This document shows positions 1 to 35,479 of a DNA stretch of 35,479 nucleotides, piece by piece. Both the position numbers and the translations under genes were made by a program. Every line of letters starts with the position of its first letter. Within the stretch, counting starts at the first letter, position 1. The stretch comes from Megasphaera paucivorans (GTDB lineage: Bacteria > Bacillota > Negativicutes > Veillonellales > Megasphaeraceae): positions 1 to 35,479 of the forward strand of contig NZ_FNHQ01000026.1 of assembly GCF_900103535.1 (NCBI RefSeq), written 5' to 3'. Under the pieces are notes generated by a model. The model did not search any database. It was not told where the DNA came from and saw only the letters and a list, made by a program, of their open reading frames with translations.

Positions 1-329
1 ACTATGGCAGTGCCGTAAGGAAGGTGATGTATACCACCAATGCGATAGAGAGCGTGAATTCCAGCTTCCGAAAAGTCACCAAGAAGGGCTCGTTCTCCAG
101 CGAGGAATCTGTCTTCAAGGTTCTCTATCTCAGGGTAAAGGAACTCTATGCCAAGTGGGAAGGGCATCATATCCAGAACTGGGCGATGGTCAGAAACCAG
201 TTGGCTATGGATGATAAGCTGCAAGCTCGTATCCTGAAATACGAGAAATTTTAAAGCCAGCAATCACTGGTAACGCATCTTCTTTTATGATACCTAAAAA
301 AACTTACACACTTAACTTGACAAACCCTA
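1..329 (+). mobile_element. 3' end of an IS256-family insertion sequence, cut by the window edge
   Basis: The stretch holds the C-terminal end of an IS256-type transposase followed by about 75 nt of non-coding sequence. The latter ends in an AT-rich segment with TTGACAAACC at 317-326, which resembles an IS terminus. The exact right boundary is a guess because the left inverted repeat lies outside the window and no target duplication can be compared. The next gene (the MerR regulator) ends at 343, so the element sits immediately downstream of it. Confidence 0.6.
3..254 (+). CDS. IS256-family transposase, C-terminal fragment
   Basis: The reading frame is open from the first complete codon at 3 to a TAA at 252-254, so only the last ~83 residues are present; the rest lies outside the window. 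The fragment begins YGSAVRKVMYTTNAIES and continues with NSSFRK, which is the conserved C-terminal signature of IS256/Mutator-type DDE transposases (TTNxIExxNxxFRK). The tail contains the usual W-x(n)-W helix region (KWEGHHIQNW). A GTG/ATG pair at 24-29 is only an internal codon pair and not a real start. The enzyme would move its element by DDE chemistry. Whether the complete copy is functional cannot be judged. Confidence 0.88.
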   Translation, partial: YGSAVRKVMYTTNAIESVNSSFRKVTKKGSFSSEESVFKVLYLRVKELYAKWEGHHIQNWAMVRNQLAMDDKLQARILKYEKF

Positions 330-342
330 TAAAAACCCGATA

Positions 343-723
343 TTATTGTTTTTCAGATAACGGCTCTGTACGACCGGCGATTTTATAATAATTATCGATT
401 TTCCAATTTAAACGTGCTAACGTATCTTCCATGGTTGACATGCGATTTATGAGTTTTTGCCGTTCTTCCAAAAGGATTTCTTTGCGGGCTTCCCGGGTGC
501 AGTCGCCTTCTTGGGATAATTTTACATATTCGATAAGACTTTCTACGGATAAACCGGCACTTCGCATGCATTTAACAAATTGGACCCAGCCGCAGTCTGC
601 TTCGGAATAATCGCGGATACCACTTTTATTGCGGGAAACGAAAGGGAGTAAGCCAATTCGTTCGTAGTAACGAAGTGTATCGGCTGTTATATTATATTTT
701 TCACTTACTTCATGGATTTTCAT
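343..723 (-). CDS. MerR-family transcriptional regulator
   Basis: A 126-residue one-component regulator. Residues 1-38 form the winged HTH typical of MerR (MKIHEVSEKYNITADTLRYYERIGLLP), followed by the family's dimerisation helix at about 80-112 (LLEERQKLINRMSTMEDTL). The start at 723 is preferred over the ATG at 744 because the ribosome-binding site AAAGGAG lies between the two, 9 nt before 723. Cysteines fall at 44, 52 and 75. Cys52 has the same residue number as the redox-sensing Cys of AdhR-type MerR proteins, but I could not align them. The promoter upstream (800-830) has a 19-bp spacer, the architecture MerR proteins act on, so autoregulation is likely. The only thing downstream is the IS256 end, so no target gene is visible. 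Confidence 0.9.
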   Translation of the reverse strand: MKIHEVSEKYNITADTLRYYERIGLLPFVSRNKSGIRDYSEADCGWVQFVKCMRSAGLSVESLIEYVKLSQEGDCTREARKEILLEERQKLINRMSTMEDTLARLNWKIDNYYKIAGRTEPLSEKQ

Positions 724-799
724 AAAGGGCAGCTCCTTTTGCATACAATAAATAGAATCTTTTAACAGTGCATAAAAATTTCATATTTTCATATATAGT

Positions 800-830
800 A
801 TTGTAATACCTGGAGTGGGCTGCATGTCAA
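800..830 (-). promoter_or_regulatory. Probable merR promoter with 19-bp spacer
   Basis: On the minus strand TTGACA (825-830) and TACAAT (800-805) are separated by exactly 19 bp, longer than the 17 bp optimum. Over-long 19-20 bp spacers are a hallmark of promoters remodelled by MerR-family activators. The predicted start lies about 70 nt upstream of the MerR start codon. I did not find a convincing symmetric operator inside the spacer. Confidence 0.6.
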
Positions 831-985
831 ATTTTTTTTGATAGGCAGCTTTAAATGTTTTTGAAATATCTATAAAACAGGGTATAGATCAATCATCTAA
901 GAAGCATAGCGGCGCTATCGTTAGAATTAATTCATAATTATAAGAGGAAAACATAAAACCTTTGTTGAATAATACAAATAAATGA

Positions 986-1014
986 TTGTGACAATAATGG
1001 GATTGTGTTATATT
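986..1014 (+). promoter_or_regulatory. Probable promoter of the cyclophilin-like lipoprotein gene
   Basis: TTGTGA (986-991), a 17-bp spacer and TATATT (1009-1014). Transcription would begin near 1021, downstream of the in-frame ATG-like codon at 1005, which supports the GTG at 1047 as the true start. Further upstream, 906-918 holds a small dyad (ATAGCG-G-CGCTAT) of unknown role; the rest of the 724-985 interval shows nothing else I can name. Confidence 0.55.
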
Positions 1015-1046
1015 TTTATTCGGAGAAACGCAGAGGGGATGATAGG

Positions 1047-1565
1047 GTGAAGCAGTGGAATATAGTATTTGTATGTATCTTGGCAGTTGTTTTTTTTATG
1101 ACAGGCTGTACAAATATTTTAGAACATACAGAGACGCATAAAAACAGCAGTGTTATTCGGCATGAAGAAAAGGCAGACCGGGATTTTATCGATAAAACGA
1201 AAGTCACATTTGATGGCGGGGAAGCTGTTATTGGGCTGTATGATGATACGGCAACAAGAGAGTTTATGGAATGGCAGCCCATTGTTTTTACGATGGAACA
1301 TACAGATGGTATGATTCAAATGACTGGATTTCCCGAAGCGACATTTCAGAGAGACAAAGAAAAAGGATTAACTCCGCGAACCGGGGATATTGCATTGAAC
1401 TTGGAAAAGAAATCGGTCATTATTTATTTGCAGGATAAAGAACATTCGGATGATTTGATACCGATTGGCCGTGTTGTTTCCGGGATAGAAGACTTATCGG
1501 CAACGAAAGGCGTTTTTCAAGCATATTTGATGCCGACGAAAAAACAAGGTAAAGCTAAATTATAA
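1047..1565 (+). CDS. Lipoprotein with cyclophilin-like fold domain
   Basis: A 172-residue exported protein. The GTG start at 1047 has a Shine-Dalgarno GAGGGG 8 nt upstream and gives a clean lipoprotein signal peptide: K2, a hydrophobic core and the lipobox MTGC with the lipidated cysteine at residue 21. After a short linker, the C-terminal ~110 residues follow the pattern of the bacterial cyclophilin-like family (Pfam Cyclophil_like2 type): VTFDGGEAVIGLYDDTAT, then the TGF.E...F turn, GDIALN, the ..VIIYL strand and IPIGRVVSGIEDL. This is the fold of peptidyl-prolyl isomerases, but members of this family are mostly uncharacterised and the isomerase activity is not established. The gene stands alone, convergent with the penicillin-binding protein, and ends at a hairpin terminator. 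The family assignment comes from remembered sequence pattern. Confidence 0.75.
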   Translation: MKQWNIVFVCILAVVFFMTGCTNILEHTETHKNSSVIRHEEKADRDFIDKTKVTFDGGEAVIGLYDDTATREFMEWQPIVFTMEHTDGMIQMTGFPEATFQRDKEKGLTPRTGDIALNLEKKSVIIYLQDKEHSDDLIPIGRVVSGIEDLSATKGVFQAYLMPTKKQGKAKL

Positions 1566-1604
1566 AAAGAACTGTGTGGTCATATAGATCACACAGTTCT
1601 TTTT
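1564..1604. terminator. Bidirectional rho-independent terminator
   Basis: AAAAAGAACTGTGTG (1564-1578) pairs with CACACAGTTCTTTTT (1590-1604) around an 11-nt loop. A-run on one side and T-run on the other let it act in both directions, between the convergent lipoprotein gene and the penicillin-binding protein gene, whose stop codon overlaps the T-run. Confidence 0.9.
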
Positions 1605-3639
1605 ATTGTTTATTATTCTTGTTGTTCAACGCAGGCTGCTGTGCTTTTTGAGCATCATTTTTTGCTTTTTGCTTATCTGCATCAGCGGCTTTTTTTATTC
1701 CATCTGTTTTCTTTTCTGGTTTTTCTTCTTTGGAATCTTCTTGAGGCTGAATCTTACTCATGCCGGTGGGGACATCAAAGTCTCTTGTCTTTTCATCCTC
1801 TGTAGCAACAGCCATATAATCATGCCATATTTGAGCAGGAATAGTACCGCCGTACACATCTCCCAATGTATGATTTCCCGTATCGTCGCCAATCCATACC
1901 GCAGTTACGATGTCCGGTGTATATCCGATAAACCAAGCATCCTTGTTATCATCCGTTGTCCCCGTCTTGCCGGCTGCCGGGCGCCCGATTGCCGCTGCGG
2001 TACCTGTACCATGGTCGATAACTCCTTCCAGCATGGCGGTAATTTCATAGGCTACTTTTTCGGAAATGGCTTGTGTTTTATTTTCTTTCTTATTGGTACT
2101 GTCATCTTCCAGCACATTCCCATTACGGTCTAATATTTTAATGATAGCCGTTGGTTTTACATGAACGCCTTTATTGGCAAAAGTACCGTAGGCACTGGCC
2201 ATTTCCAGCGGAGTAACACCTTTGGTTAAACCACCTAATGCCATTGCATAATTGACATCATTGGTGCTGCCTTTTGTGACTAAGGTGGTAATGCCCATTT
2301 TTTCAGCATTTTCTATAATTCTTTCGGGTCCCACTTTTTCTGCGAGCTGTACGGCAATCGTATTAACGGATAATGCCAAGGCATGACTTAAGGTCATGCT
2401 GCCGCTGAATGTTTTTTCAGAGTTTTGCGGACTCCAGTTGCCATATGTAACTTTCTTATCGACCATAATTGTATCAGGCGTCATATCTCGTTGCAAGGCC
2501 GTTACATAAACAAATGGTTTAAAGGAAGATCCCGGCTGGCGTTCAGCCATACTGGCGCGATTAAAGCTGTCTTGCCCGCGGCCTCCGACCATGGCTAAAA
2601 TATATCCTGTATGGGGATCGATGGAAACAATAGCACATTGCGGCTGTGTTAATCCATTGGCATCTTTGTAGTTGTCAGGAAGGGCAGTCAATGCCTTTAC
2701 GGCAGCATGCTGCTTTTCCGAATCCATGGTGGTATAGATTTTCAGACCTTCTTTATATAACGCATCATCCCCGTATTTTTCAGCAACCTTTTGGGACACA
2801 TAATCGATGAAATAGGATGTTTCCGGATTAAGAACAGATTGTTTTTTCTTTGCTAATTCAAGATCCGCTTTTTTTGCTTTTTCCCCATCGGCTTGACTGA
2901 TGTAGCCGTATTTTACCATTTGGTCAATTACTACGCTTTGACGTTCTTTCGCGATTTCCAATTTGTTAAAAGGTGAATAATAATTAGGGCTGTTTGGTAA
3001 TCCAGCCAGCATAGCGCATTGAGCTAAGGATAATTCGTTGACATCTTTCCCGAAATACGTTTTCGCTGCTGTTTGAATTCCGTAAGCTCCCTGACCAAAA
3101 TAAATCTGGTTCATATACATTTCGAGAATTTCTTTTTTACTATATTTTCGTTCTATCTCCAATGCCAGCATAGCTTCTTGAATTTTACGCTTTAATGTCT
3201 GCTCCTGAGATAAAAATGCATTTTTTGCTAACTGCTGTGTTATCGTACTGCCGCCTTGGGCAATTCCATGATGTGTGACATTAGCCCATATAGCACGGAA
3301 AATACCGCGCGGGTCGATACCGATGTGATCGTAAAAACGATTATCTTCCGCGGCAATAAAAGCATTCTGCAGATTTTGTGGGACTTTGTTGATATCAATG
3401 GGAATACGGTTTTGGTCGGAATGCAGCGTCGTAATTAGACGTCCGTGGATATCAAACACCTGAGAGGAAGCAGCCGGCCTCATATTATTACTGACAGGCG
3501 GCAGACTTTGGTAGGCAGCAAAAATATACCCAAATCCCAGCCCTGCGGAGACGACAACCAATAAAATTATTATAATTCGAAAAAATTTGAAAGGACCTTG
3601 CTTTTTTACATGCTTAGCCCTGCGTCTGGGTGTATACAT
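1603..3639 (-). CDS. Class A penicillin-binding protein (PBP1A-type transglycosylase/transpeptidase)
   Basis: A 678-residue bifunctional peptidoglycan synthase. A basic N-terminus (RRRAKHVKK) precedes one membrane helix at about 20-45, so the catalytic part lies outside the membrane. The GT51 glycosyltransferase domain spans ~60-240, with the catalytic Glu98 in EDNRFYDH and the motifs GGSTITQQLAKN and KRKIQEAMLALEIE. The transpeptidase domain spans ~330-600: active serine Ser371 in SSFK, then SVN and KTGTT. A Lys/Asp/Gln-rich low-complexity tail closes the protein. The start at 3639 follows AGGAGG by 4 nt; an upstream in-frame GTG at 3672 has no ribosome-binding site. It polymerises and cross-links glycan strands. 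The gene is monocistronic and divergent from ppsA. Confidence 0.95.
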   Translation of the reverse strand: MYTPRRRAKHVKKQGPFKFFRIIIILLVVVSAGLGFGYIFAAYQSLPPVSNNMRPAASSQVFDIHGRLITTLHSDQNRIPIDINKVPQNLQNAFIAAEDNRFYDHIGIDPRGIFRAIWANVTHHGIAQGGSTITQQLAKNAFLSQEQTLKRKIQEAMLALEIERKYSKKEILEMYMNQIYFGQGAYGIQTAAKTYFGKDVNELSLAQCAMLAGLPNSPNYYSPFNKLEIAKERQSVVIDQMVKYGYISQADGEKAKKADLELAKKKQSVLNPETSYFIDYVSQKVAEKYGDDALYKEGLKIYTTMDSEKQHAAVKALTALPDNYKDANGLTQPQCAIVSIDPHTGYILAMVGGRGQDSFNRASMAERQPGSSFKPFVYVTALQRDMTPDTIMVDKKVTYGNWSPQNSEKTFSGSMTLSHALALSVNTIAVQLAEKVGPERIIENAEKMGITTLVTKGSTNDVNYAMALGGLTKGVTPLEMASAYGTFANKGVHVKPTAIIKILDRNGNVLEDDSTNKKENKTQAISEKVAYEITAMLEGVIDHGTGTAAAIGRPAAGKTGTTDDNKDAWFIGYTPDIVTAVWIGDDTGNHTLGDVYGGTIPAQIWHDYMAVATEDEKTRDFDVPTGMSKIQPQEDSKEEKPEKKTDGIKKAADADKQKAKNDAQKAQQPALNNKNNKQ

Positions 3640-3716
3640 AAATCCTCCTAAAAATTTCAATGCTGGGGGCACTGAAGTTTAGCAACTCATCATAAATCAG
3701 GTTTTACTAATTCCTT

Positions 3717-3725
3717 ATTATAACA
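3717..3725 (-). promoter_or_regulatory. Extended -10 promoter element for the penicillin-binding protein gene
   Basis: On the minus strand the sequence reads TGTTATAAT, an extended -10 box (TGnTATAAT), about 80 nt before the start codon. The -35 region is poor, as is common with extended -10 promoters. Confidence 0.45.
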
Positions 3726-3867
3726 CAATTAAGCCTATCCTCATATGAGTAAAAAGTAAGAATTCCGAAAAATAAAATACCTAAGTACAAAGAATATAAA
3801 GTATAATTTACAACTAAAAATCATAGCAATAGAATATACTATATTGAAAAGTAATACAACAAATATA

Positions 3868-3896
3868 TTGACATACTGCAACTAATAGTGTACGAT
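3868..3896 (+). promoter_or_regulatory. ppsA promoter
   Basis: A perfect TTGACA (3868-3873), a 17-bp spacer and TACGAT (3891-3896), about 55 nt upstream of the ppsA start. The surrounding 3640-3949 interval is very AT-rich and otherwise holds only the divergent PBP promoter. CcpN encoded downstream is a candidate repressor of this promoter, by analogy with gluconeogenic genes in Bacillus; no operator was identified. Confidence 0.65.
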
Positions 3897-3949
3897 AATT
3901 ACGAAAAATAGTTAATTAGCATACACAAAATTAACCGGGAGGTATGGAT

Positions 3950-6349
3950 ATGGACAGAGAAAAAGCATTTGTATTATGGTTTGACGAACTTCGCCGCAAA
4001 GACGTTGATCTTGTAGGTGGTAAATCTTCTTCTTTAGGAGAATTGACTTCCAGCACCGATGTTCCAGTTCCTTATGGTTTTGCTACGACAGCTGCAGGGT
4101 ATAGATATTTTATGAAGGAAACCGGTCTTGATCATACGATCAAGGAACTTTTGACTGGCCTGACCGATGTAGAAGATCCGGTACAGCTCCGCAATGTTAC
4201 AGCGGCTGTGCGTAAAGCCATATGTGATGTTGAAATGCCGGTTTCTTTGGCAGAAGATATTCGCCGCGGGTATATTGAATTAGGTGAAAAAGTCGGAGAA
4301 TCAGATCCATTTGTTGCTGTTCGTTCCAGCGCTACAGCCGAAGATTTACCGGATGCCAGTTTTGCCGGGCAGCAGGATACCTATCTGAATGTTAAGGGAG
4401 CAGATATGGTTATTCAAAAGGTTAAAGAATGTTATGCGTCTACTTTTACGGACCGGGCGACTTATTATCGTACCAAAAAAGGATTTGATCATCTTCAAGT
4501 TGCGCTGAGTGCAGCTGTTCAAATGATGGTATTTTCCAAAGCTGCCGGGGTTATGTTTACCGTCGATTTAGTGACAGGGGATGATTCCAGTATTACTATT
4601 GAAGGAGCCTGGGGCTTGGGGGAATATGTAGTGCAGGGAACGGTTACGCCGGATAATTTCAAAATCCGCAAATCCGACTTGAATATTCTTTCTAAAATGA
4701 TTAATACAAAACCGGTCATGCTCGTACGTAAACCGGATGGAGATTGCGAAGAACAAAAAGTTCCGGAAAATAAGATGAAGGCACAGGTTATTTCCGATGA
4801 ACAAGTAAAAGAATTAGCAAAATATGCAATAGCTATTGAAAAGCACTATGGCTGTTATATGGATATGGAATGGGGAATTGATGAACGGACTGATAAAATT
4901 TGGCTGCTTCAGGCTCGGCCGGAAACAGTCTGGTCAAAGCGGAATAAGGAAAAAAAGGTACAGACAGAAAGCGAGGCATCTACACCTATGACCACCGATC
5001 GCGTAGTAGTAGTAAAAGGGCTGCCGGCCAGCCCGGGACGTATTGCCGGCAAAGCGCATGTTATTCTGGATCCGGCTCAGATCGAGGAATTTAAGGATGG
5101 AGAAATTTTAGTTACGACTATGACGGCTCCGGACTGGGTTCCGGCTATGAAAAAGGCGAAAGCGATTGTAACCGATGCAGGTGGCATGACCTGCCATGCT
5201 TCGATTGTCAGTCGTGAATTGGGGATTCCTTGCATTGTAGGCACGAAGAGCCGCAGCCAGGAAGCTACGACGACGATTACAAACGGTATGGAAATCACAG
5301 TGGATGCGACGAACGGCATTGTCTATGAAGGGCTTGTAGCAGATATTGTAAAACCAGCAGAAGCGCCGCAGGCGGCAGGAAGTGCTGCAGTTGCAGTAGA
5401 AAGCGCCCCGATAACGGGGACGAAGATTTACATGAATCTGGGGAATCCGGATCTGGCCGAAAAATACGGCGTGCTTCCCTGTGATGGGATTGGATTGATG
5501 CGGGAAGAATTTATCTGGACAACGTTTATCCATGAACATCCGTTATATTTGATTGAAATAGGTCATCCCGAACGGGTAGTAGATCAATTGGCCGATGGCA
5601 TACGGAAAGTATGCCAAGCCTTGTCACCGCGGCCGGTAACATTGCGTTTCAGCGATTTCAAATCGAGCGAATACCGCAATCTGAAAGGCGGCGATAAATA
5701 TGAACCGGAAGAAAGCAGTGCACTGCTGGGCTGGCGGGGTGCATCGCGGTATTACGATCCTAAATACATAGAAGCTTTTAAATTGGAAATAAAAGCGGTG
5801 CAGAAAGTACGGGAAGAATATGGGTATAAGAACCTGCATGTCATGATTCCCTTCTGCCGAAGAGTAGATGAAATGGCGCAGATCGTTGCCTTGATGGCTC
5901 AGGAAGGACTGCGGCGGGGACCGGACTTTAAAGTATGGCTTATGGCAGAAATTCCATCGAATATTATTTTAGCAGATCAGTTTAATGAATTTGTCGATGG
6001 GTATTCGATCGGATCCAATGATTTGACGATGTTGATCATGGGTTGTGACCGTGATAATGATACGGTAGCACCGTTATTTGATGAACGGAATCTGGCAGTG
6101 AAGAGAGCGATACGTCATCTTATTGCCGTTGCGCATAAAGATGGCCGGACCGTATCGATCTGCGGGCAGGCACCGAGCGTATATCCGGATTTCACCGAAT
6201 TTTTGGTGAAGAGCGGGATAGATTCTATTTCGGTAAATCCGGATGCCGTAGCAGCAACGAAAAAACTAGTTGCTCATGTAGAACAACGCATTATGATGGA
6301 TGCGCTGACAGGAAAAGGACGTGCTGATACAGAAGATTATACTTGGTAA
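3950..6349 (+). CDS. ppsA: Phosphoenolpyruvate synthase (pyruvate, water dikinase)
   Basis: A 799-residue enzyme that makes PEP, AMP and phosphate from pyruvate, ATP and water, the entry step of gluconeogenesis. Order of domains: PPDK N-terminal ATP-binding domain (~10-330, with VAVRSSATAEDLPDASFAGQQDT), phosphohistidine swivelling domain (~360-450) and the PEP/pyruvate TIM barrel (~480-780). The phospho-acceptor is His416 in GGMTCHAS, with Thr414 two residues before it, the residue that PpsR-type kinases phosphorylate. The catalytic Cys738 lies in SICGQAPS. The second of two close ATGs (3950) is chosen because GGAGG lies 7 nt before it, whereas the first at 3944 is only 1 nt from it. Length matches E. 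coli PpsA. It is followed by a terminator and then by ccpN and ppsR, its likely regulators. Confidence 0.97.
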   Translation: MDREKAFVLWFDELRRKDVDLVGGKSSSLGELTSSTDVPVPYGFATTAAGYRYFMKETGLDHTIKELLTGLTDVEDPVQLRNVTAAVRKAICDVEMPVSLAEDIRRGYIELGEKVGESDPFVAVRSSATAEDLPDASFAGQQDTYLNVKGADMVIQKVKECYASTFTDRATYYRTKKGFDHLQVALSAAVQMMVFSKAAGVMFTVDLVTGDDSSITIEGAWGLGEYVVQGTVTPDNFKIRKSDLNILSKMINTKPVMLVRKPDGDCEEQKVPENKMKAQVISDEQVKELAKYAIAIEKHYGCYMDMEWGIDERTDKIWLLQARPETVWSKRNKEKKVQTESEASTPMTTDRVVVVKGLPASPGRIAGKAHVILDPAQIEEFKDGEILVTTMTAPDWVPAMKKAKAIVTDAGGMTCHASIVSRELGIPCIVGTKSRSQEATTTITNGMEITVDATNGIVYEGLVADIVKPAEAPQAAGSAAVAVESAPITGTKIYMNLGNPDLAEKYGVLPCDGIGLMREEFIWTTFIHEHPLYLIEIGHPERVVDQLADGIRKVCQALSPRPVTLRFSDFKSSEYRNLKGGDKYEPEESSALLGWRGASRYYDPKYIEAFKLEIKAVQKVREEYGYKNLHVMIPFCRRVDEMAQIVALMAQEGLRRGPDFKVWLMAEIPSNIILADQFNEFVDGYSIGSNDLTMLIMGCDRDNDTVAPLFDERNLAVKRAIRHLIAVAHKDGRTVSICGQAPSVYPDFTEFLVKSGIDSISVNPDAVAATKKLVAHVEQRIMMDALTGKGRADTEDYTW

Positions 6350-6366
6350 GATATATATGGCAGGGA

Positions 6367-6408
6367 TCACACCAAAAGTACAGGTATGTCTTTTGGTGTG
6401 ACCTTTTT
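6367..6408 (+). terminator. Rho-independent terminator after ppsA
   Basis: TCACACCAAAAG (6367-6378) pairs perfectly with CTTTTGGTGTGA (6390-6401) around an 11-nt loop, followed by CCTTTTT. It separates ppsA from ccpN-ppsR. Confidence 0.9.
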
Positions 6409-6470
6409 CTATGTGTACCCAGTTTATTTGAATTAGAAACTTTATCAGACAAATGGAGGTGAATGGTGAC

Positions 6471-7115
6471 ATGTTATCGGAACGTCAGGAAACTATTCTG
6501 AATATTGTTAAACAGCATAGTCCGATTACGGGTGAACACATTGCCGGTCATTTGCATGTAACACGAGCTGCACTTAGATCTGATCTGGCAATTTTAACAA
6601 TGTTGGGATTGATCGATGCGCGGCCTAAATTAGGATATTTTTTTACGGGCAATAAAGAAAAAGACTTGTTGTCTAGACTTATCGCCAATATTCTTGTGGA
6701 TACTTCTTTATCGCAGCCGGTTGTGGTTGGGGAGCATACTAGTGCGTATGATGCGGTTATTGCTATGTTTACGGAAGATGTAGGCACTGTTTTTGTTGGG
6801 ACGGATAGTATTTTAGCAGGAGTTGTATCACGGAAAGATTTGCTGAAGGCAGCTATGGGAAATAATGATTTGCGTTCACTGCCTGTTCGTATGGTCATGA
6901 CACCTGTTAGTAAGTTGATTTATGTGGAATCGGGGGAAACTGCCTTGGTGGCGGCACAGCGTATGATTGAATATGAGATTGATTGTCTTCCCGTTGTTTC
7001 AGTTAAAACAACAGGAGAGGGAGTCGATAAAAAAGAATTGCAAATTATAGGAAGAATTTCTAAAACGAACATCACGCATTTATTTGTAGAATGCGGCATG
7101 GGAAGGAGATCTTAA
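6471..7115 (+). CDS. ccpN: CcpN-like transcriptional repressor (HTH + CBS pair)
   Basis: A 214-residue regulator: a winged HTH at ~1-55 (SPITGEHIAGHLHVTRAALRSDLAIL) and two CBS domains at ~75-140 and ~145-205, which typically bind adenine nucleotides. This is the architecture of Bacillus CcpN, which represses gluconeogenic genes during glycolytic growth, and in Bacillus ccpN is likewise followed by a ppsR homologue (yqfL). The start at 6471 lies 8 nt after GGAGGTGA; the ATG at 6453 precedes that site and is rejected. The stop codon overlaps the ppsR start by one base (TAATG), so the two are co-translated. Proposed role here: transcriptional control of ppsA (promoter at 3868) and perhaps pyc. 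Target genes are inferred. Confidence 0.9.
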   Translation: MLSERQETILNIVKQHSPITGEHIAGHLHVTRAALRSDLAILTMLGLIDARPKLGYFFTGNKEKDLLSRLIANILVDTSLSQPVVVGEHTSAYDAVIAMFTEDVGTVFVGTDSILAGVVSRKDLLKAAMGNNDLRSLPVRMVMTPVSKLIYVESGETALVAAQRMIEYEIDCLPVVSVKTTGEGVDKKELQIIGRISKTNITHLFVECGMGRRS

Positions 7116-7939
7116 TGGAAACGCCAATTATTTATGCCTTGTCCGATTCATTAGGAGAAACGGCAGAACGGGTTGCGAGAGCAGCAGCCAGTCAATATGA
7201 TCAAGAAGAATTTCAAATTATTCGTGTACCCTATATTCGTTCAGAACAGCAAATTGAAGATATTGTACAAGAAGCAGAGAAAAACCATGCGATGCTTTGT
7301 TATACGATTATTTCTCCTGTTCTGAGACACAAGCTAAAGGAATTAACAAAGCTGGCGAATGTTACGGTAGTCGATATTATCGGGCCTATGCTGCAGGGAG
7401 TCAGTGAAATTACGAAAACGGAACCAACCATGAAACCGGGGATGATTCATCGGTTGGATGAGGAATATTTCAAACGAGTCGAAGCAATCGAATTTGCTGT
7501 AAAATATGATGATGGTAAAAACCCGCTGGGCTTTCTTAAAGCAGATATCGTTATTGTAGGTGTTTCACGTACATCGAAAACACCGCTTTCTATGTATTTA
7601 GCACATAAGCGGATTAAAGCTGCAAATCTTCCGCTGGTGCCGGAGGTAAATTTGCCATCTGAATTATTTGAAATTCCCCCATATAAAATCGTAGGATTGA
7701 TTATTGATCCGTTTAAACTGAATTTTATCCGTTCGGAGCGATTGCGGGCGATGGGGTTGGATGCCAATGCCAATTATGCGAATATTGAACGTATCAATGA
7801 AGAATTAGAATATGCCCGCGGGGTTATGCGGCGTATTCATTGTCCGATTATTGATGTATCTTCTAAAGCAATTGAAGAAACGGCAAATCTTATTCTTGAT
7901 ATTGTGAAGCGCAATGCGGAAATATATCCGGAAGATTAA
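7115..7939 (+). CDS. ppsR: PEP synthase / PPDK regulatory protein (bifunctional kinase-phosphorylase, DUF299)
   Basis: A 274-residue protein of the DUF299 family, which inactivates PEP synthase or pyruvate phosphate dikinase by ADP-dependent phosphorylation of the Thr near the catalytic His, and restores activity by phosphate-dependent removal. The P-loop is GVSRTSKT at 149-156. N-terminal signature IIYALSDSLGETAERVARAA is typical. The ATG at 7115 overlaps the ccpN stop and has AAGGAGA 5-6 nt upstream; the ATG-like codon at 7091 lies within ccpN and is rejected. Its likely substrate is PpsA encoded just upstream (Thr414). PPDK is the alternative substrate for family members, but no PPDK gene is in this window. 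Confidence 0.94.
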   Translation: METPIIYALSDSLGETAERVARAAASQYDQEEFQIIRVPYIRSEQQIEDIVQEAEKNHAMLCYTIISPVLRHKLKELTKLANVTVVDIIGPMLQGVSEITKTEPTMKPGMIHRLDEEYFKRVEAIEFAVKYDDGKNPLGFLKADIVIVGVSRTSKTPLSMYLAHKRIKAANLPLVPEVNLPSELFEIPPYKIVGLIIDPFKLNFIRSERLRAMGLDANANYANIERINEELEYARGVMRRIHCPIIDVSSKAIEETANLILDIVKRNAEIYPED

Positions 7940-7953
7940 TTAAAAAAGGGTAT

Positions 7954-7987
7954 AAAAAAAGATGATTCGTGAGAATCATCTTTTTTT
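7954..7987. terminator. Bidirectional terminator between ppsR and rpmB
   Basis: AAAAAAAGATGATTC pairs with GAATCATCTTTTTTT around a GTGA tetraloop. Runs of seven A and seven T make it functional for both convergent genes. Confidence 0.92.
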
Positions 7988-7995
7988 ATAATGGA

Positions 7996-8187
7996 TTAAA
8001 TGTCACGCTGAACGTTACCGGAACGCAGGCAACGGGTGCAAACGTTGACACGTTTTACTTCACCGTTTACGATAGCGCGTACTCTCTGGATATTCGGCTT
8101 CCAAGTTCTCTTAGTTTTCAAGTGGGAGTGGCTGACATTCATGCCGCTGACGATACCTTTTCCGCAAATTTCACAATAATTTGCCAT
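7996..8187 (-). CDS. rpmB: 50S ribosomal protein L28
   Basis: A 63-residue protein of the large ribosomal subunit. Sequence begins MANYCEICGKG and includes SHSHLKTKRTWKPNIQ, the L28 signature. Two CxxC pairs (CEIC near residue 5 and CTRC near residue 51) mark the zinc-binding form of L28. AAGGAGGTG lies 6 nt before the ATG. It is transcribed alone from the promoter at 8227-8255 towards the shared terminator. Confidence 0.97.
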   Translation of the reverse strand: MANYCEICGKGIVSGMNVSHSHLKTKRTWKPNIQRVRAIVNGEVKRVNVCTRCLRSGNVQRDI

Positions 8188-8226
8188 TCGTTACACCTCC
8201 TTGCACTTACGCAGTACAACATAAGA

Positions 8227-8255
8227 ATTCTATCATAAAATACAGGTAAAATCAA
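8227..8255 (-). promoter_or_regulatory. rpmB promoter
   Basis: On the minus strand TTGATT (8250-8255), a 17-bp spacer and TAGAAT (8227-8232), about 40 nt upstream of the rpmB start codon. Confidence 0.6.
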
Positions 8256-8322
8256 GATAAAATTACTAAATAGTCTACAAAATATGATACAATAAATATA
8301 AATAAATTTCAAGGAGAATCTA

Positions 8323-10365
8323 ATGGATTTTTCAATTCGTGAAATCAAAGGAATAGGACTGCGTAAAGAAAAACTTTTTGCTCGTCTTGGAATAATGACA
8401 ATTGCTGATTTATTGCAATATTTTCCGCGTGAATATGAAGATAGAAATCATGTACTGCCTATCGGGCAAGTTGAAATTCCATCGGACACCCCCGTACTTA
8501 TTTGCGGGAAAGTAGGGACGATCCAGGAGGTCCGGCCGCGAAGATCGATGACGATACTTAAAGTAGTTATATCCGATAACAGTGGATCGGCGGAATTGAT
8601 TTGGTTTAACCAGCCATATAGAAAACGTTTTTTTTCAAAGGGCCAGATCCTATCTGCTTTCGGAAAAATGGAATGGGCGTATGGCCATCGGCAGATGAAT
8701 GCGCCGGAAGTGGAGAATGGTCTTGTGCAGCCGGGGGGATTCGTTCCGGTGTATGGCTTGACAGAGGGTTTATATCAAGCAGATGTGCGGAATGCAATGC
8801 GGGAAGCATTACATTTTGCCGCAGAACATGGAGACGTTTTACCTGACAGCATACCGACAGATGAATACGCGCAATATAGGTATATGCCGAATTTAGCGGC
8901 TTATGAAAATATGCACTTTCCCCAGCATATGAAGCAGCAGGAACAGGCACGGAAGCAATTGGCCTTTGCCGAATTATTTGATATGCAATTAGGACTTTTA
9001 CTGCGCCGGCAGCATGCCCGTATGGCTGCGGGAATCAAATGCGGACCTAATGGCAGCTTGCTGAGACAGCTTGTTCATCAGCTGCCGTTTACCTTGACGA
9101 AAGGACAAATAAAAGCATTCCTTGATATACAAAATGACATGGAAGGAGAGGTTCCCATGCAGCGTCTTATTCAGGGCGATGTAGGTTCGGGAAAAACAGT
9201 GGTAGCAGCGATGGCTTTGGCAAAAATTGTAGAAAACGGGTATCAAGGAGCTCTTATGGCACCGACAGAAATTCTTGCGGTGCAGCATTATGAAGAATTC
9301 TGCAGACTGTTCAAAGGATGTCCCCTGCGAGTGGCGCTTCTGACAGGACGGACAACGGGGAAAGAACGGGCCGTTATTCTGCAGGAGTTAAAAGAGGGAA
9401 CCGTGCAGATCCTCATTGGAACACATGCGTTGATCCAAGAAGATGTAGATTTTTTTGATTTAGGACTGGTTGTAACGGATGAACAGCATCGCTTTGGTGT
9501 CAAGCAGCGAGCAGCACTGCAGAACAAAGGCCGTTCGCCGCATACGTTGTATATGACCGCTACGCCGATTCCCCGTACCCTGACATTATCTATATATGGT
9601 GATTTAGATGTTTCTTCTATTCATGAGATGCCGCCGGGACGGAAAATTGTTAAGACCTATGCTGTAGGGGAGGCCATGCGTAAGCGGATATATCGGTTTT
9701 TGGAAAAGAATATGGCACAAGGACGACAATGTTATATCGTTTGTCCGCTGGTAGAAGAATCAGAAACGGTTGATCTGCAGGCGGCAACTGCATTATATGA
9801 ACAGCTTCGCACTACCGTATTTTCTAACCGCAGCTGCGGTCTTGTTCATGGACGCATGAGTGGAAAAGATAAGGAAGCGGTTATGGAAGCATTTCAAAAA
9901 GGAGATATACAATTACTGGTAGCGACAAGCGTTATTGAAGTAGGTGTTAATGTACCCAATGCCGCTGTTATTTTAGTTGATGGAGCGGAACGCTTTGGCT
10001 TGGCACAGCTGCATCAGCTGCGGGGACGTGTCGGCAGAAGCAATATTCAATCATATTGTATTCTTTTATCGGCAAAGGGCAGCGAAGAAACAAAACAGAG
10101 ACTGCATTGGATGGAAACCATCCATGATGGATTTATTCTTGCTGAAAAAGATTTGCTTTTACGCGGGTCAGGTCATTTATTTGGCTATGTACAGCATGGT
10201 CTGCCGGATTTAAAGGCCGCGGATATTATACGTGATGTATCTATTCTGATGAACGCCAGAGAGAGTGCAGCGGCTTTTTTACAAAGCCCCGTAGATGAAG
10301 AATATGTCTTGCGTATCCTGAAGCGGCGCTTTGGACGGCATTTCGACGGGCTGTTAAATAATTAG
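8323..10365 (+). CDS. recG: ATP-dependent DNA helicase RecG
   Basis: A 680-residue superfamily 2 helicase that remodels stalled replication forks and Holliday junctions. The N-terminal wedge/OB region (~1-240) is followed by two helicase lobes. Motif I is GDVGSGKT at 285-292, motif II is DEQH at 386-389, then TATPIPRT (motif III) and GRVGRS (motif VI). The C-terminal translocation motif reads RGSGHLFGYVQHG; the usual bacterial form is RGPGEFLGTRQxG, so three positions differ while the G and Q framework is kept. AAGGAGA lies 6 nt before the ATG. It is divergent from rpmB and lies 96 nt upstream of guaB. Confidence 0.97.
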   Translation: MDFSIREIKGIGLRKEKLFARLGIMTIADLLQYFPREYEDRNHVLPIGQVEIPSDTPVLICGKVGTIQEVRPRRSMTILKVVISDNSGSAELIWFNQPYRKRFFSKGQILSAFGKMEWAYGHRQMNAPEVENGLVQPGGFVPVYGLTEGLYQADVRNAMREALHFAAEHGDVLPDSIPTDEYAQYRYMPNLAAYENMHFPQHMKQQEQARKQLAFAELFDMQLGLLLRRQHARMAAGIKCGPNGSLLRQLVHQLPFTLTKGQIKAFLDIQNDMEGEVPMQRLIQGDVGSGKTVVAAMALAKIVENGYQGALMAPTEILAVQHYEEFCRLFKGCPLRVALLTGRTTGKERAVILQELKEGTVQILIGTHALIQEDVDFFDLGLVVTDEQHRFGVKQRAALQNKGRSPHTLYMTATPIPRTLTLSIYGDLDVSSIHEMPPGRKIVKTYAVGEAMRKRIYRFLEKNMAQGRQCYIVCPLVEESETVDLQAATALYEQLRTTVFSNRSCGLVHGRMSGKDKEAVMEAFQKGDIQLLVATSVIEVGVNVPNAAVILVDGAERFGLAQLHQLRGRVGRSNIQSYCILLSAKGSEETKQRLHWMETIHDGFILAEKDLLLRGSGHLFGYVQHGLPDLKAADIIRDVSILMNARESAAAFLQSPVDEEYVLRILKRRFGRHFDGLLNN

Positions 10366-10371
10366 ATTTAA

Positions 10372-11919
<1,548 letters not shown>

Positions 11920-11942
11920 TAAAGGTAAGGCGGAGGGTCGAT

Positions 11943-12680
11943 TTGGCTAGTAAAATTGAGATTTTATCCATTCCTATTTGGAACGTGACGATGGATGAGA
12001 CAAAGAATTTTGTCTTTCAATGCATACAGGAGAATCGCGCGGCGATTATTGCTACAGCTAACGCTGAAATGGTTATGAAAGCGCAGACCGATAATGAGCT
12101 GGCGCATGTATTGCAGAATGCAGATATGGTTATTCCTGATGGTGCTGGCGTGCTTTGGGCGGCAGAACAACAGGGTGATAAATTCAAGGAGCGTGTTGCC
12201 GGGTTTGATTTGGCCTGCCGGCTGCTGCAGGAAGCGGCTGTCAGACAGACAGCCGTCTATCTTTTTGGCGGAGCGGAAGGGGTTGCGTATGCGGCTGTTG
12301 AAAAATGCAGTGAAACTTTCGGCAAAATAAATGTTGTTGGTATACGATCCGGTTTTTTTACAGAGGAAGAAGAAAAACAAATTATACAGGATATACGGGA
12401 AAGCGGTACAAAAATTTTATTTGTTGCGCTGGGTGTTCCTAAACAGGAAAAGTGGATTTATCAACATCTTTCTGAATTGGGAAATTGTGTTTGTGTAGGC
12501 GTAGGCGGGACCTTTGATGTGCTGGCTGGAAACTCTTGCCGGGCACCGCAGTGGATGCAGCGGAACCGTTTAGAATGGCTATATAGGCTATGTAAAGAAC
12601 CGACCCGTTTTAAGCGGATGTTGGCCTTGCCGAAATTTGTGGCAGCTGTCCGATTTAACAAAAATACACATAAGAACTAG
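11943..12680 (+). CDS. WecG/TagA/CpsF-family glycosyltransferase (GT26)
   Basis: A 245-residue glycosyltransferase that in characterised relatives adds ManNAc (TagA) or ManNAcA (WecG) to an undecaprenyl-linked GlcNAc at the inner face of the membrane. Recognised by ATANAEMVMKA, ADMVIPDGAGVLWA with the conserved Asp-Gly, the ...FLFGG-type turn (VYLFGGAEGVA), FVALGVPKQEKWI, VGVGGTFDVLAG and the C-terminal APQWMQRNRLEWLYRL, which mediates membrane association. TTG start, with GGAGGG about 6 nt upstream, 23 nt after guaB. No other teichoic-acid or ECA gene is nearby, so the sugar and the product polymer are unknown. Confidence 0.9.
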   Translation: MASKIEILSIPIWNVTMDETKNFVFQCIQENRAAIIATANAEMVMKAQTDNELAHVLQNADMVIPDGAGVLWAAEQQGDKFKERVAGFDLACRLLQEAAVRQTAVYLFGGAEGVAYAAVEKCSETFGKINVVGIRSGFFTEEEEKQIIQDIRESGTKILFVALGVPKQEKWIYQHLSELGNCVCVGVGGTFDVLAGNSCRAPQWMQRNRLEWLYRLCKEPTRFKRMLALPKFVAAVRFNKNTHKN

Positions 12681-12690
12681 GGGTGATTTT

Positions 12691-13329
12691 TTGAATAAAC
12701 CGCTCGTTGTACAAGATGGTTATGTGTTTATATTAGGGGCAGTGATACTGGCGGTACTTGCCGAGTTATTTTTAAACGTGTATATTGCTGTGATACCAGC
12801 TCTTTTTGCCCTGTACTTCGTTTATTTTTTTCGTAACCCACACCGGACGATTCCAAAGGATGAATCAGTATTAGTGGCACCGGCGGATGGAAAGGTCATG
12901 GGCATAGAAACGGTATATGAAGACACATATTTGAACCAAGAGTGCAAAAAAATAATTATTTTTTTATCTATTTTTGATGCGCATGTTAATCGGGCTCCTT
13001 TAGCAGGAACCATTAAATTCCAACAATATACGTGCGGACGATTTAGACCGGCTTATAAAGACGGAGTCGGTTTTGAAAATGAACGCTATTCTATTGGCAT
13101 TGATAACGGAAATACACACATTCTGGTTACTACCATTGCCGGCGTTTTGGCGCGCCGTATCGTATCATGGGTTACGTTAGGCGACGAGTTGCTTCACGGA
13201 CAATTGTATGGCATGGTGAAATTTGGATCCTGTGCAGAAGTGTATGTTCAAGATAATGTGGAAATAACCGTACAAAAAGGTGATCGCGTCCGCGGTGGCG
13301 AGACCATTATAGGGAGGATTAAGAAATGA
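12691..13329 (+). CDS. psd: Phosphatidylserine decarboxylase (short, archaeal/Bacillus-like type)
   Basis: A 213-residue pyruvoyl enzyme that converts phosphatidylserine to phosphatidylethanolamine. Two N-terminal membrane segments at ~8-48 (YVFILGAVILAVLAELFLNVYIAVIPALFALYF region), then RNPHRTIP, APADGKVMGIE, the IFLSIFDAHVNRAP motif with the conserved His, and near the C-terminus FGSC, where Gly179-Ser180 is the self-cleavage site that yields the pyruvoyl group. The residue after Ser is Cys rather than the Arg/Thr I expect. The TTG start at 12691 follows GGGGTGA; in-frame start codons further upstream overlap the preceding gene. Its stop overlaps the pssA start (ATGA), so both enzymes of the pathway are coupled. 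Confidence 0.93.
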   Translation: MNKPLVVQDGYVFILGAVILAVLAELFLNVYIAVIPALFALYFVYFFRNPHRTIPKDESVLVAPADGKVMGIETVYEDTYLNQECKKIIIFLSIFDAHVNRAPLAGTIKFQQYTCGRFRPAYKDGVGFENERYSIGIDNGNTHILVTTIAGVLARRIVSWVTLGDELLHGQLYGMVKFGSCAEVYVQDNVEITVQKGDRVRGGETIIGRIKK

Positions 13330-13997
13330 AATCTTTAATACCGAATGCTTTTACGTCTGGTAATTTGGGATTTGGTGTGTTAAGTATAATTTTAACTGCA
13401 CAAGGTGACTTAAAACTGGCGGCTTTTTGTATACTGGGATCCCTGTTTTGCGATGCGATGGATGGTCGTTCTGCTCGAGCGTTGGGAGTCAGTGGTGAAT
13501 TTGGTAAGGAATTGGATTCTTTGGCGGATGTGGTTTCTTTCGGCACGGCATCAGCTTTTTTGATTTACACGGCTGCTTTGCATGAATTAGGCTGGATCGG
13601 TGTCATTCCGGCGATCTTTTATGCTGTATGCGGCGGTCTGCGTTTAGCACGCTTTAATCTTAATACGACTGTAGTACATGGCTATTTTATGGGGATGCCT
13701 ATACCCAATGGCGGCTGCCTGATTGCAACCTATGTTATTTCTGGCGTGCATCTTCCGGCAGCTTTAATAGCCGTACTTGTATTCCTTGTAGGGTACGATC
13801 TTGTCAGTAAAGTACATCATCCTGATTTTAAGGGGAAAAGTGCCGATGTACTGCATAAGTCCGCGCTGGTGATCGCTGTGGTATTGGGTATGGCAGCGAT
13901 GTATACAGCTGGCTGGCAGCTTGTTTTTTGTATGCCTTTTGCTTTATACATCGTGTTTGGACTTATTAATACATCAATGAATGGATTTGCCAAATAA
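13326..13997 (+). CDS. pssA: CDP-diacylglycerol--serine O-phosphatidyltransferase
   Basis: A 223-residue integral membrane enzyme that makes phosphatidylserine from CDP-diacylglycerol and L-serine, the substrate of the upstream Psd. The CDP-alcohol phosphotransferase motif is exact: D46-G47-x2-A50-R51-x8-G60-x3-D64-x3-D68. About seven or eight hydrophobic segments follow, and the N-terminus PNAFTSGNLGFGVLSI is typical of PssA. It overlaps psd by 4 nt. Together the pair gives phosphatidylethanolamine, in line with a diderm Firmicute. Confidence 0.95.
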   Translation: MKSLIPNAFTSGNLGFGVLSIILTAQGDLKLAAFCILGSLFCDAMDGRSARALGVSGEFGKELDSLADVVSFGTASAFLIYTAALHELGWIGVIPAIFYAVCGGLRLARFNLNTTVVHGYFMGMPIPNGGCLIATYVISGVHLPAALIAVLVFLVGYDLVSKVHHPDFKGKSADVLHKSALVIAVVLGMAAMYTAGWQLVFCMPFALYIVFGLINTSMNGFAK

Positions 13998-14020
13998 ACT
14001 GATGGTGGAGATATTATAGT

Positions 14021-15271
14021 ATGGAACATCTTTTGGATATCATCATGATACCCATCCAAGTAGTCATTGTGTTTTTTTCATTGTACTACTTTGTTCTGGC
14101 CATATTCGGCCTCATGAAAAAAAAAGAAAAGATTACCGTACCGCCGAAAAATTCCTTTGCGGCTGTTATATGTGCTCACAATGAAGCGTGTGTCATAGGT
14201 CCTCTTATCGACAATCTAAAGGAACTCCGGTATCCGAAAGACTTATTGGATATTTATGTGGTAGCCGATAATTGCAGTGATAATACAGCTGCTATCTGCC
14301 GCGAACGGGGCGCGATTGTGTACACGCGGGTTAATAAGGAACAGGTGGGTAAAGGATATGCGATGGACTGGATGTTTGATCAGCTGTTAAAGCAGGAAAA
14401 GCAGTATGATGCGTTTGTTGTTTTTGATGCAGATAATCTAGTTCATCCAGATTTTTTGCGGGAAATGAATAACCATTTATGTAAGGGTGAAAAGGTTATC
14501 CAAGGGTATATGGATGCTAAAAACCCAACAGATACATGGATTTCAGGAACTTTTTCCATTGCATTCTGGCTCATTAATCATATGTGGCATTTAGCAAAAT
14601 ATAATATTGGATTATCTACGGCTTTGGGCGGTACAGGCATGTGTATTGCAACGGAAATTGTGCGCAAGTATGGCTGGGGCTGTGACTGCTTGACCGAAGA
14701 TATGGAATTTTCTATGAAGGTACTGTTGGAGGGCGTACGTACGACTTGGGCTCATGATGCGATTATCTATGATGAAAAAGCACTAGGCTTTATGCAGTCC
14801 TGCAAACAGCGTAAAAGATGGGCTCAGGGGCAGTTTGACTGCGGAGAACGATTTATTCCCAAACTGTTTGCCCGCGGCATAAAAACGGGGAATATCCGTA
14901 TGCTTGACGGCATTATTACGTTATCGCAGCCATTTTTTATGCTCTTGTCTACATTTTATGTTTTCATGACGTATATTAATGCATATATTCCATGTTACAC
15001 GAATATACTATATCAGATTGTGCCTATCCAGATATGGACGATTATAGGTGTGGGACAATATTTGATTCCGATTATTGTGCTGCTGCAGATAAAAGTTCCT
15101 AAGAAGGCTTGGCTTTATCTGATTGTTTATCCGCTTTTTATGTACAGTTGGATTCCAGTGACATTTCTTGGCTTTAGAGACCGTCATAAAAAAGAATGGA
15201 GTCATACAAAACATATCCGGTCCATGGCATTTGAAGATGCGCAGGTAACTCGTAAAAACTTTAAAAAATAA
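14021..15271 (+). CDS. Membrane-bound family 2 glycosyltransferase
   Basis: A 416-residue processive-type GT2. One N-terminal membrane helix (~10-32), a cytoplasmic GT-A domain with CAHNEACVIG, the DAD nucleotide-sugar motif at 136-138, the TED at 225-227 holding the catalytic base and QRKRWAQGQ at 263-271 (the Q-x-x-R-W motif of cellulose/hyaluronan/poly-GlcNAc synthases), then three or four C-terminal membrane helices (~285-385). This architecture usually makes and exports a polysaccharide or glycosylates a lipid. The sugar and acceptor cannot be told from sequence. It lies between pssA and surE, 23 nt from pssA, in the lipid block; a glycolipid product is a possible reading but unsupported beyond position. 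Confidence 0.88.
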   Translation: MEHLLDIIMIPIQVVIVFFSLYYFVLAIFGLMKKKEKITVPPKNSFAAVICAHNEACVIGPLIDNLKELRYPKDLLDIYVVADNCSDNTAAICRERGAIVYTRVNKEQVGKGYAMDWMFDQLLKQEKQYDAFVVFDADNLVHPDFLREMNNHLCKGEKVIQGYMDAKNPTDTWISGTFSIAFWLINHMWHLAKYNIGLSTALGGTGMCIATEIVRKYGWGCDCLTEDMEFSMKVLLEGVRTTWAHDAIIYDEKALGFMQSCKQRKRWAQGQFDCGERFIPKLFARGIKTGNIRMLDGIITLSQPFFMLLSTFYVFMTYINAYIPCYTNILYQIVPIQIWTIIGVGQYLIPIIVLLQIKVPKKAWLYLIVYPLFMYSWIPVTFLGFRDRHKKEWSHTKHIRSMAFEDAQVTRKNFKK

Positions 15272-15285
15272 GGAGATTAAGGTAT

Positions 15286-16038
15286 ATGCATATCCTTTTG
15301 ACTAATGATGACGGTTTACGGGCCAAGGGAATCCAAATCCTGAAAACGGAGATGGCTGCCTATGCCGATCGCGTTACTGTTGTTGCGCCCAGCGGAGAAC
15401 GAAGCGCAGCTTCGCATTCGTTGACGATTCATAGGGCGTTGTATTGCAGAGAACTTCCGCAAAAGGATAATGTGCGGGAAATTCTTGTTTCAGGTACACC
15501 TGTCGATTGTGTGAAGATGGCTGTTGAATACTTTTTAGCAGAACATAAACCGGATTTGATTATTTCCGGTATTAATAACGGCTATAATCTTGGCAGTGAC
15601 GTGCTGTATTCAGGGACGGTTGCTGCGGCTATGGAAGGACCGTATTATCACATTCCTTCAATGGCAGTTTCTATGGCCCGCATGGATGAAGAACGAGCCG
15701 AAGAAACTGCCCGGTTAGCAAAAGATATTGTAAAGAAACTTTTTGTTGATCGGCAATATCAAGGAGTTTTAAACGTAAATATACCGCCGCAGGGGGAAAT
15801 ATCCTTGGAAAATGCGGAAGTCGTTCCCCAGACCGTGCAGATATATCATAATGTTATTGCTGAACGCGAAGATATTGATGGCAGTCGCTGTTATCGTATT
15901 CTGGGGGATATCGATATGGATTCGGCTCCTGATGACAGCGATGTGTCGTGCATTAAGAGAAAACATATTGCATTGACCCCTTTGCACTGGCGTCAGACCG
16001 CGTTTGATAAAATGACAGATGTTAAAAATATTTTGTAA
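15286..16038 (+). CDS. surE: 5'/3'-nucleotidase SurE
   Basis: A 250-residue metal-dependent phosphatase acting on nucleoside 5'- and 3'-monophosphates and short polyphosphates. Metal ligands Asp8 and Asp9 (LTNDDG), Ser40 (GERSAASHS) and Asn97 (SGINNGYNLG) are all present, with the following SGTVAAAMEG. AAGGAGAT precedes the ATG. It ends the guaB-to-surE run, and no hairpin terminator is visible before the riboswitch promoter at 16057. Substrate range in this organism is unknown. Confidence 0.95.
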   Translation: MHILLTNDDGLRAKGIQILKTEMAAYADRVTVVAPSGERSAASHSLTIHRALYCRELPQKDNVREILVSGTPVDCVKMAVEYFLAEHKPDLIISGINNGYNLGSDVLYSGTVAAAMEGPYYHIPSMAVSMARMDEERAEETARLAKDIVKKLFVDRQYQGVLNVNIPPQGEISLENAEVVPQTVQIYHNVIAEREDIDGSRCYRILGDIDMDSAPDDSDVSCIKRKHIALTPLHWRQTAFDKMTDVKNIL

Positions 16039-16056
16039 TACCTTTAAAAAATTAGG

Positions 16057-16085
16057 TTACAATATTTAATTATTCATATTATAAT
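16057..16085 (+). promoter_or_regulatory. Promoter of the glycine riboswitch / agcS transcript
   Basis: TTACAA (16057-16062), a 17-bp spacer and perfect TATAAT (16080-16085); transcription would start near 16092, about 30 nt before the first aptamer. Confidence 0.65.
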
Positions 16086-16117
16086 TAATAATAATCAAAT
16101 ATAAAGTGGATGAAACA

Positions 16118-16274
16118 TATGGGAGAAGATATATTTCTACCGAAGGAGTTAAACTCTCAGGTGCTTCCTAGGAAGCGGAACCGTATGCGGACACGACTCT
16201 GGAGAGTCCCTTATGGGCGCCGAAGGTGCACGGAATTATTATATTCTTTATCTCTCAGGCAAAAGGACAGAGCA
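16118..16274 (+). ncRNA. Tandem glycine riboswitch (gcvT motif, two aptamers)
   Basis: Two successive copies of the glycine aptamer core are visible. Aptamer 1 (about 16121-16200) has GGGAGA, CCGAAGGAG, CTCTCAGG and GGACACGACTCT. Aptamer 2 (about 16201-16272) has GGAGAGTCCC, CGCCGAAGG, CTCTCAGGCAAAAGGACAGAG. The CCGAAGG and CTCTCAGG...GGAC elements are the glycine-binding core of this riboswitch class. A hairpin with a T-run follows at 16308-16354, so control is probably by transcription attenuation. The downstream gene is an AgcS-type alanine/glycine symporter, a known partner of glycine riboswitches. Whether glycine turns it on or off cannot be read from the sequence without folding. Confidence 0.93.
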
Positions 16275-16307
16275 ATCAACCTTATTTCTAATACATATAG
16301 GGATGTT

Positions 16308-16354
16308 TAGGCCTATCTTCAGAGTATATTTGAAGAAGAGGTCTTATTTTTTTT
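16308..16354 (+). terminator. Riboswitch expression-platform terminator
   Basis: TAGGCCTATCTTCA (16308-16321) pairs with TGAAGAAGAGGTCTTA (16331-16346) with a small bulge and one G-U pair, followed by eight T (16347-16354). It lies between the glycine aptamers and the agcS ribosome-binding site. Confidence 0.8.
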
Positions 16355-16382
16355 ACCTATATTTAGAAAAGGAGAGTTACGC

Positions 16383-17770
16383 ATGAATCTGGAAGTACTG
16401 AATATGATCGACAATTTTGTATGGGGACCGCCATTATTGGTTTTGCTGGTTGGAACAGGAATATGGTTGTCTGTTCGACTGCATTTTTTACAGGTATTTA
16501 AATTACCGAAAGCACTGCATTTGATTTTTTCTGCTAAAAACAAAGGAGAAGGCGATATTGATAGTTTCAAAGCGCTGTGTACTGCGTTGGCGGCTACTGT
16601 GGGGACTGGCAATATCGTGGGGGTAGCGACAGCGATTCATGCCGGTGGACCGGGTGCTTTATTTTGGATGTGGATGGCTGCTTTCTTCGGAATGGCTACT
16701 AAATATGCCGAAGGGTTGCTTGCCGTTAAATATCGTACATTTGATGCAAATGGAAATATCGCCGGCGGACCTATGTTTTATATAGAACGAGGTCTTGGAA
16801 AAAAATATAAACCATTAGCTATTTTTTTGCTGTTGCGGGAGTATTAGTAGCTTTTTTTGGCATTGGGACTTTTGCACAGGTAAATTCTATTGTAGAAATT
16901 ACACAGCTTACGTTAGGCGTTCCCGTTATGTGGACGGCTGTTATTCTAACTGGCATTGTAGCCGCCGTTACGATCGGAGGATTGCAATCTATTGCCCGAA
17001 CAGCAGAAAAAATTGTTCCGGCTATGGCAATTATCTATTGTGCCAGTACGTTAGGATTCCTTATCATCTTCTACGATAAAATCCCGGCAGCTATTATTGA
17101 AATCATGACGGATGCATTTACGCCTACTGCAGCTACCGGCGGCTTTTTGGGAGCGACAGTAATGGTAGCTATGCGAAATGGGATTGCCCGAGGAGTATTT
17201 TCCAATGAATCTGGATTAGGCAGTGCACCGATTGTTGCGGCAGCGGCTAAAACCAAGTGGCCGGCTGAACAAGGTCTTATTTCGATGACAGGGACCTTTA
17301 TAGATACTATTATTATTTGTACGATGACGGGACTGGTTCTTGTGGTCAGCGGTCTCTGGAACGGAGACATGAACGGAGCAACGTTAACGCAAGGAGCGTT
17401 TCTTCAGGCTTTTCCGAATTTCGGCAGCATGATGCTGATGGTTGGGTTGGTATTGTTTGCTTTTACAACAATTCTTGGCTGGAATTATTATGGTGAACGC
17501 TGCTGCGAATATTTGGTTGGAGTTAAGGGGATTATGCCATACCGTATTATTTTTATTATGTTAGTTGCCTGCGGTGCTTTTTTGAAATTGGAAGCGATAT
17601 GGGTGCTTGCCGATATAGTTAATGGTCTTATGGCGATACCTAACTTAATTGCACTTCTCGGGTTAAGTGGTGTCGTCGTAAGTGAAACAAAAGCGTATTA
17701 TGCCCATTTAAAAGAAGAAAAAATGCAGACGCGCGTAACAGGTCGAATATCAGAAACCTTTAAAGAGTAA
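16383..17770 (+). pseudogene. AgcS-family sodium:alanine/glycine symporter, frameshifted
   Basis: Together the two reading frames encode a normal-length (~460 residue) AgcS symporter that imports alanine or glycine with Na+. The first part runs 16383-16847 and carries the signature [30 protein letters not shown] and [21 protein letters not shown]. After a run of seven T (16822-16828) this frame reaches a stop at 16845-16847. The other frame is open from 16829 and continues the family sequence ([21 protein letters not shown]...) to 17770. One extra T would restore a single frame. AAAAGGAG precedes the ATG. The break is either a sequence error, a true mutation, phase variation, or a site of slippage: T-TTT-TTG is also a possible -1 slippery sequence. 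The rest of the gene shows no decay. Confidence 0.9.
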
Positions 17771-17778
17771 CTGTATAA

Positions 17779-17805
17779 GGGAGTCGGTTATAAAAATCGA
17801 CTCCC
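17779..17805 (+). terminator. Hairpin after agcS (weak terminator)
   Basis: GGGAGTCG (17779-17786) pairs with CGACTCCC (17798-17805), but no T-run follows, so it is not a canonical intrinsic terminator. Confidence 0.4.
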
Positions 17806-17817
17806 CTTCAAAAAAAC

Positions 17818-17846
17818 TTGACGAATGGGATACAGTATGGTATCAT
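17818..17846 (+). promoter_or_regulatory. tRNA-Leu promoter
   Basis: TTGACG (17818-17823), a 17-bp spacer and TATCAT (17841-17846), ending 28 nt before the mature tRNA. Confidence 0.7.
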
Positions 17847-17874
17847 ATTTTTTGTACTCAGGAAAACAATATAT

Positions 17875-17958
17875 GCCGGAGTGGCGGAATGGCAGACGCA
17901 CCTGACTCAAAATCAGGCGGGTAACACCGTGTGGGTTCAAGTCCCACCCCCGGCACCA
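17875..17958 (+). tRNA. tRNA-Leu (anticodon CAA)
   Basis: A class II tRNA of 84 nt with encoded CCA. The anticodon stem-loop CCTGA-CTCAAAA-TCAGG gives anticodon CAA (reads UUG). A long variable arm (around GGGTAACACC) fits leucine, and the T arm is GTGGG-TTCAAGT-CCCAC. The acceptor stem GCCGGAG/CCCCGGC contains one A-C mismatch at the sixth pair. It has its own promoter and terminator. Confidence 0.95.
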
Positions 17959-18002
17959 ACATAAATAAAGGACATTCCAATCGGAATGTCCTTTATTTAT
18001 GT
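17959..18002. terminator. Long perfect hairpin terminator after tRNA-Leu
   Basis: Twenty base pairs, ACATAAATAAAGGACATTCC with its exact complement at 17983-18002, around an AATC loop. The lower stem supplies the A and T runs. It starts directly after the tRNA CCA end. Confidence 0.88.
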
Positions 18003-18247
18003 AATTGTTTTATACTGTGTATAGGAACAGCTATAAAGGCGTACTTAAAACTAAGTCTGGTACATAGTAATCACCGCTGTATTTAGTATAGCGTGCGTTA
18101 TACAATAGTGTTTGTTATTGCATGCTTCGATGGGAAGGATAGAAGGAAAATTTAACATTTTTTAGATGCGTATGCAGAAGTGAGTATAGTATAATATAGA
18201 TAATAAATACATGGTTTCATTAAAATACGAAAAAGGACTAAAAGCAT
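18003..18247. other. Intergenic region before the PrpR-like gene
   Basis: AT-rich, no ORF. A TATAAT at 18190-18195 could be the -10 of the downstream activator gene, but no matching -35 was found. No TGGCAC-N5-TTGC sigma-54 promoter was seen. Confidence 0.4.
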
Positions 18248-20155
18248 ATGAACAAAATTATATTTTTTCTTCCGTATTTAGACATGGAAAAAGTTGTTAT
18301 GCGTACTTTTGTGGAACAAAATCAAAGTGATACGGAATGGCAACTTGAAACTATATTAAAGCTGGGGACACAACAATTAGATAAGGTCACTATCCAGGGG
18401 GATGTAGTGATTGCCAGAGGCGGCACGTATCGAAAGTTAAAGAAGTGTCTGCATACAGCACCTGTCACCGAATTGTTGATTAGTGGATATGATATTATGC
18501 GCACCGTGTTAGCGTGTAAGAAAAAGTTTAATACGAATCGCATTGCTTTTTTAGGTACTCGGAGTATGGTGTATGGAGCCCAAAATATTTCTCAAATTAT
18601 TCCTGTACAAGTTATTGCTAAAGAGGTATATGAGGAAAATGAAACGAGAAATTCCTTAATCGCATTACAAAATCAAGGGATTGATACAATGATCGGCGGG
18701 GTTACATCGACACGGATCGCAGCAGAACTTGGGATGAATGCGTTGCGTATTGATTCTGGACAGGAAGCTATTTATCAAGCAATTGCAGAAGCCAAGCAAA
18801 TGTTTAAAATTTATCAGCAAGAACGAGAACGCACAGAAATATTTCGTACGATTTTGGATTATACCAGTGATGGAATCGTTGCGATTAATACAGACAACAG
18901 AATTCTGCTTATCAATCATGAAGCTTCAAATATTACCGGTATTTCCTCGCAAGTAACAGGACGGCGCATTGAGACCGTTTTACCGCAAATTAAACTGCAA
19001 AATACGTTAGGCAAGAGGCAGCCGGCATTCAATGAAATTATTCAGTTAAATGATCAGGATATTACAATGAATAGCATACCCATGCAGGTTGAAAATCAAC
19101 CTATAGGAGCAATTGCTACCTTTCAGCCTATTTTAAAAGTACAAAATCTGGGGAATGAAATACGCCGTAAAAAAAGTAAACGCGGCCATGTGGCAAAATT
19201 TACTTTTGATGATATATTAGGGAATAGTGTTTCTATTAGGCAAACCATTCACCTGGCTAAACAATATAGCAAAACAGATGCTAATATTTTAATTACGGGG
19301 GAAACGGGAACGGGGAAAGAATTATTTGCACAGAGTATCCATAATGCAAGCAACCGGTTTCGAGAACCTTTTGTGGCGCTGAATTGCGCTGTCCTTTCGG
19401 AAAATTTGCTGGAAAGTGAATTATTCGGCTATGTGGAAGGAGCATTTACCGATGCTCGTAAAGGTGGGAAGAGCGGTCTGTTTGAAGCGGCGCATAATGG
19501 CACGTTATTTTTGGATGAGATTTCTGAAATTTCACCACGGATGCAGGGGATTTTATTACGTGTTTTACAAGAACATGAAATTATGCGTGTGGGCGATGAC
19601 CGGATTATACCTGTAAATGTGCGGATTATCGTTGCGACAAATCGCAAATTGCTGCAAATGAGCCAAAACGGTGAATTTCGTCTCGACTTGTATTATCGCT
19701 TAGATACGCTGCATTTAATGCTGCCGCCATTGAGAGAAAGAAATCAGGATGTGCTGATTATTTTTTGCCATTTTCTTAAAGTGATTTATAACAAAAAAGG
19801 AATTATATGGAAAGGTATGACGTATGAGGCTGAAAAATGCTTACTAGCTGAAAGATGGCCGGGGAATATTCGTGAATTATATAATATAGCAGAACGTGTA
19901 GCTGTCTTTACAAAGGGAGAAAAACTGGATGTAGATGATTTAAATGTGGCGTTAAGAGGCAGAGGTGATTTTTCACCGATTCCAGCTCAAAAAATAACGG
20001 AAGGTATTGAGGAACATATATCGGATATCGATGACAGGACATTGCGGGCGGCTTTGGAACAAACACATTATCATTACGGCAAGACGGCGGTTTTACTAGG
20101 TATTAGCAGAACTACGCTATGGCGGCGCCTGCGCTGCTTGAAAAACAATACATAG
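18248..20155 (+). CDS. PrpR-like sigma-54-dependent transcriptional activator
   Basis: A 635-residue enhancer-binding protein. Residues ~10-190 match the PrpR N-terminal sensor domain, ~200-310 a PAS domain (ILDYTSDGIVAINTDNRILLINHEA), ~325-560 the AAA+ domain and ~595-633 a Fis-type HTH (KTAVLLGISRTTLWRRLR). Walker A is GETGTGKE at 351-358 and Walker B LFLDE at 420-424. The sigma-54 contact loop reads GAFTDA at 398-403 instead of the near-invariant GAFTGA. Relatives respond to 2-methylcitrate (PrpR) or other small organic molecules and switch on catabolic operons; the ligand and target here are unknown, and no such operon or sigma-54 promoter is adjacent. AAGGA lies ~10 nt before the ATG. 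Confidence 0.9.
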   Translation: MNKIIFFLPYLDMEKVVMRTFVEQNQSDTEWQLETILKLGTQQLDKVTIQGDVVIARGGTYRKLKKCLHTAPVTELLISGYDIMRTVLACKKKFNTNRIAFLGTRSMVYGAQNISQIIPVQVIAKEVYEENETRNSLIALQNQGIDTMIGGVTSTRIAAELGMNALRIDSGQEAIYQAIAEAKQMFKIYQQERERTEIFRTILDYTSDGIVAINTDNRILLINHEASNITGISSQVTGRRIETVLPQIKLQNTLGKRQPAFNEIIQLNDQDITMNSIPMQVENQPIGAIATFQPILKVQNLGNEIRRKKSKRGHVAKFTFDDILGNSVSIRQTIHLAKQYSKTDANILITGETGTGKELFAQSIHNASNRFREPFVALNCAVLSENLLESELFGYVEGAFTDARKGGKSGLFEAAHNGTLFLDEISEISPRMQGILLRVLQEHEIMRVGDDRIIPVNVRIIVATNRKLLQMSQNGEFRLDLYYRLDTLHLMLPPLRERNQDVLIIFCHFLKVIYNKKGIIWKGMTYEAEKCLLAERWPGNIRELYNIAERVAVFTKGEKLDVDDLNVALRGRGDFSPIPAQKITEGIEEHISDIDDRTLRAALEQTHYHYGKTAVLLGISRTTLWRRLRCLKNNT

Positions 20156-20436
20156 GTGCTGCGGGAGATACAATATATGTAAAAGCATCTTAGCGATTGA
20201 AAATGATTCACTATATGCAAGAGGAACGTAGTATTTTCGGCTGCTGTATCTTTTCAATATATTGAAACAGTATTAATGACGAGTAGTATTAAGTAATAGT
20301 TATATATATAAATATACAAATAAATTTTTAATGTTTTTGTGTAATAAAACGATTATAACTTACAAAAAATAAAGTTATTATTCTGATTTTTTATTTATTA
20401 TGATATAATGAAGTCATTCAGAAAGGAGCTGAGAGT
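20156..20436. other. Intergenic region with a 16-bp palindrome
   Basis: No gene. It contains the perfect palindrome TTTCAATATATTGAAA at 20252-20267, a looser inverted repeat (TTTTTGTGTAA...TTACAAAAA) near 20333-20370 and a TATAAT at about 20403-20408 that may serve the nitroreductase gene. The palindrome could be an operator; the cognate protein is unknown. Confidence 0.4.
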
Positions 20437-20940
20437 GTGGAAGAGATTTTTAAGCGAATGAGTGTTAGATCCTATGAAGATACTCCTGTTGAAGATGAAA
20501 AAATAGAAAAATTATTACGGGCAGCGATGGCAGCACCTTCAGACGGTAATCAACAACCGTGGGAATTTTATGTTGTCAGGGACCGAAGAGTATTGGAAGG
20601 ATTGGCACAGTGCAGCCCGTATGCAAATTGTGCTCGCAATGCTCCTGTGGCGATCGTAGCCTGTTATAGTGAAAAAAAACTGCGGTTTAAGTCTTTTGCT
20701 GATATTGACATGAGTGCAGCCGTCGAAAACATTTTATTGGAAGCCGTACATTTAGGATTGGGTGCTGTATGGCTGGGGGTTTCTCCTATACGGATGCGCA
20801 TGCAGTTTGTTAAACGTCTGATGGGCATTCCTGAAGAATTGCAGCCATTTGCTATTATTCCTTTTGGGTATGCAAAAAATGTAAAAGATCCCCGTTTAAA
20901 GGAAGATCGCTTTGATCCGACACGAATTCACTATTTATAA
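20437..20940 (+). CDS. Nitroreductase-family protein
   Basis: A 167-residue FMN-dependent oxidoreductase of the short NfsA/NfsB-like superfamily. Signature features: MSVRSYEDTPVEDEKI near the N-terminus, AMAAPSDGNQQPWEFYVVRD (FMN-binding Ser/Asn/Gln), AAVENILLEAVHLGLGAVWLGV and the C-terminal PFAIIPFGYA. Such enzymes reduce nitroaromatics, quinones or flavins with NAD(P)H; the physiological substrate is not known. GTG start with AAAGGAG 9-10 nt upstream. It is shorter than most (~180-220), the small anaerobe type. It stands alone, 162 nt before tatA. Confidence 0.9.
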   Translation: MEEIFKRMSVRSYEDTPVEDEKIEKLLRAAMAAPSDGNQQPWEFYVVRDRRVLEGLAQCSPYANCARNAPVAIVACYSEKKLRFKSFADIDMSAAVENILLEAVHLGLGAVWLGVSPIRMRMQFVKRLMGIPEELQPFAIIPFGYAKNVKDPRLKEDRFDPTRIHYL

Positions 20941-21102
20941 GCAATGTGGAGCTCTTGTAATCAATGCAGGAGCTTTCTTACTGTAATGTAACTGGTTTTG
21001 ATTTGTATTTTATTGGAAAACGAATTTCCCAGGAAGTTTTAGATAATAGGATGATTGCAGACTGCATGACTGGTATGCAGTATAAAGAATGGAGGAATTA
21101 CG

Positions 21103-21333
21103 ATGTTCAATATTGGCATGAGTGAATTGATATTAATTTTAGTCATTGCATTAATTGTATTTGGCCCGGGAAAACTGCCTGAAGTAAGTAAAGCATTGGG
21201 AAAAAGCTTGCAGGAATTTCGCAAGGCGTCCAGTGAAGTGACGGAAGATGTAAAAAAGCAAACTATTGATGTAGAAAAAGTGGTAGAACAAAAAGAAACA
21301 TCATCAGAAACTATATCTAAAGATAAGCAGTGA
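21103..21333 (+). CDS. tatA: Sec-independent protein translocase subunit TatA
   Basis: A 76-residue pore-forming subunit of the twin-arginine translocase. N-terminal membrane helix (~5-20), the [20 protein letters not shown] hinge and amphipathic helix, and a charged acidic/lysine tail. GGAGG lies 7-8 nt before the ATG. It is followed by tatC after 10 nt. No tatB is present, so TatA probably also serves that role, as in other two-component TatAC systems of Gram-positive relatives. Confidence 0.95.
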
Positions 21334-21343
21334 GGTAGATAGC

Positions 21344-22081
21344 ATGAGTCAATCCCCCGAAGAAAATCAAGAAGTTTTGCAGGATGGGGAAGAAACGATG
21401 TCTCTTGTCAGTCATTTACAGGAATTTCGCCGACGGATTATCATTTGTATTGCTGCATTGTTTATTGCTAGTTCTGTCAGCTATATATATGCGGAAGAAT
21501 TGATAAAAATAATTTCCAGGCCTGTGGGAATGCTTTATTTTATGAATCCGGCGGAGGTGTTTTTTACGTATTTGAAAATTTCTGTTTTTGCCGGGTTCCT
21601 TATTTCACTTCCTGTTTTGGTATATCAGCTTTGGGAATTTGTTGTACCGGCTTTTACCCAGTCGGAACGCCGATTGGCATTGTTTTTAACACCAGCCTTT
21701 GTTTTGTTGTTTTATGCGGGAATTGTGTTTTCCTATATGTTTGTTCTTCCGGCAGGCGTGCGCTTTTTTTTGGGATTTGCTACAGATAGCTTGCAGCCTA
21801 TGTTTTCTTTGGGCTCTTATTTGTCTTTCGTTATCTCCTTTGTATTTCCCTTCGGTATTGTGTTTGAAATGCCGCTATGCTTGGTTATTTTAGCTAAAAT
21901 GGGATTTGTTAATTCCGCTTTTTTACGGCGCAAAAGAAAAATATGTATTCTTCTTTCTTTTGTTTTTGCCGCAATTATTTCTCCGACACCGGACGTATTT
22001 TCTCAAACAATGATTGCGGTACCTATGGTGCTTTTATATGAAATTAGTGTTATTTTGATACGGTATATTTTAAAAAAATAG
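21344..22081 (+). CDS. tatC: Sec-independent protein translocase subunit TatC
   Basis: A 245-residue polytopic receptor for twin-arginine signal peptides. A cytosolic N-terminal stretch contains MSLVSHLQEFRRRI, the conserved TatC motif for signal recognition (usual form LxxHLxELRxR). Six membrane segments follow, with VFFTYLKISVFAGFLISLPVLVYQLWEFVVPAFTQSERR and the PDVFSQ turn near the C-terminus. It is co-transcribed with tatA and ends at a terminator. No Tat substrate with an RR signal was recognised among the neighbours. Confidence 0.95.
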   Translation: MSQSPEENQEVLQDGEETMSLVSHLQEFRRRIIICIAALFIASSVSYIYAEELIKIISRPVGMLYFMNPAEVFFTYLKISVFAGFLISLPVLVYQLWEFVVPAFTQSERRLALFLTPAFVLLFYAGIVFSYMFVLPAGVRFFLGFATDSLQPMFSLGSYLSFVISFVFPFGIVFEMPLCLVILAKMGFVNSAFLRRKRKICILLSFVFAAIISPTPDVFSQTMIAVPMVLLYEISVILIRYILKK

Positions 22082-22095
22082 AAATCATGTTTATC

Positions 22096-22139
22096 CAAAC
22101 AGAGATTTATGGAACGAAGAATCCCTGTTTGTTTTTTTT
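22096..22139 (+). terminator. Rho-independent terminator after tatC
   Basis: CAAACAGAGATT pairs with AATCCCTGTTTG (one mismatch) around a 12-nt loop, followed by eight T. Confidence 0.85.
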
Positions 22140-22404
22140 CGCAAAAATACATGAATACAATGTATAAATAATTATGTATTTTTTTCATTATTATTTTTAA
22201 CTAAAATTAACAATTTTAATATTTTACATGAAATAATTTGTAATGGAAAAAATATATAAAAATTACCAAAATAAATTAAGAAAGTATCCGTATATTTGGA
22301 AAACTATAACTAGCGACGGATTTTGCCTTTTAATGATGTATAACTATTCTTTGTGTAAATACAAATTGTATACAGTATTAATGCAACGCAAGTAATAATC
22401 TTAC
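22140..22404. other. AT-rich intergenic region upstream of pyc
   Basis: No ORF or RNA gene recognised. The stretch is strongly AT-rich and leads to the pyc promoter; the whole tatC-pyc gap is 429 nt, the longest gene-free interval apart from the tRNA region. Confidence 0.4.
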
Positions 22405-22432
22405 TTGTAAAGTTACTATATTTTGGTATAAT
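22405..22432 (+). promoter_or_regulatory. pyc promoter
   Basis: TTGTAA (22405-22410), a 16-bp spacer and perfect TATAAT (22427-22432). Predicted transcript start about 22439, right at the edge of the inverted repeat that follows. Confidence 0.6.
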
Positions 22433-22438
22433 TAATTC

Positions 22439-22485
22439 CATAATGAAAAAATATGACAGGAATTTCTTGTCCAATTTTCATTATG
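22439..22485 (+). repeat. Long inverted repeat / hairpin in the pyc leader
   Basis: CATAATGAAAA (22439-22449) is exactly complementary to TTTTCATTATG (22475-22485). Inside it a second stem forms between GACAGGAA (22455-22462) and TTCTTGTC (22464-22471), with one G-U pair. No T-run follows, so it is not a terminator. It is placed at the predicted transcription start and 25 nt before the start codon, suited to be an operator for a dimeric repressor or a 5'-end RNA stem. Confidence 0.75.
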
Positions 22486-22510
22486 TGAAAATGAAGTGGA
22501 GGGACTTTGA

Positions 22511-25500
22511 ATGAAAAAAATTCGTTCGGTTTTAGTTGCAAATCGAGGGGAAATAGCAATTCGTGTTTTTCGGGCATGTAATGAACTGGGGATTCGTACG
22601 ATTGCTATTTATTCGAAAGAAGATTCGCTGTCGCTTCACCGGTTCCGTGCCGATGAATCTTATTTGGTAGGCGAAGGCAAAAAACCGGTCGATGCGTATT
22701 TAGACATCGAAGATATTATTAGAATTGCCCATGAACATGAAGTGGATGCCATTCATCCCGGCTATGGCTTTTTGTCGGAAAATGCCGACTTAGCAAAACG
22801 GTGTAATGAAGAAGGTATTATTTTTATTGGCCCGAAGGTTGAACATTTGGTTATGTTCGGGGATAAGATTAATGCACGTATTCAAGCTAAAAAGGCTGGA
22901 ATTCAATATATTCCCGGCAGTGATGGTCCCGTTACGGATTATTCTCAAGTTGAACAGTTTGCCAATGACTATGGCTTTCCTATTATGCTCAAGGCTGTTA
23001 ATGGCGGCGGCGGACGCGGCATGCGTATGGTTGCCAAACTGTCTGAATTGAGAGATGCATACGATAGAGCTAAATCAGAAGCAAAATTAGCTTTTGGCAG
23101 TGATCAAATATATTTGGAAAAATGTCTTGTTAATCCAAAACATGTAGAAGTACAGATTATCGGTGACGAATATGGCAATATTGTTCATCTTTTTGAACGA
23201 GATTGTTCTATCCAGCGTCGACATCAGAAGGTTGTTGAAATTGCACCGGCATTTTCATTGCCGGCATCGGTACGGCAGGGATTATGCAATGCTGCTTTGC
23301 AGATTATGAATAATGTAAAATATGTCAATGCCGGTACGGTAGAATTTTTGGTAACACCGGATAATAATTTTTACTTTATTGAAGTAAATCCGCGTGTGCA
23401 GGTTGAACATACGATAACAGAAATGATTACAGGTATCGATGTGGTTCAGACACAGATTAAAATAGCCGAAGGGTATGCGCTGGACAGCGATGAAATCGGT
23501 ATTCGCGGACAAGAATCTGTCCAATGCCGTGGGAATGCCATTCAATGCCGTATCACGACAGAAGATCCGATGAATAACTTTATGCCTGATTCCGGAAAAC
23601 TCATGGTATATCGCAGCGGCGGCGGTTTCGGCGTCCGTTTGGACAGCGGCAATGCATATACGGGAGCGGTTATAACTCCATATTATGATTCGCTGCTTGT
23701 AAAAGCAACAACCTGGGGATTGAGTCATGCCATTGCTGTGCAGAAAATGATTAGGACGCTGAAAGAATTCCGTATTCGTGGGGTGAAAACCAATATCGGA
23801 TTTCTTATCAATGTATTGAGTAATCCTCTTTTTGTTACGGGAGAATACAATGTAAACTTCATTGATGGACATCCGGAATTATTCAATCTTCCTGTCATTC
23901 ATGACCGTGGGACAAAACTTTTGAAATATATAGGAGAGACCACCATCAACGGCTATGCCGGCGGTCCGCAGGTCAAACCGCAGTTTGAAGCGTTGGAAAT
24001 GCCGGCGAAAGCGAAGCATGAATATCCGCAGGGGACAAAGCAGATTTTTGATTCCATGGGAGCTGAAAAATTCTCGAAATGGATTATGGATCAGAAAAAA
24101 GTTTTGTTTACGGATACGACGATGCGAGATGCGCATCAGTCTCTTTTTGCTACGCGTGTGCGGACGATTGACATGCTGCGGGTATTGGAAACTTCTTCAA
24201 AAAAACTGCCGAACTTCTTCTCCTATGAATGCTGGGGCGGTGCTACCTTTGATGTTGCATATCGGTTCCTTTACGAAGATCCTTGGGAACGGCTTCGCCA
24301 GATGAGAGAAAAAGCACCTAACATCCTGCTTCAAATGTTGATTCGTGGGGCGAATGCTGTTGGGTATACAAGTTATCCGGATAATGTGGTAAAACAGTTT
24401 GTGGAATTATCTGCGAAGAACGGTATTGATGTTTTCCGTATTTTTGATAGTTTAAACAGCCTTGATAATATGGCAGGTGCGATTCAGGCTGTTCGTGAAA
24501 CCGGAAAAATTGCTGAAGTTGCTTTATGTTATACAGGAGATATTCTTAACCCGGCTCGTCCGAAGTACAATTTAGATTATTATGTGACCATGGCGAAAGA
24601 ACTGCAAAAAGCAGGTGCTAATATTATTGCTATCAAAGATATGGCAGGTCTGCTGAAACCGGAAGCGGCATATTGTCTCGTTTCGGCATTGAAGGATGCA
24701 ATAGATCTTCCGATTCATCTCCATACGCATGAAGGTGCAGGTAATGCGGTATATTCACTGGCTCGTGCTATTGATGCGGGGGTTGATATTGTCGATGTTG
24801 CTTATTCTTCCTTTGCCAACGGTACCAGTCAGCCGAGCATGAACAGTCTGTATTATGCATTGAGCGGCAACGACCGCCAGCCTGATTTGGATATCGAAGC
24901 GATGGAAGAAATGTCGCGGTATTGGGCTACGGTTCGTCCCTATTATAAAGGGGTAGATAAAGCGGATCCCTATCCAAATACAGAAGTATATATGCATGAA
25001 ATGCCGGGCGGACAATTTTCGAATCTGCGTCAGCAGGCAAAAGCAGTAGGGCTGGGTGCTAAATGGAATGATATAAAGAAGATGTATCATCGTGTTAATA
25101 TGTTGTTTGGTGATATCATTAAAGTAACTCCTTCATCTAAAGTTGTCGGTGATATGACGTTATTTATGATTCAAAATAATTTGACGGAAGATGATATTTT
25201 TGAAAAGGGAGATATTCTCGATTTCCCGCAATCAGTAGTGGAATTCTTTGAAGGACGGATCGGCATACCGTATCAAGGTTTCCCAAAAGAATTGCAGAAA
25301 ATCATCTTAAAGGGAAGAGAACCGTTAAAAGAACGCCCTGGGAAAAGTTTGGTACCTGTAGATTTTGAAGTAGTACGCAAACAGTTGCAGGATGCGGGAT
25401 ATTTGCATGATGACGAAGCGATTAATGCATATTGCCAATATCCAAAGGTGTTCAAGGATTACAATGAAATTATTAAAAAATATGGAGATGTCAGTGTTCT

Positions 25501-25942
25501 GGATACACCTACCTTCTTCTTCGGCATGAACAAGAATGAAGAAATACGGGTTGAAATCGAAAAGGGGAAAGACCTGGTCATCAAATTGATTAATATCAGT
25601 GACCCTGATGAAAGCGGCATGCGGACGATTACCTTTATGTTCAATGGTGCAGAACGTGAAATCCAAGTTATGGATAAAAATGTTGACATGAAGACCGTAT
25701 CTCGTAAAAAAGCAGATCCGGATAAATTGGGAGATATTGGAGCGACCTTGTCCGGTTCCGTAGTAAAGGTACTGGTAGTTAAAGGACAAGCAGTCAAAAA
25801 AGGAGAACCCTTGGTTGTTACAGAAGCAATGAAGATGGAAACGACGATAACTTCTCCTATCAGTGGTACCGTTGGTGAAATTTATGCGACAAAAGGATTG
25901 CCGATTTTGAGCGGTGATTGCCTTTTGGAAGTAAATGAATAG
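22511..25942 (+). CDS. pyc: Pyruvate carboxylase
   Basis: A 1143-residue biotin enzyme forming oxaloacetate from pyruvate, bicarbonate and ATP. Domains in order: biotin carboxylase (~1-455, with HPGYGFLSEN, the glycine-rich ATP loop GGGGRGM and EVNPRVQVEHT), carboxyltransferase (~530-800, DTTMRDAHQS, GGATFDVAYRF, and IKDMAG followed by HLHTHE), the allosteric/PYC_OADA region (~820-1000) and the biotinyl domain (~1070-1143) with biotin attached to Lys1108 in EAMKMET. GGAGGG precedes the ATG. Full length (B. subtilis and others ~1145). It feeds oxaloacetate to gluconeogenesis and to the succinate/propionate branch used by many Negativicutes. Single-gene transcript with its own leader hairpin and terminator. 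Confidence 0.98.
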   Translation: MKKIRSVLVANRGEIAIRVFRACNELGIRTIAIYSKEDSLSLHRFRADESYLVGEGKKPVDAYLDIEDIIRIAHEHEVDAIHPGYGFLSENADLAKRCNEEGIIFIGPKVEHLVMFGDKINARIQAKKAGIQYIPGSDGPVTDYSQVEQFANDYGFPIMLKAVNGGGGRGMRMVAKLSELRDAYDRAKSEAKLAFGSDQIYLEKCLVNPKHVEVQIIGDEYGNIVHLFERDCSIQRRHQKVVEIAPAFSLPASVRQGLCNAALQIMNNVKYVNAGTVEFLVTPDNNFYFIEVNPRVQVEHTITEMITGIDVVQTQIKIAEGYALDSDEIGIRGQESVQCRGNAIQCRITTEDPMNNFMPDSGKLMVYRSGGGFGVRLDSGNAYTGAVITPYYDSLLVKATTWGLSHAIAVQKMIRTLKEFRIRGVKTNIGFLINVLSNPLFVTGEYNVNFIDGHPELFNLPVIHDRGTKLLKYIGETTINGYAGGPQVKPQFEALEMPAKAKHEYPQGTKQIFDSMGAEKFSKWIMDQKKVLFTDTTMRDAHQSLFATRVRTIDMLRVLETSSKKLPNFFSYECWGGATFDVAYRFLYEDPWERLRQMREKAPNILLQMLIRGANAVGYTSYPDNVVKQFVELSAKNGIDVFRIFDSLNSLDNMAGAIQAVRETGKIAEVALCYTGDILNPARPKYNLDYYVTMAKELQKAGANIIAIKDMAGLLKPEAAYCLVSALKDAIDLPIHLHTHEGAGNAVYSLARAIDAGVDIVDVAYSSFANGTSQPSMNSLYYALSGNDRQPDLDIEAMEEMSRYWATVRPYYKGVDKADPYPNTEVYMHEMPGGQFSNLRQQAKAVGLGAKWNDIKKMYHRVNMLFGDIIKVTPSSKVVGDMTLFMIQNNLTEDDIFEKGDILDFPQSVVEFFEGRIGIPYQGFPKELQKIILKGREPLKERPGKSLVPVDFEVVRKQLQDAGYLHDDEAINAYCQYPKVFKDYNEIIKKYGDVSVLDTPTFFFGMNKNEEIRVEIEKGKDLVIKLINISDPDESGMRTITFMFNGAEREIQVMDKNVDMKTVSRKKADPDKLGDIGATLSGSVVKVLVVKGQAVKKGEPLVVTEAMKMETTITSPISGTVGEIYATKGLPILSGDCLLEVNE

Positions 25943-25958
25943 TAGGGTAATATACAGT

Positions 25959-26000
25959 ACAAAACGCTGTCAAGGATGAAAATCCTGACAGCGTTTTTGT
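25959..26000. terminator. Bidirectional terminator between pyc and the MFS gene
   Basis: ACAAAACGCTGTCAAGGAT pairs with ATCCTGACAGCGTTTTTGT (one bulged base) around a GAAA loop, with T-rich ends on both strands. Confidence 0.88.
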
Positions 26001-26043
26001 CTTGGTATATCCTGTAACATATGAGTGTGTAACTACATATGTT

Positions 26044-27237
26044 TTATATTTGAACATACTCGCGGCGATGCTTTCTCGATATAAGGCTGATAGCAATCAA
26101 GATAACACCGGAAACGATAAAAACAAATTTAATGCCGATGAAGGTGGCGATTATACCACCCAAAATAGGTCCGACCATCGCGCCTATTTGCTGAGCGGAA
26201 AACATAAGTCCAAAAATTCGTCCTCTTGTATGAGAATCCGTATTTTCTGCTAAAATTGCATTGATAGAGGGATTGATTCCGGCAAAAAAGAGACCGACGA
26301 CAAATTGACTGGCTGCAAATAGATAAAGATTATTTGGTAAGGCTTGGAATATCATACAGATACCGGCGGTAATCAGTGCCCAGGAAAAAGAGGTGAAAAA
26401 ACCGTTATGTTGACCGAAACGTCCCCATAGAGGAGCAGAAATCGCACTGGCGAAACCGCTTAGAGAAAAAACCAGGCCGGAAACTAGGACAAGTTTATCA
26501 ATATGCTGTGCCATGCTGGATATATAGGTAGTAAGGATAGGCTGCAGAATCAAAATAACCATTTGGACAAAGGCTGCATAAATTAGCATATTTCGCAGTA
26601 ACGGGATTTTTAACAATCCCTGGGCGTTTTCTGCGGATTTGTTTTTTATAGGTTTCGCAGATACATCCTCTTCAGGAGGTTCTTTAATGACGAATATAAA
26701 GACCAGACAATTTAGGAATAAAGCAGCAGAAGCTAAATAGAAAGACATGCGCATACCAAATAATTCGGCTAATATGCCTCCGAATAAAGGTCCAATAATT
26801 CCGCCGGCTGTCATGACGCCCTGCATTATGCCTAAACATATACCCATTTTTTGACGCGGCGCATAGAGTGTCATGATAGCTAATTCCATCGGCCATAAAC
26901 CGGCTGCAAAGCCTTGAAACATACGCATAAATACAAGCTGCATCGGCGTTGTGACAATACCGCCAAGAAAATAACTGATGGATAATAGTAAACTGGCACG
27001 TATGGCCATGAGTTTTTTCCCTTTTTTATCAGACAGGCGGCCCCAAATAGGGGCCATGACTGCACTTACTGCAAAAGTAGCAGAAAAAACAACGCCCGAC
27101 CAGATATTGACGGAAGCAGGATCGACTCCCAGCTCCCGTATTAGATACATGGGTAAAAAAGGAATAAGCATAGTATAACTTGCCGACATAAATACTATAT
27201 TGCAGGATAATATAGCCAATACAACTTTCCAATTCAT
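26044..27237 (-). CDS. Major facilitator superfamily transporter, multidrug-efflux type
   Basis: A 397-residue membrane protein with twelve predicted helices in two halves. The loop between helices 2 and 3 carries GRLSDKKGKK, and helix 5 has the antiporter-like GIMQGVMTAGGIIGPLFGG motif C (GxxxGPxxGG), which marks drug:H+ antiporters of the 12-helix DHA1 class. A charged central loop (KEPPEEDVSAKPIKNKSAE) divides the halves. The ribosome-binding site (GAAAGCGTGA) is weak. Substrate unknown. It is convergent with pyc and divergent from the peptide-uptake operon; no regulator is adjacent. Confidence 0.88.
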   Translation of the reverse strand: MNWKVVLAILSCNIVFMSASYTMLIPFLPMYLIRELGVDPASVNIWSGVVFSATFAVSAVMAPIWGRLSDKKGKKLMAIRASLLLSISYFLGGIVTTPMQLVFMRMFQGFAAGLWPMELAIMTLYAPRQKMGICLGIMQGVMTAGGIIGPLFGGILAELFGMRMSFYLASAALFLNCLVFIFVIKEPPEEDVSAKPIKNKSAENAQGLLKIPLLRNMLIYAAFVQMVILILQPILTTYISSMAQHIDKLVLVSGLVFSLSGFASAISAPLWGRFGQHNGFFTSFSWALITAGICMIFQALPNNLYLFAASQFVVGLFFAGINPSINAILAENTDSHTRGRIFGLMFSAQQIGAMVGPILGGIIATFIGIKFVFIVSGVILIAISLISRKHRREYVQI

Positions 27238-27366
27238 TTAATCACGCTTTCTATAAATATTAAATTCAATAATCATTAATCATTTTGATATAAAGACTAT
27301 TATGGAACAGAATGCGGCAGTTTTCAAGCTTTATTATTTTAAATATACTATTTTGTGTCAATTAAA

Positions 27367-27395
27367 TTGAAAAAAAAGAGCAGCAACTATATAAT
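27367..27395 (+). promoter_or_regulatory. Promoter of the peptide-uptake operon
   Basis: TTGAAA (27367-27372), a 17-bp spacer and perfect TATAAT (27390-27395), about 50 nt before the first permease start. Confidence 0.65.
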
Positions 27396-27446
27396 AAATC
27401 ATGTGTATATGCTGTTTTATATTTTATGAGGGGACAGGAAACGTCT

Positions 27447-28379
27447 ATGATTTTATATTTAATGAAACGGATGGCAGGTGCCTGCGTTGTTCTTTGGGTT
27501 ATTATTACTATTACCTTTGGACTGATGCACGCAATTCCGGGCGGTCCGTTTACGCAGGAAAAGAAATTACCGCCGGTTGTTGTCGCAGCAGTGGAGGAAC
27601 GCTATCATTTGAATGATTCTCTGGCGACCCAATACTGGGATTATATGAAACATGCGGCTGCTTTGGATTTAGGACCTTCTTACAAATATCCGGGGAAAAC
27701 GGTGAATGATATTATTGCAGAAACGTTTCCCGTATCTGCTGAATTGGGCCTGATTAGCTTGTTCTTAGCCCTGGGAGTAGGCGTTTGTGCCGGTATGGCA
27801 GCGGCTTGGCGTAAAAACAGCTGGGTCGACTACAGCATGATGGTTTGTGCTACCTTGGGAGTTTCTGTTCCCAGTTTTATTATTGCGGCCATTCTTATTC
27901 AATTATTTGCCTTTACATGGCCTATATTGCCGGCGGCTATGTGGCACGGCCCGTCATATGTTGTGCTGCCGGCATTGGCACTGGCAGCGCAGCCGGCTTC
28001 TTTTATTATGCGATTGACACGGTCCAGCATTCTTGATGCACTGGCACAAGATTATATTAAAACGGCACGTGCTCGTGGGGTGGGTACCCGGTCGCTTTTG
28101 ATTCATCATGCTTTGCGCAATGCGCTGCTTCCTGTGGTTAGTTATATAGGACCGTTAGCGGCGGCACTCCTGACGGGAAGTTTTATTGTAGAATCTATAT
28201 TTGCGATTCCTGGATTGGGACGTCATTTTGTTACTAGTATTTACAACCGTGATTATACAATGATTTTGGGAATTACTATATTTTACAGTTTTTTGATTAT
28301 CATGATGAACTTAGTTATCGATGGTATATACCCCTTGGTGGATCCTCGGATTACGTTGCAGAAACGGAAGGGGGAATAA
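27447..28379 (+). CDS. Peptide ABC transporter permease, DppB/OppB type
   Basis: A 310-residue inner-membrane permease with six helices. The N-terminus MILYLMKRMAGACVVLWVIITITFGLMHAIPGGPF is the DppB/OppB signature, and the coupling loop ARARGVGTRSLLIHHALRNALLPV contains the EAA-type motif that contacts the ATPases. The start at 27447 with AGGAAA upstream is preferred over the in-frame ATG at 27426, which would add seven residues before the signature. First gene of a seven-gene same-strand run. Confidence 0.93.
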   Translation: MILYLMKRMAGACVVLWVIITITFGLMHAIPGGPFTQEKKLPPVVVAAVEERYHLNDSLATQYWDYMKHAAALDLGPSYKYPGKTVNDIIAETFPVSAELGLISLFLALGVGVCAGMAAAWRKNSWVDYSMMVCATLGVSVPSFIIAAILIQLFAFTWPILPAAMWHGPSYVVLPALALAAQPASFIMRLTRSSILDALAQDYIKTARARGVGTRSLLIHHALRNALLPVVSYIGPLAAALLTGSFIVESIFAIPGLGRHFVTSIYNRDYTMILGITIFYSFLIIMMNLVIDGIYPLVDPRITLQKRKGE

Positions 28380-28382
28380 GAT

Positions 28383-29297
28383 ATGGATACTCGTGATTTT
28401 GAACCGGTAGATCCGAAATGTATTGTCCCGATTAGGATACCGCCGCAAACGCTTCGAAGCAGAGGATGGCGGCAAATGAAACAGAACAAGCTGGCTCTTT
28501 TGGGATTAGGCATTGTGGTCATTATGACTAGTATTGCGATCTTTGGTCCGCTGGTTACTTCGTACACTTATGATGATCAAGATTTTGCTATGGCCAATGC
28601 ATATCCCAGTCCTCTTCACTGGTTTGGCACGGATTCATTGGGGCGGGACCTTTTGGTGCGGGTCTTATATGGAGCTCGCATCTCTCTTTCAATTGGCCTG
28701 GCGGCTAGTTTGATCAATCTGTTTATCGGCGTTATCTACGGCGGAATTGCCGGTCTCGTCGGCGGCAGAGTGGACCGAATCATGATGCATATCGTTGATA
28801 TCTTATATTCCATTCCGATGTTATTATACGTTATTTTACTCATGGTCGTATTTAAACCCGGTCTGCTCAATATTTATATTGCCTTGGGGATTGCATATTG
28901 GCTGAATATGGCCCGGATTGTCCGAGGTCAAATACTAAGTTTGAAAAAACAGGATTATGTAATGGCGGCTCGATCGTACGGAACATCAACTTGGCATATA
29001 TTGACGCGCCATATGATTCCCAATTGCATGGGGCCGATTATTGTTACCCTGACGTTATCCATTCCCGAAGCGATTTTTACAGAAGCGTTTTTGAGCTTTA
29101 TCGGTCTGGGTGTTTCGGCACCGATGGCCAGCTGGGGAGTTCTTACCTCAGAAGGCATCAACAGCATGCGGTCATTTCCCTTCCAGCTTATCTTTCCGGC
29201 AGCCGCTTTGTGTATTACGATGCTGGGATTTATGTTTTTGGGGGATGGGCTTCGTGATGCCTTAGACCCGCAAAATCAAAGGGAGGGAAACAGATGA
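28383..29297 (+). CDS. Peptide ABC transporter permease, DppC/OppC type
   Basis: A 304-residue permease, partner of the preceding one. Residues ~25-45 hold the first membrane helix after a cytoplasmic tail (RSRGWRQMKQNKLALLGLGIVV, typical of the OppC N-terminal domain). Then HWFGTDSLGRDLLVRVLYGARISLSIGL, the DppC/OppC hallmark, and the coupling loop MAARSYGTSTWHILTRHMIPN. The C-terminal LGFMFLGDGLRDALDPQ is conserved. Its stop overlaps the start of the next gene (ATGA). Confidence 0.95.
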   Translation: MDTRDFEPVDPKCIVPIRIPPQTLRSRGWRQMKQNKLALLGLGIVVIMTSIAIFGPLVTSYTYDDQDFAMANAYPSPLHWFGTDSLGRDLLVRVLYGARISLSIGLAASLINLFIGVIYGGIAGLVGGRVDRIMMHIVDILYSIPMLLYVILLMVVFKPGLLNIYIALGIAYWLNMARIVRGQILSLKKQDYVMAARSYGTSTWHILTRHMIPNCMGPIIVTLTLSIPEAIFTEAFLSFIGLGVSAPMASWGVLTSEGINSMRSFPFQLIFPAAALCITMLGFMFLGDGLRDALDPQNQREGNR

Positions 29298-30292
29298 ATA
29301 CATTATTGGATATTCAAAATCTTTCTATTTCCTTTCGTACATACCGTGGTGTTTTGGAAGCCATCCACCATGTTTCTATTGTTGTGAATAAAGGGGAAAC
29401 CATTGGCATTGTCGGAGAATCTGGATGCGGAAAATCTGTAACAGCGCATGCAGTCATGAAGTTGCTGCCAAAGGAAACGGCCATATATTCACCCGATTGT
29501 AAAATCATGTGGGAGGGAACAAATATAGTATCGTTTACGGAACAGGAAATGAATGCATTGCGCGGTCAAGACATGTCGATGGTTTTTCAGGATCCCATGA
29601 CGGCACTGAATCCGGTACTTACGATTGGTGATCAAATTTGTGAAGGGCTGGTTTTGCATCGGAGAATATCACAGCAGCAAGCCCTATATGAAGCGGAGAA
29701 ATTATTGCGTGCCGTAGGAATTACCGCTCCGGAAAAACGATTGCATCAATATCCTCATGAATTGTCGGGCGGCATGCGGCAGCGCAGTCTTATTGCAATG
29801 GCGCTGGCTTGTTCTCCTCGGCTGCTGTTTGCCGATGAACCGACGACTGCGCTGGATGTGACGACAGAAGCCCAGGTTTTATACCTCCTTCGTTCGTTGC
29901 AGCAAAAGCTGGGAATGGCTATCGTGCTTATTTCTCATAATCTGGGAGTTATTGCACAAATGTGCCGTCGCGTATATGTCATGTATGCAGGTTGTGTTGT
30001 AGAAAGCGGCATGGTGGAGGATATTTTCGATAAACCGGCTCATCCTTATACAAACGGTCTGCTTGCTTCATTACCGGATCCGGAACATAAAGATAAACCG
30101 CTGCAGGGGATTTCCGGGCAAGCACCGGATTTGTTCCATTTGCCTGAGGGATGCCGATTTTATCCTCGCTGCAGACATACCATGCAGATCTGCATGAAAC
30201 AAGCGCCTCCCTGTTATGATTTAGGAAAGGGTCATCAGGCTGCCTGTTGGCTTTTATGTCCGGAACGGGGGAAGTATAATGAAATTACTTGA
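29294..30292 (+). CDS. Peptide ABC transporter ATP-binding protein, DppD/OppD type
   Basis: A 332-residue ATPase. Walker A GESGCGKS at 41-48, signature LSGGMRQRS, Walker B LLFADEPTTALD and the switch His in ISHNLGV. The C-terminal oligopeptide domain has the cysteine pattern C-R-F-Y-P-R-C, then C six residues on and a later AACWL, arranged as in a DppD reported to bind an Fe-S cluster; that this one does is inference. It overlaps the permease by 4 nt and the next ATPase gene by 14 nt. Confidence 0.95.
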   Translation: MNTLLDIQNLSISFRTYRGVLEAIHHVSIVVNKGETIGIVGESGCGKSVTAHAVMKLLPKETAIYSPDCKIMWEGTNIVSFTEQEMNALRGQDMSMVFQDPMTALNPVLTIGDQICEGLVLHRRISQQQALYEAEKLLRAVGITAPEKRLHQYPHELSGGMRQRSLIAMALACSPRLLFADEPTTALDVTTEAQVLYLLRSLQQKLGMAIVLISHNLGVIAQMCRRVYVMYAGCVVESGMVEDIFDKPAHPYTNGLLASLPDPEHKDKPLQGISGQAPDLFHLPEGCRFYPRCRHTMQICMKQAPPCYDLGKGHQAACWLLCPERGKYNEIT

Positions 30293-31250
30293 TATTCAGC
30301 ATTTGACAAAGAAATTTGTCGTTGAAAGTGATTGGCTGGGACGGCCTAAAAAGATTTTAACGGCAGTGCATGATGTTTCGTTGGCTATTGAGGCGGGGGA
30401 GACAGTGGGACTCGTTGGAGAGTCGGGTTGTGGAAAATCAACATTTGCCCGTACGATTTTGGGATTATATGAGAAAACCCACGGAACTGTCTTATATAAA
30501 GGAAGGAATATTGATCAGAATGGTGTTCATGCTGATTTTAAACGTCATGTGCAAATGATATTTCAAGACCCCTATGCATCGTTGGATCCGCGGATGACAG
30601 TGGCCGACAGTATCAGTGAACCTTTACGCAATTATCATATGTGTGCCAATAACCAAGATCTGAAGAAACGAGTATTTGAATTGCTGGAACAGGTAGATCT
30701 TAATTCCGAGGCAGCCCAGCGTTATCCTCATGAATTCAGCGGCGGCCAGCGCCAGCGGATAGGAATTGCCCGGGCGCTGGCACTAAATCCTGAATGTATA
30801 TTTTGTGATGAACCCATATCGGCTCTGGATGTTTCTGTTCAAGTACAGATTGTTAACATGCTCAAAGATTTACAGCAGCGGTTTGGCTTGGCCTATCTTT
30901 TTATTGCCCATGATTTATCTATGGTGCACCATGTAAGCCATCGGATCGGAGTCATGTATTTAGGAAAATTGGTTGAATTAGGACCAGGAAGTACGGTGTA
31001 TCACGATCCGCTGCATCCCTATACGCAATCTTTAATAGCAGCGATTCCTAAACCGGATCCCCATGCAGCACCTGCCGTGCCGGCAGGCGGAGAAGTTCCC
31101 AGTCCGCTTTCGTTGCCGTCAGGCTGTGTATTTCATCCACGCTGCCCGTATGCAAGCGAGTTGTGCCGGCATGAATCTCCGGTATGGCGTGAAGTGCAGC
31201 CGGGACGGTTTGCAGCTTGTCATCATGTACGAGGAGGCGATGTCGTATGA
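30279..31250 (+). CDS. Peptide ABC transporter ATP-binding protein, DppF/OppF type
   Basis: A 323-residue ATPase, second nucleotide-binding subunit. Walker A GESGCGKS at 47-54, signature FSGGQRQRIG, Walker B CIFCDEPISALD, D-loop and switch His in IAHDLSM. The C-terminal region shows the same four-cysteine arrangement (GCVFHPRC, C, AACHH) as the partner. It starts inside the DppD gene and its stop overlaps the binding-protein gene, so translation is coupled. Confidence 0.95.
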   Translation: MKLLDIQHLTKKFVVESDWLGRPKKILTAVHDVSLAIEAGETVGLVGESGCGKSTFARTILGLYEKTHGTVLYKGRNIDQNGVHADFKRHVQMIFQDPYASLDPRMTVADSISEPLRNYHMCANNQDLKKRVFELLEQVDLNSEAAQRYPHEFSGGQRQRIGIARALALNPECIFCDEPISALDVSVQVQIVNMLKDLQQRFGLAYLFIAHDLSMVHHVSHRIGVMYLGKLVELGPGSTVYHDPLHPYTQSLIAAIPKPDPHAAPAVPAGGEVPSPLSLPSGCVFHPRCPYASELCRHESPVWREVQPGRFAACHHVRGGDVV

Positions 31251-32830
31251 AGTGGCACTATGTACTTGCCGTTATGTTGAGCGGACTCGTTCTCTTTAGT
31301 GCAGGATGTTCGACAGTAACTAAGCCGGACACTGTAAAATATGTGTTGGAAGCAGAACCTTCAAGCCTTGATCCGGCAATGACGACTACCTTGCCGGAAA
31401 ATAACACGGAACTGCAATTATTTGAAGGATTGACGCGTCTTGATGAACAGGATGATCCGCAGCCGGCATTGGCAGAAAGCTGGGATATTTCAGCAGATGG
31501 AACCATATATACGTTTCATCTTCGCAAAGGTATAAAATGGAGTGACGGTACACCCATTACTGCACAGGATTTTGAATATTCATGGAAACGGGTCGTTGAT
31601 CCTGATACAGCATCAGAAAATGCGTATATGATGTTTCCTATTAAGAATGCGGAGGCGTATTTTAATAGGAAAGCGGCGGCTGATGAAGTTGGGGTAAAAG
31701 CACTGGATGAACATACGCTGCAAGTACGATTGGCCTATCCTACTGCTTATTTTCTTAATCTGACAGCGGTACATTGTTATTATGCTGTACCACAAAAACT
31801 GGTGGAGGCGCATCCGCAAACATGGGCAGCGGATGCGAAAGGAATGATCTGCAGCGGACCATTTAAAATCACCAAGTGGATTCATTCCAGTGAAATAGAT
31901 TTTGAAAAAAATGAAAACTATTGGGATGCAAAGCATGTACGCCTATCTCATATGGAATTTCCCATCAGTGATTCACAGGCTACTCGACTTACGTTGGTAG
32001 AGAGTAATCAAGCTAATATGACAGTGGAGCCGCCGCCTGCAGATCAAACCCGGTTGGAGGAAGCCGGATTATATAAAGTGGCGCCTTATTTGGGAATTTA
32101 CTATTATGTATTTAATGTGACGAAACCTCCTTTTGATGATGTGCGCGTCCGTAAGGCATTTGCCTTATCGGTACAGCGGGAGGCACTCGTCCGGCATATT
32201 ATCCGCGGACAAAAACAGGCGGCCTATGCATGGGTTCCGCCGGGATTAAAAAATCCGGTTACAGGAAAAGATTTCCGTGAAGAAGGCGGAAATTTGATGA
32301 CGGAGGATGCGGTACAGGCACGAAAACTTTTGAAGCAGGCCGGCTATGATACCAATCATCCGTTGCCGGAAGTAACGATTCTTTTTAATACGAATGAAAT
32401 GCATAAGGCAGTGGCAGAAAGTTTACAGGCTATGTGGAAGAATGCATTAGGCGTACAAGTATCTTTAATGAATCAGGAATCAAAGGTGTTCATGGCAACG
32501 CGCAGTAAAGGAGACTATCAAATAGCTCGGGCCAGCTGGATAGCAGATTATATCGATCCGATGAGTTTTATGGAGGTATTCTCCGATGAGGAAAATGATG
32601 CGCAATATCATAATAAAACATATAATGAATTGATCCGCCAAGCTAAGGAAACAAATGATCCGGCGGTGCGTATGACCGACTTGCATCGAGCCGAACAAAT
32701 CCTTTTTGATGATTGTGTTATTATCCCCATATATTATACGACACAGCCCTATGCAGCGCAGCCTTATGTGAAAGGCTATCATTGGCTGCAGCTGGGCTTG
32801 GTCGATTTTAAGAAAGCATATATAGAATAG
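31247..32830 (+). CDS. Oligopeptide-binding lipoprotein (OppA/MppA-type, SBP family 5)
   Basis: A 527-residue extracytoplasmic solute-binding protein. The signal peptide ends in the lipobox FSAGC with the lipidated Cys21, then the SBP_bac_5 domain starting at VLEAEPSSLDPA, with the cluster-1 signature around GTIYTFHLRKGIKWSDGTPITAQDFEYSWKR and later NVTKPPFDDVRVRKAFALS. The ATG at 31247 overlaps the ATPase stop (ATGA) and lies 9 nt after GAGGAGG, which argues against the in-frame start at 31217. Its position after the ATPases is unusual since the binding protein is often first. Ligand is not readable; the downstream peptidases suggest peptides, possibly wall-derived. Confidence 0.94.
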   Translation: MKWHYVLAVMLSGLVLFSAGCSTVTKPDTVKYVLEAEPSSLDPAMTTTLPENNTELQLFEGLTRLDEQDDPQPALAESWDISADGTIYTFHLRKGIKWSDGTPITAQDFEYSWKRVVDPDTASENAYMMFPIKNAEAYFNRKAAADEVGVKALDEHTLQVRLAYPTAYFLNLTAVHCYYAVPQKLVEAHPQTWAADAKGMICSGPFKITKWIHSSEIDFEKNENYWDAKHVRLSHMEFPISDSQATRLTLVESNQANMTVEPPPADQTRLEEAGLYKVAPYLGIYYYVFNVTKPPFDDVRVRKAFALSVQREALVRHIIRGQKQAAYAWVPPGLKNPVTGKDFREEGGNLMTEDAVQARKLLKQAGYDTNHPLPEVTILFNTNEMHKAVAESLQAMWKNALGVQVSLMNQESKVFMATRSKGDYQIARASWIADYIDPMSFMEVFSDEENDAQYHNKTYNELIRQAKETNDPAVRMTDLHRAEQILFDDCVIIPIYYTTQPYAAQPYVKGYHWLQLGLVDFKKAYIE

Positions 32831-32841
32831 GGTGAAATGAT

Positions 32842-33777
32842 ATGAATACATATATAATGGGACAAGGGCTTGCACCTGGCGATACTATTGCTATTGTTGC
32901 TCCATCCGCTCCGTTGGCCGGTGAAGAGCTGCAGAAAAGCCGGATTTTTCTTGAAACCTTAGGATACCATGTGGTACTGGGAAAAACCGTGACTTCCGAC
33001 TGGGGATATTTAGCTGGTCGGGATGACATGCGGGCAGCGGACATCAATGCTGCGTTTAAAGATTCTCATATTGATGCGGTTATTTGTTTACGCGGCGGCT
33101 ATGGGGCAACGCGTCTTTTAGATTTACTTGATTATGATAGTATAGCAGCGCATCCCAAATTATTTATTGGATTCAGCGATATTACAGCGTTGCATACTGC
33201 ACTTCATGAACGATGTCATATGGCTACGATTCATGGACCGATGGCACTGACGCTGGGCCGCAAAACTGCAACACAATATACGCTGCGGCAATTTGCTGCT
33301 GGACTCATTCAGCCGGTTCGGCAGGGACCCTTTTTATTGCCGCCGCGAACTGCGCTGCGGGGACTTGTTCCAGGTTTTGTTCAGGGAACCATATGCGGCG
33401 GCAATATTTCTGTGTTAACGGCGATGATCGGCACTCCGTATGAGCTGCAAGGAACAGGAGAATTACTTTTTCTGGAAGAAATAGGAGAGGATGCCTATGC
33501 TATCGACAGAATGCTGCGGCAAATGGAACAATCTGGACTCATAAATCGTATTCGAGGAATTATTTTTGGTGAATTTACGAGATGCGGACCTCGGAGCGAA
33601 GCTCCCTTTGAATTTACGGTGCAGCAGATTATTGCACAGTATGCAGAACGATGGAATAAACCGGCACTTATGGGACTTCCGGTGGGGCATGGAAGACAAA
33701 ACGGCTGGCTGCCGCTGGGTGTTAACGCATTTATACAAATTGAGAATAATGGAAAAGCACGGTTTATTATAGAATAA
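32842..33777 (+). CDS. L,D-carboxypeptidase, S66 family
   Basis: A 311-residue serine peptidase of the LdcA/MccF family. The nucleophile is Ser112 in IGFSDITALH, followed by Glu212 in FLEEIGE and His283 in LPVGHG, the Ser-Glu-His triad of S66. LdcA members cut the terminal D-Ala from murein tetrapeptides in the cytoplasm during peptidoglycan recycling; MccF members hydrolyse microcin C-like acyl-adenylates or peptides. No signal peptide is visible, so the enzyme is cytoplasmic and suits imported substrates. Starts 12 nt after the binding protein, with AGGGTGA upstream. LdcA is favoured by the peptide-importer context; MccF-like immunity is the alternative. Confidence 0.92.
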   Translation: MNTYIMGQGLAPGDTIAIVAPSAPLAGEELQKSRIFLETLGYHVVLGKTVTSDWGYLAGRDDMRAADINAAFKDSHIDAVICLRGGYGATRLLDLLDYDSIAAHPKLFIGFSDITALHTALHERCHMATIHGPMALTLGRKTATQYTLRQFAAGLIQPVRQGPFLLPPRTALRGLVPGFVQGTICGGNISVLTAMIGTPYELQGTGELLFLEEIGEDAYAIDRMLRQMEQSGLINRIRGIIFGEFTRCGPRSEAPFEFTVQQIIAQYAERWNKPALMGLPVGHGRQNGWLPLGVNAFIQIENNGKARFIIE

Positions 33778-33796
33778 GTAAGATGGGGGTGATACC

Positions 33797-34939
33797 ATGG
33801 ATAAAAAAACAATGAAGGACATAATTCAACATAAGGTAGAAAAAATACAGCCTGTAATTTACGGCATTGCTGAATATTTGCATAGTCATCCGGAAGTAGG
33901 CACAGAAGAAAGAATGGCTGCAGACTATTTACGCCATGTTTTGACAACGGCAGGTTTTAGCGTAACTCCGCTGGTTCCTGAAAAATTTCCGACTGCTTTT
34001 CATGCGGTCATCGGAAACGGACCTTTTCAAATGGGATTTCTCGCTGAATATGATGCGCTGCCGGAAATGGGACATGCCTGTGGTCATAATTTGATTGCTG
34101 CAATGAGTGTTGGTGCGGCGATTGCGTTTGCTGCTGCAGCAGAAGAAAACGCGACGATTCATGTGTATGGCTGTCCAGCGGAAGAAACGGCAGGCAGCAA
34201 AGTATATATGAGCGAACAGCATGTTTTTGATATGCTGGATGCCGCCGTTATTATACATCCTTCCAGTGAAACTGCCATTGGCGGTACCTCGTATGCTACC
34301 CATCCGCTGCAATTTACCTTTACAGGGAAAAGTGCCCATGTTGCCGATCCGGACTATCATGGAATTAATGCATTAGATGCGCTGGTGGATTTTTATAGCC
34401 GATTGAAGAAACTGGATACGACCTTTACGGAACCTCATATCATAGGCGCTATTATTACGGAAGGCGGCCTTGTACCTAATATTATTCCGCACCGGGGTGT
34501 ATTAAAAGCAACGATTCGTGCACTCAAAACAGAATATCTGGAGCATACGATGCTGCCGCAGATTCGTGAATTAGCAAAACAAACGGCAGAAGAGCACGGC
34601 ACGGCGTTGGAAATGGTTCATTATGAACCGTTGTGTAAAGATATGATCAATGATCCGCGAATGGATGTATATTTTGCGGAAAATTTCAATCTTTTGCATG
34701 AAAAATTTGCGGTGAAAGACGATACATATGCGTCAGGTTCTACAGATGTGGGAAATGTAAGCTATGATACCCGGGTCTGTCAGCCGGAAATTGAAATCGG
34801 AGAAGACATAGCAGCTCATACACTGGGATTTGCCAGTGCCGCCGGCAGTGTATATGGTAAGATGCAGGCTCTTACAGGCGCTAAAGCCATGGCAATGGTT
34901 GCTGTTGATGTATTATTTGAACCAGAATTCCAACAATAG
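33797..34939 (+). CDS. M20 family metallopeptidase / amidohydrolase (AbgB/PM20D2-like)
   Basis: A 380-residue di-metal hydrolase. Ligand motifs GFLAEYDALPEMGHACGHNL (Asp, His), CPAEETAGSK with the catalytic Glu pair and VIIHPSS fit the M20 amidohydrolase/AbgB-like subgroup that cuts p-aminobenzoyl-glutamate or small amide- or dipeptide-bonded substrates. The lid domain with the substrate-side His is at ~180-290. GGGGGTGAT precedes the ATG, 19 nt after the S66 gene. Last gene of the run; it could finish the breakdown of peptides delivered by the transporter. Substrate unresolved. It ends about 13 nt before the IS481-type end. Confidence 0.9.
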   Translation: MDKKTMKDIIQHKVEKIQPVIYGIAEYLHSHPEVGTEERMAADYLRHVLTTAGFSVTPLVPEKFPTAFHAVIGNGPFQMGFLAEYDALPEMGHACGHNLIAAMSVGAAIAFAAAAEENATIHVYGCPAEETAGSKVYMSEQHVFDMLDAAVIIHPSSETAIGGTSYATHPLQFTFTGKSAHVADPDYHGINALDALVDFYSRLKKLDTTFTEPHIIGAIITEGGLVPNIIPHRGVLKATIRALKTEYLEHTMLPQIRELAKQTAEEHGTALEMVHYEPLCKDMINDPRMDVYFAENFNLLHEKFAVKDDTYASGSTDVGNVSYDTRVCQPEIEIGEDIAAHTLGFASAAGSVYGKMQALTGAKAMAMVAVDVLFEPEFQQ

Positions 34940-34951
34940 CATATAGTCATA

Positions 34952-35479
34952 TGTAGGTTTGTCAAACATATGTTACACAGTAGCAAGAAAAGAACGAAGG
35001 ACTTCGTTAGGAGATTTCCAAGCCAGAGGACGCATAGGAAAATTATTGTATTCTCTACTACGTACTGCTAACTGTTTTTTGAAATCTGCAAAAGAATAAA
35101 AACGATGCTCCGCATAGAAGTACTCGTTGTCTTTTCGATGAGAGCGCTCTACCTTTCCGTTATGCCGCGGCGTATACGGACGTATTTTTTGATGGATAAT
35201 GTGATAGGCTACCAATTGTCGTTCAAACAGCGTGAGTTCCGCTGTCTTACTTCGACCAAATCGGTTGGTGAATTCAAAGCCATTGTCGGTTTGGATTTTA
35301 CAAATGGGAAACGAGAATCTTCGTACCAAGTGTTGGAGAAATATCGTGGAAGAATAGGTGCTCTGTTCTTGGAATGCTTCCAAATACCGAACGCGCGTAC
35401 ATTCATCGATAGCCGTGTATTGGTACATTCTTTCACCCAGCGCATGTGCCTGCCCCACGATGCAAGCAGAAGGAACTAC
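34952..35479 (-). mobile_element. 3' end of an IS481-type insertion sequence, cut by the window edge
   Basis: The stretch holds the C-terminal half of an IS481-type transposase and a terminal region with GGTTTGTCAA (34956-34965) that reads TTGACAAACC on the minus strand. The terminal segment 34952-34971 resembles an IS481-type end starting TGT. The other end lies outside the window, so the boundary is approximate. Confidence 0.65.
34973..35479 (-). CDS. IS481-family transposase, C-terminal part
   Basis: The reading frame is open from the window edge to a TAA at 34973-34975, with no start inside it that makes sense; the N-terminal half lies beyond the edge. Conserved DDE integrase core: first Asp in QYTAIDECTR, second in KIQTDNGFEFT and the Glu in RHNGKVERSHRKDNE. 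The C-terminal FYSFADFKKQL and NNFPMRPLAWKSPNEVL close the family domain. The protein cuts and pastes its own element. Upstream codons reading VVPSACIVGQAH match the stretch that normally precedes the catalytic core. Confidence 0.93.
   Translation of the reverse strand, partial: VVPSACIVGQAHALGERMYQYTAIDECTRVRYLEAFQEQSTYSSTIFLQHLVRRFSFPICKIQTDNGFEFTNRFGRSKTAELTLFERQLVAYHIIHQKIRPYTPRHNGKVERSHRKDNEYFYAEHRFYSFADFKKQLAVRSREYNNFPMRPLAWKSPNEVLRSFLATV

Follow-up and report, generated by a model that had tools for sequence, protein, structure and literature searches.

What is the function of the long inverted repeat that separates the promoter from the ribosome-binding site of the pyruvate carboxylase gene pyc in Megasphaera paucivorans? 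The window, that is, the whole stretch of 35,479 nucleotides analysed here, contains this repeat in the leader between tatC, located upstream, and pyc (22511–25942, 1143 amino acids, assigned from the open reading frame list and an identity check); the features of the pyc region described below lie on the forward strand. In line with the original prediction of eleven exact outer pairs, a repeat search and folding identified the 5′-arm CATAATGAAAA (22439–22449) and the 3′-arm TTTTCATTATG (22475–22485), which are complementary at 11 of 11 nucleotides (100%) and separated by 25 nucleotides. Enclosed between them is the inner hairpin GACAGGAATTTCTTGTC (22455–22471; GACAGGA-ATT-TCTTGTC), which as a DNA dyad shows Watson–Crick complementarity at seven of eight position pairs, the remaining one being G/T. 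The eight inner pairs that had been claimed are slightly generous, since the predicted RNA fold comprises seven, one of them G-U, around a loop of three nucleotides; the inner hairpin as such is present.

Dinucleotide shuffling of the 78-nucleotide leader produced a perfect 11-bp repeat with a loop of at most 40 nucleotides in 50 of 20000 cases, and the same procedure applied to the 429-bp intergenic region did so in 230 of 5000. Throughout the window, seven repeats reach 11 bp, mostly intergenic and terminator-like in appearance, where 0.35 are expected, and 11 reach at least 10 bp (1.2 expected); many of the latter also resemble terminators, but four fall within coding open reading frames (at 14072, 15663, 22551 and 31634). 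The segment 22435–22520 is predicted to fold with −21.4 kcal/mol (z −3.35; one of 200 shuffles was equally good), and the shorter segment 22440–22496 with −13.5 kcal/mol (z −3.32).

Upstream of the repeat we located a sigma-70-type promoter, TTGTAA-16-TATAAT with a TG preceding the −10 box (22405–22432; 10 of 12 in a promoter scan). The scan alone proves nothing, because it returned four promoter-like sites compared to 4.2 expected in shuffles. The same layout is found in 15 other family leaders, so that each of the 16 family pyc leaders compared has a TTGT-type −35 element, a 16-nucleotide spacer and TATAAT. Judged by the usual distance from the −10 box, transcription of pyc probably starts at about 22439/22440, a position that the 5′-arm contains or abuts. 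The outer stem begins at the seventh nucleotide past the −10 box and stops before the Shine–Dalgarno sequence of pyc; in the relatives, the 7-mer core of the arm starts 9 nucleotides (12 of 14 leaders) or 10 nucleotides (2 of 14) past this box. Folding of the leader of M. paucivorans predicts a weak GAAGU/ACUUU hairpin (22493–22508), the loop of which contains the Shine–Dalgarno sequence GGAGGG. A literature search on the transcript start of pyc in Veillonella yielded nothing, and a search on regulators of the Megasphaera pyruvate carboxylase, as far as the titles retrieved indicate, yielded none on pyc control.

The pyc gene is present in 60 of 60 genomes (M. paucivorans and 59 relatives). 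We compared its locus in 30 of them, namely M. paucivorans, 16 members of its family and 13 members of family f4 of the same order, and the numerical leader analysis covers the family leaders only (17 family genomes). In 16 of these 17 genomes, M. paucivorans included, pyc shares the promoter and a palindrome further upstream. In G001, the only congener, pyc is located approximately 200 bp downstream of citF (NCBIfam citF, 588.7 bits) and lacks the shared promoter, the upstream palindrome and the 5′-stem. This placement may reflect a relocation or a misassembly; given the different setting of pyc, the locus (L003) was excluded from the leader counts.

The minimum-energy folds of 14 of the 16 family leaders open with a local hairpin, the first pair of which involves leader nucleotide 2–5 and a partner at nucleotide 34–48; L016 and L017 do not. 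The z-scores of whole-leader folds against shuffles range from −3.86 to +1.04, with values of −1.5 or below in seven of 16 leaders and between −1.15 and +1.04 in nine. To localize the pairing, a 10-nucleotide piece of each of the 16 leaders was scored for pairing with the downstream leader against single-letter shuffles, with the leaders arranged by eye in eight groups of similar leaders and the p-values averaged within groups on a log scale, so that the combined Fisher values are approximate. They amount to 3.5e-4 at offset 0, 3.5e-6 at offset 3, 5.8e-3 at offset 6 and 1.5e-2 at offset 9, and to 0.36–0.98 at offsets 12–27. When the discovery sequence (L002) is left out, the values at offsets 0, 3, 6 and 9 are 5.7e-3, 6.8e-5, 1.3e-2 and 1.1e-2. 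The pairing signal is thus confined to the start of the leader (offsets 0–9) and is gone at offsets 12–27.

In a hand-drawn helix of seven pairs, with the arms picked by eye, 14 of 16 leaders show five to seven standard pairs out of seven (88 of 98 cells), five of these 14 rows being near copies; L015 and L017 do not have the arms and are absent from the table. Both-sided changes occur at pair 1 (CG/TA), at pair 2 (AT/GC) and at pairs 3 and 5 (GC/GT/AT), as exemplified by pair 5, an A-U pair in L010 but a G-C pair in L011. Pairs 6 and 7 display both-sided changes as well, but are broken in 4 of 14 and 3 of 14 leaders, respectively. Since the letters of the 5′-arm (CAGTGAA) are partly kept, the covariation rests on few changes. 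From two further tests L006 and L014, near copies of L007 and L013, were omitted. The 5′-arm test for individual leaders gave values below 0.05 in 5 of 14 (L002, L005, L008, L010 and L011). In the cross-leader test (n = 14), only L002, L010 and L011 pair better with their own partner than with any of the 13 others; 10–11 of the 13 foreign partners are equally good in the case of L015, L016 and L018. An alignment of the trimmed hairpins with MAFFT misplaced the arms and was discarded; a separate alignment (A1) was used solely to view the promoter and the Shine–Dalgarno sequence.

Taken together, a recurrent RNA stem at the start of the pyc leader appears likely but not proven from the comparison of these sequences and their predicted folds. 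The helix is kept in most leaders that share the promoter while its letters vary, a pattern suggestive of selection for the RNA fold. This bears out the suggestion of a 5′-terminal RNA stem, as the stem recurs at the same place in the relatives with changed letters and with G-U pairs. A lack of conservation in the pyc leaders of relatives had been named as the observation that would speak against the original prediction; the structure is in fact conserved, whereas the letters are not, and the only congener has not kept it either. Besides its absence in G001, the 5′-stem is different or absent in L015–L017.

Several observations on the relatives were made by eye. In L015 and L017 a G+C-rich inverted repeat, CCGCCCC...GGGGCGG, extends across the −35 region of the pyc promoter. 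In five members of family f4 (L019–L021, L023 and L026), the region upstream of pyc includes a stretch that contains GTATAC, and the pyc leader is short and devoid of the 5′-stem described above.

We consider it somewhat more probable than not that the pyc hairpin acts as a 5′-terminal mRNA stabilizer of the ompA/aprE type, a putative function that we infer together with the start site, the folding in the cell and the effect on mRNA lifetime. The pyc mRNA would start at about 22439/22440, so that its first nucleotides would be locked into the two-tier hairpin. This hairpin would offer no single-stranded 5′-end to 5′-end-dependent nucleases, and the Shine–Dalgarno sequence of pyc would stay outside the stem. 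The genome encodes, with profile scores above the cut-off, RNase E/G (452.7 bits), RNase Y (786.9 bits) and a TIGR00649 protein (639.3 bits; listed as MG423), which we take to be a member of the RNase J family. With these three proteins present in the genome, an exposed 5′-end would be expected to matter. The pyc stem would then belong to an already known kind of element. The leader of the E. coli ompA mRNA is longer and contains more stems. As is predicted for the pyc leader, the ompA mRNA is characterized by 5′-terminal base pairing (PMC3997798, PMC7509114), and no homology is claimed. The B. subtilis aprE mRNA is described as starting directly with a hairpin, as is predicted for pyc, and as having an important Shine–Dalgarno sequence downstream; loss of this stem-loop cut the stability of the mRNA from more than 25 min to approximately 5 min (PMC11805744). 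In contrast to aprE, the pyc stem belongs to a different gene, has different letters and is two-tier.

The inverted repeat of the pyc leader could also be read at the DNA level, as an operator for a dimeric repressor that would occupy the palindrome where transcription begins. A site at +1 would block initiation, and the dyad is long and perfect, but the repressor operator put forward originally did not hold up in the genome searches. The outer palindrome is a single site in its genome, where the proposed search for further copies retrieved no second one; with three mismatches allowed in the 17 family genomes, it was found once in M. paucivorans, twice in G001, where the full dyad is missing, and not in the 15 others, while the controls gave one match each in G007 and G004. 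The inner palindrome is no more common than its reversed control (11 versus 13 per strand with two mismatches). Furthermore, the letters of the stem drift in the relatives, some of its pairs there are G-U, which interrupts the dyad at the DNA level, and a better conserved operator-like palindrome is present at about −65. We therefore regard binding of a repressor to the stem as very unlikely, and a repressor operator at +1 was rejected, as neither the same palindrome at other genes nor conserved letters at the orthologues were found. The statement that the repeat is not a terminator is one with which we agree: downstream of the outer stem lies TGAAAATG, which contains no T-run, and downstream of the inner stem only CAATTTTC. 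An intrinsic terminator was likewise rejected, as a G+C-rich stem followed by a T-run is lacking, though a loose terminator scanner flags the inner hairpin together with CAATTTTCAT as terminator-like (one found, 0.1 expected). The same hit at 22455–22471 would suit a leader attenuator, in which the inner hairpin followed by CAATTTTC would act as a weak terminator in competition with the outer stem. The T-tract is broken, the hairpin has only three G-C pairs, and by eye L005, L007 and L010 carry no T-run right after the stem, which renders attenuation highly improbable. A search of 22000–22700 with the covariance models of Rfam 15 gave no match up to an E-value of 1, and hence no known leader family or riboswitch.

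Alternatively, the stem could guard translation. The 3′-arm (TTTTCATT) can also pair with AATGAAAA over the start codon of pyc, so that the 5′-arm would hold the 3′-arm away and its loss would close the start. Accordingly, an inverted repeat with 8 of 8 matches connects 22475–22482 and 22510–22517, and the AUG is predicted to be unpaired with a probability of 0.45, which drops to 0.27 when the 5′-arm is removed and to 0.20 when only the 3′-arm is left. The predicted accessibility of the Shine–Dalgarno sequence, on the other hand, hardly moves (0.54, 0.56 and 0.50), and in the seven relatives tried no uninterrupted contact between the 3′-arm and the start region exceeds five pairs, with contact energies of −2.1 to −5.6 kcal/mol compared to −6.0 kcal/mol in M. 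paucivorans. Moreover, ATGAAAAAA starts are rich in A, and the match may therefore be due to chance. A start-codon switch was not seen in these seven relatives and was rejected; we assign the guard a small chance of being correct. A further reading holds that the pairing is incidental, either because the initially transcribed DNA is constrained, with CAGTGAA at about +2 to +8 being kept for promoter escape, or by chance. The 5′-arm is indeed better kept than the 3′-arm, the congener G001 does without the stem, and another 11-bp repeat of the window (31634–31672) sits inside a coding open reading frame, so that such repeats do arise elsewhere. Given the position-specific pairing signal, which without L002 still reaches a p-value of approximately 7e-5, and the both-sided changes in the helix, we judge incidental pairing to be unlikely. 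The preferred reading remains a 5′-terminal stabilizer.

A better candidate for an operator than the stem is, as judged from its conservation, the palindrome TTGTATACAGTATTAAT at 22366–22382, 57–73 bp upstream of the stem and centred at about −65 from the presumed start, which is located upstream of pyc in 16 of the 17 family genomes. Transcription of pyc would more likely be governed by this conserved palindrome than by the stem. The distance between the TTGTATACAGTATTTAT-like palindrome and the −10 box of pyc is 60–61 bp in 13 of 16 leaders and 51–52 bp, about one helical turn shorter, in the other three (L015, L016 and L017), which are also the leaders with the weakest or a different 5′-stem. 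Loci resembling TTGTATAC-N-GTATWCAA besides pyc were noted at L047, L048, L080, L069–L071, L073, L079 and L089, and further at L054, L055, L083, L085 and L077. Palindrome sites precede gdhA in M. paucivorans (NADP-specific glutamate dehydrogenase, 758.3 bits) and in G001, aspA in M. paucivorans (L080; 654.4 bits) and, on the basis of the first residues only, aspA in G005, G008, G010, G011, G013 and G016. They also stand before class I/II aminotransferases (L054 and L083 by Pfam, L055 by likeness), a sodium:alanine symporter (L085) and an amino-acid permease (L077). In total, 14 of the 23 palindrome loci inspected, which comprise 6 + 15 + 2 loci and are not a systematic sample, are located upstream of amino-acid genes.

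With two mismatches, the 17 genomes contain 48 matches to the pyc form of the palindrome, compared to 27 for reversed controls; the sites at pyc account for 16 of the 48. For the TTGTATACAGTATTCAA form with three mismatches the numbers are 194 and 122, with palindromes counted twice and six matches in G005 representing copies of one sequence. The symmetric form is not above control in the genome of M. paucivorans (30 versus 43 per strand). Thus, with the pyc sites excluded, the counts are little or not above the reversed controls, and in the absence of genome-wide enrichment the candidate regulon rests on the genes behind the sites. It is possible that TTGTATAC-N-GTATWCAA marks an uncharacterized regulon comprising pyc, aspA, gdhA, aminotransferases and transporters, though one not enriched genome-wide; the titles and abstract openings retrieved for the TTGTATAC element contain no description of such a regulon. 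A bolder proposal, which we deem distinctly unlikely, is that the pyc hairpin represents a regulatory RNA of the Megasphaera family, the opening of which, or its occupancy by a protein, a small RNA or a metabolite, would set pyc expression together with an uncharacterized transcription factor reading TTGTATAC-N-GTATWCAA at pyc, aspA, gdhA and aminotransferase genes.

Pyruvate carboxylase supplies oxaloacetate to fermentation and to amino-acid pathways, and the recurrent 5′-stem and the operator-like site that pyc has in common with aspA and gdhA provide two concrete handles on the control of pyc. Because RNase E/G, RNase Y and an RNase J family protein are encoded together in this genome, a defined 5′-terminal stem could help to tell which 5′-end-dependent route of decay matters there.

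Some further features of the window were observed. Long perfect intergenic inverted repeats at 17959–18002, 7951–7990, 1562–1606 and 25961–25997, the last of which stands after pyc, are probably terminators. By eye, the open reading frames 16383–16847 and 16928–17770 appear to encode consecutive parts of one sodium:alanine symporter and may represent a broken gene, and the open reading frame 34973–35458 at the end of the contig has the appearance of a transposase fragment with an integrase core.
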